Shown piece after piece: positions 1 through 64,000 of a stretch of DNA of 64,000 bases. The stretch is taken from assembly GCA_902597675.1 (NCBI GenBank), contig CACJYR010000003.1:1-64000 (forward strand). The letters run 5' to 3'. The translations under genes were made by a program, and so were the position numbers. Position 1 is the stretch's first letter, and each line of letters opens with the position of its first letter. Origin of the DNA: an uncultured Pelagibacteraceae bacterium (lineage in GTDB: Bacteria > Pseudomonadota > Alphaproteobacteria > Pelagibacterales > Pelagibacteraceae). The notes beneath the pieces were generated by a model, which saw only the letters and a list, made by a program, of their open reading frames with translations, had not been told where the DNA came from and made no database searches.

Positions 1-1373
1 TTTCTCTGCCCTCAATTGATTTGTTAAAAACTCCAAACAAAAAAGAAAGAGAAAGTCTTAATAAAAATGAAAATAATAATCCAGAATTTTTAGAAAAAAT
101 TCTCTTGGATTTTGGTGTTAATGGAAAGATAAAAAAGGTTAGTCACGGCCCAGTGGTTACTCTAAATGAATTTGAACCTGCAGCGGGTATCAAAGTTTCT
201 AAAATAATTAATCTATCTGATGATATTGCAAGAAATACAAGTTCAGAGTCAGCACGTATAGCAACCATTCCAGGAAGTAATACCATAGGTATAGAACTTC
301 CAAATTTAAACAGAGAGAATGTATATCTCAGTGAAATTCTAGATAATTCAAACTTTAAAAAGAAAGAAATCAAATTACCTATTGCTCTAGGGAAAAATAT
401 TTCTGGCACTCCAATAATTGGAGACTTGTCTGCAATGCCTCATTTACTTATCGCCGGTACTACCGGTTCTGGAAAATCAGTATGTATTAATACAATTATT
501 TTGTCACTTCTTTACAAACATACTCCAGAAAAATGTAAATTTATTTTAATTGATCCTAAAATGTTAGAACTTTCTACTTACGAAGGTATTCCACATCTAC
601 TTTGCCCGGTCATTACAGAGGCCAAAAAAGCTGCCTCAGTTCTAGGTTGGGTAGTTAAAGAAATGGAAAGTAGATATAGACTGATGACCAAAGAAGGAGT
701 CAGAAATATTGATAGCTACAATTCAAAACATAAATTACCAATGCCATACATAGTTGTAGTAGTTGATGAGATGTCTGATTTGATGTTAGTCGCAGGAAAA
801 GAAATTGAAAATTATATTCAAAAATTGTCACAAATGGCTAGAGCTGCTGGTATTCATATTATAATGGCCACTCAAAGGCCCAGCGTTGATGTGATTACAG
901 GCACAATTAAAGCAAATTTTCCAACCCGAATTTCTTTTCAAGTTACCTCAAAAATAGATAGTAGAACAATCTTAGGTGAGCAAGGAGCTGAACAATTGTT
1001 GGGAAAAGGCGATATGCTATATATGTCATCCGCAAATAGAATTGTAAGAATACATGCTCCATTTGTCTCAGACACTGAAATTGAAAAAATTAATAACTTT
1101 TTAAGATCTCAAGCAGAGCCTGACTATGTTGATGAAATACTTAACTTTGCTGATGAAAAAGAATTGAATGAGTCAAAAAATCAAGGGGAAAAAGATGAAT
1201 TATATCAAACTGCTATTGAAATAATTAAAACAGAAGGAAAAGCTTCAACTTCATTTTTACAAAGAAAACTTCAAATTGGATATAATCGTGCTGCAAGGAT
1301 AATTGATATGATGGAGGCTGAGGGAATAGTAAGTAAAGCAAATCATGTTGGAAAAAGAGATGTTCTTAAATGA
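1..1373 (+). CDS. ftsK: DNA translocase FtsK/SpoIIIE, 5'-truncated by window edge
   Basis: Walker A GTTGSGKSV, IDPKMLELSTYEGIPHLL, ATQRPSVDVITGTIKANFPTRISF, C-terminal gamma winged helix (FLQRKLQIGYNRAARIIDMMEAEGIV). The frame stays open upstream of 21 (SLPSIDLLKTP), so the true start is outside the window. Confidence 0.96.
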   Translation, partial: SLPSIDLLKTPNKKERESLNKNENNNPEFLEKILLDFGVNGKIKKVSHGPVVTLNEFEPAAGIKVSKIINLSDDIARNTSSESARIATIPGSNTIGIELPNLNRENVYLSEILDNSNFKKKEIKLPIALGKNISGTPIIGDLSAMPHLLIAGTTGSGKSVCINTIILSLLYKHTPEKCKFILIDPKMLELSTYEGIPHLLCPVITEAKKAASVLGWVVKEMESRYRLMTKEGVRNIDSYNSKHKLPMPYIVVVVDEMSDLMLVAGKEIENYIQKLSQMARAAGIHIIMATQRPSVDVITGTIKANFPTRISFQVTSKIDSRTILGEQGAEQLLGKGDMLYMSSANRIVRIHAPFVSDTEIEKINNFLRSQAEPDYVDEILNFADEKELNESKNQGEKDELYQTAIEIIKTEGKASTSFLQRKLQIGYNRAARIIDMMEAEGIVSKANHVGKRDVLK

Positions 1374-1918
1374 AAAAACTATTTATCATTCTTATTTTTT
1401 TTTCAACAATTTCTAATGTCTCGGCATCAATAAAAGAAAATATAATTAAAAAATTTACAGATATTAGAAATATATCATTTGATTTTGAACAAAATATTAA
1501 TGGTAAGATTGAAAATGGTAATTGTATAATTGAGTATCCAAAAAAAATTTATTGTAAATATAATTTAAGCAATCAAAAGGTTTTAGTTGCAGATGGAAAA
1601 TCATTAGTTATTAAAACAATAAGTAGTTATTACTTTTATCCACTCAAAAAAACTCCTCTTGATACAATCCTCAATAAAGAATACTTGTTAAAAAAGATAA
1701 AAAATTTAGAACAAAGAGATGTGAATGATGATTTTATAAACTTCAATTTTATAGAAAATGAAAATGAGATAAATTTATTTTTTGATAAGAAAACTTATAA
1801 CTTAATCGGATGGCAAACAGTCGATATTTATCAAAATGTGAGTATTACCTATCTTTCTTCCATTAAAAGAAATCAAAAATTACAAAAGGAATTATTTAAA
1901 CTTCCACAACAAAACTAA
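1370..1918 (+). CDS. lolA: Outer-membrane lipoprotein carrier protein LolA-like
   Basis: Signal peptide, LolA-like fold sequence (FTDIRNISFDFEQNINGKIENGNCIIEYPKKIYCKY), position directly after ftsK as in many proteobacteria. Confidence 0.8.
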   Translation: MKKLFIILIFFSTISNVSASIKENIIKKFTDIRNISFDFEQNINGKIENGNCIIEYPKKIYCKYNLSNQKVLVADGKSLVIKTISSYYFYPLKKTPLDTILNKEYLLKKIKNLEQRDVNDDFINFNFIENENEINLFFDKKTYNLIGWQTVDIYQNVSITYLSSIKRNQKLQKELFKLPQQN

Positions 1919-1919
1919 T

Positions 1920-2423
1920 TTAAATTATCACAGTTTCTGTTTTAAAAACCTTCATACCTCTTGCAATGTAATTATTTAATGCATTTTTATGATCTAATGA
2001 ACATGTGTGAACCCAAACTCTATTGGGTTTTTCTTTAAAGGAATTTTTAATAGCCGCTGATAATAGAAATGAACCTAATTTTTTATTTTGATATTCTTCT
2101 AACAAACCTAAATAGGCTATCTCGACTTCATTTTTATCTGTATGTAAAATTAATTCAAAATAACCTGCTAGTTCCTCCTTATCTTTTAATACATACGTTT
2201 CAACTTTTTGGTCTGAAACATAGTCCAACCATTGTTTTTCACTCCACACTAATCGGTCTACCCAATGATGACTTTTGCCAATATTTTTGTAAAAAAATTT
2301 ATTTAATTGAAAATCAACTGGATTGACTAGATTTATTGAATATTGATCTGATAAATCTGAGGAGTCTTTTAAATCTTCTAAGAAAGATATTTCTAAGTAA
2401 TTTCTCTCAACCTTTTTATTCAC
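1920..2423 (-). CDS. GNAT family N-acetyltransferase
   Basis: GNAT-like AYLGLLEEYQNKKLGSFLLSAAIKNSF and C-terminal HKNALNNYIARGMKVFKTE. Confidence 0.85.
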   Translation of the reverse strand: MNKKVERNYLEISFLEDLKDSSDLSDQYSINLVNPVDFQLNKFFYKNIGKSHHWVDRLVWSEKQWLDYVSDQKVETYVLKDKEELAGYFELILHTDKNEVEIAYLGLLEEYQNKKLGSFLLSAAIKNSFKEKPNRVWVHTCSLDHKNALNNYIARGMKVFKTETVII

Positions 2424-2785
2424 AGCACCATCTTACCAACTGGTTCGCCACCAAATAAGTGGAAATGAAGATGGGGTACTTCTTGACCACCATGTTCACT
2501 TATATTTGCTAAGGCTCTATATCCTTTACCCGTATCAACTGAAATACCAAGTTTCTTTGCTACTATATTAATGCCTTTTAACAATCCTACCATCTCATCT
2601 GACGAAGCTTTATTAATGAAATCATCTAAATCTATGTATTTTCCTTTTGGAATTACTAGTACGTGAATTTTTTTTTGAGGATTTATATCGTGGAAAGATA
2701 ATACAAACTCATCTTCGTAAATTTTTTTACAAGGAATTTCACCTCTTAAAATTTTTGCGAAAATATTGTTTTCATCATATGTCAT
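2420..2785 (-). CDS. HIT family (HinT-like) nucleotide-binding protein
   Basis: FAKILRGEIPCKKIYEDE and the histidine triad HLHFHLFGG. Confidence 0.95.
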   Translation of the reverse strand: MTYDENNIFAKILRGEIPCKKIYEDEFVLSFHDINPQKKIHVLVIPKGKYIDLDDFINKASSDEMVGLLKGINIVAKKLGISVDTGKGYRALANISEHGGQEVPHLHFHLFGGEPVGKMVL

Positions 2786-3126
2786 TGTAAAACTTTGAGC
2801 TCTTGATTTATGCTAGTTATTTTTCCACCTTTTAGATTAGCATCAACAATCGCACATTCGTAATAGGCAAATGACGTTTCCTCAGCAATTTGCTTCATCT
2901 CTATACATTTAGACTCATTTTTAACCAATAAATGTTCGGTTAATTTAGGAGGGTCACCTAGATACATCATCAAAGCTATAACCTCTCCTTGTCTCTCAAA
3001 ATCTGCTTTTTCCTCTAATTCAGTTACTCTATCAGAAACTCCAATTTCAAAATTTGTGAAGGCAACATAACCTTTATAGAAAACGAAACCTAATATTAAA
3101 AAAAATACTATCTTAATCTTACTCAT
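2782..3126 (-). CDS. Hypothetical protein with N-terminal TM/signal anchor
   Basis: ORF with hydrophobic N-terminus, 4-bp overlap with the downstream HIT gene; no family recognised. Confidence 0.65.
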   Translation of the reverse strand: MSKIKIVFFLILGFVFYKGYVAFTNFEIGVSDRVTELEEKADFERQGEVIALMMYLGDPPKLTEHLLVKNESKCIEMKQIAEETSFAYYECAIVDANLKGGKITSINQELKVLQ

Positions 3127-3219
3127 TATACGTTACTTTTTTTTCAAATTCTTATTCTAAATGCTCAATTCTAATCTTATGTACCTATAATAAATTATCA
3201 ACAAAATAATCAAACTAAC

Positions 3220-3915
3220 TTAATATATCTTTTGGTTTACTAGGAGAAATGCAAAATTATAATGATCTAGTAATCTAAAATTTTCCTTTAAGACATTATA
3301 TATCTCTGATGAAAAAAAGAGTTCATGAACAGATTTTATTTCATTAGTTTTTTTATTAATAAAATCTGCATAAGGATCTAAAAATTCGACACATAAAAAA
3401 TTAATCCGGTATTTTTCAAAATTTATTGTTTTGATTATTGATAAATCTAAACCTTCACAATCAATTTTTAAAAAATCAACTTCTGTAATTTTATTTTCCT
3501 CGAAAAGATCTTCTAATGTAAGTGTTTTGATTTTTCTCGAGAACTTTTTTTTAATTTTTGGGAATTTTTTAAAATGGTCCAATTTTAGAGACGATATAGG
3601 TGAAATTTCCTTTACAAAAAATGCATCTTTAATCCCACTTTCAGTAGAAATACCAATGTTTAAATTTTTATCTTTAGGTCTAAAGATGTTAAATAAATCA
3701 ATGCTTTCTTTCGATATATCTATATTAATTCCTGACCAACCGATTTTATGAAGTTTGTGTGTTAAAGAATATTTTATAGGATGATAACAACCTACATCAA
3801 TATAAAATCCTTTATCTTTAAATGCTGATATATAGTTATTAGCAAACCATGCGTCTCCCTCATAACCTAAACCATATCGCAAAAAAGTTTTATAATATCT
3901 AATATAATTCAACAT
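3220..3915 (-). CDS. FkbM-type SAM-dependent methyltransferase
   Basis: FYIDVGCYHPIKYSLTHKLHKIGWSGINIDISKESIDLF and LTLEDLFEENKITEVDFLKIDCEGLD. Confidence 0.85.
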   Translation of the reverse strand: MLNYIRYYKTFLRYGLGYEGDAWFANNYISAFKDKGFYIDVGCYHPIKYSLTHKLHKIGWSGINIDISKESIDLFNIFRPKDKNLNIGISTESGIKDAFFVKEISPISSLKLDHFKKFPKIKKKFSRKIKTLTLEDLFEENKITEVDFLKIDCEGLDLSIIKTINFEKYRINFLCVEFLDPYADFINKKTNEIKSVHELFFSSEIYNVLKENFRLLDHYNFAFLLVNQKIY

Positions 3916-3921
3916 ATTTAA

Positions 3922-4194
3922 TTATTTTTTTCTTTTTTCTAGTTCTTTGCAAACATCTTCTATTTTTATTTCGTTAACTTCAAAATACATTATTAAATGA
4001 TACAATACGTCTGCAGCCTCGTGTATTTTGTTAGTATCTTTATCTACAGCCTCGATCAGTTCATTTACTTCCTCCAGAACTTTTGATTTGCTTAGCGATT
4101 TATCTGATAATAATTTATTAGTATAAGATCCATTAACTGGTTTTGCTTTTCTTTCGCGCGCAAGTTTAAATAGATTTTCTAGTGTGCTTAACAT
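3922..4194 (-). CDS. hisE: Phosphoribosyl-ATP pyrophosphatase
   Basis: KVLEEVNELIEAVDKDTNKIHEAADVLYHLIMYFE; end of hisBHAFE cluster. Confidence 0.9.
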   Translation of the reverse strand: MLSTLENLFKLARERKAKPVNGSYTNKLLSDKSLSKSKVLEEVNELIEAVDKDTNKIHEAADVLYHLIMYFEVNEIKIEDVCKELEKRKK

Positions 4195-4195
4195 T

Positions 4196-4951
4196 CTAAA
4201 TTCTAACAGGAATTCCTTTTGAGTCCAAATATTCCTTCGCCTCTTGTATAGAATGTTTTCCGTAGTGAAATATTGAGGCTGCTAAAACTGCACTCGCATT
4301 ACCTAATTTTATTCCATCAACTAAATGATCTAGATTACCGACACCTCCTGAGGCAATTAATGGTATATTTACTTTTGAGGAAATTTTACTCATCAAATCG
4401 ACGTCATAACCTATTTGTGTTCCATCCCTATCCATAGAGGTAACTAATAACTCTCCTGCCCCATTGTCTTCCATTTTTTTAGCATACTCTAAAGCATCAA
4501 GACCACTATTGTTTCTACCTCCATGGGTAAATATTTCCCACTTGTTTCCATTTTTCTTTGCATCAATTGCAACAACAATACATTGTGAACCAAACTTTTT
4601 TGAACTATCTATAACAACTTTTGGATTTTCAACAGCTGCAGTATTAATAGACACCTTATCGGCACCACAATTTAGTAATTTATTGATATCATCTATACTT
4701 CTTACACCTCCACCAACAGTTAAAGGAACAAAACACTTTTTTGATGTTCTTTCAACCACATCATAAATTGTATCTCTATTTTCATTTGAAGCAGTAATAT
4801 CTAAAAAACAAATTTCATCTGCACCACCATCAGAATAAATTTTTGCTTGTTCAACTGGATCCCCAGCGTCTTTTAAATTAACAAAGTTTATACCTTTTAC
4901 AACACGTCCATTCTTAACATCTAAACAAGGAATTATTCTATTTTTAAGCAT
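4196..4951 (-). CDS. hisF: Imidazole glycerol phosphate synthase subunit HisF
   Basis: [23 protein letters not shown]..., [29 protein letters not shown]. Track ORF begins at 5005; start trimmed to the canonical [11 protein letters not shown] at 4951. Confidence 0.97.
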
Positions 4952-5660
4952 CTTCTTTAACCAGTTCTTGTAATTTAATATCTCCATCATAAATAGCTTT
5001 GCCAACTATTATCCCCTCAATATTTTTTAAAGTTTTGGCTTTTTTAATGTCATCCATTGATGAAACACCACCGGAAATAATTACGGGACAATTTGATTTT
5101 TCAGCAATTTTTGAAGTCTCTTCAAAATTTGGGCTTTGCTTCATACCATCTCGGTTTATATCTGTATAAATAATTCTGCTAACACCATAACCATTTACTT
5201 CCTTTAAATAATCCAGAGTTAACTGATTAGAGTTTTCCTTCCAACCAGATATTGATAGATATCCATCTTTAGCATCTAATCCTAAGGCAATTTTAATCGG
5301 AAATTTTTCACAGGCCTCTTTTAAAAAATTTTTATCTTTTATTGCGGCACTGCCTAAAATTACTTTTTCAACTCCAGCATCTATATATTTTTGAATACTT
5401 TCAAAATTTCTAACCCCTCCGCCAATCTCAATTTTTAGGTCAAATTTACTTACTATATCTTGAATGATATCTAGATTTGTAGTTTCCCCCTCTAAAGCTC
5501 CATCCAAATCAACTATATGTAAATTTTTAAAGCCATGATCCTTATATTTACTTGCTTGTTCAACTGGTGACATTTCATACTCAGTTTTATTATCAAAGTC
5601 TCCTTTGACTAATCTCACACATTTTTTATCTTTGATATCAATTGCTGGAAATATTTTCAT
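4944..5660 (-). CDS. hisA: HisA ProFAR isomerase
   Basis: [55 protein letters not shown]. Confidence 0.97.
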
Positions 5661-5665
5661 TAAAT

Positions 5666-6292
5666 TTAAATATTTAAAAAATTGTCAATTATATTTAACC
5701 CTAACTTATCACTTTTTTCAGGATGAAATTGAGTTCCAAAGATATTTTCTTTTTCAACAGAGCAAACAATATTTGATGAATAATCTGTTGTTGAAGAAAT
5801 CACATTTTTATCATTTGGAATAAATTCATAACTATGCACAAAATACATGTGTGAATTGTTTTCTATATTTTCAAAAATCTTACTTTGTTTAATAATATTT
5901 ATCTGGTTCCAACCAATATGAGGAAGTTTATATTTTCCATTTTGATTATCTATTTTTAAGACTTTGCCAGATATCCAGCCTAGACCTTTGGTTTCAGTTT
6001 CTTCATAACCAATATCAGCAAACATTTGTAAGCCAACACAAATTCCAAGAAGTGGTTTTTTATTACTTATTGCAAATTCAGTCAAAGCCTCTGTTAAACC
6101 ATTGATTTTATTTAAAGCATCCACGCAACTTTTAAATGAGCCCTGCCCTGGTAAAACTACTTTATCACTTGATGTTATCTTCTTTAAATCAGCAGTAACT
6201 TCAATATTAACTGTGTCTTGAGCAACTTCTTTAAAAGAGTTTATCACCGAGCTTATATTGCCCGAGTTGTAATCAACGATAGTAACTTTCAT
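5666..6292 (-). CDS. hisH: Imidazole glycerol phosphate synthase glutaminase subunit HisH
   Basis: VDYNSGNISSV, LPGQGSF, GICVGLQMFA, FGTQFHPEKS. Confidence 0.97.
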   Translation of the reverse strand: MKVTIVDYNSGNISSVINSFKEVAQDTVNIEVTADLKKITSSDKVVLPGQGSFKSCVDALNKINGLTEALTEFAISNKKPLLGICVGLQMFADIGYEETETKGLGWISGKVLKIDNQNGKYKLPHIGWNQINIIKQSKIFENIENNSHMYFVHSYEFIPNDKNVISSTTDYSSNIVCSVEKENIFGTQFHPEKSDKLGLNIIDNFLNI

Positions 6293-6297
6293 TAATT

Positions 6298-6888
6298 TTA
6301 TAATGAGCCTTTAGTAGATGGAATGGATTTACTATTCCTAGGGTCTATCTCTAATGCAGCTCTTAATGATCTTGCTAATCCTTTGAAACAAGACTCAATG
6401 ATGTGGTGACTATTATCACCATAAATATTTTCTACGTGCAAAGTAATTCCTGCTGCCTGAGAAAAAGCCTGAAACCACTCTTTAAAAAGTTCCGTGTCCA
6501 TTTCGCCAAGCTTCTCAACTTTTAATTTTACTTTCCAAATTAAATAAGGTCTGTTTGAAATATCAATTGCAACTCGCGATAAAGTTTCATCCATCGGTAT
6601 CATTGCATGTGCGTATCTTCTAATACCAACAGATTTTTTTAATGCTTTTTTCAAGGCCTCACCAATTGCAATACCAGTATCCTCAGTTGTGTGGTGAAGA
6701 TCAATATGCGTATCTCCTTTAGCTTTTATACTCATGTCAATTGACGAGTGCTTGGATAACTGCTCAAGCATGTGATTAAGAAATCCTATTCCAGTATCTA
6801 TCTTATACTTGCCTTTACCATCAATGTTGAGATCAACACTTATACTGGTCTCTTTTGTTTTTCGACTAATTTTACCTTTACGCTTCAT
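6298..6888 (-). CDS. hisB: Imidazoleglycerol-phosphate dehydratase
   Basis: [54 protein letters not shown]. Confidence 0.97.
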
Positions 6889-6944
6889 AATTAAAAAGAG
6901 GTATACATATATTATCCAAATATGGCAATAATACTAAACCTGGG

Positions 6945-6972
6945 CTTGAACTATCAAATTTAGTATCCATTT
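6945..6972 (+). promoter_or_regulatory. Putative RpoH (sigma-32-type) promoter of hslVU
   Basis: CTTGAA (6945-6950), 14-nt spacer, ATCCATTT (6965-6972); compare the sigma-32 consensus CTTGAA-N13-15-CCCCATNT. Immediately precedes hslV. Confidence 0.6.
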
Positions 6973-6979
6973 ATAAGCT

Positions 6980-7495
6980 ATGACAACGATTGTTTTAGTA
7001 AGAAAAAATAATGAAGTAGTAGTTGCTGGTGATGGTCAGGTAAGTATGGGAAATACTGTTGTTAAAAGCACCGCTTCAAAAGTAAGAAAAATTGAAAAAA
7101 GAGATGTTGTGGCAGGATTTGCAGGTTCTACTGCAGATGCCCTGACCTTATTTGAAAGATTAGAAGCAAAAATAGAAAAACATGCAGGCAACTTATCTAG
7201 AGCCGCTGTTGAATTAGCAAAAGACTGGCGAACAGATAAATATTTAAGAAGACTTGAGGCACTAATGGCTATTGGTGACAAAGATAACAGTTATATTATC
7301 TCTGGAACTGGAGATGTGCTAGAACCAGAGGGCGATGTCATTGGAATAGGCTCAGGTGGAAATTACGCTTTAGCTGCTGGAAAAGTTTTAATAGGTACAG
7401 ACATGAGTGCTGAAGAGGTGGCAAAAAAAGCTATTGAAGTTGCTTCAGAAATTTGTGTTTTTACCAACAATAATATTAAAGTTGAAAAAATATAA
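6980..7495 (+). CDS. hslV: ATP-dependent protease subunit HslV
   Basis: [28 protein letters not shown]; catalytic N-terminal Thr; adjacent to hslU. Confidence 0.97.
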
Positions 7496-8868
7496 TGGAA
7501 AAATCTAACGTTACACCTCTTGTTCCAAAAGATAAAAATTCTAAAGATAACGAAAATTTAGTTAGTTCATTATCACCAAGAGAAATAGTTTCAGAGTTAG
7601 ATAGGTTTGTCGTAGGTCAAAATAAAGCTAAAAAAGCTGTTGCTGTGGCTCTGAGAAATAGATGGAGACGACAAGCTTTAAAAGGTGAAATGAAGAATGA
7701 AGTTTTACCAAAAAATATACTCATGATTGGTCCAACTGGAGTTGGTAAAACTGAAATATCTAGAAGGCTGTCAAAACTTGCTGAGGCTCCATTTGTTAAA
7801 GTTGAAGCGACAAGATTTACTGAAGTTGGATATGTTGGAAGAGATGTTGAACAAATAGTAAGGGATTTAATTGAAATTGCTATTTCAATGGAAAAAGTGA
7901 AAAAAAGAAAAGAAGTTTATGCAAAAGCACAAAAAATGGCGGAAGAAAAAGTTTTAGATGCTTTAGTCGGAAAAAAAGCAAGTACGGCAACCAGAGAAAG
8001 TTTTAGAAAAAGATTAAGAGATGGTGATTTAGACAACAACGAAATAGAAATTGCAGTGAGTGATACAGGTGGAAGTGGTACTTCTTTTGAAATTCCAGGT
8101 ATGCCAGGGGCTAATGTTGGAATGATCAACATTGGGGAAATGCTTGGAAAATCAATGGGGACGAAAGAAAAAAAGAAAAAAATGACTGTTAAAGAATCTC
8201 ACGAAATTTTGATTAATGATGAGTCTGATAAATTAATTGAACAGGATAAAATTATTAAAGCAGCTAAAATTTCAACAGAAAATAATGGAATAGTTTTTTT
8301 AGATGAAATTGATAAAATTTCTGGCAGAACCGATAGAGTTGGTGGAGATGTATCAAGAGAAGGTGTACAAAGAGATTTATTACCTCTTATAGAAGGTACA
8401 ACTGTTAATACAAAATATGGTCCTATTAAAACAGATCACATTTTATTTATTGCATCAGGAGCTTTCCAGCTTGCAAAACCATCAGATTTATTACCTGAGC
8501 TACAAGGAAGGTTGCCTATAAGAGTAGAGTTAGAAGCTTTAACAAGCGAAGACTTTAAAAGAATTCTAAAAGAACCAGACTACAGTTTAATTAAGCAATA
8601 TGTGGCTTTATTAAAGACAGAAAATGTAGATTTGGAATTTGCAGAAGACGGGATCGATGCAATTGCAAATATAGCTTCAGAGGTAAATGCAACTGTTGAA
8701 AATATAGGTGCAAGACGATTACATACAATTATTGAAAAAATATTAGATGAAATCAGTTTTACTGCAACCGATAGAGCTGGTGAAAAAATAATTATTGATA
8801 GAGACTATATAAATAAAAATTTAGATACACTTGTTAAAGATACTGATTTATCAAAATTCATCCTATAA
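7495..8868 (+). CDS. hslU: ATP-dependent protease ATPase subunit HslU
   Basis: [70 protein letters not shown]. Confidence 0.98.
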
Positions 8869-8922
8869 ATAATTAAGTTTTGTCATTATTTTAAATTACT
8901 GAACACTCTTTTAACTGATAAT

Positions 8923-9333
8923 CTATTTTTTTTTTAAAAAAATATAAAAAGCTCCTGTTCCACCATCTTTTACACTTGCTTCACTAATACTTGAAATAAT
9001 TTGCATTAAATTTTTGTTATTCCTCACAAATTCTGGTATTGAATATTTCAAAATACTTAAATCCTTTGAAACATATGGATCTTTCTCATTATTTGAGTGA
9101 AGGCCTTTGCCAGTAACAATTATAAGTTTTTGTACTTTGTCTTCATAGGACTTTTTTATAAAGTTTTCAATAATGCTATTAGCTTCGTCGAGAGTTTTAC
9201 CATGTAGGTCTAATGATCTGATTTTTTTTATGTTAGTTTTATTTTGAATATCATCTTTATCAGGTAACTTTTCATCATTAGACAAAAATTCGTTCCAAAT
9301 TTTTTTGTCTTTTTCTGAAATTTTACTATTCAC
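8923..9333 (-). CDS. Smr domain protein
   Basis: LDLHGKTLDEANSIIENFI, IIVTGKGLHS, GGTGAFYIFLK. Confidence 0.9.
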   Translation of the reverse strand: MNSKISEKDKKIWNEFLSNDEKLPDKDDIQNKTNIKKIRSLDLHGKTLDEANSIIENFIKKSYEDKVQKLIIVTGKGLHSNNEKDPYVSKDLSILKYSIPEFVRNNKNLMQIISSISEASVKDGGTGAFYIFLKKK

Positions 9334-9930
9334 TTAATTAAGTGTATTTACCAACAGCCAATTTGGATTAGTAGATCTCATATCTCTTGAAAAAGTCCAA
9401 GTATCATAAATAGTTTTAATTTTATCAGGACTACCTGAAACAATTTTTTTTTCTTTGTCTCGGATACATGTAATAATTTCACTTACAAAATCTACTGTTA
9501 CTTGCAAAGCTTTATCTATTTTTTTGTGTTCTTTTATATCTGCTGACTTAATTCCAATAAAGGTAATTTCAGCATAATGCCCTCTATTACTTCTATCTTT
9601 AAGAGCTTTATTAAATTCTTCATAAATCTCTTTACTCAGTAATGGTTTGCTAGCTATAAGCTTATTATCATTATCACTAAAATCAGTGATGATGGTTTCA
9701 TAAGCAATTTTTGCACCTTTTAGAAATTCGCTTTGAGCTTTTTTATCAAAATTTTCCTTTTGTTTTAAACTACTTTCTTGATGAACCTCTTTTAAAATTT
9801 CTTGGAATTGTTGAGGGTTTTTTCCTTCAAAGCCAGTTCTTTTTCCAAGAATACCTCTTAGTCTCAAAAAAATAAATCCAGCTATCATGGCTAATAGTAT
9901 GATATCAATGTATTCAAAACTATAATTCAT
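9334..9930 (-). CDS. Tim44-like domain protein
   Basis: N-terminal TM then LRLRGILGKRTGFE and a C-terminal Tim44-like domain (IRDKEKKIVSGSPDKIKTIYDTWTFSRDMRSTNPNWLLVNT). Confidence 0.88.
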   Translation of the reverse strand: MNYSFEYIDIILLAMIAGFIFLRLRGILGKRTGFEGKNPQQFQEILKEVHQESSLKQKENFDKKAQSEFLKGAKIAYETIITDFSDNDNKLIASKPLLSKEIYEEFNKALKDRSNRGHYAEITFIGIKSADIKEHKKIDKALQVTVDFVSEIITCIRDKEKKIVSGSPDKIKTIYDTWTFSRDMRSTNPNWLLVNTLN

Positions 9931-9987
9931 GTGATTAATCTAATTACTATGTTGAATAATTTCAACTAGCAATTAGATTAAAGACAA

Positions 9988-10413
9988 ATGAACTCAGTAT
10001 TAATTACCATTATCTTAATACCCATTATAGAAATCTATCTATTCATAGAGATTGGTGGTCAAATAGGTGCATTTAACACAATATCGCTCATATTTATAAC
10101 AGCAATAATTGGATTGATTTATGCAAGATATGAAGGGTTAAATACTCTCAGATCTGGTTTTTCCCAACTAATAAAAAACGAAGCGCCAATTTATGAGATA
10201 ATCTCAGGTGCAGCTATAGCGTTTGCAGCTTTATTATTAATAGTTCCTGGTTTTGCCACTGACCTGTTTGGATTTCTTTTAATTTTTCCTCTGACAAGGA
10301 AATTATTTTTCGGAAAATTTGTTAATAAATTTAAGAATGAGACAAAAATTAAAAAACCATATATAGAAGGTGAGTTTGAAGACATTGAGGAAGACGATGA
10401 GCGAAAGTTATAA
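9988..10413 (+). CDS. fxsA: FxsA family membrane protein
   Basis: PIIEIYLFIEIGGQIGAFNTISLIFITAIIGLIYARYEG; FxsA-like topology. Confidence 0.88.
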   Translation: MNSVLITIILIPIIEIYLFIEIGGQIGAFNTISLIFITAIIGLIYARYEGLNTLRSGFSQLIKNEAPIYEIISGAAIAFAALLLIVPGFATDLFGFLLIFPLTRKLFFGKFVNKFKNETKIKKPYIEGEFEDIEEDDERKL

Positions 10414-10819
10414 AATTATAAGTAAATTTATAAAAGATATCTCAGGTGAAACGCCTGACATTGAAACATATTTATATGTAAAAGATTTTATTTCTAAATA
10501 CCAACTAAATATTGAAATAAATTCAAAGCCTTTAAAAGCACAAATTATAGAGGTAAATACTTTATTAAAATTTCATGATACTTCAGAGAGTAAAAAAAAA
10601 TCTCATTTTGAAATGACTTATACATCTGTAATAAAACTTGATGAAGAAATTAAAGATAAAAAAATTCTACAAAAAATTATACTATGTGATGTGCAAAAGG
10701 AAATTTATCCAGAATTAGAAAAGGCTCTACTTAGTCTTTTACATACATCAGGGTATCCAAATATTAAATTTGAAAAAAAAGTTGATTTTGATGAACTTTA
10801 TAACAAACAATTTAATTAA
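10397..10819 (+). CDS. secB: SecB-like protein-export chaperone
   Basis: FIKDISGETPDIETY..., C-terminal ILCDVQKEIYPELEKALLSLLHTSGYPNIKFEKKVDFDELY; start at ATG 10397; adjacent to fxsA/tim44 as in other Alphaproteobacteria. Confidence 0.82.
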   Translation: MSESYKIISKFIKDISGETPDIETYLYVKDFISKYQLNIEINSKPLKAQIIEVNTLLKFHDTSESKKKSHFEMTYTSVIKLDEEIKDKKILQKIILCDVQKEIYPELEKALLSLLHTSGYPNIKFEKKVDFDELYNKQFN

Positions 10820-11477
10820 AAAAATTTTTCTTCAAATTAGTTTTCAAATATTGATCATGATTTCTTTTTTCTTCTTCAGTGGGTTTTATGATTTTTTTAA
10901 AATAAGAAATATTTGTTTTGGACATCTGGTTATTATCAATAGTTTCATTAATAAAATTTAATTTGGGCTCTTTTTGATCTATTAAATTGATGTAAACTTT
11001 TGATAATAGATCACAATCGATTAAAGCTGTATGTTTTTCTCTTTTGGAATTATCTATTCTATACCTTTTGCACAAAGCATCTAAACTATTAGAAGAGCCC
11101 GGAAATTTATCTCTGGCTAAAATAACAGTGTCTATAATTTCATTATTAATTAAATTTTTACCTGCTATTTTTAATTCATTATTTAAATGCGATAGATCAA
11201 ATTCAGCATTATGAATTATTAGTTTTTTTCCCTCTATATAAAGTAAAAAATCATCTGCTATTTCATTAAATTTTTTCTTATCAGACAAGAATTCATCTGT
11301 ATATCCATGAGTTTCTAAAGCTTTTTCAGAAACTTTCCTCCCTGGATTTAAATAACAATGAAAGTTATTATTTGTAGGAATAAAATTTTCTAACTCAATG
11401 CATCCTATCTCAACTATTCGATGACCCTCTCTAACAGACAATCCCGTTGTTTCTGTATCTAAAATTACTTCTTTCAT
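10812..11477 (-). CDS. dnaQ: DNA polymerase III epsilon subunit (3'-5' exonuclease)
   Basis: EVILDTETTGLSVREGHRIVEIGCIEL, HNAEFDLSHLNNEL, HTALIDCDLLSKVYINL. Confidence 0.95.
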   Translation of the reverse strand: MKEVILDTETTGLSVREGHRIVEIGCIELENFIPTNNNFHCYLNPGRKVSEKALETHGYTDEFLSDKKKFNEIADDFLLYIEGKKLIIHNAEFDLSHLNNELKIAGKNLINNEIIDTVILARDKFPGSSNSLDALCKRYRIDNSKREKHTALIDCDLLSKVYINLIDQKEPKLNFINETIDNNQMSKTNISYFKKIIKPTEEEKRNHDQYLKTNLKKNFFN

Positions 11478-12047
11478 TTAATAAATTTGATTAAGAATAT
11501 ATTTTATCTGTTTTTTAATAAATCTATTTGTAAAATTATTTTTAATAATAAAGTTTGATTTTTTTTTTTTGTAATCAAGTGGTAGTTGTATTTTTCTAAA
11601 TCTGTTCATAATTTTTGAATTAAAATTTTGCCTTTTTTTTAATCTCTTTAAAATTTCAGATTTTTTAGATTGAACAAATATTAAAATATCTTTTTTTTTA
11701 TTGATTTTATTCTCAAGTAATAAAGGAATATCTAAAACGATTAATTTACTTTTTTTATTTTTCTTTAAAAAGATATTCATCTTCTTTCTTATTTCGGGAT
11801 GAATAATTTTAACAATTTTCTTTAAATTATTTTTATTTGCTAATATTGTCTTTGTTACTTCTTCTTTTTTAATTGGAAATTGAGTGATATGTTTAGGTAA
11901 AGCTTTATTTAGTTTAGTAAAAATTTTTCTATTCTTTTTATATAATTTTCCAACTTCGTTATCGGCATTAAATACTGGGCAACCAAATGACTTGGCTACA
12001 AAGCTTTTTCCTGATCCAATATCTCCTAGAATTCCAATTCTAATCAT
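11478..12047 (-). CDS. coaE: Dephospho-CoA kinase
   Basis: IGILGDIGSGKSFVAKSFGCPVFNADNEV, IVLDIPLLLE. Confidence 0.93.
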   Translation of the reverse strand: MIRIGILGDIGSGKSFVAKSFGCPVFNADNEVGKLYKKNRKIFTKLNKALPKHITQFPIKKEEVTKTILANKNNLKKIVKIIHPEIRKKMNIFLKKNKKSKLIVLDIPLLLENKINKKKDILIFVQSKKSEILKRLKKRQNFNSKIMNRFRKIQLPLDYKKKKSNFIIKNNFTNRFIKKQIKYILNQIY

Positions 12048-12834
12048 TATCTAAAAGCTTAAATGTATCAGTATTAACTTTTGGTTCTATCTTGTGCCAT
12101 AATTTAAATGCTTCTAGAGCTTGGTATACAAACATAGTTTTTCCATTTTCGGTCTTATATCCTAATTGTTTTCCCATTTTTAAAAATTGAGTTTCTTGAG
12201 GATTATAAATTACGTCATAAAACAATCTGTCATTTCCGGAACTTAAAAAATTTAGATTTATTTTTTCATTATTCAAACCAAGGCTCGTGGCATTTATTAC
12301 CATATGAAAATCAGTTAGGTTTCCCCATTCTAAAATTTTAATATTATTAAACAAAACTTTTAAATTTTCTGCCTTCTCTTTAGTCCTGTTGCTAATTGTT
12401 ATCTCTTGAACATTCATATTTTGTAATGCAAAAATTATTGATGGAACTACACCACCGGCCCCCAAAATCAAAACTTTCTTGCCATTTACACTGAAGTTTA
12501 ACTTTCTAATCGCACTATCAAAACCAGCTATATCTGTATTGTGTCCAACTAGATCACCATCTTCAAAAGTAATTGTGTTTACTGATTGGGTATGTTCTGC
12601 CTCTGGGCTTAATTTATCTAAAAAAGGAATAACTGTTTTTTTAAAAGGGACAGTCACATTGCAACCAGCTATTTTTTGCTCCTTAATAGTTTGAATAAAA
12701 TTTTTAATTTCATGATCTTCTAGTTTAATTTTGTCATATGTAGCATTAATATTATTTTCTTTTAGCCACCAGTTTTGAAGTTTGGGAGACAAGGAATGAT
12801 TAATTGGGTTTCCTATTACTAAATATTTTTTCAT
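12040..12834 (-). CDS. aroE: Shikimate dehydrogenase
   Basis: VIGNPINHSLSPKLQNWWL, GCNVTVPFK, GHNTDIAGF, LGAGGVVPSI, ISNRTKEKAENL. Confidence 0.96.
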   Translation of the reverse strand: MKKYLVIGNPINHSLSPKLQNWWLKENNINATYDKIKLEDHEIKNFIQTIKEQKIAGCNVTVPFKKTVIPFLDKLSPEAEHTQSVNTITFEDGDLVGHNTDIAGFDSAIRKLNFSVNGKKVLILGAGGVVPSIIFALQNMNVQEITISNRTKEKAENLKVLFNNIKILEWGNLTDFHMVINATSLGLNNEKINLNFLSSGNDRLFYDVIYNPQETQFLKMGKQLGYKTENGKTMFVYQALEAFKLWHKIEPKVNTDTFKLLDND

Positions 12835-13415
12835 TCGTAATTACTCAAGTATTGTTTTATTTTTTTGATCGGTAAACCCATTATAGTGTCTTCATCCCCA
12901 TCAATATTTAAGAATAATTTTCTACCCTCTCCTTCAATTTGGTAAACGTTGTAAGCATATAATGCTTCATCTGTGATTTTTGACAAATAACTTTTAAGCT
13001 CTTCTAAATTAAATTGTTTCATTGTTAAAGTTGCTTTATCAGTATAATTCCAAATCATGGCACCATTTTGAGAAATACAAACCGAACTAATGAGATGATG
13101 TTTTTTTCCATTAAGCTTTTTTAAAATTTCTAAAGCTTGATCTCTGTTTGTCGGTTTAGATATTAATTCACCCTCTAAATCTATTACACTATCAGCACCT
13201 AAAACTAAAAATCCTTGGTTTTTTTGACTAACCTTGTTTGCTTTCAACTCAGCTAAATTTTTTGATATTAGTTCAGGAGATGCTTTTTCTTTAATTAAAC
13301 TTTCTTTGACAATATCCTCGTCTAAATTAGAGTTTTGTACTTCTGTGGAGATATTGTTATCATCCAAAATTTGCTTTCTTACTTTGCTTTTTGAGGCAAG
13401 TATAATTTTAACCAT
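12831..13415 (-). CDS. maf: Maf-like nucleotide pyrophosphatase
   Basis: ILASKSKVRKQIL, VLGADSVIDLEGELISKP, YQIEGEGRKLFLNIDGDEDTIMGLPI. Confidence 0.93.
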   Translation of the reverse strand: MVKIILASKSKVRKQILDDNNISTEVQNSNLDEDIVKESLIKEKASPELISKNLAELKANKVSQKNQGFLVLGADSVIDLEGELISKPTNRDQALEILKKLNGKKHHLISSVCISQNGAMIWNYTDKATLTMKQFNLEELKSYLSKITDEALYAYNVYQIEGEGRKLFLNIDGDEDTIMGLPIKKIKQYLSNYE

Positions 13416-14232
13416 TGTTTTTATATATTTCGTATATCTTTATAATTGAGGCAGCAGTTTCTTCGACCGATTTTCTAGTAACATCTATAATTGGCCACTT
13501 ATATTTTTTAAAAGTATTTTTAGCGTCCTCAACTTCTTTTTTAATACTAGATAAATCCGTATAAGATTTATTCTGAGACTCTTTTAATGAATTCATACGA
13601 TTTTTCCTAATATCAGCTAACCTATCTGCCTCTGTGCTTAAGCCAACAATACAAGTTACTTTTGGGTCTTCTTTTAAAGTCTCGGGGATAGAATTTTCAT
13701 TTACCAAAGGAATATTAGATATTTTATAACCTTTGTTTGCTAGATAAATCGAGGTTGGTGTTTTACTGGTCCTACTAACCCCCAATAAAATAATATCCGA
13801 TTTTTTAATGTCTTTAACTAAATTTCCATCATCATGGTTCATGGTAAATTGAATTGCTTCAATCCTTTTATAATATTCATCATTAAGAGTGTATTGACCA
13901 CTGGGCTGATGAGATGCTTTTTGGTTAAGCAGCTTTGAAAAGCTCAAGATTAAATCTCCAAGAACACCAAAACAAGGTATTTTCTTTTCTTCACTATTTC
14001 TTGCAAGATATTTTGCTAGGCCACTATCTACGATCGAATATAAAATAATAGAGTTTTGATTTTCCTGAGCATTAGATAAAATTTTTAAAATTTGATTTTC
14101 TGTTCTTGTAAAAGAATAAGTGTGTATTTTATAATTTATATTTTTAAACTGAGCTTTAATTGCAGTAAAAATTCTATCTAACGTTTCACCCGTAGAGTCT
14201 GATATTAGATAAATCTGATAAATATTACTCAT
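13408..14232 (-). CDS. Pyruvate, phosphate dikinase / PEP synthetase regulatory protein (PPSR family, DUF299)
   Basis: IYLISDSTGETLDRIFTAI, DIILLGVSRTSKTPTSIYLANKGYKISNIPLV. Confidence 0.94.
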   Translation of the reverse strand: MSNIYQIYLISDSTGETLDRIFTAIKAQFKNINYKIHTYSFTRTENQILKILSNAQENQNSIILYSIVDSGLAKYLARNSEEKKIPCFGVLGDLILSFSKLLNQKASHQPSGQYTLNDEYYKRIEAIQFTMNHDDGNLVKDIKKSDIILLGVSRTSKTPTSIYLANKGYKISNIPLVNENSIPETLKEDPKVTCIVGLSTEADRLADIRKNRMNSLKESQNKSYTDLSSIKKEVEDAKNTFKKYKWPIIDVTRKSVEETAASIIKIYEIYKNNG

Positions 14233-14513
14233 GTATAAAGTGTTAATAGTTTTGTTTTATTTAGACAAAGTTGGTTAATTTTATAAATTTAAAATTTATG
14301 CCGTAAAACATAGCTTTTATTAACATTATTAAACATCTGTATAAAGTTTTTCATTAAATTGAAATATTGGTAATAAGCTTCAATATTACTTATATATATA
14401 TCAAAAAATTACATTTAAATGTTAATAACTAGTCTGTAAAATGTATATAAAATTTAATCCACGTATTTCACAGCTCATATTACAACTACTATTAAATAAA
14501 CTTAATTATTAAT
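14233..14513. other. Candidate chromosomal replication origin (oriC)
   Basis: Longest clearly non-coding, very AT-rich gap, between the PPSR gene (-) and hemE (+). Genes diverge from it on both sides. Contains degenerate DnaA-box-like sequences (TTATACAGA as reverse complement at 14336-14344; TAATCCACG at 14455-14463), a perfect match to the IHF consensus WATCAANNNNTTR (TATCAAAAAATTA, 14399-14411) and an AT-only TATATATATA tract. Confidence 0.72.
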
Positions 14514-15515
14514 ATGTCTAACATCAAGAAAGTTATTAAAAACGGAAAAACAGATTTAAATCCTATATGGATTATGAGGCAAGCTGGAAGATATCTGCCA
14601 GAGTTTAGAGAAATTAGAAAAAAAAATACTGATTTTATTAAACTATGTTTAAATTCTAGTTTATCAGCTGAAATAACCTTACAACCTCTAAAAAGATTTG
14701 ACTTAGATGCAGCCATAATCTTTTCTGATATATTAATTTTACCTTACGGTTTGAAACAAAAAGTGGAATTTAAAAAAAATGTTGGACCCATTCTTGGTAA
14801 TTTAAATCTTGACCAGGCATTTGAAGTTTCTGAGAAAGATTTTATTGAAAGAGTTGATCCTGTTTATAAAGCTATAAATTTGGTAAGAAATAACAATCTA
14901 ACAGAAAACAAATCTACCATAGGTTTTGTTGGAGCTCCTTGGACATTACTTGTTTATATTTTAAATAAACAATCTCCAAAAATAAAACTTAAAGAAAATT
15001 TTTTTAAAGATTTTTCTATTATTGAAAAAACTTTAAAGATAGTAGATAAATTTTTAAAAATTCATATTAAAAATCAAATTGATAGTGGCGCAGAGATTGT
15101 ACAAATTTTTGATAGTTGGGCAGGATTATTAGAAGATAAGGATTATGATTTTTATATCTATAATCCAACTTGTTCATTAGTTGAATTCACTAAATCTTTA
15201 AATGTTCCAGTGATTTGCTTTCCACGAGGAATAAAGGATTACAAAAAATATTGTGAAATTGTAAAACCAGATGCAATTTGTATAGATTATGAAGTTGATC
15301 CAATAAAAATTGCAAAAGAGATAAGAATTCCTGTGCAAGGCGGCATGGATCCAAAAGTTTTACTTACTGATAAAGAAAACCTTAAAAGAGAAGCAATCAA
15401 GTATCTGGATATTTTTAAAGATCATCCATATATATTTAATTTAGGTCATGGAATATTACCCGAAACAGATCCAAGTATGATGGATTATTTAGTTAAAACT
15501 ATAAAAGATTATTAA
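14514..15515 (+). CDS. hemE: Uroporphyrinogen decarboxylase
   Basis: PIWIMRQAGRYLPEFREIR, FSDILILPYGL, GFVGAPWTLLVYIL, FDSWAG, NLGHGILPETDP. Confidence 0.98.
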   Translation: MSNIKKVIKNGKTDLNPIWIMRQAGRYLPEFREIRKKNTDFIKLCLNSSLSAEITLQPLKRFDLDAAIIFSDILILPYGLKQKVEFKKNVGPILGNLNLDQAFEVSEKDFIERVDPVYKAINLVRNNNLTENKSTIGFVGAPWTLLVYILNKQSPKIKLKENFFKDFSIIEKTLKIVDKFLKIHIKNQIDSGAEIVQIFDSWAGLLEDKDYDFYIYNPTCSLVEFTKSLNVPVICFPRGIKDYKKYCEIVKPDAICIDYEVDPIKIAKEIRIPVQGGMDPKVLLTDKENLKREAIKYLDIFKDHPYIFNLGHGILPETDPSMMDYLVKTIKDY

Positions 15516-16513
15516 TGAAAAAAGAATTAAATCACCCGCCTATTAATTTTGGTAAAACAGGAGCTCTGATAATAAATTTAGGGACACCAGATTCCACAAG
15601 TTGGTTCGACATTAGAAAATATTTGAAAGAATTTTTGTCAGACAAAAGAGTAATAGAAGTTAATCCTATTATTTGGCAAATTATATTAAACGTTTTCATA
15701 TTAAATTTTAGACCATCTAAAACTGCTAAAGCTTATAAAGAAATTTGGATGAAAGATGAAAATATTTCTCCCCTTCTCTATTATACACAAGAACAAGCCA
15801 AGAAATTATCAAGCTTACTTTCTGAAAAAAACCTAATTATTGACTATGCCATGAGGTATGGAAATCCGAGTATCAAAAGTAAAATAAAAAAATTACACGA
15901 AAAAGGTTGTGAGAACTTGATTATACTTCCTTTATATCCCCAATATGCTGCCGCAACAACAGCAACTGTTTGTGATGAAGTTTATAGAACGTTAATGAAA
16001 ATGAGATGGCAACCATCAATCAAAATAATACCACATTATGAGTCACATCCTTTGTATATAGATGCTTTGGTAAATTCATTAAATAAGAAAATAAAAGAAA
16101 TAAACTGGAAGCCGGATTTAATATTGGCATCTTATCATGGTATACCCCAAAAATATTTCGATAAAGGAGACCCATATCACTGCTATTGTCAAAAAACGAC
16201 AAGATTGATTTCAGAGAAATTTAATTCAATAGAAATTAAAACAACATTTCAGTCTAGATTTGGTCCTCAAAAATGGCTTGAGCCCTATACTGATAAAACA
16301 CTGGAGAAATTGCCCAAAGAGGGAAAGAAGAATGTTCTAGCAATATGTCCTGGTTTTTCCTCAGATTGTGTTGAGACATTAGAAGAAATTCTTATTCAGG
16401 GTAAAGAGAGTTTTTTAGAATCTGGTGGTGAAAATTTCGATATGGTGCCATGTTTAAATGATAATAATGATCATATAAATTTATTAAAATCATTAATTCA
16501 ACAAAACATATAA
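15515..16513 (+). CDS. hemH: Ferrochelatase
   Basis: GALIINLGTPDSTSWFDIRKYLKEFLSDKRVIE, ASYHGIPQKYFDKGDPYHCYCQKTTRLI, TFQSRFGPQKWLEPYTDKTLEKL. Confidence 0.98.
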   Translation: MKKELNHPPINFGKTGALIINLGTPDSTSWFDIRKYLKEFLSDKRVIEVNPIIWQIILNVFILNFRPSKTAKAYKEIWMKDENISPLLYYTQEQAKKLSSLLSEKNLIIDYAMRYGNPSIKSKIKKLHEKGCENLIILPLYPQYAAATTATVCDEVYRTLMKMRWQPSIKIIPHYESHPLYIDALVNSLNKKIKEINWKPDLILASYHGIPQKYFDKGDPYHCYCQKTTRLISEKFNSIEIKTTFQSRFGPQKWLEPYTDKTLEKLPKEGKKNVLAICPGFSSDCVETLEEILIQGKESFLESGGENFDMVPCLNDNNDHINLLKSLIQQNI

Positions 16514-16516
16514 TCT

Positions 16517-16951
16517 ATGAATACTTACTTGCTTTTTAAATCTCTTCATCTAATAGCAGTAATTTCTTGGATGGCAGGTCTTTTATATCTTCCGAGAATT
16601 TTTGTTTATCATTCACAAAATAATGACAAACCATTGGTATCAGATGTATTTAAAGTAATGGAAAAAAAACTTTTTTTTTATATTATGACTCCTGCAATGA
16701 CTCTATCCTGGATATTCGGGTTAGTATTAATACATGAAATAGGTTTTGAGCAACTAGGGCAAAAGTGGATGGTATTAAAATTAGTTTTTGTGATTATTTT
16801 AACCTTGTATCATTTTTATCTTGGAAGAATTTTAGGGCAATTTAAATTAGATATGAATAAGCATTCTCATAAATATTATAGATACATTAATGAAATACCC
16901 ACATTATTGCTTATTTTAATCATATTTATTGTAATATTTAAGCCTATCTAA
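16517..16951 (+). CDS. hemJ: Protoporphyrinogen oxidase HemJ-like
   Basis: KSLHLIAVISWMAGLLYLPRIFVYH; clustered with hemE/hemH. Confidence 0.93.
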   Translation: MNTYLLFKSLHLIAVISWMAGLLYLPRIFVYHSQNNDKPLVSDVFKVMEKKLFFYIMTPAMTLSWIFGLVLIHEIGFEQLGQKWMVLKLVFVIILTLYHFYLGRILGQFKLDMNKHSHKYYRYINEIPTLLLILIIFIVIFKPI

Positions 16952-17013
16952 GGTTGAATTATTTTAATTAGCATATATATTAGTTCTATTATTAAGTCCT
17001 TAATAATTTACTC

Positions 17014-18282
17014 ATGAACATACAAGAACTAAAACTCAAATCATCAGAACAACTTATTTCTCAAGCAGAAGAGCTTGGTATTGAAAATGCAAGTACTCTA
17101 AGAAAGCAAGAGATACTTTTTGCAATTTTAAAAAAAGTAGCAGAAAAAGAGGAGATTACTGGAGCAGGGGTATTACAACTACTTCAAGATGGCTTTGGTT
17201 TTCTGAGAGCAATGGAGTCAAATTATTTGCCGGGTCCAGATGATATTTATGTAAGCCCAAGTCAGATTAGAAAATTTGGTCTTAGAACTGGTGATACTGT
17301 TGAAGGACCAGTTAGAGCTCCAAAAGAAGGAGAAAGATATTTTGCATTACTACAAGTAAGTAAAATTAACTTTGAAGAACCTGACAAATCCAGACATAAA
17401 ATAGCTTTTGATAACTTGACACCTCTTTATCCAGATAAACAACTTGTTATGGAGGTGGAGCAAGTAAAACCAGATAAAAAACAAGATTTAACTCCAAGGC
17501 TTATAGATCTTGTAAGTCCCATCGGAAAAGGTCAAAGATCAATTATTATCTCACCTCCAAAGGCTGGAAAAACTATGATTTTACAGAGTATAGCCAACTC
17601 AATAGCAAAAAATTATCCAGAATGTTATTTAATCGTTTTGTTAATTGACGAGAGGCCTGAAGAAGTAACTGATATGCAGAGAACTGTAAAAGGAGAAGTA
17701 ATTAGTTCAACTTTCGATGAACCAGCACAACGGCACGTAGCTGTTGCTGAGATGGTAATAGAAAAAGCTAAAAGACTAACAGAACACAAAAAAGATGTTG
17801 TTATATTATTAGATTCAATTACGAGACTAGGAAGAGCTTATAATGCAGTAATACCAAGTTCTGGTAAAGTTTTAACAGGTGGTGTTGATGCAAATGCTCT
17901 TCAAAGACCTAAGAGGTTTTTTGGTGCTGCGAGAAATATAGAAGAGGGTGGATCGTTAACAATTATTTCTACAGCATTAATAGACACTGGAAGTAGGATG
18001 GATGAAGTAATTTTTGAAGAATTTAAAGGAACTGGTAATAGTGAGACGGTTCTCGATAGAAAAATTGCGGATAAAAGAATCTATCCAGCTATTGATATTA
18101 CAAAGTCAGGTACAAGAAGAGAAGAATTGTTATTTGATAAAAATGATTTACAGAAGATGAATGTTTTGAGAAGGATAATTGCACCAATGGGAACCATGGA
18201 CGCCATTGAGTTTATCAATTCAAAACTTAAAGATACAAAAAACAATGCTGAGTTCTTTAATTCAATGAACAAACCAGCATAA
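17014..18282 (+). CDS. rho: Transcription termination factor Rho
   Basis: [81 protein letters not shown]. Confidence 0.99.
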
Positions 18283-18324
18283 TTTAATTTTCCAATACCA
18301 TATAATTGAAGCTATAATATTTGA

Positions 18325-19656
18325 ATGACTATTTATGCTTTATCGACTGGTCCAGGTGTATCTGGTGTAGCAATTGTAAGAGTTTCTGGCCCGGAGGCGT
18401 CAAAAGCAATTAAATTACTCACCAAGAAAGATCTACCTACTCCGAGAACAGCAACTCTTCGAAAAATAAATAACTTCAACACTTCTGAGTTGATTGATGA
18501 AGGTATTATTATCTGGTTTCCTGGTCCTGAGAGCTACACAGGTGAGGATATGGCTGAGTTCCATGTTCACGGGGGAAAAGCGATAGTTTTAGCATTACAA
18601 AACGAATTGTCTAAAATAGAAAATTTCAGGCTAGCTGAGCCAGGAGAATTTACAAAGATAGCATTCCAAAATGGAAAAATTAATTTGTTAAAGGCAGAAA
18701 GTATAGGTGATTTAATTTCAGCAGAAACCGAAATGCAAAGATTACAAGCTGTAAAAATTATGGAAGGTAAGTCAGCTGAGAAATTTAATGATTTAAGAGA
18801 AAAGTTATTAAAGATCTTATCTTTTGTTGAGGCAAAAATAGATTTTCCCGAGGAAGATTTACCTGATGAAAATATTAAACAGATTAAAAAAGATACAACT
18901 GAAGTTTTAAACAAAATTGAAAAAACTTTAGATGATCAAAAGATCGGTGAAATAATCCGCGAAGGTTTTAAAATTGCTATCATTGGCCCAACTAATGCTG
19001 GAAAATCTTCATTATTAAATAATTTATCAAATAGAGATGTAGCGATAGTGTCCGAAATTGCTGGAACAACAAGGGACGTGATTGAAACACATTTAAATAT
19101 TGATGGTTATCCTGTTATTATTTCAGATACAGCAGGTATTAGGAGCTCTAAAGACGAAATAGAGAAAAAAGGTATTAAATTATCCTTAGATAGAGCAGAA
19201 AAAGCTGATTTGAAATTAGTTGTAGTAGATGCTAAAAGCATTGATTTTAGCGGATTTTTAAACGATCTACTAAAAGATAATGCAATTTTAGTTATAAATA
19301 AGTCAGATCTTATTAATGGAGAATTGGATCCGGAGGTAAGGAAATTCGATCATGTATTAATTTCATTAAAGGAAAACGAGAATTTAGATGAATTGATTTC
19401 AAAGATCAAAAATAAATTAAAGACAAAATTTATGATAAATGACGATATATTAATTACTAGAGAAAGACATAGACAACACTTAGTTCATTGTTCAGATAAT
19501 TTGAAAAATTTCCTAGAAAAAAATGATAAAAAAGATTTTGATAAAGCCGCTGAAGATTTAAGGTTAGCTACTAGAAATTTAGAAATGATTGTTGGAAAGG
19601 TCGATGTAGAGGAAATATTAGGTAGTATTTTCAATGATTTTTGTATTGGAAAATAA
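18325..19656 (+). CDS. mnmE: tRNA modification GTPase MnmE
   Basis: GPGVSGVAIVRVSGP, GPNAGKSS-type P-loop GPTNAGKSSLLN, DTAGIRSSKDEIEKKGI, C-terminal FNDFCIGK. Confidence 0.98.
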   Translation: MTIYALSTGPGVSGVAIVRVSGPEASKAIKLLTKKDLPTPRTATLRKINNFNTSELIDEGIIIWFPGPESYTGEDMAEFHVHGGKAIVLALQNELSKIENFRLAEPGEFTKIAFQNGKINLLKAESIGDLISAETEMQRLQAVKIMEGKSAEKFNDLREKLLKILSFVEAKIDFPEEDLPDENIKQIKKDTTEVLNKIEKTLDDQKIGEIIREGFKIAIIGPTNAGKSSLLNNLSNRDVAIVSEIAGTTRDVIETHLNIDGYPVIISDTAGIRSSKDEIEKKGIKLSLDRAEKADLKLVVVDAKSIDFSGFLNDLLKDNAILVINKSDLINGELDPEVRKFDHVLISLKENENLDELISKIKNKLKTKFMINDDILITRERHRQHLVHCSDNLKNFLEKNDKKDFDKAAEDLRLATRNLEMIVGKVDVEEILGSIFNDFCIGK

Positions 19657-19695
19657 GATCCTTGTAAAATTTTTTTTCAAATATAAATTTACATC

Positions 19696-21567
19696 ATGAA
19701 AAATGAATTTTCATTTGATGTTGTTGTAATAGGAGGAGGCCATGCTGGTTGCGAAGCAGCAGCTGCTTCAGCTCGTCTAGGAGTAAATACTGCTCTATTC
19801 ACCCATAATAAAAATACTATTGGTGAAATGTCATGTAATCCTGCAATTGGTGGCTTGGGTAAAGGTCATTTAGTCAGAGAAATAGATGCATTAGATGGCG
19901 TTATGGGAGTAATTGCAGACAAATCAGGAATACAATTTAGGTTACTAAATAGGAGCAGAGGACCAGCTGTGAGAGGTCCAAGAACTCAGTCTGATAGATC
20001 ATTATACAAGCGATTTATGCAAGAAAAACTTGCAAACTATTGTAATTTAAGCATTTTTTCGGATCCTGTAATTAAGTTTATTTTTTCAAATAATACGATA
20101 AATGGATTTTTAACATTAAAAGGAAACAAGATTAACTGTAATAAAATAATACTTACTACAGGCACTTTTTTAAATGGATTGATACATATTGGTAATGAGC
20201 GTACTCCAGCGGGAAGATATAATGAAAAACCTAGCACAGGTTTAAGTGAACAATTAGAAAAATATAAATTTAAAATAGGTAGACTGAAAACAGGTACTCC
20301 TCCTAGACTCGATGCTAGAACAATAAATTTCAAAAATTTGGAAAAACAAGCAGCGGATGACAATCCTTATTTTTTTTCCTTCCTAACGAAATCAACAACT
20401 AACAAACAAGTGTCTTGTTCGATGACGTATACTAACGAAAAGGTGCATAAGATAATTGAAAAAAATTTGTCTAAGAGCGCAATGTACTCTGGTAGCATTC
20501 AAGGGGTGGGCCCTAGATATTGTCCATCAATTGAAGATAAAATAGTCAAGTTTGCCGAAAAGACGAGGCATCAAATATTTTTAGAGCCAGAGGGTCTTAG
20601 TGACTACACAATTTATCCAAATGGAATATCAAATTCGCTACCTGAGGTGGTACAAGCTGAAATACTCAACAATATCAATGGTTTAGAAAATGTAAAAATG
20701 ATTAGACCAGGATATGCAATAGAATATGACTATGTGGACCCTAGGGAGCTTTTTCTAACTCTTGAGACTAAAAAAATTAAGAACTTATATTTAGCCGGTC
20801 AGATAAACGGAACCACTGGATATGAGGAGGCTGCAGCTCAAGGTCTTGTAGCTGGTGTTAATGCAGCTTTGTCATTTATGAATAAAGAGCCATTCATACT
20901 AGATAGATCAGATGCCTATATTGGAGTGATGATAGATGATTTGGTTACCAAGGGTGTTGCAGAGCCCTATAGAATGTTTACTTCAAGAGCCGAGTATAGG
21001 CTGAGCTTAAGAGCAGATAATGCTGATTTGAGACTTACCAACAAAGGCATAAAAATTGGCTTAGTGTCAAGTGATAGAAAGTTAAAATTTGAGGATAAAT
21101 TTGCTAAAATGAGTGAAATATCTCTTCAAATGTCGAGTTTAAGTATATCTCCAACAAAAGCTGATAAACATGGTATTAAAGTAGCAAAGGATGGTATTTT
21201 ACGTTCAGCAGATGAAATTTTAGCCCAAAAAGATGCTAATATGAGTAAAATGCGTGATATTTGGCCTGAAATTAAGGATTTTGGGTTTGAAATTGATGAA
21301 CAAATAGAAATTAATTCTCATTACAGAGGCTATTTAAAAAAGCAAAATGCGGATATTTTAGCCTTTAAAAGAGATGAAAATTTAATTATCCCAGATAATA
21401 TCGATTATGATCAATTTTCGGGTTTATCAAATGAGGTAAAAGCTAAATTTAAGAAAATAAGACCAAAAACTATGGGTCAAGCGTTAAGAATAGATGGTAT
21501 TACTCCAGCAGCTGTATATATTTTGTTGTCACACGTTAAAAGAAAGTCTATTAAGCATATAGCTTAA
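19696..21567 (+). CDS. mnmG: tRNA uridine-5-carboxymethylaminomethyl synthesis enzyme MnmG (GidA)
   Basis: [63 protein letters not shown]. Confidence 0.99.
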
Positions 21568-22211
21568 TGGATTCGATAATTTCTAAAAATTACTCTCAAA
21601 TACAAAAATATGATGTTTCACGTGAAACTTGTAATGATTTTGAAAGCCTAATAGGCTTGATACAAGAGAAAAATAGGGAAATTAACATAATTAGCAAAAA
21701 AACCTCTGAAAAAGAGGCTATTAGACAAAGACACATTATTGATTCTGCGCAAATAATTGATTTTGTTGATTTAAATAGTAATACAACCTCTGATTTAGGA
21801 TCTGGAGGTGGAATGCCGGGATTAATCATAGCAATCATAATGAAAAAATTAAAAAACAGCATGAAAATAAAACTTTATGAAAAAAGTTATCACAAATGTG
21901 TTTTCTTAAAAGATGTCTCAAATAAATTAAATTTGAATACAGAAATAATACAAGAGGATGTTTTTAAAATTAAAAATATTGAAACTGGAACCATTATGTC
22001 CAGAGCCTTTAAACCAATGCCCATAATTCTTGATCTAGTGCAGAAAAATTTTGGCAAATATAAAAATATAATTTTATTCATGGGCAAAAGTGGAAGAAAA
22101 ATTTTAAAAGATAGTCTAAAAATTTGGAATTTGGACTATGAGGAAAAAAAAAGTGTAACAAGTAAAGATTCGTTTTTGTTAAATATAAAAAAAATGGAAA
22201 AAAAAATTTAA
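21567..22211 (+). CDS. rsmG: 16S rRNA (guanine-N7)-methyltransferase RsmG (GidB)
   Basis: YDVSRETCNDFESLIGLIQEKNREINIISKK, RHIIDSAQI, DLGSGGGMPGLIIAI; between mnmG and parA. Confidence 0.97.
   Translation: MDSIISKNYSQIQKYDVSRETCNDFESLIGLIQEKNREINIISKKTSEKEAIRQRHIIDSAQIIDFVDLNSNTTSDLGSGGGMPGLIIAIIMKKLKNSMKIKLYEKSYHKCVFLKDVSNKLNLNTEIIQEDVFKIKNIETGTIMSRAFKPMPIILDLVQKNFGKYKNIILFMGKSGRKILKDSLKIWNLDYEEKKSVTSKDSFLLNIKKMEKKI
21614..21629. promoter_or_regulatory. parS centromere site (ParB-binding)
   Basis: TGTTTCACGTGAAACT: 15/16 match to the parS consensus TGTTTCACGTGAAACA with a perfect 14-bp palindromic core GTTTCACGTGAAAC (21615-21628). Lies in rsmG, just upstream of parAB. Confidence 0.95.
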
Positions 22212-23005
22212 TGAAAATTATTTCAATAATAAATCAGAAGGGCGGAGTTGGCAAAACAACTACAGTAATTAATCTTGCGTCAGCATTAACACAACAAGGA
22301 AAAAAAATTTTAGTTATTGATTTAGATCCTCAAGGAAATGCAACAACTGGTCTTGGCTTATCTAATTTGGAAAGATCTGACGAAACTATTTATGGAATTT
22401 TAAATGGAAGTAAGTCAATTTCACAAGTAATTAAAAAAACAAATTTTGATAATCTCGATGTGATAACTTCAAATGTTGATTTGTCTGGCCTTGAGGTTGA
22501 GACAGCTGGTGATAGTGATCGGGCATTTATTTTGAAGGTCAAATTAGCTACGTATTTAAATGATTCTGGAGGAACATACGATTATATACTTATAGACTGC
22601 CCACCATCCCTTAGTTTATTGACCGTAATGGCTCTCGTGTGCTCAAACTCACTCCTAGTTCCACTCCAGACAGAATTTTTTGCCCTGGAGGGTTTGACGC
22701 AATTAATGAAAACAATTGATCGCATAAAAATTAATTTGAATCCTAAATTGGAAATTCAAGGGATACTCTTAACGATGTACGATAGAAGAAACAAGTTATC
22801 ATCGCAAGTTGAACAGGAGGCAAGAAATTATTTTAAAGACAAAGTATATCAAACAGTAATTCCACGTAATGTTAGATTATCTGAAGCACCATCTCATGGG
22901 GTACCAGTTTTAATTTATGATAAAAATTGTCCAGGTAGCAAATCATATTATAGTTTTACAGATGAATTTATTAATCAAGAAAATCAAGTAGGGAGTGCAG
23001 CTTAA
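22211..23005 (+). CDS. parA: Chromosome partitioning ATPase ParA
   Basis: IISIINQKGGVGKTTTVINLASAL, DLDPQGNATTGLG, DCPPSLSLLTVMAL. Confidence 0.98.
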   Translation: MKIISIINQKGGVGKTTTVINLASALTQQGKKILVIDLDPQGNATTGLGLSNLERSDETIYGILNGSKSISQVIKKTNFDNLDVITSNVDLSGLEVETAGDSDRAFILKVKLATYLNDSGGTYDYILIDCPPSLSLLTVMALVCSNSLLVPLQTEFFALEGLTQLMKTIDRIKINLNPKLEIQGILLTMYDRRNKLSSQVEQEARNYFKDKVYQTVIPRNVRLSEAPSHGVPVLIYDKNCPGSKSYYSFTDEFINQENQVGSAA

Positions 23006-23844
23006 TGAACAAGATTAAAAAAGGATTGGGTAGAGGATTGTCATCATTGATTGGAGAAACTAAAATTGAAGAAAAAACAAACAAACTATTAATTGGTGAT
23101 CTTTATCCAAATAAATTTCAACCTAGAAAAATTTTTGATGAAGATAGTTTGAATGACTTAGAAAAATCAATTAGAGAAAGGGGTATTATTCAGCCAATTA
23201 TTGTTCGTAAATCTGATGAAAATTCTAAGTATGAGATCATAGCTGGCGAAAGACGTTGGCTTGCAGCTCAAAGGGCTGGTCTTCATGAAGTGCCAGTTGT
23301 TGTTACTGAAGCAGATGATTTGAAATCTTTGGAATTTGCAATTGTTGAAAATGTTCAAAGAAATGATCTTAATCCCCTGGAAGAAGCTCAGGGCTATCAA
23401 AGATTGATAAACGATTTTTCTTATGATCAAGAAAAAGTCTCAAAATTTATTGGAAAAAGTAGAAGTTATATTACCAATTGTTTGAGAATATTAACTTTAC
23501 CACGTGACGTTTTAGATTTGATTGAAACAAAAGAAATTTCAGCTGGTCATGCAAAAATATTAGTTGGACTTGAAAATGCTACTTTTGTTGCTCGGAAAAT
23601 CATCGAAAAAAAACTTTCTGTGCGTCAATCAGAAAATTTTGTAAAGATCTTCAAGAAAAAAAAGACTTCTTTAACAAAATCCAGTGACCCCAATATTCAA
23701 AATCTTGAAAGATCAATTACTGATAGAATTGGCTTAAATGTCTCAATTAAAAATAATAAAAAAAATAAAGGAACAATTACCTTTGTTTATCATGATATTG
23801 AACAACTAAATAAAATAATAGATATTATCAAATCTAATTACTAG
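23005..23844 (+). CDS. parB: Chromosome partitioning protein ParB
   Basis: KKGLGRGLSSLIGE, NKFQPRKIFDEDSLNDLEKSIRERGIIQPIIVR, YEIIAGERRWLAAQRAGL, RNDLNPLEEAQGY. Confidence 0.98.
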   Translation: MNKIKKGLGRGLSSLIGETKIEEKTNKLLIGDLYPNKFQPRKIFDEDSLNDLEKSIRERGIIQPIIVRKSDENSKYEIIAGERRWLAAQRAGLHEVPVVVTEADDLKSLEFAIVENVQRNDLNPLEEAQGYQRLINDFSYDQEKVSKFIGKSRSYITNCLRILTLPRDVLDLIETKEISAGHAKILVGLENATFVARKIIEKKLSVRQSENFVKIFKKKKTSLTKSSDPNIQNLERSITDRIGLNVSIKNNKKNKGTITFVYHDIEQLNKIIDIIKSNY

Positions 23845-24826
23845 CCTCTAAAAGACTTTCCTCTAAAATAAAGTTAGTCACAATCAGTACAGAATTATTA
23901 TAATTTTTCTTAATTTTTAATTCAACATCATTAATTTTATTGATAAGCACTTTGATTTTTTTAGATTTCCATTTTTTAAGTTGTACTTTTACAATCTCTT
24001 TATCTTTCCAAAAGATGGGTGGTTTAGCTGAGTTTATTGTTTTGTTAATGTCGTTATTTTTTTCTAATTCTATTGCAAGTTTATGAATTCTTTTGGCTTT
24101 TGATAAAAAGGTTCTTAAAATAATTATGCAATCCTCTGCGTTATAATTATTTTCATTTAAAATATTAATTATTTTATTTCTATTTTTTGCTAAGCTATTG
24201 TCTATTAGTTCAGATAATTCATAATTTTCAGATAAATTTATTAATTTTAAAATTTCTCCAGTTGATATCTTTTTTTTATCTTTTCCAAAAATTTTTATTT
24301 TCTCAATTTCAATTTTTAAGTTTTTTCTATCTCCGTTACATTTTTCAACGATCAAATTTATATTTTGTTGTGAGATTGTAATATTTTCTTTTCTAAATAT
24401 ATTTGCAGCCAACTTTGTAAGAGTATCATTATTATCTGGATAAGTTGGTATGCAAATTAAATTTTTATTTTTTTCAAAAAGAGATCTTAGTTTTGATCTA
24501 CTTTCTAAAACACCAGCATTAATTATAATCTTAGTACTAGTTATATTTCTTTCAATTAAATCTAGAACTATATTATAAAGCTTGTCTGATGCTCTATTAA
24601 TCAAAATGATTTTAGTACTATCAAATAGTGAGCCAGATAATAAATTTTCATAAAAAGACTCTGTCTGGTCTTTAATTTGATTTTCATCATAATTAAAAAC
24701 CTTTCCATCATTTCTTTTTAAAATTTCATTTATACATTCAGTTTTTAAACCTTCATTTTTGCCGTATAATAAGTGGAAAATTGTATTTTCTGAGATTTTA
24801 TTCAATTCAAAAGATTTTAAAATCAT
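23834..24826 (-). CDS. holA: DNA polymerase III delta subunit
   Basis: HolA-like: LLYGKNEGLKTECINEIL, LLSGSLFDSTKIILINRASDK; conserved alphaproteobacterial order leuS-lptE-holA-parB. Confidence 0.9.
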   Translation of the reverse strand: MILKSFELNKISENTIFHLLYGKNEGLKTECINEILKRNDGKVFNYDENQIKDQTESFYENLLSGSLFDSTKIILINRASDKLYNIVLDLIERNITSTKIIINAGVLESRSKLRSLFEKNKNLICIPTYPDNNDTLTKLAANIFRKENITISQQNINLIVEKCNGDRKNLKIEIEKIKIFGKDKKKISTGEILKLINLSENYELSELIDNSLAKNRNKIINILNENNYNAEDCIIILRTFLSKAKRIHKLAIELEKNNDINKTINSAKPPIFWKDKEIVKVQLKKWKSKKIKVLINKINDVELKIKKNYNNSVLIVTNFILEESLLEASN

Positions 24827-25281
24827 TAATTTACAGCTAATCTAAGAATTAGTTTTTGAGAAATCGAATTGGCTAAATTTTTCTTAATAGTTTGCTCATA
24901 ATTTTTTTCCTCATATTTATCAGTCATTTTTTGGAAATTAAATTTTTCATTTACAGAAAAATTTTCAGAATTATTTTCTTTCTCAATCGTAAATTTTGTA
25001 ATTACTTTAGCTTGGTAATCAGTAATTGTTCCAGCAGTATTTCTAGCCAATATATTTTTCATATATTTTGTATCAAAACTTATATTCAAAATTTTATTAG
25101 AATTTATTTTGCTGTTTCTTTTTAGGATTGTAGAAATTAAATTGTTAATCTCTTTATCACCAGTAAAACTTGTTATAACTATTTTGTAATCTACTTTATT
25201 TTGTTGTGAATAAACTGGTTTATAATCACAATGATTTAACAAATTTAGTAATAAGATTATAAAAAAAATTTTTTTAAGCAT
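24826..25281 (-). CDS. lptE: LPS-assembly lipoprotein LptE-like
   Basis: Lipobox-like LLNHCDYKPVYS (GFXP-like YKPVY); between leuS and holA. Confidence 0.82.
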   Translation of the reverse strand: MLKKIFFIILLLNLLNHCDYKPVYSQQNKVDYKIVITSFTGDKEINNLISTILKRNSKINSNKILNISFDTKYMKNILARNTAGTITDYQAKVITKFTIEKENNSENFSVNEKFNFQKMTDKYEEKNYEQTIKKNLANSISQKLILRLAVN

Positions 25282-27822
25282 TTAAATAATTATGTTCAAA
25301 AGTTTATCCTTAATATAAATTTTCTTTTTAATTTTTTTCTGATCAAAATATTTCATTATTTTCTCATCATTCTTAATTATTTCAAAGAGTTTTTCCTCTG
25401 CAATATTGGGTTTTGTTTGAATAAGACCTCTTTTTTTTCCATTAATTTGTATAACAATGTTAATAGTTTCCTCTTTTAACATTGAAGTATCGTATTCTGG
25501 CCACTTAAAATTTTTAGCTTTTATCATACTTAAGCACTCGTTAGCAAAGTGAGGAAGAATTGGTGTCATTGTAATTAAAATTTTTTGATAATTTTCAATT
25601 ATTGTATGTTTTGTATAAGTTTTTTCTATTTGTTTGTTTATGTAAGAATACATTTCATACAAGTTAGCTATTATTTTATTATAACTGAAACTCTCAAGAT
25701 TATCGTAAACTTTCTTTAAATACTTATTGGTATATTTTGTAATCTCCTCATCTTTATCTTTGTTATGATCTTTATTAATTTCATTGATGATTTTTTCATT
25801 TAATTTCCAAAGTTTTTGAATAAATTTAAAAGATGACACGATACCTTCCTCAGACCATTGAACGTCTTTTTCTGGAGGACTATCTGATAATATAAAAAGT
25901 CTTGCTGAGTCAGCACCATAATTGGCAATTATATTTTCCGGATCTATAGTATTTTTTTTTGATTTTGACATAGATTCTGAAGGCCCAATCGAAATCAACT
26001 TTGATCTATCTTGTTTAAGATACTTCTTTCCATCTATGTTTTCAATTTCTTCAGGACTTATCCAATTATTGTCTGGATCTTTATAAGTTTCATGACATAC
26101 CATTCCTTGTGTAAATAGACCACTGAACGGTTCTAGGATATTAAAATTACTATTTTTTTCGGATAAAGCTCGCATAAAAAATCTTGAGTAAAGTAAATGT
26201 AAAATAGCATGTTCAACACCACCAATATATTGATCTACAGGCATCCAGTAATCGATATCTTCTTTTTTAAATCCATATTCAGCTTCTTTAGGTGAACAAA
26301 ATCTTAAGTAATACCAAGACGAACATACAAATGTATCTAAAGTATCTGTCTCTCTTATCAATTGTTTTCCATCTATAATTACTTTTCTCCAATCATTTTG
26401 GTTATCTAGTGGATTACCTTTAACATTTAGATCTATATTTTCAGGAAGCTCTACTGGTAACATTGATTTAGGAATTGGGTAAGCAATACCATTTTCATCA
26501 TATGCTATTGGAATAGGACATCCCCAATATCTTTGTCTAGATACACCCCAATCCTTTAATCTAAAATTAATTTGTTTTTTTCCCAATTTTTTTTTTTCTA
26601 AAATTTTAATTGTTTCAAGTATAGAATTTTCTGGTGCTTTAAGACCATTTAGAAACTCTGAATTAATCAAAACACCTGGTCCTGGATATGCCTCATTGAG
26701 TACTTTAAAATTTTCATCTTTATCCATTGGTCGAACAACAGTCTTTATTTCTAGATCATATTTTTTTGCAAAATCAAAATCTCTTTGATCGTGCGCTGGG
26801 CAACCAAAAACAGCTCCAAATCCATAATCCATTAATACAAAGTTTGCAAAGTATACTGGCACTTTTTGTTTTGGATTGAGGGGATTTACAGCTACAAGAT
26901 TCGTTTTAAATCCAATTTTTTCACCTACTGCTATAGCTTCTTCAGTCGTGCCAGTTTTTGAACATTCTTCTTTAAAACTTAAAAAATTCTTGTCATCTTT
27001 AAAGAATTTAGAAACTTCATGATCCGCTGATAATGCTAAAAAAGAAAACCCAAAAAGTGTATCTGGTCTTGTAGTAAAACACTTAATATTTTCAACAGGC
27101 AAGTCTCCTTCTATTTTAAAATCAATTTCGCACCCAAATGACTTTCCAATCCAATTTTTTTGCATCGTTTTTACTTTGTTTGGCCATGTATTTAATTTTT
27201 CTAGGCCATCTAAAAGTTCTTGGGAAAATTTGGATATATTAAAAAACCATTGGTTTAATTTTTTTCTTTCAACTATAGCTCCAGAACGCCAGCCCTTACC
27301 ATCTATAACTTGCTCATTCGCTAAAACTGTTTCATCTACTGGATCCCAATTTACATATTTTTCTTTTCTATAAACAAGTTTTTTTTCGAATAGTTCTAAA
27401 AAAAAGGCCTGTTGATGTTTGTAATAGTCTTTATTGCAAGTAGAAATTTCTCTATCCCAATCAATCGATAAACCCAGTTTTTTTAATTGAGTTTTCATAT
27501 TTAATATGTTTGTTTCTGTCCATTTTTTAGGATCTAGATTATTTTGTTTTGCAGCATTTTCAGCAGGCATACCAAATGAATCCCAACCCATTGGATGTAA
27601 CACATTGTATCCTTTAAGGGATTTGTACCGAGCAAGCACGTCTCCTATAGTATAATTTCTTACATGACCCATATGAATTTTTCCTGATGGGTATGGAAAC
27701 ATTTCAAGGCAATAGAATTTTTTTTTTGAAGGATCTGTTTTAACTTTGAAGCTTTTATTTTTTTCCCAATAATTTTGCCACTTTGCTTCTACTAATTTGA
27801 AATTATATCTGTTCATAACCAA
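25282..27822 (-). CDS. leuS: Leucyl-tRNA synthetase
   Basis: [27 protein letters not shown] (HIGH), [16 protein letters not shown] (KMSKS), editing domain. Confidence 0.99.
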
Positions 27823-27855
27823 TTACCAAATTGATTAATTAGTCACCAGCTGGTT

Positions 27856-28371
27856 CTATCTATCTTTATCTTGTTTTTTATATATCGCAGCTTTAGCTAA
27901 TATTTGTTTTGTAATTTCTTTTTTGAGTTGTCCCTCTTGTTTGTTGATTTTACAATTGTTAGTAGCAATACATGTTTTGTAAAATACATCAACATCAAGA
28001 GAATCTGATCTTACCTCATTACTTAGAAACTTTATCGTAATTTTTATAGACTCATTAGTATTACCTTGATCTGAATACCAGTCGGTAATTATAACACCAC
28101 CACTATAATTTACAGAGGTTAAAGGCATAAAATCAATTACATCTAATGAAGCTCTCCATAATTCATTGGCGCTTGCAAATTCAAACGAGCCACCTCTACT
28201 TCTTCCAGTCACTTGGCCAATCAACCCAACGCTTCTACCTTCTTCAATATTTTTTTTAGCTCTTTCAGTACCTGTTGGACTTACTTTTCTAGCATCTACT
28301 GGCTTGTAGATATTACAACCACTAGATAATATAAAAAAAAGAACTATTATAAGTCTTGGCAAAATATGCAT
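27856..28371 (-). CDS. DUF3576-type lipoprotein
   Basis: Lipobox LSSGCNIYKP; NELWRASLDVIDFMPLTSVNYSGGVIITDWYS; upstream of leuS. Confidence 0.85.
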   Translation of the reverse strand: MHILPRLIIVLFFILSSGCNIYKPVDARKVSPTGTERAKKNIEEGRSVGLIGQVTGRSRGGSFEFASANELWRASLDVIDFMPLTSVNYSGGVIITDWYSDQGNTNESIKITIKFLSNEVRSDSLDVDVFYKTCIATNNCKINKQEGQLKKEITKQILAKAAIYKKQDKDR

Positions 28372-28576
28372 TAAATTATTAGAACTAGTTAAAAAAGGTT
28401 AGATATCACATAAAATGCACCAAATAAATGAATAAAAGTGTGATAATTATGCAACACAAGGTATAAAAAAATAAAAATTTTTTCTATTTTAAATCATGTC
28501 AATCCAAAATTTGTTAATTAATGGCACTTATTATTAATTTTAATAATAAAAACAATAAACAAACAAAGGAAACAAT

Positions 28577-29569
28577 ATGAACATTAAAAAAGTAGGGCTT
28601 ACAGCTCTTGCTGGTTCATTAGTTGCAACATCTGCAATTGCAGGCGAGTTATCACTAAGTGGTGGTGCTAAACTCAGTTATGTAACTAAAAGCGGAACTC
28701 TTGAAACGACTAATGTCGTTGCAAGTGGATACGCAATGGACCAAGAAATCAGTGCAAGTGGTTCAGCTGAACTAGACAATGGTTTTACAATATCGTTGTC
28801 ACATGGTTTAAGTGGTTCAGGTGCTGAAGGATCAGACTCTTCAGTTTTAACGTTAGACATGGGTGATATGGGTACGTTAGGATATGACGATACTGATGGT
28901 CACTATGGATTAGCTGGTTTAGAAGATAAAATACCAAATGCATATGAACAAGCTAACGATGGTCTAGGAACAACTGCTACAGCAGCTACTATGGCTAAAA
29001 TGGCTTCTGGTGCAGGCTTCGGTTATTCAACAACAGTAGGCGGTGCTTCAGTAAGCATTGGTTATTCTGATAACTTAGGTGCAACAGCAAACAGATCTGA
29101 TGGTGGTCAAGACACAGGTTCTACAAGTGTTGATTCATCATCTTCTGTTGCTGTAACTTACGCTGTAGAAGACATGGGTCTTACAGTGTTTGGTGGAGTA
29201 GGTACTGAAGGACAAGCTGATGGTAAAGAACTTGACCATTCAACTATCGGTGCAACTTATGCATTCGGTCCAGCTACAGTAGGTTACCAAATCAATGACG
29301 AGGATGACTCTGCTACAGGTGGTACTGACTACGAAACTGAGATTTACGGAATTTCATTTATGGTAAATGAAAACTTCTCAATTTCTTATGGTGAGCACAA
29401 TACTGAAAAATCAGGTACTTCTGTTGATCAAGAAGCTGAAAGTATTCAAGCATCTTATTCAATGGGTGGTATGACAGTTAACATTAAAGATAGTGAAATG
29501 ACTGGTGTAGCACACACTGCTACTAACACTCACGAGACTACAGAAGTAATATTAATTTTTGCGTTTTAA
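28577..29569 (+). CDS. Gram-negative porin / outer-membrane beta-barrel protein
   Basis: Signal peptide MNIKKVGLTALAGSLVATSAIA-GELSLSGGAKLSY; alternating beta-strand pattern; C-terminal aromatic (EVILIFAF). Confidence 0.88.
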   Translation: MNIKKVGLTALAGSLVATSAIAGELSLSGGAKLSYVTKSGTLETTNVVASGYAMDQEISASGSAELDNGFTISLSHGLSGSGAEGSDSSVLTLDMGDMGTLGYDDTDGHYGLAGLEDKIPNAYEQANDGLGTTATAATMAKMASGAGFGYSTTVGGASVSIGYSDNLGATANRSDGGQDTGSTSVDSSSSVAVTYAVEDMGLTVFGGVGTEGQADGKELDHSTIGATYAFGPATVGYQINDEDDSATGGTDYETEIYGISFMVNENFSISYGEHNTEKSGTSVDQEAESIQASYSMGGMTVNIKDSEMTGVAHTATNTHETTEVILIFAF

Positions 29570-29588
29570 TTAATTATTTAGTCTAATT

Positions 29589-29618
29589 AAAAAGGCCCCT
29601 TTTTTAAGGGGCCTTTTT
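29589..29618 (+). terminator. Strong intrinsic terminator (likely bidirectional) after the porin gene
   Basis: AAAAAGGCCCCTT-TTTT-AAGGGGCCTTTTT, 13-bp perfect stem followed by further Ts. Confidence 0.95.
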
Positions 29619-31175
29619 TTTTACTTCCTTTAAAAAAGGAAAATAATTTAAATATTTGTCACTTATGTTAAGAGAGCTCTTGTAGATCTTACTTCTTACT
29701 TGATAAACACTGATTGTTTTAGAGGGTATGTTGTTTTTAGTATAATTTACACAATTATCCTCAAATTTTAAATTACAAAATTCTAAAATATTTTTAGTTT
29801 CACTGATTTGTTCTGTCACTAATTTTTCATAATGACTTTCATAGATAAAATCTCCCAATTTTTTTTTCCAAAAAAACATTAGATCGCTATAAAGATTAAC
29901 ATATTCTGTTATATAATCTTGATTGTAAGCCCAAGCAACGCCTGGGCTATCAAACACATTTCTGTATATTGAAAAAGCACTATCAACGGGATTTCTGTTA
30001 CTATGAATTATTTTAGCATGAGGAAATAGTATTTTAATAAAACCAATCCATTTAAAATTAAAAGGCATTTTATCTACTATAATTTTATCTTGATCGTACA
30101 TTTCATATTTTGACAAAATTTCATTCGATAATTTGATACATGTGTCTTTATTAACAAGCTCATTAGAAAAAAAATTTGCAAGTGAGTTTTTATTTTTAAA
30201 TTTTTTAATAAAAAAATCGCTCATAACATGGCTTTCTTCAGCTCCAAAAGTCCTAGAATGTGAGCTTATAATTTGATGAAGTAAGGTTGTACCTGATCTT
30301 GGTAACCCAACTATAAATATGAGATTTTCTCCTTTATTATTTTTTTGATTTTGAAAGTCAAAATTCTCATATTGTTTTTTAATTTGTACAAATTGATCTT
30401 TTTCTAATTTAAAATTATAATTTTCAAAGGTTTTAAATTTAGTATCATTAGCTTTTAAAGTGTGATGTACAAATTTTTCAATATTTTTTTGATCATAAAA
30501 AGATTTTGCTAAAGCAAAGTGTAAATTGGATAAATCTTCATGATTTAAACTTGGAATATTTATTTTGCTTAACATCAATTTTTGATGAGGATCCTCTAAC
30601 CCGTACTTATGAATTTTACTATATAATTGATAAGATTTAGTATTTTCTGGAAATTTTTTATTTAATTCTAAAATTATTTTTTTTGCTTCATTGAATTTTC
30701 CTTGCGCAGAAAGATTTAGGGTATAATAGGTTAAGGCCTCTTCAGAATTATTATTTAAATGATAAGCTTTTAAATAGTGATCTGCTGCTTTTTCAGTATG
30801 GTTTAGATTGTTTTCGAGATGACCTAAATTAATGTACGATGGTAAATGTCTTGGATTAATATTTATTGCTTTATTAAAATAATCTCTTGCTTTTGAAATA
30901 TTATCAAGATTCTTATAGGCGATTCCAATGTTACATAAAGTCGAAGGTTCGGAGGGCAATTTTTGATTGGATAACAGAAATATCTCCAAAGCGTTTTCAA
31001 TTTCATTCAACTGAATATATGATAAGCCAATAAAATTATAAATTATAGTTTGATTTGGATTTTTTTTTAAAAGAGTTTTAGATTTTTGAATGACGAGTTT
31101 GTATTCTCCTTTTTTAAAAAGAACTTTAATTTTATCCAGTTCTTTTCTAAGATAAATTATATTGCTGTAATTCAT
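29604..31175 (-). CDS. TPR-repeat sulfotransferase
   Basis: N-terminal TPR units (IYNFIGLSYIQLNEIENALEIF; LCNIGIAYKNLDNISKARDYFNKAININPR) then IFIVGLPRSGTTLLHQIISSH (5'-PSB motif) and KIIHSNRNPVDSAFSIYRN (3'-PB motif). Confidence 0.92.
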   Translation of the reverse strand: MNYSNIIYLRKELDKIKVLFKKGEYKLVIQKSKTLLKKNPNQTIIYNFIGLSYIQLNEIENALEIFLLSNQKLPSEPSTLCNIGIAYKNLDNISKARDYFNKAININPRHLPSYINLGHLENNLNHTEKAADHYLKAYHLNNNSEEALTYYTLNLSAQGKFNEAKKIILELNKKFPENTKSYQLYSKIHKYGLEDPHQKLMLSKINIPSLNHEDLSNLHFALAKSFYDQKNIEKFVHHTLKANDTKFKTFENYNFKLEKDQFVQIKKQYENFDFQNQKNNKGENLIFIVGLPRSGTTLLHQIISSHSRTFGAEESHVMSDFFIKKFKNKNSLANFFSNELVNKDTCIKLSNEILSKYEMYDQDKIIVDKMPFNFKWIGFIKILFPHAKIIHSNRNPVDSAFSIYRNVFDSPGVAWAYNQDYITEYVNLYSDLMFFWKKKLGDFIYESHYEKLVTEQISETKNILEFCNLKFEDNCVNYTKNNIPSKTISVYQVRSKIYKSSLNISDKYLNYFPFLKEVKKKAP

Positions 31176-31181
31176 AGTTGT

Positions 31182-31709
31182 TTAACAATTCTCTAACATT
31201 GAGATAGACCCAAAACTGCTAATACTTAATAAATTAATTTTTTTTATATTATCTTTATTAATTCCTCCTAAGCCTATCACATTTTTTTTTGTTAAACCCA
31301 TTAAGTTAAAAAATTTATAGATACCTAGAAATTTATTACTTTTATTATTTTTAAAAATTGATGATATAAAAATTGACGTAACATTTTGTTTTTCCTTAAT
31401 TCTTATTTCAGCTAAATTATGCGCAGACCCAATCAATTTGAAGTTTTTCTTCAGATTGTATGAATTATGCATAAATGACTTGTTAAAAGCTGGTATGTAA
31501 GCGCCATCTAAATTTAGTTTTATAGCTAATTTAATATTATTCGATAAATAAAATTTTAGAGATTTTTTTTTACAATAGTTTTTTATCTTTATAATAAGAT
31601 CTTCATTAATTTTTTTTGAACTATAGTTTCTAAAAATAATAGCAGTTTGCCCATCCTGCTTATCAATATTGTTTGTATTAAATTTACTTATAAAGTAATA
31701 TTTTTTCAT
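31182..31709 (-). CDS. ThiE/TenI-like (thiamine phosphate synthase superfamily) protein, divergent
   Basis: YYFISKFN..., GAYIPAFNK, FKLIGSAHNLAEIRIKE, NVIGLGGINKDNI; start set at the internal MKKYYF rather than the track start 31724. Confidence 0.7.
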   Translation of the reverse strand: MKKYYFISKFNTNNIDKQDGQTAIIFRNYSSKKINEDLIIKIKNYCKKKSLKFYLSNNIKLAIKLNLDGAYIPAFNKSFMHNSYNLKKNFKLIGSAHNLAEIRIKEKQNVTSIFISSIFKNNKSNKFLGIYKFFNLMGLTKKNVIGLGGINKDNIKKINLLSISSFGSISMLENC

Positions 31710-31718
31710 TAAGTTAAC

Positions 31719-32378
31719 ATGCATAATACTATAAAAAATTTATTAGATATTAAGAATAATATTAAATCTTATCTAGAAAAATTAAATATAAATAGTAATC
31801 CCAAAATATTAGCAGTATCCAAAACTTTTGAGATTAATAAAATTTTACCCTTGATAGAATATGGTCATTTGCATTACGGGGAAAATAAGGTTCAAGAAGC
31901 ATTAGAGAAATGGTCTGACATTAAATTAAAAAAAAAAGATTTGAAATTGCATCTTATAGGTAAATTACAAACCAATAAGGTAAAACATGCGGTAAAAATA
32001 TTTGATTATATTCACTCGGTTGATAGCAAAAAGCTCGCAAAAAAGATAGCAGATGAGGAGACAAAACAGGGTAAAAAAATAAAGATATTTATACAGGTAA
32101 ATATTGGCGATGAAGAACAAAAATCTGGAGTAAATAAATCATCTGTATATGAATTATATTCATATTGTAAAACGATCAACTTAAATGTGATTGGACTAAT
32201 GTGTATTCCACCATTGACAAAATCATCGGATATTTATTTCAAAGAAATGAATATTTTAAATAAAAATTTAAATCTTAATGAATTAAGCATGGGGATGTCC
32301 TCAGATTATTTAGATGCTATAAAAAATTCTGCCACATATGTGAGAATAGGATCTAATATTTTTGGACAAAGAAGTTAG
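31719..32378 (+). CDS. YggS family PLP-binding protein
   Basis: PKILAVSKTFEINKI, HYGENKVQEALEKW, LHLIGKLQTNKVKHAV, LSMGMSSDYLDAIKNSATYVRIGSNIFG. Confidence 0.97.
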   Translation: MHNTIKNLLDIKNNIKSYLEKLNINSNPKILAVSKTFEINKILPLIEYGHLHYGENKVQEALEKWSDIKLKKKDLKLHLIGKLQTNKVKHAVKIFDYIHSVDSKKLAKKIADEETKQGKKIKIFIQVNIGDEEQKSGVNKSSVYELYSYCKTINLNVIGLMCIPPLTKSSDIYFKEMNILNKNLNLNELSMGMSSDYLDAIKNSATYVRIGSNIFGQRS

Positions 32379-32869
32379 TTTATCTGAATTTTTGTTTTTT
32401 TATTTATCAATTTTAACATTATTAAAAAATCTTTTTTTTTTAGGGCTATACATCCTGCTGTTGGTTTATAATCATTTGTTAAGTGTATAAAGATACAGCT
32501 TCCCTTAAATTTTATTGGCCTTAAATAATTATACTTTATTGGTATCATCAAGTCATACTTATGATCTCGCCGGTAAAGTTTTTCACATTTAATTTTTTTT
32601 CCTAAGAAAATTAATTTATTATAATATTTTTTGTCCAATGGATCATCACACCAACCCATTTTTTTTTCAATTTTGATACACCTTAACTTAGTTAGAGGTT
32701 TTTGAATTCTATCAGATCTGTAATACAATTTTTCAATAGAAAAACGACCAATTGGTGTTTTTTTATCACCTTCTTTTTTGTTTTTAGTTAAACCATTTTT
32801 ACCAATACAGCACTTAAGATAAAAATCATCAATTTTAAGTGAATGTTTATTTTTAATATAAATTATCAT
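32375..32869 (-). CDS. L,D-transpeptidase (YkuD-like) family protein
   Basis: CCIGKNGLTKNKKEGDKKTPIGRFSIEKLYYR, CIFIHLTNDYKPTAGCIALKKKD (HX-TxGC active-site motif). Confidence 0.9.
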   Translation of the reverse strand: MIIYIKNKHSLKIDDFYLKCCIGKNGLTKNKKEGDKKTPIGRFSIEKLYYRSDRIQKPLTKLRCIKIEKKMGWCDDPLDKKYYNKLIFLGKKIKCEKLYRRDHKYDLMIPIKYNYLRPIKFKGSCIFIHLTNDYKPTAGCIALKKKDFLIMLKLINKKTKIQIN

Positions 32870-32882
32870 ATTATCTTTTTAT

Positions 32883-33449
32883 ATGAATACTCATAATCTT
32901 GTCATCTACGAACTCGATGAATTATATAAGATTTTTGAAGAAATTAAAAAAGATATAAATTTTAATTTTGAGAAAATTAATAAACAAGAATTGTTAAATT
33001 TAAAATCTAACTCAAATTGTTTAGTACTCACAAAAAAAAAAATACCAGAATTAAATAATCAAATAATTTTTGATAAATTTCCTATTCCAATATCTAAAAT
33101 ATTAGAAAAAATTAACATTGAATTTATAAAAAAAAATTTTCAAGAACAATCTGAGATTTTAATAGGTAACTATATTTTCAATATAAATTCACGCGAAATG
33201 TCTTCAAATGCAAATAAACTTAAACTTACTGAAAAAGAAATAAACTCAATAATATACCTATTAAAAGCAAATAAACCTGTAAAAATTCGAGAATTACAAT
33301 CAAATGTTTGGGGATATCAATCTCAACTGGAAACCCATACTGTTGAAACACATATTTATAGATTGAGAAAAAAAATTTCAAAAGTTTTTAAAGATGAGAA
33401 TTTTATTTTAAGCAAGGACGATGGTTACGAAATTAATAAAAAAGAATAA
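32883..33449 (+). CDS. OmpR/PhoB-type winged-helix protein with atypical N-terminus
   Basis: C-terminal LTEKEINSIIYLLKANKPVKIRELQSNVWGYQSQLETHTVETHIYRLRKKISK...ILSKDDGYEI is a Trans_reg_C-like domain; no clear phospho-acceptor Asp region. Confidence 0.85.
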   Translation: MNTHNLVIYELDELYKIFEEIKKDINFNFEKINKQELLNLKSNSNCLVLTKKKIPELNNQIIFDKFPIPISKILEKINIEFIKKNFQEQSEILIGNYIFNINSREMSSNANKLKLTEKEINSIIYLLKANKPVKIRELQSNVWGYQSQLETHTVETHIYRLRKKISKVFKDENFILSKDDGYEINKKE

Positions 33450-33546
33450 ATTTGCAAGAGAGCTTTTTTCCAAAAAATATAAGCCTCGGGTAATAAAGCC
33501 GAAAAAGGGCAAAGGCAGTTTTAAGAGAAAAAGAGTTAAAGTCTAG
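33421..33546 (+). CDS. Small ArfA-like alternative ribosome-rescue factor (41 aa)
   Basis: Manual translation: MVTKLIKKNKFARELFSKKYKPRVIKPKKGKGSFKRKRVKV*. Contains RVxKxKKGKGS(Y/F)xRK, the hallmark of E. coli ArfA (LFRQRVEKNKKGKGSYMRK). Fills the gap between 33449 and the convergent kinase gene; below the 60-aa track threshold. Confidence 0.75.
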   Translation: MVTKLIKKNKFARELFSKKYKPRVIKPKKGKGSFKRKRVKV

Positions 33547-34465
33547 CGCCGATTTGTTGAATTACTTTTGATGATAATTTAACTCCTTCCTCTAAGCATT
33601 TTTCACTAGATAGATTATTAACAAAACCATGTAAATAACCAGCTGCAAAAAGATCTCCTGCACCAGTTAAATCCTTAATTTTGAGATTTTTTTTAGCCTT
33701 GGTCTCAATTATTTTATCTCCAATTATTGAGATTGCACCTTTTTCTCCACGAGTAATTATAATATTTTTTTTAACTTCTTTGGCAAAAGAGATTACTTCA
33801 TTAAAATTCTTTGCACTAATTAGTGACATAATTTCATTCTCATTTGCAAAAGTAAGATCTAATTTTTCTTTAACTAATATTAAAAAATTTTTTTTATGTC
33901 TTTCTACACAAAACAAATCTGATAGTGACATTGCAGTTTTGTTAGAATACTTAATCGCTTTCTCAAATGCTTTTTTGGGTTCACCCTCATCCCATAAATA
34001 GCCTTCTAGAAAAATCAAATCACTTTTTTTAATTAGTTCTTCATTTACATCAATTTCACCAATTTTTCCTGCTACACCTAAAAAAGTACACATTGTCCTT
34101 TCAGAGTCTGGTGTTACTAAAATAAGACAAGACCCCGTAGGAAGGCTCTCTTTTTTTTTTGAATAGAAATACTTAACATTCTCTTTTTTTAACCCTTCCT
34201 CATATTTGGCCCCAAAATCATCATCAGATATTTTTCCTATAAATCCAACTTCATTTTTAAGTTGAGATAAGCCAACGATTGAATTAGCAACTGAACCTCC
34301 AGAAACAGTTTTTTCAATTTTAAGATTCGTTAAAATATCTTTAAATTCATTTTCATCAAAGATTAACTTCATTGTTCCTTTTGTAAGATTATTTTTCGTA
34401 ATAAAACTCTCTTCTACTTTACAAATGACATCGATAATCGCATTTCCGATACCAAGAATTTTCAT
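33536..34465 (-). CDS. PfkB-family carbohydrate/adenosine kinase
   Basis: GIGNAIIDVICKVEESF, SGGSVANSIVGLSQL, DLTGAGDLFAAGYLHG. Confidence 0.93.
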   Translation of the reverse strand: MKILGIGNAIIDVICKVEESFITKNNLTKGTMKLIFDENEFKDILTNLKIEKTVSGGSVANSIVGLSQLKNEVGFIGKISDDDFGAKYEEGLKKENVKYFYSKKKESLPTGSCLILVTPDSERTMCTFLGVAGKIGEIDVNEELIKKSDLIFLEGYLWDEGEPKKAFEKAIKYSNKTAMSLSDLFCVERHKKNFLILVKEKLDLTFANENEIMSLISAKNFNEVISFAKEVKKNIIITRGEKGAISIIGDKIIETKAKKNLKIKDLTGAGDLFAAGYLHGFVNNLSSEKCLEEGVKLSSKVIQQIGARL

Positions 34466-34466
34466 A

Positions 34467-35120
34467 TCAAGCTTTTTTAGTTTTAATAGGTTTCTTTCTA
34501 TTAGGATAACAAGTGGTACAAATTTTACAAGTCACACCATAACACTCTCTTGCCTTACAATATTCTCTTCCATAATATATGATTTGAAGGTGAAGTTTGT
34601 TCCAATTTTTTTTAGGAAAAAGTCTTTTTAAATCTTTTTCAGTTTGAACAACATTTTTTCCATTTGTTAAACCCCATCTTTGAGCCAATCTATGTATATG
34701 GGTATCAATTGGAAATGCGGGATATCCGAAGCCTTGAGACATTACAACTCCAGCAGTCTTATGACCAACACCAGGAAGTTTTTCTAATTCCTCAAAAGTT
34801 TTTGGCACTTTGCCATTATATTTTTCGATTAGTATTTTTGATAGATTGAAAATGCTTTTTGCTTTGATTCTGAAAATACCAATTTTTTTAATTAATCTTT
34901 CAATTTTTTTTCTTCCTAATTTAACAAAATGTCTAGGTTTATAAAATTTTGGATAAATATTTTTAGTTACATTATTTACATTTACGTCTGTACATTGTGC
35001 TGAAAGAAGAACAGAAATTAAAAGTGTAAATACATTTCTACTTTTAAGAGGAACATAAATTTTCGGATATGTTTTGTTTAAAATTTTTAAAACTGTCTTT
35101 GCTCTTTGAATTTCATTCAT
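34467..35120 (-). CDS. nth: Endonuclease III
   Basis: LISVLLSAQCTDVNVNNVT, LPGVGHKTAGVVMSQGF, PIDTHIHRLAQRWGL, CX6CX2CX5C cluster CKARECYGVTCKICTTC. Confidence 0.97.
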   Translation of the reverse strand: MNEIQRAKTVLKILNKTYPKIYVPLKSRNVFTLLISVLLSAQCTDVNVNNVTKNIYPKFYKPRHFVKLGRKKIERLIKKIGIFRIKAKSIFNLSKILIEKYNGKVPKTFEELEKLPGVGHKTAGVVMSQGFGYPAFPIDTHIHRLAQRWGLTNGKNVVQTEKDLKRLFPKKNWNKLHLQIIYYGREYCKARECYGVTCKICTTCYPNRKKPIKTKKA

Positions 35121-35896
35121 TACTTGAAATTCATCAAATTTCTCATTGAATAAAGACCTGGTTTTTTATTTATAAGCCATTTCGCTGCTGTTAAGGCTCC
35201 CTCAGAATAAAGAGCTCTATCAAAGGCTTCATGATTTAAAGTGATTATTTCTTTACCACTTGAAAATTTGACTTCGTGTTCACCAATAATCTCACCTTTT
35301 CTCACAGAATTAAAATTTATCTTTTTGCTATATGGAAAAGTTTTTTTATTTAAATATTTTTTTCCTAATAAACCATAAAAATTTTTATTTTTTCCTACGG
35401 CTATTCCTTTACCCAACATTAATGCAGTTCCTGATGGATAATCTTTTTTATGCTTGTGATGGATTTCAAAAATTTTACTTAAAAAATTTTTCCCTAATGA
35501 ACTTGAAGCAATTTCAGTTAAATACATCAAAAGATTTATACCTAAGCTCATATTTCCTGCTTTTAAAATAGGTATTTTTTTTGAAAAATTTTTTATTAAA
35601 TTTTCCTCTTTTTTGGTAAAACCAGTTGTGCCGATTACAACTCTTTTTTTTAATTTTGTAGCAATTTTTAAAACCTGAAAAGTACATTTTGGTATTGTAA
35701 AATCAATAATTAGATCGACATTTTTAAATAATTTTTCATTATTTAGTTCAACTTTAACTCCATTAATTTTTTTATTAATTTTTCTATTTTCTGTAAGAGC
35801 AGTAAGTTTAAAATTTTTATCTTTTTTTACAGATTTAATTATTTGTTGCCCCATACGACCCATGCAACCGGTCACTAATAATCTAATTTTTTTCAT
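35120..35896 (-). CDS. dapB: 4-hydroxy-tetrahydrodipicolinate reductase
   Basis: LLVTGCMGRMGQQIIKSV, VVIGTTGFTKKE, FEIHHKHKKDYPSGTALMLG, GEIIGEHEVKF. Confidence 0.97.
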   Translation of the reverse strand: MKKIRLLVTGCMGRMGQQIIKSVKKDKNFKLTALTENRKINKKINGVKVELNNEKLFKNVDLIIDFTIPKCTFQVLKIATKLKKRVVIGTTGFTKKEENLIKNFSKKIPILKAGNMSLGINLLMYLTEIASSSLGKNFLSKIFEIHHKHKKDYPSGTALMLGKGIAVGKNKNFYGLLGKKYLNKKTFPYSKKINFNSVRKGEIIGEHEVKFSSGKEIITLNHEAFDRALYSEGALTAAKWLINKKPGLYSMRNLMNFK

Positions 35897-36063
35897 TTAA
35901 AGATAAAGATAGAAAGTATCACAATGATAGCAACAATTATAGACCAAATAAATAAATTTTTGATAAATCTTTTTGATTTTGAGTTAGATCTTAAAAATTC
36001 AGGTAGCACTAGAATTAAAACTGCTATCAAAAAAATAGCTGGAACGATCTCTTCTAATCCCAT
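35893..36063 (-). CDS. 56-aa membrane microprotein (two predicted TM segments)
   Basis: Manual translation: MGLEEIVPAIFLIAVLILVLPEFLRSNSKSKRFIKNLFIWSIIVAIIVILSIFIFK*; ATGA overlap with dapB; fills the dnaJ-dapB gap exactly; absent from the 60-aa ORF track. Confidence 0.75.
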   Translation of the reverse strand: MGLEEIVPAIFLIAVLILVLPEFLRSNSKSKRFIKNLFIWSIIVAIIVILSIFIFK

Positions 36064-36066
36064 TTC

Positions 36067-37203
36067 CTAACTATTCCAAAAACTTTTAGCTTTTTGGAAG
36101 AATTTCTTAATACTTGGATTTGATTTTTCATTCTCAATTTTTCTAAATCGTTCTAACAAATCTTTTTGCTCTTTGTTTAAAAACACTGGAACTTCTGTTT
36201 TAACTTGTACATATAAGTCACCAAAATCTCCTCTTCGCATAAATGGCATACCTTTACCTTTTAATCTAAATTGTTTACCATCTTGGGTTCCATCTGGTAT
36301 TTTAATCTTAGCTTTTTTTCCATCAATTGTGGGTATTTCTATTGTTGTACCAAGTGCAGCATCTGCAATTGAAATTGGAAACTCAAAAAATAAATTTACA
36401 TCAGATCTTTTGAATAATTCGTGAGATTTAACATTAATAAATAAATATAAATCTCCACTAGTACCTCCTCTTGTTCCAGCCTCACCTTTGCCGGCAAGTC
36501 TTATTCTCGTCCCATCATCTACCCCTTTAGGTATTGTTACAGATACTTTTTTGTTTGTTTGTTTATTACCTTGCCCATTACAATCTCCACACGGATTGGT
36601 TATTTCTTCACCACTTCCTGCACACTGAGGACAAGTTTGTTGAACTGTAAAGAAACCTTGATTAGATCTAACTCTTCCATTTCCTCCACAATAGGTACAT
36701 CTGTCTGGACTTGAGCCTGGTTTAGAACCATTTCCTTTACAAGTATTACATTTTTCAGACGTGGAGAATTGAATGTTCTGTTTTTTTCCAGTGTATGCCT
36801 CTTCTAGTGTAATTGATAAATCATATCTTAGATCTGAACCTCTGTTATTTGAGCTTCTTCTTGAACTTCTTCTGCCTCCACCACCAAAGTCTCCAAAAAA
36901 ATCTTCAAAAATATCAGAGAAATCTGCACCACTAAAACCTCCAAAACCACCAAAACCACCTCTACCACCGCCACCATTTTCAAATGCAGCATGTCCAAAG
37001 TTATCGTAGTTTTCTTTTTTTGATTTATCAGAAAGCACACCATAAGCTTCACTGGCTTCTTTAAATTTTTCTTCTGCTGATTTATCCCCAGGATTTTTGT
37101 CAGGGTGATATTTAACAGCTAATTTTCTGTAGGCTGATTTTAGTTCGTCGGGGCTTGCGCTTTTACTTACTCCTAAGACATCATAATAATCTCTTTTAGC
37201 CAT
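36067..37203 (-). CDS. dnaJ: Chaperone protein DnaJ
   Basis: J-domain with [10 protein letters not shown] region, four CxxCxGxG-type zinc motifs. Confidence 0.99.
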
Positions 37204-37231
37204 GTATATAACCTGGACAAATAGATGTCAG

Positions 37232-39157
37232 TTAAGCGCTTTTTTCTTTATTCTCGTCTTTTACTTCCTCAAAGTCCGCATCAACAACATTATCGTCTTT
37301 CTTTCCCTTTTCATCATTTCCATCATCTTTACTAGAATCTGGTTTTGTGCTTTGTTGTGACTTGTAAATAGCTTCTCCTAGTTTCATCGAAGCTTGTACT
37401 AATGCCTCTGTCTTCTTCTTAATGTCCTCAATATCTTCACCTTTAAGAGATTCCTTTAATGCATTTGACCCATCTTCAATTACTTTTTTCTCTGCATCTG
37501 AAACTTTAGATCCATGCTCTTTTAGATTTTTTTCAGTTGAGTGAATTAGAGTATCTGCCTGATTCCTAACATCAACAGACTCTCTTTTTTTCTTGTCTGC
37601 TTCTTTATTGGCTTCAGCATCTTTTACCATTTTTTCAATTTCCTCATCACTTAATCCACCAGAGGCTTGAATTTGAATCTTTTGCTCTTTACCTGTACCT
37701 TTATCTTTAGCTGATACATTAACTATTCCATTAGCATCTATATCAAAAGTCACCTCAATTTGAGGAACTCCTCTTGGTGCAGGAGCAATACCAACTAGTT
37801 CAAAATTACCAAGTAATTTATTATCTGTTGCCATCTCTCTTTCACCCTGAAGAACACGTATTGAGACGGCTGGCTGGTTATCTTCAGCAGTAGAAAATAC
37901 CTGGCTTTTTTTTGTAGGTATAGTTGTATTTTTTTCAATAAGTTTTGTAGATACACCGCCTAGAGTTTCAATTCCTAGGGATAATGGTGTTACATCTAAT
38001 AAAAGAACATCTTTTACATCACCCTGTAAAACACCAGCTTGAATTGCAGCGCCCATTGCAACCACTTCATCTGGATTAACACTTTTGTTTGGCTCTTTAC
38101 CAAAGAAATTTTTTACTTCAGAAATGACTTTTGGCATTCTAGTCATACCTCCGACCATTACCACTTCATCAACATCACTAGCTGAAATTCCAGCATCTTT
38201 CAAAGCAGTTTTACATGGTGGAATAGTTTTAGCTATTAAGTCTTCAACTAAAGCCTCTAACTTGGCTCTAGTCATTTTTAAATTAATATGTTTAGGACCA
38301 GTTTTGTCAGCAGTTATAAATGGTAAATTAATATCTGTTTGCTCAGCTGCTGAAAGTTCAATTTTTGCTTTTTCGGCTGCCTCTTTTAATCTTTGTAATG
38401 CTAACTTATCAGTTTTTAAATTAATACCGCTGTCTTTTTTGAACTCAGAAATTAAATATTCCACAACAGCGTTGTCAAAATCTTCTCCACCTAAAAAGGT
38501 ATCACCATTTGTAGATTTTACTTCAAAAACTCCGTCACCTAATTCAAGAATAGACACATCAAAAGTTCCACCACCTAAATCGTAAACTGCAATTTTTTTA
38601 TTTTGTTTCTTATCCAAACCATAGGCTAGTGAAGCTGCAGTTGGTTCATTGATAATTCTTAAAACCTCTAACCCAGCTATTTTTCCAGCATCCTTGGTAG
38701 CTTGTCTTTGCGCATCATTAAAATATGCAGGGACAGTTATTACCGCTTTTGTAACAGCTTGACCTAAATATTTTTCAGCAGTCTCTTTCATTTTTTGAAG
38801 AATAAAAGCAGAAATTTGTGAAGGCGAATATTTCTCTGCTTTTGCTTCAATCCATGCGTCACCTTTTTCAGAATTTACAATCTTAAAAGGTGCAGCCTCG
38901 ATATCTTTTTTAACAGTTGGGTCTTCAAAATTTCTACCAATTAATCTTTTGACTGCAAAAATTGTATTCTCTGGATTTGTTACTGCTTGTCTTTTAGCAG
39001 GTTGTCCTATTAATTTTTCTTTTTCTTCAGTAAAAGCTACTACTGAAGGTGTAGTTCTTGCACCCTCTGCATTTTCCAAAACTTTTGCCTGGCTCCCTTC
39101 CATAATAGCTACACAAGAGTTTGTTGTTCCTAAATCTATTCCAATTATTTTGCTCAT
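37232..39157 (-). CDS. dnaK: Chaperone protein DnaK
   Basis: [43 protein letters not shown]. Confidence 0.99.
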
Positions 39158-39177
39158 ATCAGTTATTTGTTCTCTTC

Positions 39178-39205
39178 ATATAGGGTTGAAATTGAATTCT
39201 GCAAG
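39178..39205 (-). promoter_or_regulatory. Putative RpoH promoter of dnaK
   Basis: On the minus strand: CTTGCA - N14 - CCCTATAT (7/8 match to CCCCATNT; also CTTG-N17-CCTATAT, the alphaproteobacterial form). Confidence 0.75.
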
Positions 39206-39217
39206 TTCATTTAAATA

Positions 39218-39868
39218 TTATTTATCTCCTGAATTTTCTTTATTTTCCTCATTTTTTTCCTCTTTTTTTTCACTTTTTTTTGCTACGCCGACTAGAGCTG
39301 GTCTCAACAATCTATCTTTAATTGTGAATCCTTTTTGTATTTCTTGAACAATTGTTCCGGGTTCTTTTTGATCATCTTCTATTTCAATCATTGCTTGGTG
39401 AAAGTTTGGATCTAATTTTTTATTGAGGCTTTCAATAGGCTTGATTTTATTTTTTGAAAAAATTGAAATTAAATCTTTATTGATAATGTCAAAATGTTCG
39501 AGTGTTTTTTTTAATGCCTCAGTATCTTTTAAAGTTTCATCGTTTAATAAAATTTGTTTTGATCTTTCAAGATTATCTATTAAATTCAAAGCTTCTCTTG
39601 CAAAAGAAAACCCTCCATATTCAAAAGCATCTTCTTTTTCTTTTTCAAACCTTCTTCTTTGGTTTTCCATTTCAGCAAATGATCTTGCAAGCTTATCTTC
39701 TAACTCTAAAATTTTCTCTTCTGGGGTTTTTTCTTGATCTTGATCCTGTTCTTGGTCTTGTTCTTTATTATTTGTTTCTAAATTTTCAGTTTTTTGATCT
39801 TGATTTAAATCTTTTTGATCTTTCTCTGATGCTTTGTCTGTATTTTTTTGGTTTTGATCTTTTTCCAT
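39218..39868 (-). CDS. grpE: Nucleotide exchange factor GrpE
   Basis: DKLARSFAEMENQRRRFEKEKEDAFEYGGFSFAREALNLIDNLERSK, PNFHQAMIEI, VVQEIQKGFTIKDRLLRPALVGVAK-like C-terminus. Confidence 0.97.
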   Translation of the reverse strand: MEKDQNQKNTDKASEKDQKDLNQDQKTENLETNNKEQDQEQDQDQEKTPEEKILELEDKLARSFAEMENQRRRFEKEKEDAFEYGGFSFAREALNLIDNLERSKQILLNDETLKDTEALKKTLEHFDIINKDLISIFSKNKIKPIESLNKKLDPNFHQAMIEIEDDQKEPGTIVQEIQKGFTIKDRLLRPALVGVAKKSEKKEEKNEENKENSGDK

Positions 39869-39876
39869 ATGGACAT

Positions 39877-39904
39877 ATATGGTAAGAAAAAATTAAATTT
39901 CCAG
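39877..39904 (-). promoter_or_regulatory. Putative RpoH promoter of grpE
   Basis: On the minus strand: CTGGAA - N14 - TACCATAT (5/6 and 6/8 matches), same spacing as the hslV and dnaK sites. Confidence 0.5.
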
Positions 39905-40507
39905 ATGCTAAAAAAAAAAATTAAACAACTCCTTATAGGTACAAATAACAAAGGAAAATTAAAGGAAATAAGAGATTTATTACCAGCTAATATTAAAACA
40001 TTTCCTACCTCAAAGTTTAATTTAAAGAGCCCAAGAGAAACAGGAAAGACTTTTAAAGAAAATTCTCTTATTAAATCTCAATACTTTTCAAAAAAAACAA
40101 ATCTAATCTGCTTAGCTGATGACTCTGGTTTAGAAATTGACATTTTAAATAAAAAACCGGGAATCTTTTCGGCACGATGGGCTGGAAAAAAATTAAATTT
40201 TAATAAGGCAATTCAAAAAGTTTATAAGGCATTAGATAGAAAAGATAAAAATTGGAGAAATAAAAAAATTAATGCCAGGTTTGTTTGTGCCTTATCCATA
40301 AGTGATTTAAATAAAAAAATAGCTTGTGTTGTTGGAAAAGTTGAGGGGTATATTTCCAAAAAACCCAAGGGTAAAAATGGTTTTGGATACGATCCAATAT
40401 TTATTCCAAAAAATAAAATAAAAACTTTTGGCGAGATGAAGCCATTTCAAAAGTATAAATTAGACCACAGATCAGATGCTTTCAAAAAGCTTAGAAAATT
40501 TCTTTAA
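39905..40507 (+). CDS. rdgB: XTP/dITP pyrophosphatase (RdgB/HAM1)
   Basis: LLIGTNNKGKLKEIRDLL, CLADDSGLEIDILNKKPGIFSARWAGK, GFGYDPIFIP, DHRSDAFKKL; start trimmed to ATG 39905. Confidence 0.96.
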   Translation: MLKKKIKQLLIGTNNKGKLKEIRDLLPANIKTFPTSKFNLKSPRETGKTFKENSLIKSQYFSKKTNLICLADDSGLEIDILNKKPGIFSARWAGKKLNFNKAIQKVYKALDRKDKNWRNKKINARFVCALSISDLNKKIACVVGKVEGYISKKPKGKNGFGYDPIFIPKNKIKTFGEMKPFQKYKLDHRSDAFKKLRKFL

Positions 40508-41645
40508 TCTCTCCCCCGTCAATTTTGTAAAAGTTTAATCTATGATTTATTTTGTTATTTTTAACATCAAAAATACCAATTTTACCTTTGAATGAATTTT
40601 CTTTTTTAAAAATATTTTTTATGTCAGAAAAATCAGATTTTAAAGATAGATAATAAATCAATCCTAAAAGATCATAACTTAATAAGCTTAAATGATTTGG
40701 TTTTGAATTGTAAGTATCTACAAATTCTTTATTAAATGTTTCTAGATTTTGTTTATTGATTGATGGATAATATAAAGGCTGGATATTTTCCTCTAAAAGT
40801 AAACTTTCATCAAACCATTGATTAAGAGTTATAAATAATTTATTTCTTGGTGATACATCAGTGTAAATAAGTGAGGTAATTACACTTTTAAGATTTTCAT
40901 CAAAATCAGAAATAATAACTGAGTCAAAATTTACATTTCCAATTGTATATCGTTTTTCCAATTTCTTAATTTGTTCCTCCTTATCCATCAAATCTGAGTT
41001 TTCAACTCTTAAAATTTCATCAGCCAGATTTTTTTTTCTCACATCATAATTTGTTATTTTTTCGATTTGCTTTGTAAGTTTAGTTGGTTCGGTTTCATAA
41101 GTGTATTGTTTAAAAATTTTGATTTTCGATTGTTTAATTGCCTTTTTAACTTCATTTTTATAATCAAGGTCAGGTGTTAAAAAAATTGTTTTTTTTACTT
41201 CGCTTAATTCCAAAAAATCTTTAATTGCATTTAACTGTGATAAAGAATTTACTCCGCTGCTTATGACATTTTTCGGTAGATCATTTGTTTTATTTGTTAA
41301 AGATAGAAAAATAACATCTTGTATTTCATCCAAATACATTAAGCTTTTAAAAAAAATTGGACCGATAAAAATTTTTATTCCTTCATTTTTTAACTTATTA
41401 GCTGATTGTAGAGTTTGATTAGGATCAATACCTGTGTCCATTGGATAAATTTCAATATTGTCTGTTCCAATATCACTCAAAGCCATTCGTGTTGATTTAA
41501 TTATTGATTGTCCTAATTCTTTATATTCACCAGATAAAGGTGCAAGAAGCCCAATTTTAATTTTTTCATTTTGTGAAAATGCAAATGAGGGATTTGTTAA
41601 ATAGATAATTATTAATGTAAAAATAATTCTAAAAATTTTTTTCAT
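40491..41645 (-). CDS. Periplasmic-binding-fold protein, LpoA/LppC-like penicillin-binding protein activator
   Basis: Signal peptide, KIGLLAPLSGEYKELGQSIIKSTRMALSDIG; divergent from rsmI, matching the lpoA-rsmI arrangement in gammaproteobacteria. Confidence 0.82.
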   Translation of the reverse strand: MKKIFRIIFTLIIIYLTNPSFAFSQNEKIKIGLLAPLSGEYKELGQSIIKSTRMALSDIGTDNIEIYPMDTGIDPNQTLQSANKLKNEGIKIFIGPIFFKSLMYLDEIQDVIFLSLTNKTNDLPKNVISSGVNSLSQLNAIKDFLELSEVKKTIFLTPDLDYKNEVKKAIKQSKIKIFKQYTYETEPTKLTKQIEKITNYDVRKKNLADEILRVENSDLMDKEEQIKKLEKRYTIGNVNFDSVIISDFDENLKSVITSLIYTDVSPRNKLFITLNQWFDESLLLEENIQPLYYPSINKQNLETFNKEFVDTYNSKPNHLSLLSYDLLGLIYYLSLKSDFSDIKNIFKKENSFKGKIGIFDVKNNKINHRLNFYKIDGGEIKEIF

Positions 41646-41677
41646 TTTAATGATACTATAATATTTTAATTATAAAT

Positions 41678-42541
41678 ATGATTGGAAATTTAAAATCTGC
41701 TAATAGAGTGTTCAAAAAAAGTCTATATTTAGTCTCAACTCCAATTGGAAATTTAAACGATATAAGTCTCAGAGCCATAGAAACTCTCAAAAGGTCAGAT
41801 TACATTTTGTGTGAAGATACTAGAATCTCTAAAAATTTATTAGAAAAATACCAAATCAAATCAAATTTGATTGCCAATCATAAATTCAATGAGAAAAGAA
41901 ATGTTGTTAAAATTATAAAGTTAATTAATCAAGGATCGCTTATTTCTTTAATTTCAGATGCTGGCACCCCGGGCATTTCTGATCCAGGTTCTATATTAGT
42001 TAATGAGTGCATAAAAAATAATATCAATATTATTCCTATACCTGGTGCTTCAGCAGTAATATCAGCAGTATCAATATCAGGATTTTCAGAGAAGTTTTTC
42101 TTTTATGGATTTTTTCCTGAAAAGGATAAAATTTTAAAAGAGGATTTGGAAAATTTATCAAAATTAAATAGTTCAATCGTTTTTTTCATTTCACCAAAGA
42201 AAATTAATAAGAATATTCCTCTAATTAAAAAAATTTTTTTAGGAAGAAAAATCCTGATTTGTAGAGAAATGACAAAGTTTTATGAGGAGTATAAGAGATC
42301 TAAAGTTGAAGATTTAGAACCATTAAAGAGAAATTTAAAAGGTGAATTGACTATTGTTATTTCGGAAAAAATTCATGACAAAAAAGCTTCACAAACTTTA
42401 GATGAATCAGATAAAAGATTGATTAAAGCGATGATAAATAAACTAAGCATAAAAGAAATAACAGATTTAATAATTCGTAAAAATGATATTTCAAAAAAAA
42501 TTATTTATGATTATTGTTTGAAAATTAAAGATGAAAAATAA
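41678..42541 (+). CDS. rsmI: 16S rRNA (cytidine-2'-O)-methyltransferase RsmI
   Basis: LYLVSTPIGNLNDISLRAIETLKRSDYILCEDTR, ISDAGTPGISDPGSILV, IPIPGASAVISAVSISG. Confidence 0.97.
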   Translation: MIGNLKSANRVFKKSLYLVSTPIGNLNDISLRAIETLKRSDYILCEDTRISKNLLEKYQIKSNLIANHKFNEKRNVVKIIKLINQGSLISLISDAGTPGISDPGSILVNECIKNNINIIPIPGASAVISAVSISGFSEKFFFYGFFPEKDKILKEDLENLSKLNSSIVFFISPKKINKNIPLIKKIFLGRKILICREMTKFYEEYKRSKVEDLEPLKRNLKGELTIVISEKIHDKKASQTLDESDKRLIKAMINKLSIKEITDLIIRKNDISKKIIYDYCLKIKDEK

Positions 42542-43124
42542 AATACTCATTTTATTTTTTTTTGGTTTTATTTTAAGTGGATGCGCAGGTGTATCATCCT
42601 CAGGAATTTTTGGAACTGGAGTAAGTGTTGCTATCGATCCAAGATCTTTAGGAACTCAGATAGATGACTCTTTGATGCAAAAAAACTTAACTGCTAGAAT
42701 TTTACTCCTAAATAAAAATTATCTTTTATCAGTAAAATCAAAAGTTTTAGATGGTAGAATTTTTTTAACTGGAAAAGTCAATGAGCCAGAGGAAAAATTA
42801 AAATTAACAAAAATTGCATGGGAAACAAATGGTGTAAGATCTGTGAGAAACGATATTAAAATAAAAGAGGCTTTTAACTTTAAACAATCTGCCAAGGATC
42901 TATTAATCACTTCGCAATTAAGGACTGCATTAATTTTAAACAAAGAAATTAAGGCAACAAATTACCAAATAGACACTTATAAAAAGAAAATCTATATTTA
43001 TGGAATTTCACAAACTAAAGATGAAAAAGATCTGGTTATTACAGAGGCAAAAGAGATTTTAGATGTTGAAGATGTGATTGCTAGTATTTTGCTAGTAGAT
43101 AATTTAAGAATTAAAACTAACTAA
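42531..43124 (+). CDS. BON-domain lipoprotein (DolP/OsmY-like)
   Basis: Lipobox FILSGCAGVSSSG; two BON-like repeats (LLSVKSKVLDGRIFLTGKVNEPEEKLKLTKIAWETNGVRSVRNDI...). Confidence 0.88.
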   Translation: MKNKILILFFFGFILSGCAGVSSSGIFGTGVSVAIDPRSLGTQIDDSLMQKNLTARILLLNKNYLLSVKSKVLDGRIFLTGKVNEPEEKLKLTKIAWETNGVRSVRNDIKIKEAFNFKQSAKDLLITSQLRTALILNKEIKATNYQIDTYKKKIYIYGISQTKDEKDLVITEAKEILDVEDVIASILLVDNLRIKTN

Positions 43125-45405
43125 ATTTTTTATAATCAATTACATCAGCTGAGTAAGCTGCAATAGAGGCTAAATTTAAAATATCTGAAGTTGAAGATCT
43201 CAAAGGTGCTATTTCAATAGGTAAACCCAAACCAATTAATAAAGGTCCAATTACCTTTGCTCTACTCATTGACTTAATCATTTTATAGGAAATAGCTGCG
43301 CTATGTTGGCTAGGCATAATTAAAACATTTGAGTTACCAACTATTTCTGAAAATGGATAAAGTTCTTTGTACATCTCTTCTAAAGCAACATCTGGTTGCA
43401 TTTCACCATCAAATTTAAAATCAACTTTATCATTTTTTAGAATTTCAACAGCATCACTTAGTCTTTTTGTTCTATCTGTAGCTGGCTCCCCAAAAGTAGA
43501 GTGAGATAAAAAAGCAACTTTTGGATCAAAACCAAATAATTTTGCAACCCTCGCTGCTGATTTTGCCATTTCAGCCAATTGTTTTGCGTCTGGATATTCT
43601 ATGACCGATGTATCGCAGATAAAGATTGTTTTACCTCTATTTACAACCAGGTTTAACCCGAACATAATTTCCCCAGGTCTTGGATCAACAACTTTAATAA
43701 TTTTTTCTAGTGAAGATGAGTATCTCCTTGTGTTCCCAGTTATCATCGCATCTGCATCCTGACACGCAACCATGCATGAGGCCCAAATAACTCTATCGTT
43801 TCTTATAAGTCTATCACAATCCCATTCTAACATTCCTTTTTCTCTTTGAAGTTTTTTAAATAAATATTTTACATATTTTTCTCTTTTGGCTGTGTCTTTT
43901 GAGTTTACAATTTCAATATCAAAATTTTCATTATAACCAATTTTTTTTATTTGATTTTTAATCAGCTCCTCTTTTCCAACTAAGATGGGTATTCCTAAGT
44001 CAGAGTTTTTAAAAGCTATAGCAGCTTTAAGTGTATTTTCATCCTCACCATCAGCAAAAACAACTTTTTTTTGTTTTTTCTTTATATAGCTATTTACACC
44101 TTGCATAATTGTTACAGTTGGATCTAATCTTTGTTTAAGTTGGTCCTTATAGATTTCAAAATTATCAATTTTTTTTCTTGCAACCCCAGTATCAATAGCA
44201 GCTTTTGCAACTGCAGCTGGTATTACACTAATTAATCTTGGATCGAATGTTGATGGAATTATGTAATCTTTTCCATAGTGAGGCCTCTCACCTCCCATTG
44301 CTGCAATGACTTCATCCGGCACATCTTCTTTAGCTAATTTTGCTATCGCATGTGCAGCTGCAATTTTCATCTCTTCATTAATTGTTTTTGATCGTACATC
44401 TAATGCACCTCTAAAAATATATGGAAACCCTATTAAATTGTTTACTTGATTAGGGTAATCTGACCTTCCGGTCGCTATAATTGCATCATCTCTAACCTCT
44501 TCAATTTCTTCAGGTGTAATTTCTGGGTCAGGGTTAGCACATGCAAATATAATTGGATTTTTTGCCATTTTTTTAACCATGTCTTTAGTTAACGCTCCTT
44601 TCGCCGATAAGCCTAAAAAAACATCTGCATTAGTAATAGCATCATCTAGAGTTCTATCTTTTGTTTCAATTGCATGACTTGATTTCCATTGGTTCAAATT
44701 ATCTCGACCTCTGTAAATAACCCCTGTTCTGTCTACCATTGTAATATTTTTTTGGGGTACGCCAGTCTTTTTAAATAAATTAGCGCAAGCCATAGCCGAA
44801 GCCCCGGCACCATTGACAACTATTTTAACTTTATCAATTTTTTTTTTACTAATGTCCAAAGCATTAATAAGTGCTGCAGTTGTGATAATCGCAGTTCCAT
44901 GCTGATCATCATGAAATACAGGTATATCAAGTATTTCTTTTAGCTTTTCTTCAATAATAAAACAATCAGGAGCAGCAATATCCTCAAGATTAATACCTCC
45001 AAAACTTGGAGCAAAATTTTTTATACTATTTATGATTTCATCTGGATTTTCGGAGTCTATCTCTAAATCAATAGAGTCAATATCAGCAAATCTTTTAAAT
45101 AAAACAGCTTTGCCTTCCATCACCGGTTTAGATGCTAACGCACCTAAATTTCCCATACCTAAAATCGCTGAGCCATTACTAATTACTGCAACAAGGTTTC
45201 CCTTACTTGTATAATCAAACGCAGCCTCAGGATTATCACTGATTGCTCTTACAGGAGCAGCTACACCAGGTGAGTATGCTAAAGCCAGATCTCTTTTTGT
45301 CGTCATATTTTTTGAGGAAGATATTTCAATCTTACCTGGCTTTTTATCTTTGTGAAAATCTAAAGCTTCTTTATCTGTGTAATGATCAATTTTTGTTTTT
45401 TTCAT
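43117..45405 (-). CDS. maeB: NADP-dependent malic enzyme with C-terminal phosphotransacetylase-like domain
   Basis: LALAYSPGVAAPVRAI, IPVFHDDQHGTAIITTAAL, C-terminal PTA_PTB-like region (VVFADGEDENTLKAAIAF...). Confidence 0.96.
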   Translation of the reverse strand: MKKTKIDHYTDKEALDFHKDKKPGKIEISSSKNMTTKRDLALAYSPGVAAPVRAISDNPEAAFDYTSKGNLVAVISNGSAILGMGNLGALASKPVMEGKAVLFKRFADIDSIDLEIDSENPDEIINSIKNFAPSFGGINLEDIAAPDCFIIEEKLKEILDIPVFHDDQHGTAIITTAALINALDISKKKIDKVKIVVNGAGASAMACANLFKKTGVPQKNITMVDRTGVIYRGRDNLNQWKSSHAIETKDRTLDDAITNADVFLGLSAKGALTKDMVKKMAKNPIIFACANPDPEITPEEIEEVRDDAIIATGRSDYPNQVNNLIGFPYIFRGALDVRSKTINEEMKIAAAHAIAKLAKEDVPDEVIAAMGGERPHYGKDYIIPSTFDPRLISVIPAAVAKAAIDTGVARKKIDNFEIYKDQLKQRLDPTVTIMQGVNSYIKKKQKKVVFADGEDENTLKAAIAFKNSDLGIPILVGKEELIKNQIKKIGYNENFDIEIVNSKDTAKREKYVKYLFKKLQREKGMLEWDCDRLIRNDRVIWASCMVACQDADAMITGNTRRYSSSLEKIIKVVDPRPGEIMFGLNLVVNRGKTIFICDTSVIEYPDAKQLAEMAKSAARVAKLFGFDPKVAFLSHSTFGEPATDRTKRLSDAVEILKNDKVDFKFDGEMQPDVALEEMYKELYPFSEIVGNSNVLIMPSQHSAAISYKMIKSMSRAKVIGPLLIGLGLPIEIAPLRSSTSDILNLASIAAYSADVIDYKKFS

Positions 45406-45455
45406 TTATGCTAATTAGGTGTACAAATGGGGTAAAATTAAGACTAATATGATTT

Positions 45456-46985
45456 ATGAATTTAGTTAAGTCAACAGGGACTTTCGGTTTTTATACTATT
45501 ATCAGTAGATTACTTGGTTATTTAAGAGATGTTTTGATAGCGATCTTTCTTGGAACAAGTTTTTTAGCAGATGTATTTTTTGTAGCATTCAGAATACCTA
45601 ATACTTTTAGAAGATTATTTGCAGAAGGAACTTTTAATGCAGCTTTTATACCAAGTTACACTTCAGAATTAGTAAAAAAAAAAACTGGATCACAAAAATT
45701 TGCTAACGAAATTTTCAATTTATTATTTTTAGGACTATTGTTTTTAGTTTTAATTATAGAAATTTTCATGCCAGTTTTTGTAAGGTTAATAGCGCCAGGT
45801 TTTGTTGATAATTCAGAAAAAATTCAGTTAGCTGTTAATCTTACAAGGATAACTATGCCATTTTTAATGTTTGTGAGTCTATCTTCTTTTTTTGCTGCAA
45901 TTCTAAATTCTCACAATAAGTTTGCTGCGGCCTCTGCAGCTCCAATAATCCTTAATATAGTCTTGATTGGAATCTTATTTTTTGGAAAATTTCTTAACGA
46001 CGAACTAGTTTATTATTTATCATATGGAGTTTCTATTGCAGGATTATTACAACTTGTTTTTTTATATCAATTCGCGAAAAAATTTTATTCTATAAATCTT
46101 AAGTTTAATTTTAAAATTAATAATAAGGTTAAATTTTTTTTTAAAAAACTTTTACCCAGTATTTTTTCATCTGGTGTAACACAAATTAATATTCTTGTAG
46201 GTACTATAATTGCATCTTTCCAAGCTAGTGCCGTATCTTATCTATATTATGCTGATAGGATTTATCAAATAAACCTTGCAATCGCAGGAATTGCGATAGG
46301 CGTGGTTGTTCTGCCACAACTTTCAAAACATGTTTTCTTAAAAAAGAAAAATAAAATTCTTTTACTACAAAATAAAGCGCTTGAGCTTAGTATGTTTTTA
46401 AGTTTACCAGCTGCAGTTGCTTTAATTGTAGGATCAGAGCAAATTATCTCAGCATTATTTGGCTATGGTTCCTTTGATGAGCTGTCAGTGTCTAACTCGG
46501 CAAATGCACTATACTATTTTGGATTAGGATTACCTGCTTTTGCCTTAATTAAAGTATTTTCGACTTTTTTTTTCGCAAACCAGGATACCAAAACACCATT
46601 TTATATTTCATTATTTTCAGTAATTCTAAATATATTAATAAGTATTTATTTTTTTAGAGAAATTGGTTTTATAATCATTCCTATAGCCACGACAATTTCA
46701 TCATGGTTTAATGCAATAATATTATTTGTTTACTTAAAAAATAAAGATTTATTTAATTTTAATGAATTATTTTTCGCCAAATTAATAAAAATACTTCTGG
46801 CATCTATATTAATGGGAATATTTTTTAATTATTTAATTTTGTTTTTTCAAAATAAATTGATTTATGAATATAACTTTAAATCTTTTTATTTGATACTTTC
46901 AGCTTTTTTAAGTCTTATATTTTATTTGAGTTTTTCATTATTTATCAAAGCTTTCAAATATGGTGATATTAAACTAAAGTATTAA
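45456..46985 (+). CDS. murJ: Lipid II flippase MurJ (MviN)
   Basis: [66 protein letters not shown]. Confidence 0.97.
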
Positions 46986-46987
46986 CT

Positions 46988-47989
46988 ATGGGAAAAAAAA
47001 TTTTTTCAGGTGTTCAACCTACTGGAAACCTTCATCTTGGAAATTATTTGGGAGCAATCAAAAATTTTGTAAAACTTAACAATGAAGATCAAAATGAGTG
47101 TGTGTTCTGTGTTGTTGATCTTCATGCTATTACAGTTGCTCAAGATCCAAAAAAATTAAGAGATAATATATATGAAACTGTAGCAACTTTTATTGCTAGT
47201 GGCATTGATCCTAAAAAAAGTATTATCTTTAATCAATCAAGAGTGAGTGCTCATTCAGAAACAGCCTGGATATTAAGTTGTGTTGCTAGAATGGGATGGC
47301 TAAATAGAATGACCCAATTTAAGGAGAAAGCTGGAAAAGATAAAGAAAAAGCTAGTATTGGTCTTTATTCTTATCCTGTTTTGATGGCTGCAGATATTTT
47401 GTTATATGACACAACCCATGTGCCTGTTGGAGATGATCAAAAGCAACATTTGGAACTTTGTCGAGATATAGCTCAAAAATTCAATAATGATTTCAATGCT
47501 GACAATTTTTTTAAAATTCCTGAGCCATTAATTCAAAAAGAGTTTTCAAGAATTATGAGCTTGAGAGATGGTACAAAAAAAATGAGTAAATCTGAATTAT
47601 CAGATCTGAGCAGGATAAATTTAACAGATGATAAAGAACAAATAATAAATAAAATCAAAAAAGCAAAAACTGATACTTTGCCATTACCATCCGCTAGTGC
47701 AGATTTAGAAAAAAGACCCGAAGCAAAGAATTTGATGGGTATTTATTCTAGTTTAATGGATGTAAGTTTAGAGGATACAATAAATAAATTTTCTGGAAAA
47801 AATTTCTCAGAACTAAAAGAAAATTTATCACAAGTTATGGTTGATAAAATTTATCCAATATCTTTGGAAATTAAAAAGTTATTAAGTGAAAAACAATATT
47901 TAGATAAAATACTATTAGAGGGAACTCAAAAAGCAGATAAAATAGCTTCGGAAAAGGTAAAAAAAATCCAAGAACTTGTTGGTTTTTAG
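46988..47989 (+). CDS. trpS: Tryptophanyl-tRNA synthetase
   Basis: [67 protein letters not shown]. Confidence 0.98.
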
Positions 47990-48041
47990 GATTTTTTTAT
48001 TAACAAGTTTAATTTTTACAATTATTGATTATATATAAATC

Positions 48042-48581
48042 ATGTTTGTTCAAACTGAAATAACGCCGAACCCAAATTCTTTAAAATTCTTACCAGGTAA
48101 GAATGTTTCAAATAATGGGTCATTTGAAATTACACAAAAGGATCAAACTAATAATGAATTAGTTAAAAATTTGCTCTCCATAAATGGTGTTGAAGGCATT
48201 TTTCTAGGTAAAGATTTTATCTCAATAAATAAATATGATGACACATCATGGGATGAAATTAAACATATAGTAATTTCTTTAATCAATGATTTTTACTCTA
48301 GCGGAAAAGAGTGTGTTGTTGAAAATACCTTAATTGAAAATAATGAAAATTTAAAAGATATAGAAAAAAAAATAGTTAAAATATTAGATGAAAAAATCAG
48401 ACCTGCAGTTGCGAAAGATGGTGGAGATATTAAATTCAAAGAGTTTAAAGATGGTATTGTTAAAGTGCAGCTCCAAGGGAGTTGTTCAGGTTGTCCAAGT
48501 TCAACTATGACATTAAAACAAGGTGTGCAAAATCTTCTTTGTCACTATCTACCAGAAGTTAAGAAGGTTGAGGCTCTTTAA
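48042..48581 (+). CDS. NfuA/NifU-type Fe-S scaffold
   Basis: Nfu_N: EITPNPNSLKFLPGK; NifU-C: RPAVAKDGGDIKFKEFKDGIVKVQLQGSCSGCPSSTMTLKQGVQNLL (CxxC). Confidence 0.95.
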   Translation: MFVQTEITPNPNSLKFLPGKNVSNNGSFEITQKDQTNNELVKNLLSINGVEGIFLGKDFISINKYDDTSWDEIKHIVISLINDFYSSGKECVVENTLIENNENLKDIEKKIVKILDEKIRPAVAKDGGDIKFKEFKDGIVKVQLQGSCSGCPSSTMTLKQGVQNLLCHYLPEVKKVEAL

Positions 48582-49730
48582 ATGTTTAAATTTAAATTAA
48601 AAAACCTAAAATTTTTAAACCATTTGATTTTTTTTAAGTCAAAATTTTATTTTGTTAGAATGAGAAGAAAGAACTTAAAAATGTTTAAGTTTTTTGATGA
48701 CAGACGAATTGGAGCAATTCCAAGAATATTTTTAACAAGTATTTTTGTTGTATTTTCGTTCTATCATATTCCATCAATAATTAATTTTGCTAATAAGCAA
48801 CTTTTAGAAGATCAAGAATTTCAAAACAATTCAAAAGCTATACTAGCTTATACACTTAATAAAAAAGAGGGTGTTGAAGCTGATGGAGGAGATTTAAATG
48901 AAAAAGATTTGTTAATCGATATTTTCAGTCTAAACGATCTTGAAACAGACACAGTAAGATTAAATGCGTCTACAATTAAGCAATTATTTCAAGACACCAA
49001 TTATAAACTAGATGATGTAAGGGAAACAAAGTTAGTTAAGCCTGTCGCCTTAACTTTACTTCCCGGTGAAATTAAAATGATCGAAAGCACCAAGAAAAGA
49101 AAAGAGTTCTTTATTCAAATCGTTTTACCTTTAGTTTTAAAAGAAAATAATAATATTAGATTAGATAGGAAGACTTTATTTAAAATTATAAATAAAAGCA
49201 ATAATAGTAAATTAGAAAAAAAATGGCTTGAAAAAAAATATAAACAATATGGAGTAACATCTAAAGATTTAACAACACTTAAAATCAGAATGGATGAAGT
49301 ACCAGTTTCTTTAGCACTTGCTCAAGCTGCAAAAGAAACAGGATGGGGAACATCAAGATTTGCACAAGAGGGTAATGCACTTTTTGGGCAATGGACTTGG
49401 TCTGGTGAGGGCCTAAAACCTAAAGAGGCTGATGAGAGTAAGGGTCATAAAGTTATGAAATTTAATGTATTACAGGCCTCAGTTAGAGCTTATCAAAGAA
49501 ATTTAAATACCCATCGATCATATAAAAATTTTAGATTAGCAAGAGCACATTTAAGAGATAATAATCAACCTTTAGATAGTTTAATTCTTTCTCAATTTCT
49601 AAAAAATTATGCTGAAACAGGAAATCAATATGTGGAAGTTTTGCAAAAAATTATTAATCAAAACAATTTAAAAGATTTTGATGATGCTAAGTTACTTCCT
49701 TCAAGTAAAGAGCTTGAAAGTTTAATTTAA
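48582..49730 (+). CDS. Bax-like glucosaminidase-domain protein
   Basis: VPVSLALAQAAKETGWGTSRFAQEGNALFGQWTWSGEGLKP; N-terminal TM. Confidence 0.88.
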   Translation: MFKFKLKNLKFLNHLIFFKSKFYFVRMRRKNLKMFKFFDDRRIGAIPRIFLTSIFVVFSFYHIPSIINFANKQLLEDQEFQNNSKAILAYTLNKKEGVEADGGDLNEKDLLIDIFSLNDLETDTVRLNASTIKQLFQDTNYKLDDVRETKLVKPVALTLLPGEIKMIESTKKRKEFFIQIVLPLVLKENNNIRLDRKTLFKIINKSNNSKLEKKWLEKKYKQYGVTSKDLTTLKIRMDEVPVSLALAQAAKETGWGTSRFAQEGNALFGQWTWSGEGLKPKEADESKGHKVMKFNVLQASVRAYQRNLNTHRSYKNFRLARAHLRDNNQPLDSLILSQFLKNYAETGNQYVEVLQKIINQNNLKDFDDAKLLPSSKELESLI

Positions 49731-50788
49731 TTTTCCATTATAACAAACTGGGTTCCAAACCAACGCCACTTGCCATCATCATTTAAGGAACAATTTATTC
49801 TTCCACGTCTTGGTAAAAATTTAGACTCGAAATTGATATAAAGAATATTTTTTTCGAATACTAAATTTGGTTTACCCCATGAACCACCATCATTTGAATA
49901 ACAATTGATATTTTTAATATTTTTTTGATTATCAAAAAATTCCACAATCAATTTAGGAGGATTATCATTATTTTCTAATTTTTTTTCTACTGGTTTAAGA
50001 GATTTGTACTCTAGAGGATTATAATTTATTAGTGAGTTAAATCGTTTTAAATCTCCATACTTTTCATTTATTGGAAATCTCGGTAATTCAAATTTATCTT
50101 TATTGTTATCAATTATTCCAGAGTGTTGTCCAAAAGCAATTTCAAAATTTTTTGATATATAATTTTTCATATAGAGAGAATATTCACCAAAAGGATATGA
50201 AAATATTGGTGGTACATATCCTAGTTTATCTTTAAAAATTTCAGTTGCTGTTTCTATATCGTTTATGAATTCTTTTTCTGTCATATCAATTAAATATTCG
50301 TGTGTATGTGAATGGTGTCCTATATAGCCTATATCGGAGTCATCAATTTCTTTAATTTCATCCCAAGTCATATACCCTTTTTTACCCACAGGTTCAGTAG
50401 ATACAAATAAGATGAATGGAATTTTATTTTTTTTTAGATACGGCCAAGCCTCATTATAAAATGACTTAAATCCATCATCAATTGTAATTAAAATTTTCTT
50501 ACTCTTTTTTACTTTATTAAATTCATTTAAAAAATTGTTAGGGTCATAAAATTTATACCCTTTATTTTTAATGATTTTCATTTGCTCATCAAACATATCC
50601 ATTCTTATATTTGTTGATGGATATTTATTTTCATTAAATCGATGATACATCAATGATAAAACACCACTGTCCCTAGAATAAGATTTGATATTATTCTCTT
50701 GTGAAATAGAGTCAACTAGAAAAATAAATTGTAAAATGAATAAGCTAATTATAGACGCCGCTAAAGATAAAATTTTTTTAATGATCAT
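49727..50788 (-). CDS. Polysaccharide deacetylase family protein
   Basis: SLMYHRFNE, ILITIDDGFKSFYNEAWPYLKKNKIPFILFVS, IGYIGHHSHTHEYL, PPIFSYPFGEYS. Confidence 0.92.
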   Translation of the reverse strand: MIIKKILSLAASIISLFILQFIFLVDSISQENNIKSYSRDSGVLSLMYHRFNENKYPSTNIRMDMFDEQMKIIKNKGYKFYDPNNFLNEFNKVKKSKKILITIDDGFKSFYNEAWPYLKKNKIPFILFVSTEPVGKKGYMTWDEIKEIDDSDIGYIGHHSHTHEYLIDMTEKEFINDIETATEIFKDKLGYVPPIFSYPFGEYSLYMKNYISKNFEIAFGQHSGIIDNNKDKFELPRFPINEKYGDLKRFNSLINYNPLEYKSLKPVEKKLENNDNPPKLIVEFFDNQKNIKNINCYSNDGGSWGKPNLVFEKNILYINFESKFLPRRGRINCSLNDDGKWRWFGTQFVIMEN

Positions 50789-51122
50789 TAATAATGATAT
50801 TAATTACAGCATTACACATGAAAATTCCAAAATAAATTATGAAAAATTATCAATTCTAATTAATGATTTTTTAAATAAAAAAAATTTAGATTTAGATAAA
50901 GTTTCTCAAATTTATGTAAATCGAGGTCCAGGAAGTTTTGCGGGGATAAGAAATTCTTTATCAGTTGTTAAAGCTTTTCATTTAGCTAATAAAATTGATT
51001 ATTATTGTTATAGTTTAGAGGATTTTAGTGAAAAAAATGAGGTTAAATACGAAAATATCCCAAAACTTTGCGATAAATTGAAAGTTGAAAAAAATTTGAT
51101 AAATCCTATTTATTTGAGTTAA
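50736..51122 (+). CDS. tsaB: TsaB-like t6A biosynthesis protein, N-terminal half only
   Basis: KLIIDAAKDKIFLMIIN, VNRGPGSFAGIRNSLSVVKAFHLANKIDYYCYSLEDF (TsaB signature); only 128 aa. Start set at ATG 50736. Confidence 0.8.
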   Translation: MNKLIIDAAKDKIFLMIINNDINYSITHENSKINYEKLSILINDFLNKKNLDLDKVSQIYVNRGPGSFAGIRNSLSVVKAFHLANKIDYYCYSLEDFSEKNEVKYENIPKLCDKLKVEKNLINPIYLS

Positions 51123-51130
51123 AATCAATT

Positions 51131-51568
51131 ATGTCAGATACAATTGAACAACAATGTTTATCTAAAGGGGTAAAATTAACTGAACAGAGGCGAATTATTG
51201 CAAAGGTTATTTCAGAGTCAAAAGCCGCTTATGGCGAGTCTGATCATCCAGATGTTGATGAGTTATATAGTCGTGTATCAAAAATTGATCCAAAAATAAG
51301 CATAGCCACAGTTTATAGGACAGTTAAGCTTTTCGAAGAAGCAGGAATTTTAACTAAACATGATTTTAAAGGTGGTAAGGCTAGATATGAAGCAATGATA
51401 GAGAGTCATCATGATCATTTGATTGATATAAAATCTGGTGAAATAATTGAATTTGTGGATGAAGAAATTGAAGAGTTGCAAAAAAAAGTTGCAAAAAAAT
51501 ATGGTTATAAGTTAGTAGACCATAAACTTGAGTTATATGGTGTCAAAGTAAACTCAAAAGATGAATAA
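51131..51568 (+). CDS. fur: Fur family transcriptional regulator
   Basis: GVKLTEQRRIIAKVI, DPKISIATVYRTVKLFEEAGIL, HHDHLIDIKSGEIIEF. Confidence 0.94.
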   Translation: MSDTIEQQCLSKGVKLTEQRRIIAKVISESKAAYGESDHPDVDELYSRVSKIDPKISIATVYRTVKLFEEAGILTKHDFKGGKARYEAMIESHHDHLIDIKSGEIIEFVDEEIEELQKKVAKKYGYKLVDHKLELYGVKVNSKDE

Positions 51569-52889
51569 AAAGATATTTATCAAAACTTTCGGTTGTCAAA
51601 TGAACGAATATGACACTAACAGAATATTTGATACCGTGAGAGAAATAGGTTTTGTAAAAACTGAAAATCTAGATGAGTCTAATTGTTATCTACTCAACAC
51701 GTGCCATATTCGGGATAAAGCTAAAGAAAAAGTTTATCATGAGATTGGACGGGTTAAAAAAAATTTTAGATCACGAAAAAAACCAATCGTTATAGTTGCT
51801 GGATGTGTTGCTCAGGCTGAAAATGATGAAATGATCAAAAGGGAACCCTATATTGACATCGTGATTGGACCGCAAGCCTATCATAAAATAAATGACAAAA
51901 TTGAAGAATTTTTATCCAAACAAAAAAAAATAGATGAAACCGAATTTGATGCTATTACAAAATTTGATTATTTAGATAATATTAAGAATTCATCAAAAAA
52001 AATTTCATCATTTTTAACTATTCAAGAGGGCTGTGATAAATTTTGCCATTTCTGTGTAGTACCATTTACAAGGGGTCCAGAATATTCAAGACCTTTCAAA
52101 AAAATATTAGTAGAAGCAGAGAATTTGTCAGAAAATGGAGTTCGTGAAATAATACTACTAGGTCAAAATGTTAATGCTTATAATTACGAAAATTATAGAT
52201 TGTCAGATTTAATTTTAGAAATAGAAAAGTTGGATGGAATTAAAAGAATTAGATATACAACTTCTCACCCAAGGGATATGACAGAAGATCTTATCAATGT
52301 ATATGGTGTTTCAAAGAAGTTAATGCCTTTAGTTCACCTGCCTGTTCAAAGTGGATCTGATAAAATCTTAAAGTCAATGAATAGAAAACATCAAATAAGT
52401 GATTATGTTAATACTTACGAAAAACTTCAAAAAATTAACCCAAAAATAAAGTTTTCGAGTGATTTTATAATTGCTTATCCGGGTGAGGATGAGAAGGACT
52501 TTAATGAAACATGTGATTTAATTAAAAAGATTGAATTTATAAATTCTTTTTCTTTCATATTTAGTCCAAGACCAGGAACAGCTGCAGCAAATTTTGAGTT
52601 AATTGATAAAAAAATTTCACTTACAAGATTAGAAAAAGCTCAAAAACAATTATTTACCAATCAAATTAATATGAATAAATCGCTTGAGGGTAAAGAAATA
52701 GATGTTTTAGTTGAAAATAAAATAGATGGTGGCACAAAGTTTTTTGGTCGATCAGAATATATGACTTCAGTTATTTTTGATGGTAATGATTTAGATATGG
52801 GAAATGTTATAAAAGTAAAAATAAATCGTAGTAATCAAAATACATTGTTTGGTAAAAGCTTAGATAATTCAAAACAGAGAGTGGCTTAA
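51561..52889 (+). CDS. miaB: tRNA-2-methylthio-N6-dimethylallyladenosine synthase MiaB
   Basis: FIKTFGCQMNEYDTNRI, EGCDKFCHFCVVPFTRGPEYSRP, LPVQSGSDKILKSMNRKH. Confidence 0.98.
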   Translation: MNKKIFIKTFGCQMNEYDTNRIFDTVREIGFVKTENLDESNCYLLNTCHIRDKAKEKVYHEIGRVKKNFRSRKKPIVIVAGCVAQAENDEMIKREPYIDIVIGPQAYHKINDKIEEFLSKQKKIDETEFDAITKFDYLDNIKNSSKKISSFLTIQEGCDKFCHFCVVPFTRGPEYSRPFKKILVEAENLSENGVREIILLGQNVNAYNYENYRLSDLILEIEKLDGIKRIRYTTSHPRDMTEDLINVYGVSKKLMPLVHLPVQSGSDKILKSMNRKHQISDYVNTYEKLQKINPKIKFSSDFIIAYPGEDEKDFNETCDLIKKIEFINSFSFIFSPRPGTAAANFELIDKKISLTRLEKAQKQLFTNQINMNKSLEGKEIDVLVENKIDGGTKFFGRSEYMTSVIFDGNDLDMGNVIKVKINRSNQNTLFGKSLDNSKQRVA

Positions 52890-52891
52890 GT

Positions 52892-53893
52892 TTGAGTAAT
52901 ACTATTAAAAAAGATTTTAATTCATCACTAAAATTTGTTTATTCAGAAAATAATTCAATTAGCGTAATTTTTCATGAAAATGATCTTCTAATGGGAGTAG
53001 TTGGTGAATTTAATCAAAATTTGAAAGAATTAGAAAAAATAACTGAGTCAAGCATTTATTCTAGAGGAAACTCAATTTTGATCAAATCGACTTCTGAAAA
53101 AAATGAAATTTTAAAAAATGCAATTCAATTTCTTGCAAATCAATTTAAAAATAATGGTAGTATAGAACAAAAAGATATTTTATCCTCAGTAGATCAATTT
53201 ATGATAAATGAAAAAGTAAAAAATACCAACGTTACTGATATAATCAAAACTCCAAAAAAATCTATAATTCCAAGATCAGAAAAACAAAAAGAGTATGTTA
53301 GAGCGTTGAGACATAATGAAATAATAATATCCGCTGGACCTGCTGGTACAGGAAAAACCTTTCTTGCTGTTGCTGTAGGTTTAACAATGTTGTTAGAAAA
53401 AAAAATAGAGAGGATTATACTTTCTAGACCTGCGGTTGAGGCAGGTGAGAGATTAGGATTCCTGCCAGGGGATATGAAAGAGAAAGTTGATCCATATCTA
53501 CGTCCTTTGTATGACTCTTTGTATGATCTGTTTCATTTTGAAAAAATTCAGAGAATGATAGAAATTGGTGACATTGAAATCGCTCCTTTAGCTTTTATGA
53601 GAGGAAGAACTTTAAAAAATTCTTTTGCAATTTTAGATGAAGCTCAAAATGCCACTGATACGCAAATAAAAATGTTTCTTACTAGGATAGGTGAAAATTC
53701 AAAAATAGTTGTCAATGGTGATCCTACCCAAATAGATTTACCTAACAAAAAAATGTCAGGTTTAGAAAGATCAAAAAAGATATTATCACATTTAAATGAG
53801 ATTGCAGTTATAGACTTTGATCATTCAGATGTTGTGAGGCATCCCTTAGTTTCAAAAATTGTGAAAGCGTACAACAATAATGATCAAAGTTAA
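52892..53893 (+). CDS. PhoH family ATPase (TTG start)
   Basis: IIISAGPAGTGKTFLAVAVGL, RPAVEAGERLGFLPGDMKEKVDPYLRPLYDSL. Confidence 0.97.
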   Translation: MSNTIKKDFNSSLKFVYSENNSISVIFHENDLLMGVVGEFNQNLKELEKITESSIYSRGNSILIKSTSEKNEILKNAIQFLANQFKNNGSIEQKDILSSVDQFMINEKVKNTNVTDIIKTPKKSIIPRSEKQKEYVRALRHNEIIISAGPAGTGKTFLAVAVGLTMLLEKKIERIILSRPAVEAGERLGFLPGDMKEKVDPYLRPLYDSLYDLFHFEKIQRMIEIGDIEIAPLAFMRGRTLKNSFAILDEAQNATDTQIKMFLTRIGENSKIVVNGDPTQIDLPNKKMSGLERSKKILSHLNEIAVIDFDHSDVVRHPLVSKIVKAYNNNDQS

Positions 53894-54347
53894 TGTGCTT
53901 TCAGAAGAAAATTCTTGGTCAAAAAAGATAAAAAAAAAAGAATTATTTTTTAATAAAATATGTAATAAATTCCCAAAAAAATATAGATTTATCAACAAAA
54001 AAATCTATCTAACTCTACTACTATCAAATAATAAAACAATTAAAACTTTAAACAAAAAATTTAGAAATAAGGATAAACATACCGATGTACTTTCTTTTCC
54101 ATTTAATAAAAAACAAAAAAAATTAAAAGAAAACTATCTTGGTGATATAATTATAAGTTTTAATTATATGAACAAGCCGAAAAATTTAGACAATTATGAA
54201 TTTAAAATAAAAACAATAAAAATTTTTATACATGGTTTTCTACATTTATTGGGTCATGATCATCAAAAAAGTAAAGAGTACAAACAGATGTTAAATGAAG
54301 AAAAAAAAATTTTTAGATCTATAGAAAAAACTTCCATTTTAAATTGA
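53880..54347 (+). CDS. ybeY: Endoribonuclease YbeY
   Basis: NKDKHTDVLSFPF, GDIIIS, IKIFIHGFLHLLGHDHQKSKEYKQM (HGxLHLxGHDH). Confidence 0.96.
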   Translation: MIKVNVLSEENSWSKKIKKKELFFNKICNKFPKKYRFINKKIYLTLLLSNNKTIKTLNKKFRNKDKHTDVLSFPFNKKQKKLKENYLGDIIISFNYMNKPKNLDNYEFKIKTIKIFIHGFLHLLGHDHQKSKEYKQMLNEEKKIFRSIEKTSILN

Positions 54348-55882
54348 AAAAAAATTTTATATTTGAGACTTTATTGATAATTTTTTTAGGAAGCTTTACT
54401 TCCTTAAGTTTACCTCCTTATAATTTTTTTTTTTTAAATTTTTTTACATTTAGTGTTTTCTTTATTTTTTTATTTCAGAGACTAAAACAAGGAATAAAAA
54501 AATCTTTTTATTATGGATGGTTATTTGGTTTTAGTTATTTTTTATCTAGTTTGTATTGGTTAACTATATCTTTAAGTTTTGATCAAAGTTTTAATTTTTT
54601 AATTCCTATATCTTTAATTCTCATCCCAGCATTTTTAGGTTTATTTTATGCATTATGTACTGCTATTTTTTATCTATACAAACCAAAAAATATATTAAGT
54701 GCTTTTTTCCTATTTTCTCTTTTGTTTGGTTTAATAGAGTTTATGAGAGGAACAATTTTAACTGGGTTCCCTTGGAACTTGGTAATTTATAGTTTTTCTG
54801 AAATTAATAGTTTCCTAAGCATTTTGTCAATAATAGGAACTTATTCATTAAATCTTATAGTAGTAAGTTTTTTTACAGCTCCCGCCCTTTTCATATTTAG
54901 AAAATCTAAAAAAGAATTCGTTGTATGTATCTTTTTACTGCTATTGCCAATCACTTTTTATACATATGGTGAATTTTTAAAAAAAAATTTTTATAATAGT
55001 AAAGAGAAAGAACTTCCTTTTGCAGTTAGAGTAATTGGAGCAAATATAAGTTTAGATAGGTACTATAAAAACATTAATGCAGAGAGTGTGATTAATGAGC
55101 TAATTTCAATTAGTTCACCCATTAAAGAAAAAAAGACATTTTTTGTATGGCCAGAGGGAATAATACCCAACACTTATGAAGATCAATTAGATTTATACAA
55201 TGACATATTTAAAAAATATTTTAGTGAAAATCACTTAATCGGATTAGGAATAACAAGCAGAAAAACTATTAATAATGATTACAATTATTATAATTCATTT
55301 TCAATATTTGATAGTAAAATAAATTTAATTGACAACTATAACAAAATTAAACTTGTACCTTTTGGTGAATTTGTTCCTATTGAAAATATTCTCAACAAAT
55401 TCGGTTTAAAAACAATCACAAATAATATTGGATCATTTGATAAAGGTGTTAATAGAAAAATTATTAAAATCCAAGATGATCTTAAACAAATAAATTTTTT
55501 GCCATTAATTTGTTATGAAATTATATATAGTGGAAATTTGACTGAAGATTTTGATTTCGATTTTATATTGAATATCTCAGAAGATGGATGGTTTGGTAAA
55601 TCCATTGGACCTAAACAACATTTTATCCATAGTAAATTTAGAGCAGTCGAAAATGGAAAGTATATTATTAGATCATCTAATAACGGGATGGCAGCAATTA
55701 TAAATCCATTAGGTTATATTGAGAATAAAATAGATTATGGAGTTTCGGGTTACATTGATTTAGAGGGCATTAGAGATTTTAAACCAACATTGTTTTCTAA
55801 ATATGGAAATAATATATTTTTCACATTAATTTTGTTGTATATTCTTTTAACATTTTCATTTAATAGAATCAAAAATGAGTGA
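54344..55882 (+). CDS. lnt: Apolipoprotein N-acyltransferase (TTG start)
   Basis: Polytopic N-terminus ([17 protein letters not shown]), nitrilase domain ([45 protein letters not shown]). Confidence 0.96.
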
Positions 55883-57044
55883 TTTAAAAAATTTTCTTTT
55901 TACAAGTGAATCTGTTTCAGAGGGACACCCAGATAAAGTGTCTGATAGGATATCTGACATGGTGGTAGATACTTATTTATCTAACGATCCATATTCGAGA
56001 GTTGCATGTGAAACTCTCACAACTACCAATAAAGTTGTATTAGCTGGTGAGGTTCGAGGACCAGAAATTAAAAAAGATGATTTAATCAATAAAGTAAGAG
56101 AATGCATCAAAGAAATTGGATATGATCAAGATGGTTTTACTTGGAAAGAAGCTACAAAGATAGAAAGCCATCTTCATTCACAATCAAGCGACATTGCTAT
56201 GGGTGTAGACTCTTCAGGAAATAAAGATGAGGGTGCAGGAGATCAAGGCATTATGTTTGGTTATGCCTGTGATGAAACTGATGTTTTAATGCCAGCACCA
56301 ATTCATTTTTCTCACAAAATTTTAAGGTTAATGGCAGAAGATAGGAAATCAGGTAGATTAAAAAATATCGAACCAGACTCTAAAAGCCAAGTAACTTTTG
56401 AATACGAAAATGGTAAACCGTCAAAAGTTAAATCAGTTGTAATATCCTCTCAGCATACTGCAAATGTTAACCAAGAACAGGTTAGAGAATTATTAAGACC
56501 ATATTTAATAAACTCTATACCAAAAAATTTTTTGGAGGGTTTTAATGAAGATGAATTTTATGTAAATCCAACTGGAAATTTTGTAATAGGAGGTCCTGAT
56601 GGGGATTGTGGCCTAACAGGTAGAAAGATTATTGTAGATACTTATGGTGGTGCTGCTCCACATGGAGGAGGAGCTTTTTCTGGAAAAGATCCAACTAAAG
56701 TTGACAGGTCTGCAGCTTATGCAGCCAGATATATCGCTAAAAATGTTGTTGCATCTAAAATTGCCGACAAATGTTTGATTCAATTGGCGTATGCAATTGG
56801 TGTTTCAAAACCTTTATCTATTTATGTGAATCTTTTTGATAATGATTTAGATAAAAATAAATTTGTTGAAGATAAGATTAAAGAAAGTTTTGATCTTAGC
56901 CCAAGAGGAATAAGAGAGATGTTAGGGCTTAATAAACCTATATATGAAAAAACATCAGCATATGGGCATTTTGGAAGAGAGCCAGATAAAGAAGGTGCTT
57001 TTTCTTGGGAAAATACCAATAAATCTGACATTTTCTTAAAATAG
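55875..57044 (+). CDS. metK: S-adenosylmethionine synthetase
   Basis: [60 protein letters not shown]. Confidence 0.99.
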
Positions 57045-57050
57045 TTTTTA

Positions 57051-57078
57051 TTGAAAAACAAAAAAAAACTTTTATATA
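57051..57078 (+). promoter_or_regulatory. Putative housekeeping promoter upstream of nusA
   Basis: TTGAAA (57051-57056) - 16 nt - TATATA (57073-57078) in the metK-nusA gap. Confidence 0.45.
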
Positions 57079-57101
57079 TGCACTTACATTGTTGAATTAT
57101 C

Positions 57102-57128
57102 AAAATGGGCTTTGGCCCATTTTTTTTT
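57102..57128 (+). terminator. Terminator/attenuator-like hairpin in the nusA leader
   Basis: AAAATGGGC-TTTG-GCCCATTTT perfect 9-bp stem, 4-nt loop, then a T tract; the GGAG ribosome-binding sequence begins at 57129. Confidence 0.7.
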
Positions 57129-57143
57129 GGAGTAAACAAAATT

Positions 57144-58697
57144 ATGTTGAATAAAAGAGCAGACAAACTTGAACTATTAAGAATCGCAGAAGCAGTAGCT
57201 TTAGAAAAATCAATTGATAAAGAACTTATTATTAGTTCAATGGAAACTGGAATTGCTAAAGCAGCAAAATCTAAATTTGGCCAGGATAATGAGATTAAGG
57301 TAATGATTAATAGAGATAACGGCGATATCGAAATTTTTAGAAAACTGATAGTTACAGAAAATCCAGAAAATACAAACACTGAGATCAAATTAGAGGATGC
57401 AATAACATTGAATGAGACTAATAAAGACAAAGTGATTGGAGATGAGGTTTTACAACCACTTCCTTCGTTCGACTTTGGAAGAATAGCTGCCCAAACAGCT
57501 AAACAAGTAATTAATTTTAACGTTAGAGAGGCAGAGCGAGAAAGACAATTTAATGATTTTATCGATAAAAAAGAATCGATATTAAGCGGAATAGTGAAAA
57601 GATTAGAGTTCGGAAATGTAATCGTAGATCTTGGAAGAACAGAGGCAATAATCCAAAAAAATGAAATTATACCAAGAGAGAACATTAAAGCTGGAGATAG
57701 AATTAAGGCTTATTGTTTTGATGTAAGACGAGAGCCTCGTGGTCAACAAATTTTTTTATCAAGAGCCCACCCAAAGTTTATGGAAAAACTTTTCGTCCAA
57801 GAAGTTCCTGAAATTTATGATGGTCTGATTGAAATTAAATCATCTTCTAGAGATCCAGGAAGTAGAGCAAAAATTTGTGTTAAGGCAGTTGATACATCAC
57901 TAGATCCAGTTGGAGCATGTGTAGGAATGAGAGGATCGAGAGTACAAGCAGTTGTAAATGAATTACAAGGTGAAAAAATTGATATTGTAAATTGGTCTGA
58001 GGATCCTGCAATATTAGTATCTAATGCTTTATCTCCGGCTGAAGTGCAAAGAGTAAATGTAGACTTAGAAAGAAAAAAATTAGATGTGATTCTTACTGAG
58101 GAAAATTTAAGTAAAGCTATCGGAAGAAGAGGACAAAACGTAAGGCTCGCTACTAAATTATTGAACTTTGAAATAAATATTATGACAGATGCAGAAGACT
58201 CAGAAAGAAGACAATTAGAGTTTAAGGAGAAAACAGAAAATTTTGTTAGGAATTTAGAACTAGACGAAACACTTGGACAACTTCTTGTGGCTGAGGGTTA
58301 TTCCACTATTGATGATATAAAAGATAGTTCAGCAGAAAATTTATTGAAAATTGAAGGTATTGAGGAAGAGACTGCTAAAGCTCTCATAGAGAGAGCAAAA
58401 GAGTTTCATCAAAAAGATCAAGAAGATATTTCCGAAAGGATAAAAGAATTAGGTTTGGATGATGGACTAATTAATTTAAAGGGGTTAACTCCTGGAATGT
58501 TGGTCACTCTAGGTGATCAAAGAATACTTACATTAAATGATTTTGCCGATCTAGCATCAGATGAGCTAACAGGTGGATATGATGTAGTAAAAGGTGAAAG
58601 AGTAAAAATTCAAGGTTACTTGGAAGATTTTGCTTTATCAAAAGAAGAGGCAGATGAACTTATTATGTCTGCAAGAAAAATTGTTTATGAAGATTGA
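57144..58697 (+). CDS. nusA: Transcription termination/antitermination protein NusA
   Basis: Start at MLNKRADKLELLRIAEAVALEKSI; S1/KH regions (DPVGACVGMRGSRVQAVVNELQGEKIDIVNWSEDPAILVSNALSPAEV), C-terminal acidic repeats. Confidence 0.98.
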   Translation: MLNKRADKLELLRIAEAVALEKSIDKELIISSMETGIAKAAKSKFGQDNEIKVMINRDNGDIEIFRKLIVTENPENTNTEIKLEDAITLNETNKDKVIGDEVLQPLPSFDFGRIAAQTAKQVINFNVREAERERQFNDFIDKKESILSGIVKRLEFGNVIVDLGRTEAIIQKNEIIPRENIKAGDRIKAYCFDVRREPRGQQIFLSRAHPKFMEKLFVQEVPEIYDGLIEIKSSSRDPGSRAKICVKAVDTSLDPVGACVGMRGSRVQAVVNELQGEKIDIVNWSEDPAILVSNALSPAEVQRVNVDLERKKLDVILTEENLSKAIGRRGQNVRLATKLLNFEINIMTDAEDSERRQLEFKEKTENFVRNLELDETLGQLLVAEGYSTIDDIKDSSAENLLKIEGIEEETAKALIERAKEFHQKDQEDISERIKELGLDDGLINLKGLTPGMLVTLGDQRILTLNDFADLASDELTGGYDVVKGERVKIQGYLEDFALSKEEADELIMSARKIVYED

Positions 58698-58707
58698 GAG
58701 ATGAGCT

Positions 58708-60930
58708 ATGGAAAAAAAAACAAAATTAACAATATCAGGTGGCATAGCCAAAAAGTCTATCAAAAGTATAGATAAAGCAAAAAATCTTGGAAAGAATTCT
58801 GTAATAATTGAAAAGCAAACTGGTAAATTTACTAGTAGAGGTGGTTCATTTAAGTCAAACCCTTCAAAGATCAAAAATAATTTTTCAAGTAGCAAAGGGA
58901 CTTTTGGCAAACCGAGTTATATCCCTAAATCATCGCCTCTAACAAGTGATTTTGAAAGACGTAAATTAGCTGAGCAAAGAGCCACTAAAAGACTTAAAGA
59001 AGAAAATGAAAATAAGAATAAAAAATCGATAAAACCTAATACAAAAAAAAGAGAGTTAAAATTAACAGTTTCTAGAGCTTTGAGTGATCAAATTGAAGCT
59101 AGAGAGCGAAGTTTAGCTTCTGTTAAAAGGGCAAGACAAAAAGAAAATAGAAGTCTAACTAAAGAGGAAGTTCAAGAAAATTTAAAGCCCGTTAAAAGAG
59201 ATATAAATATCCCAGAGGTAATCACTGTTAGAGAACTTGCAAATAGAATGGCAGAACAATCAAGTAATATAATTAAACATATGTTTGGGATGGGAGTAAC
59301 AGTAACAATAAACCAAAATCTAGCGGCCGATACTGCAGAATATTTAGTAAAAGAATTTGGTCATAATCCAATTCGAGAGGAAAAAGCAGAGGAGATAATC
59401 CAAAAAATTAAAGCCTCAAGGACTGAAAATTTAAAGAATAGACCACCAATAATTACAGTTATGGGTCATGTGGATCATGGTAAAACTTCAGTTCTAGACG
59501 TCTTGAGAAGTGCAAATGTAGTATCAGGAGAGTTTGGTGGAATAACCCAACACATTGGTGCTTATCAAATAGACCATCAGTCTAACAAATTAACATTTAT
59601 TGATACACCAGGCCATGCAGCTTTTACTGAAATGAGAGCAAGAGGATCAAAGCTTACAGACATTGTTGTTCTAGTTGTTGCGGCTGATGATGGTGTTAAG
59701 CCTCAAACTATTGAGTCAATAAAACATGCGAAGGCTGCAAATGTACCAATAGTTGTAGCAATTAATAAATGTGATTTACCTGAGGCTGATCCTCAAAAAA
59801 TTAAAAATCAATTACTTGAACATGAATTAATAGCTGAGGATTTATCAGGAGACACTTTGATGGTAGAGATATCAGCAAAAACTAAATCAAACCTAGATAA
59901 ACTTATTGATGCAATTATTCTTCAAGCTGAAATTCTAGATCTTAAAACTGATTTTGAGTCAAAAGCCACAGGTGTTGTTTTAGAATCAAAAATTGACATT
60001 GGAAGAGGACCAGTTGCAACAATAATTGTGACTACGGGAACTTTAAAGAAAGGAGATTTTTTTGTAAGTGGTCTAAAATGGGGAAAAATTCGAGCTATTA
60101 TTAACGATAAGGGAAAAAATATTGATGAAGCTCTACCATCTTCTCCAGTAGAAATACTTGGCATAAATGGTGCTGCAAGAGCTGGAGATGATTTTATAGT
60201 TTTAGATGATGAGAAAGAGGCCAAAACTTTGAGTGAAAATAGAGCACAAGAGAGCAAGGATGGTAAAAATCCTTTAACATTTGCCACTCAAGAGTCTGCT
60301 TTTTCTAATAAGTCCACTGAAGAATTAAATCTTATAATTAAGTCTGATGTTCACGGATCCTCGGAGGCAATAAAAAATGCCATCAGTCAAATTGAGCATG
60401 ATGAGGTGAAACCAAAGATAATTTTAGCAGATATTGGAATGGTAACTGAAACAGATGTGACTTTGGCAAAGGCCTCAAACGCAGTTTTGATAGCGTTTAA
60501 CGTAAAGCCAAGCAAGGAAGCTAAAAAACTTGCTGAAAATGAAAAAATAGATATTTCATCATACAATATCATTTATGAGGTTTTAGATTTTGTAAAAAAA
60601 AGAATGTCTGGATTATTAACTCCTGATTTAGAAGAGAAAGTAATTGGGACTGCGCAAATTTTAGAAATTTTCAAAGTTTCAGGAGCTGGAAAAGTTGCTG
60701 GTTCTAAAGTAACTGATGGAGAAATTAATAGTAATTCAGACGTAAGAGTAATTAGAGATGGCTCAATAGTTTTTACAGGAAAAGTTGGAAGTTTGTTTAG
60801 AGAAAAAAATCAAGTAAAACAGGTCAACAATGGTCAAGAATGTGGAATCGCACTCAAAGATTATATGGATTTTAAAAAAAATGATACTATAGAGGCTTTT
60901 AGTGTTACATCTAAAGAGAGGACAATTTAA
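58708..60930 (+). CDS. infB: Translation initiation factor IF-2
   Basis: [75 protein letters not shown]. Confidence 0.99.
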
Positions 60931-61298
60931 TGGCAGATAGAATAGGTAAACCAATTTCACAGAGACAATTAAGAGTGGGTGAAATGATTAAACAATCTTT
61001 AAGCATGATTTTTATAAGAAATGAGGCTAAAGTTCCGAATTTAGAAACAAATACCATAACAGTTACTGAAGTCAGAATGAGTCAAGATTTGAAAATAGCC
61101 AAAGCGTATGTACTTCCTCTTGGAGGAAAAAATGCAGAAGAAACTGTTAATACTTTGAAAGAATACTCATTTTTAATTAGAAAAATTTTATCTCAAAAAG
61201 TAGTGATGAAATTTTTACCAAAATTACTTTTTAGAAAAGACGAGTCTTTTGAGTATGCTGAAAAAATAGAGAATTTAATTAAACAAACAAATAAATAG
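60930..61298 (+). CDS. rbfA: Ribosome-binding factor A
   Basis: QRQLRVGEMIKQSLSMIF, ITVTEVRMSQDLKIAKAYVLPLG. Confidence 0.95.
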   Translation: MADRIGKPISQRQLRVGEMIKQSLSMIFIRNEAKVPNLETNTITVTEVRMSQDLKIAKAYVLPLGGKNAEETVNTLKEYSFLIRKILSQKVVMKFLPKLLFRKDESFEYAEKIENLIKQTNK

Positions 61299-61310
61299 GA
61301 AAAAAGAAGT

Positions 61311-61559
61311 ATGAACAAAAAAGCTCAAGAGTTAGCAATGCACGAAAAAGATACTGGATCGTCAGAAATCCAAATTGCTTTGTTAACAGAAAAAATTGAA
61401 ACGCTTTCAAAACATATCAAACAATTCAAAAAAGATAAACATTCATCTGTTGGATTATTGAGAGCGGTCAATAGAAGAAAAAAATTGTTAGATTATCTTA
61501 AAAGAAATAAGGTAGATTCTTACAAGAATGTCCTGTCGAAATTGAATTTAAGAAAATAA
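61311..61559 (+). CDS. rpsO: 30S ribosomal protein S15
   Basis: HEKDTGSSEIQIALLTEKIETLSKHIKQFKKDKHSSVGLLRAVNRRKKLLDYLKR. Confidence 0.98.
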   Translation: MNKKAQELAMHEKDTGSSEIQIALLTEKIETLSKHIKQFKKDKHSSVGLLRAVNRRKKLLDYLKRNKVDSYKNVLSKLNLRK

Positions 61560-61570
61560 GAGTCAAGATA

Positions 61571-61619
61571 GATAGAACGGAATGGAACGAAACGAACGAA
61601 ACGAAATGGAAATGAAATG
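61571..61619 (+). repeat. Purine-rich degenerate short repeat (GAAACGAA/GGAATG units) in the rpsO-pnp spacer
   Basis: GATAGAACGGAATGGAACGAAACGAACGAAACGAAATGGAAATGAAATG. Confidence 0.75.
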
Positions 61620-63689
61620 TTTAAAGTATACAAGAAGGAAATTGAAGTAGCAGGGAAGAAGATAAGTTTAGAAACAGGTAAAGTAGCAAGACAGGCAGAC
61701 GGAGCAATTATTGCAACATGTGGGGAGACAGTAGTTTTAGCAACAGTCGTTGGAGCAAAAAAAGTGAATCCAGATATGGATTACTTTCCATTATCTGTAA
61801 ATTATCAGGAAAAATACTATGCAGCAGGAAAAATTCCTGGTGGATATTTTAAAAGAGAAGCAAGACCAACTGAAAGTGAAACGTTAATCTCAAGATTAAT
61901 TGATAGACCGATTAGACCATTGTTTCCTGATGAATTTAAAAATGAGGTTCAGTTGTTACCAACTGTAATTTCTTATGATAAAGAAAATGAGGCAGATATT
62001 TTATCAATTATTGCATCATCTGCAGCCTTAGCTATATCAGGAATGCCATTTATGGGCCCCGTTGGTGCTTCTAGAGTTGGATATATTGATGGTAAATATG
62101 TTTTAAATCCATCAAAAACTGAGCTTGAAAAATCAAAATTAGATTTAGTTGTTGCTGGTACAAAAGATGCTGTGCTTATGGTTGAGTCTGAAGCAAGCGG
62201 GTTGACAGAGGAAGAGATGTTAAATGCAGTAAAATTTGGTCATGAAGGATTTGTTCCAGTGATTAAAATGATAGAGGAATTGGCTAAAGAATGTAGAAAA
62301 CCTGAGTGGAGTGTTGAAAAGAAAGATTTATCTGAGGTAAAGAAAAAGCTCGAGAAAACTTTTACCGCAGATCTTAAAAAAGCATTCGCTACAAGAGACA
62401 AACAAGACAGATCAAATCAAATTTCAGAAATTACTGATAAAGCAAAAAAACTTTACGAGGAAAACGAAAACTATACAGATCTTGATGTAAATTCTGAACT
62501 AAAAAATCTTGAAAAAACAATAGTCAGAACTGACATTTTAAAAAATAAAAATAGAATTGATGGGAGGGGTTTGTCTGATGTAAGGCCAATCTCATGTGAG
62601 GTCGGTGTTTTGCCAAGAACACATGGCTCTGCTTTGTTTACCAGAGGTGAAACGCAAGCAATCGTAACTGCCACTTTAGGCACATCTGATGATGAACAGA
62701 GAATTGAGAGCTTAGATGGATTACAAAGAGAAAGGTTTATGCTTCATTATAACTTCCCACCCTTTTCTGTTGGTGAGACAGGTAGAATAGGAACTGGTAG
62801 AAGGGAAATAGGTCATGGTAAATTAGCATGGAGAGCAATTCACTCTTCATTACCACCAAAAGAGACATTTCCTTATACTTTTAGAGTAGTATCAGAAATA
62901 ACAGAGTCCAATGGTTCTTCATCAATGGCTACTGTTTGTGGAGCATCACTTGCATTAATGGATGCGGGAGTACCAATAAAAGAACCTGTTGCAGGTATAG
63001 CAATGGGTTTAATTAAAGAGGGTGATGATTTTAGTGTGTTATCAGATATTTTGGGTGATGAAGATCATTTAGGCGATATGGACTTTAAAGTTGCGGGAAC
63101 TAAAGATGGAATTACTTCGCTACAAATGGATATCAAAATTACCGGTATTACTTTTGAAATTATGGAGCAAGCATTAAGCCAAGCTAAAGATGGGAGAGTC
63201 CATATTTTAGGAGAAATGAATAAAGCATTATCAGCATCAAGATCTGATGTTGGAAAACATACTCCAAAAATGGAAAAAATTACAGTCGATAAGAAAGACA
63301 TCGCCGCCGTTATTGGAAAAGGTGGTGCAACAATTAGGGAGATCGTTGAAAAATCAGGTGCTAAAGTAGATGTGAATGATGAAGGAGTCGTGACTGTTGC
63401 TGCTCCGGATGAAGAGTCTAGAAACATTGCAATGCAAATGATTAAAGACATCACCGCCAAAGCTGAACTAAATAAAATTTATTCAGGTAAAGTTATGAAA
63501 ATTATGGAGTTTGGTGCATTTGTTAATTTTTTAGGAAAACAAGATGGTCTTGTTCATATTTCAGAACTTGCAGATAAAAGAGTAGCTAAAGTTACTGATG
63601 TTGTCAAAGAAGGTGATGAAGTAAAAGTTAAGGTAATTGGTTTTGATCGAGGAAAGGTTAAACTTTCAATCAAACAAGCAACAACTTAA
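61617..63689 (+). CDS. pnp: Polyribonucleotide nucleotidyltransferase
   Basis: [41 protein letters not shown] and S1 C-terminal domains ([42 protein letters not shown]). Confidence 0.99.
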
Positions 63690-63699
63690 TGGTGTTAAA

Positions 63700-64000
63700 T
63701 TGAGTCATGATGTAAAAAAGTTCAAGATTCTAAAAAAAATTATTGGTGGACTTGGATACAAATTAGTTGATAAAAAATCATTAAAGGCTGAAAGATTAAT
63801 AGATCGTTTTTTAATAAATGCTGAAGACATTTTAAAAACTCTTATTAAAAAAAATAAAATAAAAAAAATTATCCAAGTAGGTGCAAACGATGGTGCAAAT
63901 GAGGATTTTTTATTTAAATGTTTTAATGAGGATTTAGAAGCAATATTGATTGAGCCAACCGAAGATGCTTTTTTAAGATTAAAGGATAATTATAAGTCTT
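63700..64000 (+). CDS. FkbM-type methyltransferase, 3'-truncated by window edge
   Basis: Manual translation from TTG 63700: MSHDVKKFKILKKIIGGLGYKLVDKKSLKAERLIDRFLINAEDILKTLIKKNKIKKIIQVGANDGANEDFLFKCFNEDLEAILIEPTEDAFLRLKDNYKS; QVGANDG and IEPxxDAFxxLKxNY are FkbM-like. Confidence 0.75.
   Translation, partial: MSHDVKKFKILKKIIGGLGYKLVDKKSLKAERLIDRFLINAEDILKTLIKKNKIKKIIQVGANDGANEDFLFKCFNEDLEAILIEPTEDAFLRLKDNYKS

Follow-up and report, generated by a model that had tools for sequence, protein, structure and literature searches.

The window analysed here is a stretch of 64,000 nucleotides from an uncultured bacterium of the SAR11 family Pelagibacteraceae, in which nusA follows metK on the forward strand. 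The upstream gene, metK (55875..57044; Pfam S-AdoMet_synt N/M/C within its ORF), encodes S-adenosylmethionine synthetase. Shortly behind it lie a -35-like hexamer, TTGAAA (57051-57056), and, after a 16-nt spacer, a -10-like hexamer, TATATA (57073-57078), from whose position transcription is presumed to start at the A of ACATT (57086). A terminator stem-loop, AAAATGGGC-TTTG-GCCCATTTT (57102-57123), begins about 16 nt downstream of A57086 and 57 nt past the end of metK; its arms (57102-57110 and 57115-57123) form a perfect 9-bp stem around the loop TTTG (57111-57114), with a predicted energy of -11.7 kcal/mol. The terminator T tract consists of nine residues (57120-57128), four within the stem and five beyond it, and is followed at once by a Shine-Dalgarno-like GGAG (57129-57132), which lies outside the hairpin. 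The T tract is separated by 15 nt from the ATG of nusA (57144..58697; Pfam NusA_N, S1, KH_5, and HHH_5); the leader measures about 58 nt and a terminated RNA would measure about 40-43 nt. The nusA gene is the first of the series nusA-infB-rbfA-rpsO-pnp (ORFs, the last four named from their sequences). A preliminary description of this region, listing TTGAAA-N16-TATATA, the 9-bp stem, T tract, GGAG, and ATG at 57144, proved exact on direct reading. The ORF list sets the start of nusA at another in-frame ATG (57105), located within the hairpin and 13 codons further upstream. This candidate was rejected, as its frame is not conserved: the distance between hairpin and ATG shifts among relatives in steps not divisible by 3, for which reason ATG 57144 is likely the real start. 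The in-frame ATG inside the hairpin could mislead gene callers on the start of nusA.

Considered in one genome, the evidence for the hairpin is weak. A simple scan of 14 kb found five terminator-like sites, when 4.7 were expected, the nusA-leader site having the longest T run, and the fold of the 116-nt leader is only 1.1 sd below that of shuffled sequences, which is not unusual stability. The promoter falls under the strict scan threshold in the window (position 6 of TATATA is not T), and promoter scan counts in the window were not above chance. It is the conservation, rather than the single-genome statistics, that makes the hairpin significant, judging from aligned relatives. The hairpin with its T tract is present in 32/32 loci of the genus, and its stem-core and T-tract columns are almost all invariant; among fourfold-degenerate nusA sites of the same genus none of 63 is invariant, and the mean majority share is 0.55 (28 of the genomes). 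It is also present in all 18 loci of the sister family, where NusA identity is about 57% and the stem is mostly AAAAGTGGG/CCCACTTTT with T9, and in 78/78 named Pelagibacteraceae loci with readable upstream sequence. The T tract has nine residues in 49 of the 50 genus and sister-family loci and ten in the other (L023). Among relatives, 9 to 25 nt separate the T tract from the ATG, and some lack GGAG there. Upstream of the hairpin, the genus alignment retains a promoter shape, TTG...TATAT (TTG is invariant in the 32 loci), which all 78 named relatives share; the -10-like hexamer is TATATT in most relatives and TATATA in the window. The ACATT around 57086 is conserved as well. The sister family carries, at the same place, another strongly conserved promoter-like block, CTTGATTTAT..GTGTATAG. 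A near-palindrome TTGAAATTTCAA (TTGAATTATCAA in the window, 57089-57101) is found between the presumed start and the hairpin, and many relatives carry one.

The conservation extends to pairing. The preliminary description called for a comparison of the stem among relatives and regarded a lack of compensatory changes, together with a nusA start downstream of the hairpin, as evidence against a regulatory element; compensatory changes were found. Of the 132 stem cells, 128 are paired in register, versus 53-95 when the arms are slid, although in-register pairing is somewhat favoured by the hairpin finder, which demands one outward pair or more. An alignment whose row L063 came from the wrong strand did not enter the analysis. 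Outside the core, the base pairs shift in step between groups, from T-A to G-C and from A-T to G-C to C-G. Within the genus stem changes are few and one-sided, and compensation appears mainly in comparisons across families and orders.

These features correspond to a known class of regulatory element. The rimP-leader was described as the most ubiquitous transcription attenuator, consisting of a conserved GGGc(...)gCCC terminator stem with a U tract, located 4-130 nt before rimP-nusA-infB and devoid of an antiterminator (Naville and Gautheret, 2010; PMC2965389). The core is present in the window as TGGGC-TTTG-GCCCA and is invariant in the genus; the U tract directly after the stem corresponds to T9 at 57120-57128 and is kept in all relatives; the distance to the first gene of the operon, 15 nt to the nusA ATG, is within the published range, and infB comes next. 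As in the general rimP-leader, no antiterminator was found in the window leader: a second GGGC/GCCC partner is absent, and in the predicted folds the terminator hairpin is the only stable stem. Two differences can be named. The gene behind a rimP-leader is usually rimP, which concerns operon position and not the motif, and this is not so in the window's order; moreover, the outer part of the window stem is A-T rich (AAAAT), whereas GGGT/GAGT is usual in other alphaproteobacteria. The comparison with rimP/nusA leader families proposed in the preliminary description thus gave a match to the general rimP-leader motif, but not at the Rfam cut-off. No Rfam family matched the window at the gathering threshold, and in a permissive search RF01770, the gammaproteobacterial rimP leader, scored 16.1 bits (E 4.8) against a cut-off of 47, other matches being also weak and far below cut-off. 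With E values up to 1 allowed, the same model matched 0/20 loci of alphaproteobacteria that carry rimP. RF01770 includes an upstream CCCCGA/UCGGGG terminator and a potential antiterminator, both absent from window positions 57045-57101, while its 3' hairpin UGGGCU..GCCCUUUUUUU nearly equals that of the window, the proximal GGGC..GCCC and the U tract being shared. Similarly, the rimP leader of E. coli, which RF01770 matches confidently and in which the tandem upstream terminator is present, has a proximal hairpin GGGCUUUAGGCCC with U7 that is nearly the one in the window.

In SAR11 the leader is kept although its usual neighbour, rimP, has been lost. RimP_N and RimP_C domains were detected in 0/61 genomes of the order, of which 18 have a completeness of 90% or more, and control genomes were positive; RimP is present in 177/210 alphaproteobacterial genomes. 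Since RimP is undetected throughout the order, the leader now precedes nusA directly, and for the same reason RimP is, on the genome sequences, very unlikely as an effector in SAR11. A strict search, which required a GGG/CCC core, pairing outward from it, and a T tract, placed the hairpin before rimP in 25 of 37 alphaproteobacterial genomes with rimP. Among 24 genomes without rimP it stood before nusA in eight, two of which belong to the window's own family and some to lineages outside the order; mononucleotide shuffle controls gave 0.1 and 0.01. The common form outside SAR11 is GGTGGGC/GCCCACC or near it. By this strict search a detectable hairpin is absent in many rimP-less and about one-third of rimP-bearing alphaproteobacteria; the leader is not universal, and its retention after rimP loss is not the rule. 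On the well-supported branches of the NusA tree, the rimP-less label must change four or more times. One rimP-less family (f25; L074, L075) with a clear hairpin, AAATGGGCTTTAAGCCCATTTTTTTTT, groups with a rimP-bearing genome (96/92) and apart from SAR11. This grouping suggests a separate rimP loss with the leader kept, in genomes that are 71-79% complete and in both of which trmB, not rimP, directly precedes nusA.

Taking together the motif, its compensation, and its position, it is quite probable that the hairpin is an attenuator of the rimP-leader type, by which NusA-stimulated termination would limit transcription of NusA's own operon. It is proposed that a promoter just past metK starts a transcript at about position 57086 and that within some 40 nt the RNA folds into a AAAAUGGGC/GCCCAUUUU hairpin with U9. 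RNA polymerase reaching this hairpin would either terminate or read through into nusA. A promoter does not fit into the 9-25 nt between T tract and ATG, so transcription of nusA must pass the hairpin, and practically all nusA message would need read-through. As NusA stimulates intrinsic termination, a high level of the protein should reduce read-through, and nusA, infB, and the genes that follow would be expressed less, giving negative feedback on the operon that requires no antiterminator structure. For the rimP-leader, NusA, or possibly RimP, was proposed as effector (PMC2965389), and the same paper refers to older work on repression of the E. coli operon by NusA. For B. subtilis, a review (PMC12288461, citing Mondal et al. 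2016) reports that NusA controls its own operon through termination in the leader. The B. subtilis leader likewise places an intrinsic terminator in the 5' leader of the operon and controls transcription inward; it is long, about 180 nt before ylxS/rimP (PMC2965389), and its control is reported to have been shown by experiment, whereas the window leader of about 58 nt is recognised here from sequence. The preliminary description had suggested a short attenuator through which NusA tunes its operon. The attenuator part gains from the published type, the stem compensation, and the linkage to rimP/nusA, and the role of NusA in SAR11, which we infer, would be like that reported for B. subtilis (PMC12288461).

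The first debatable issue is the identity of the effector. A rimP-leader-type attenuator may respond to something other than NusA, i.e., NusG, a Rho-linked process, nucleotide-sensitive termination, or another product of the operon. A very short leader with neither aptamer nor antiterminator is one on which several factors could act, and NusG, too, acts as an intrinsic termination factor of B. subtilis (PMC8060035). However, NusA is the factor reported for B. subtilis (PMC12288461) and, through the citation in PMC2965389, for repression of the E. coli operon, and RimP, an operon product in other bacteria, is the one that went undetected in 61 genomes of the order. Another effector is considered rather unlikely, though it is the best placed of the alternatives.

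The second issue is whether the hairpin is regulatory at all. It might be the ordinary terminator of a metK (or metK-trmB) unit that insulates nusA as well. The position, 57 nt past the metK stop codon, and the intrinsic-terminator form agree with this, and so does the general placement of strong terminators in a relative. In 400 kb, both strands, of the complete relative G012 (L123-L142), nine strong intrinsic terminators were found; seven of the eight others have stems of 12-16 bp and energies of -16 to -24 kcal/mol, versus 9 bp and -12 kcal/mol for the nusA one, and most of these seven sit just after stop codons. However, a short stem with the GGGC/GCCC core next to the loop occurs only in the nusA leader, both in the 400 kb of the relative and in the window's own genome; regulatory terminators were described as less stable (PMC2965389). 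The gene before the hairpin also changes: the genus has metK there, the sister family and others have trmB, and elsewhere a STAS or a cytochrome P450 gene is found. In some relatives it is a Tim44-like gene on the opposite strand, which cannot need a terminator at this site. Because the upstream gene varies while the hairpin stays before rimP/nusA, the element tracks rimP/nusA and not metK. Furthermore, the stretch separating metK from the hairpin contains a conserved promoter-like sequence, and the gap between hairpin and nusA is too short for a promoter. A plain metK terminator is thus improbable; the version offered in the preliminary description, in which nusA would have a start of its own behind a metK terminator, is disfavoured by the varying upstream gene and made implausible by the 9-25 nt available.

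Translational control, in which the hairpin or U tract would occlude the ribosome-binding site of nusA, had also been suggested, GGAG standing directly after the T tract, but it is very improbable, since the stem does not include GGAG, which the predicted ensemble leaves mostly unpaired, and the variable spacing, the relatives devoid of GGAG, and the fixed T9 fit termination over occlusion. Ribosome-coupled antitermination via the adjacent Shine-Dalgarno sequence was rejected by logic: that sequence is transcribed only after the release point, so a ribosome bound to it cannot prevent termination. The sequence in front of the hairpin was also considered as a boxA-like element, a reading set aside because no resemblance was seen by eye.

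Both the attenuator type and the idea of NusA control were already known, and the novelty is modest in this respect. What is new, as far as the literature searched shows, is the occurrence of the leader in SAR11, an order lacking detectable rimP, together with the resulting argument against RimP as a required effector; the Pelagibacter RNA survey (PMC2704228) has no mention of nusA, and the element lacks Rfam annotation in SAR11 genomes. The 2010 description left the choice between RimP and NusA open. A very abundant ocean lineage without rimP, in which the core of the leader is nearly unchanged, points away from RimP, and retention of the leader after rimP loss, as read from these genomes, argues against RimP as a required effector. 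On balance, we favour the wider view that SAR11 and at least one further lineage, which apparently lost rimP separately and kept the leader before nusA, may serve as natural deletion experiments, indicating that the most widespread bacterial attenuator needs no RimP and answers to NusA, with a minimal form of about 58 nt and a terminated RNA of about 40 nt. The retained leader further suggests that in SAR11, whose streamlined genomes have few strong intrinsic terminators, one is still spent on the control of NusA.

Several observations concern the neighbouring genes. In the sister family, metK and nusA are separated by trmB (tRNA m7G methyltransferase), and a further genus of the window's family has trmB in front of nusA; in the window's genus (G000-G036) there was no TrmB-like match, only weak partial matches to the family. 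TruB (tRNA pseudouridine-55 synthase) was undetected in 37/37 genomes of the same genus set (G000-G036), one of which is complete, and nearly all of the sister family has it. In the window, rbfA is followed directly by rpsO (61298-61311).
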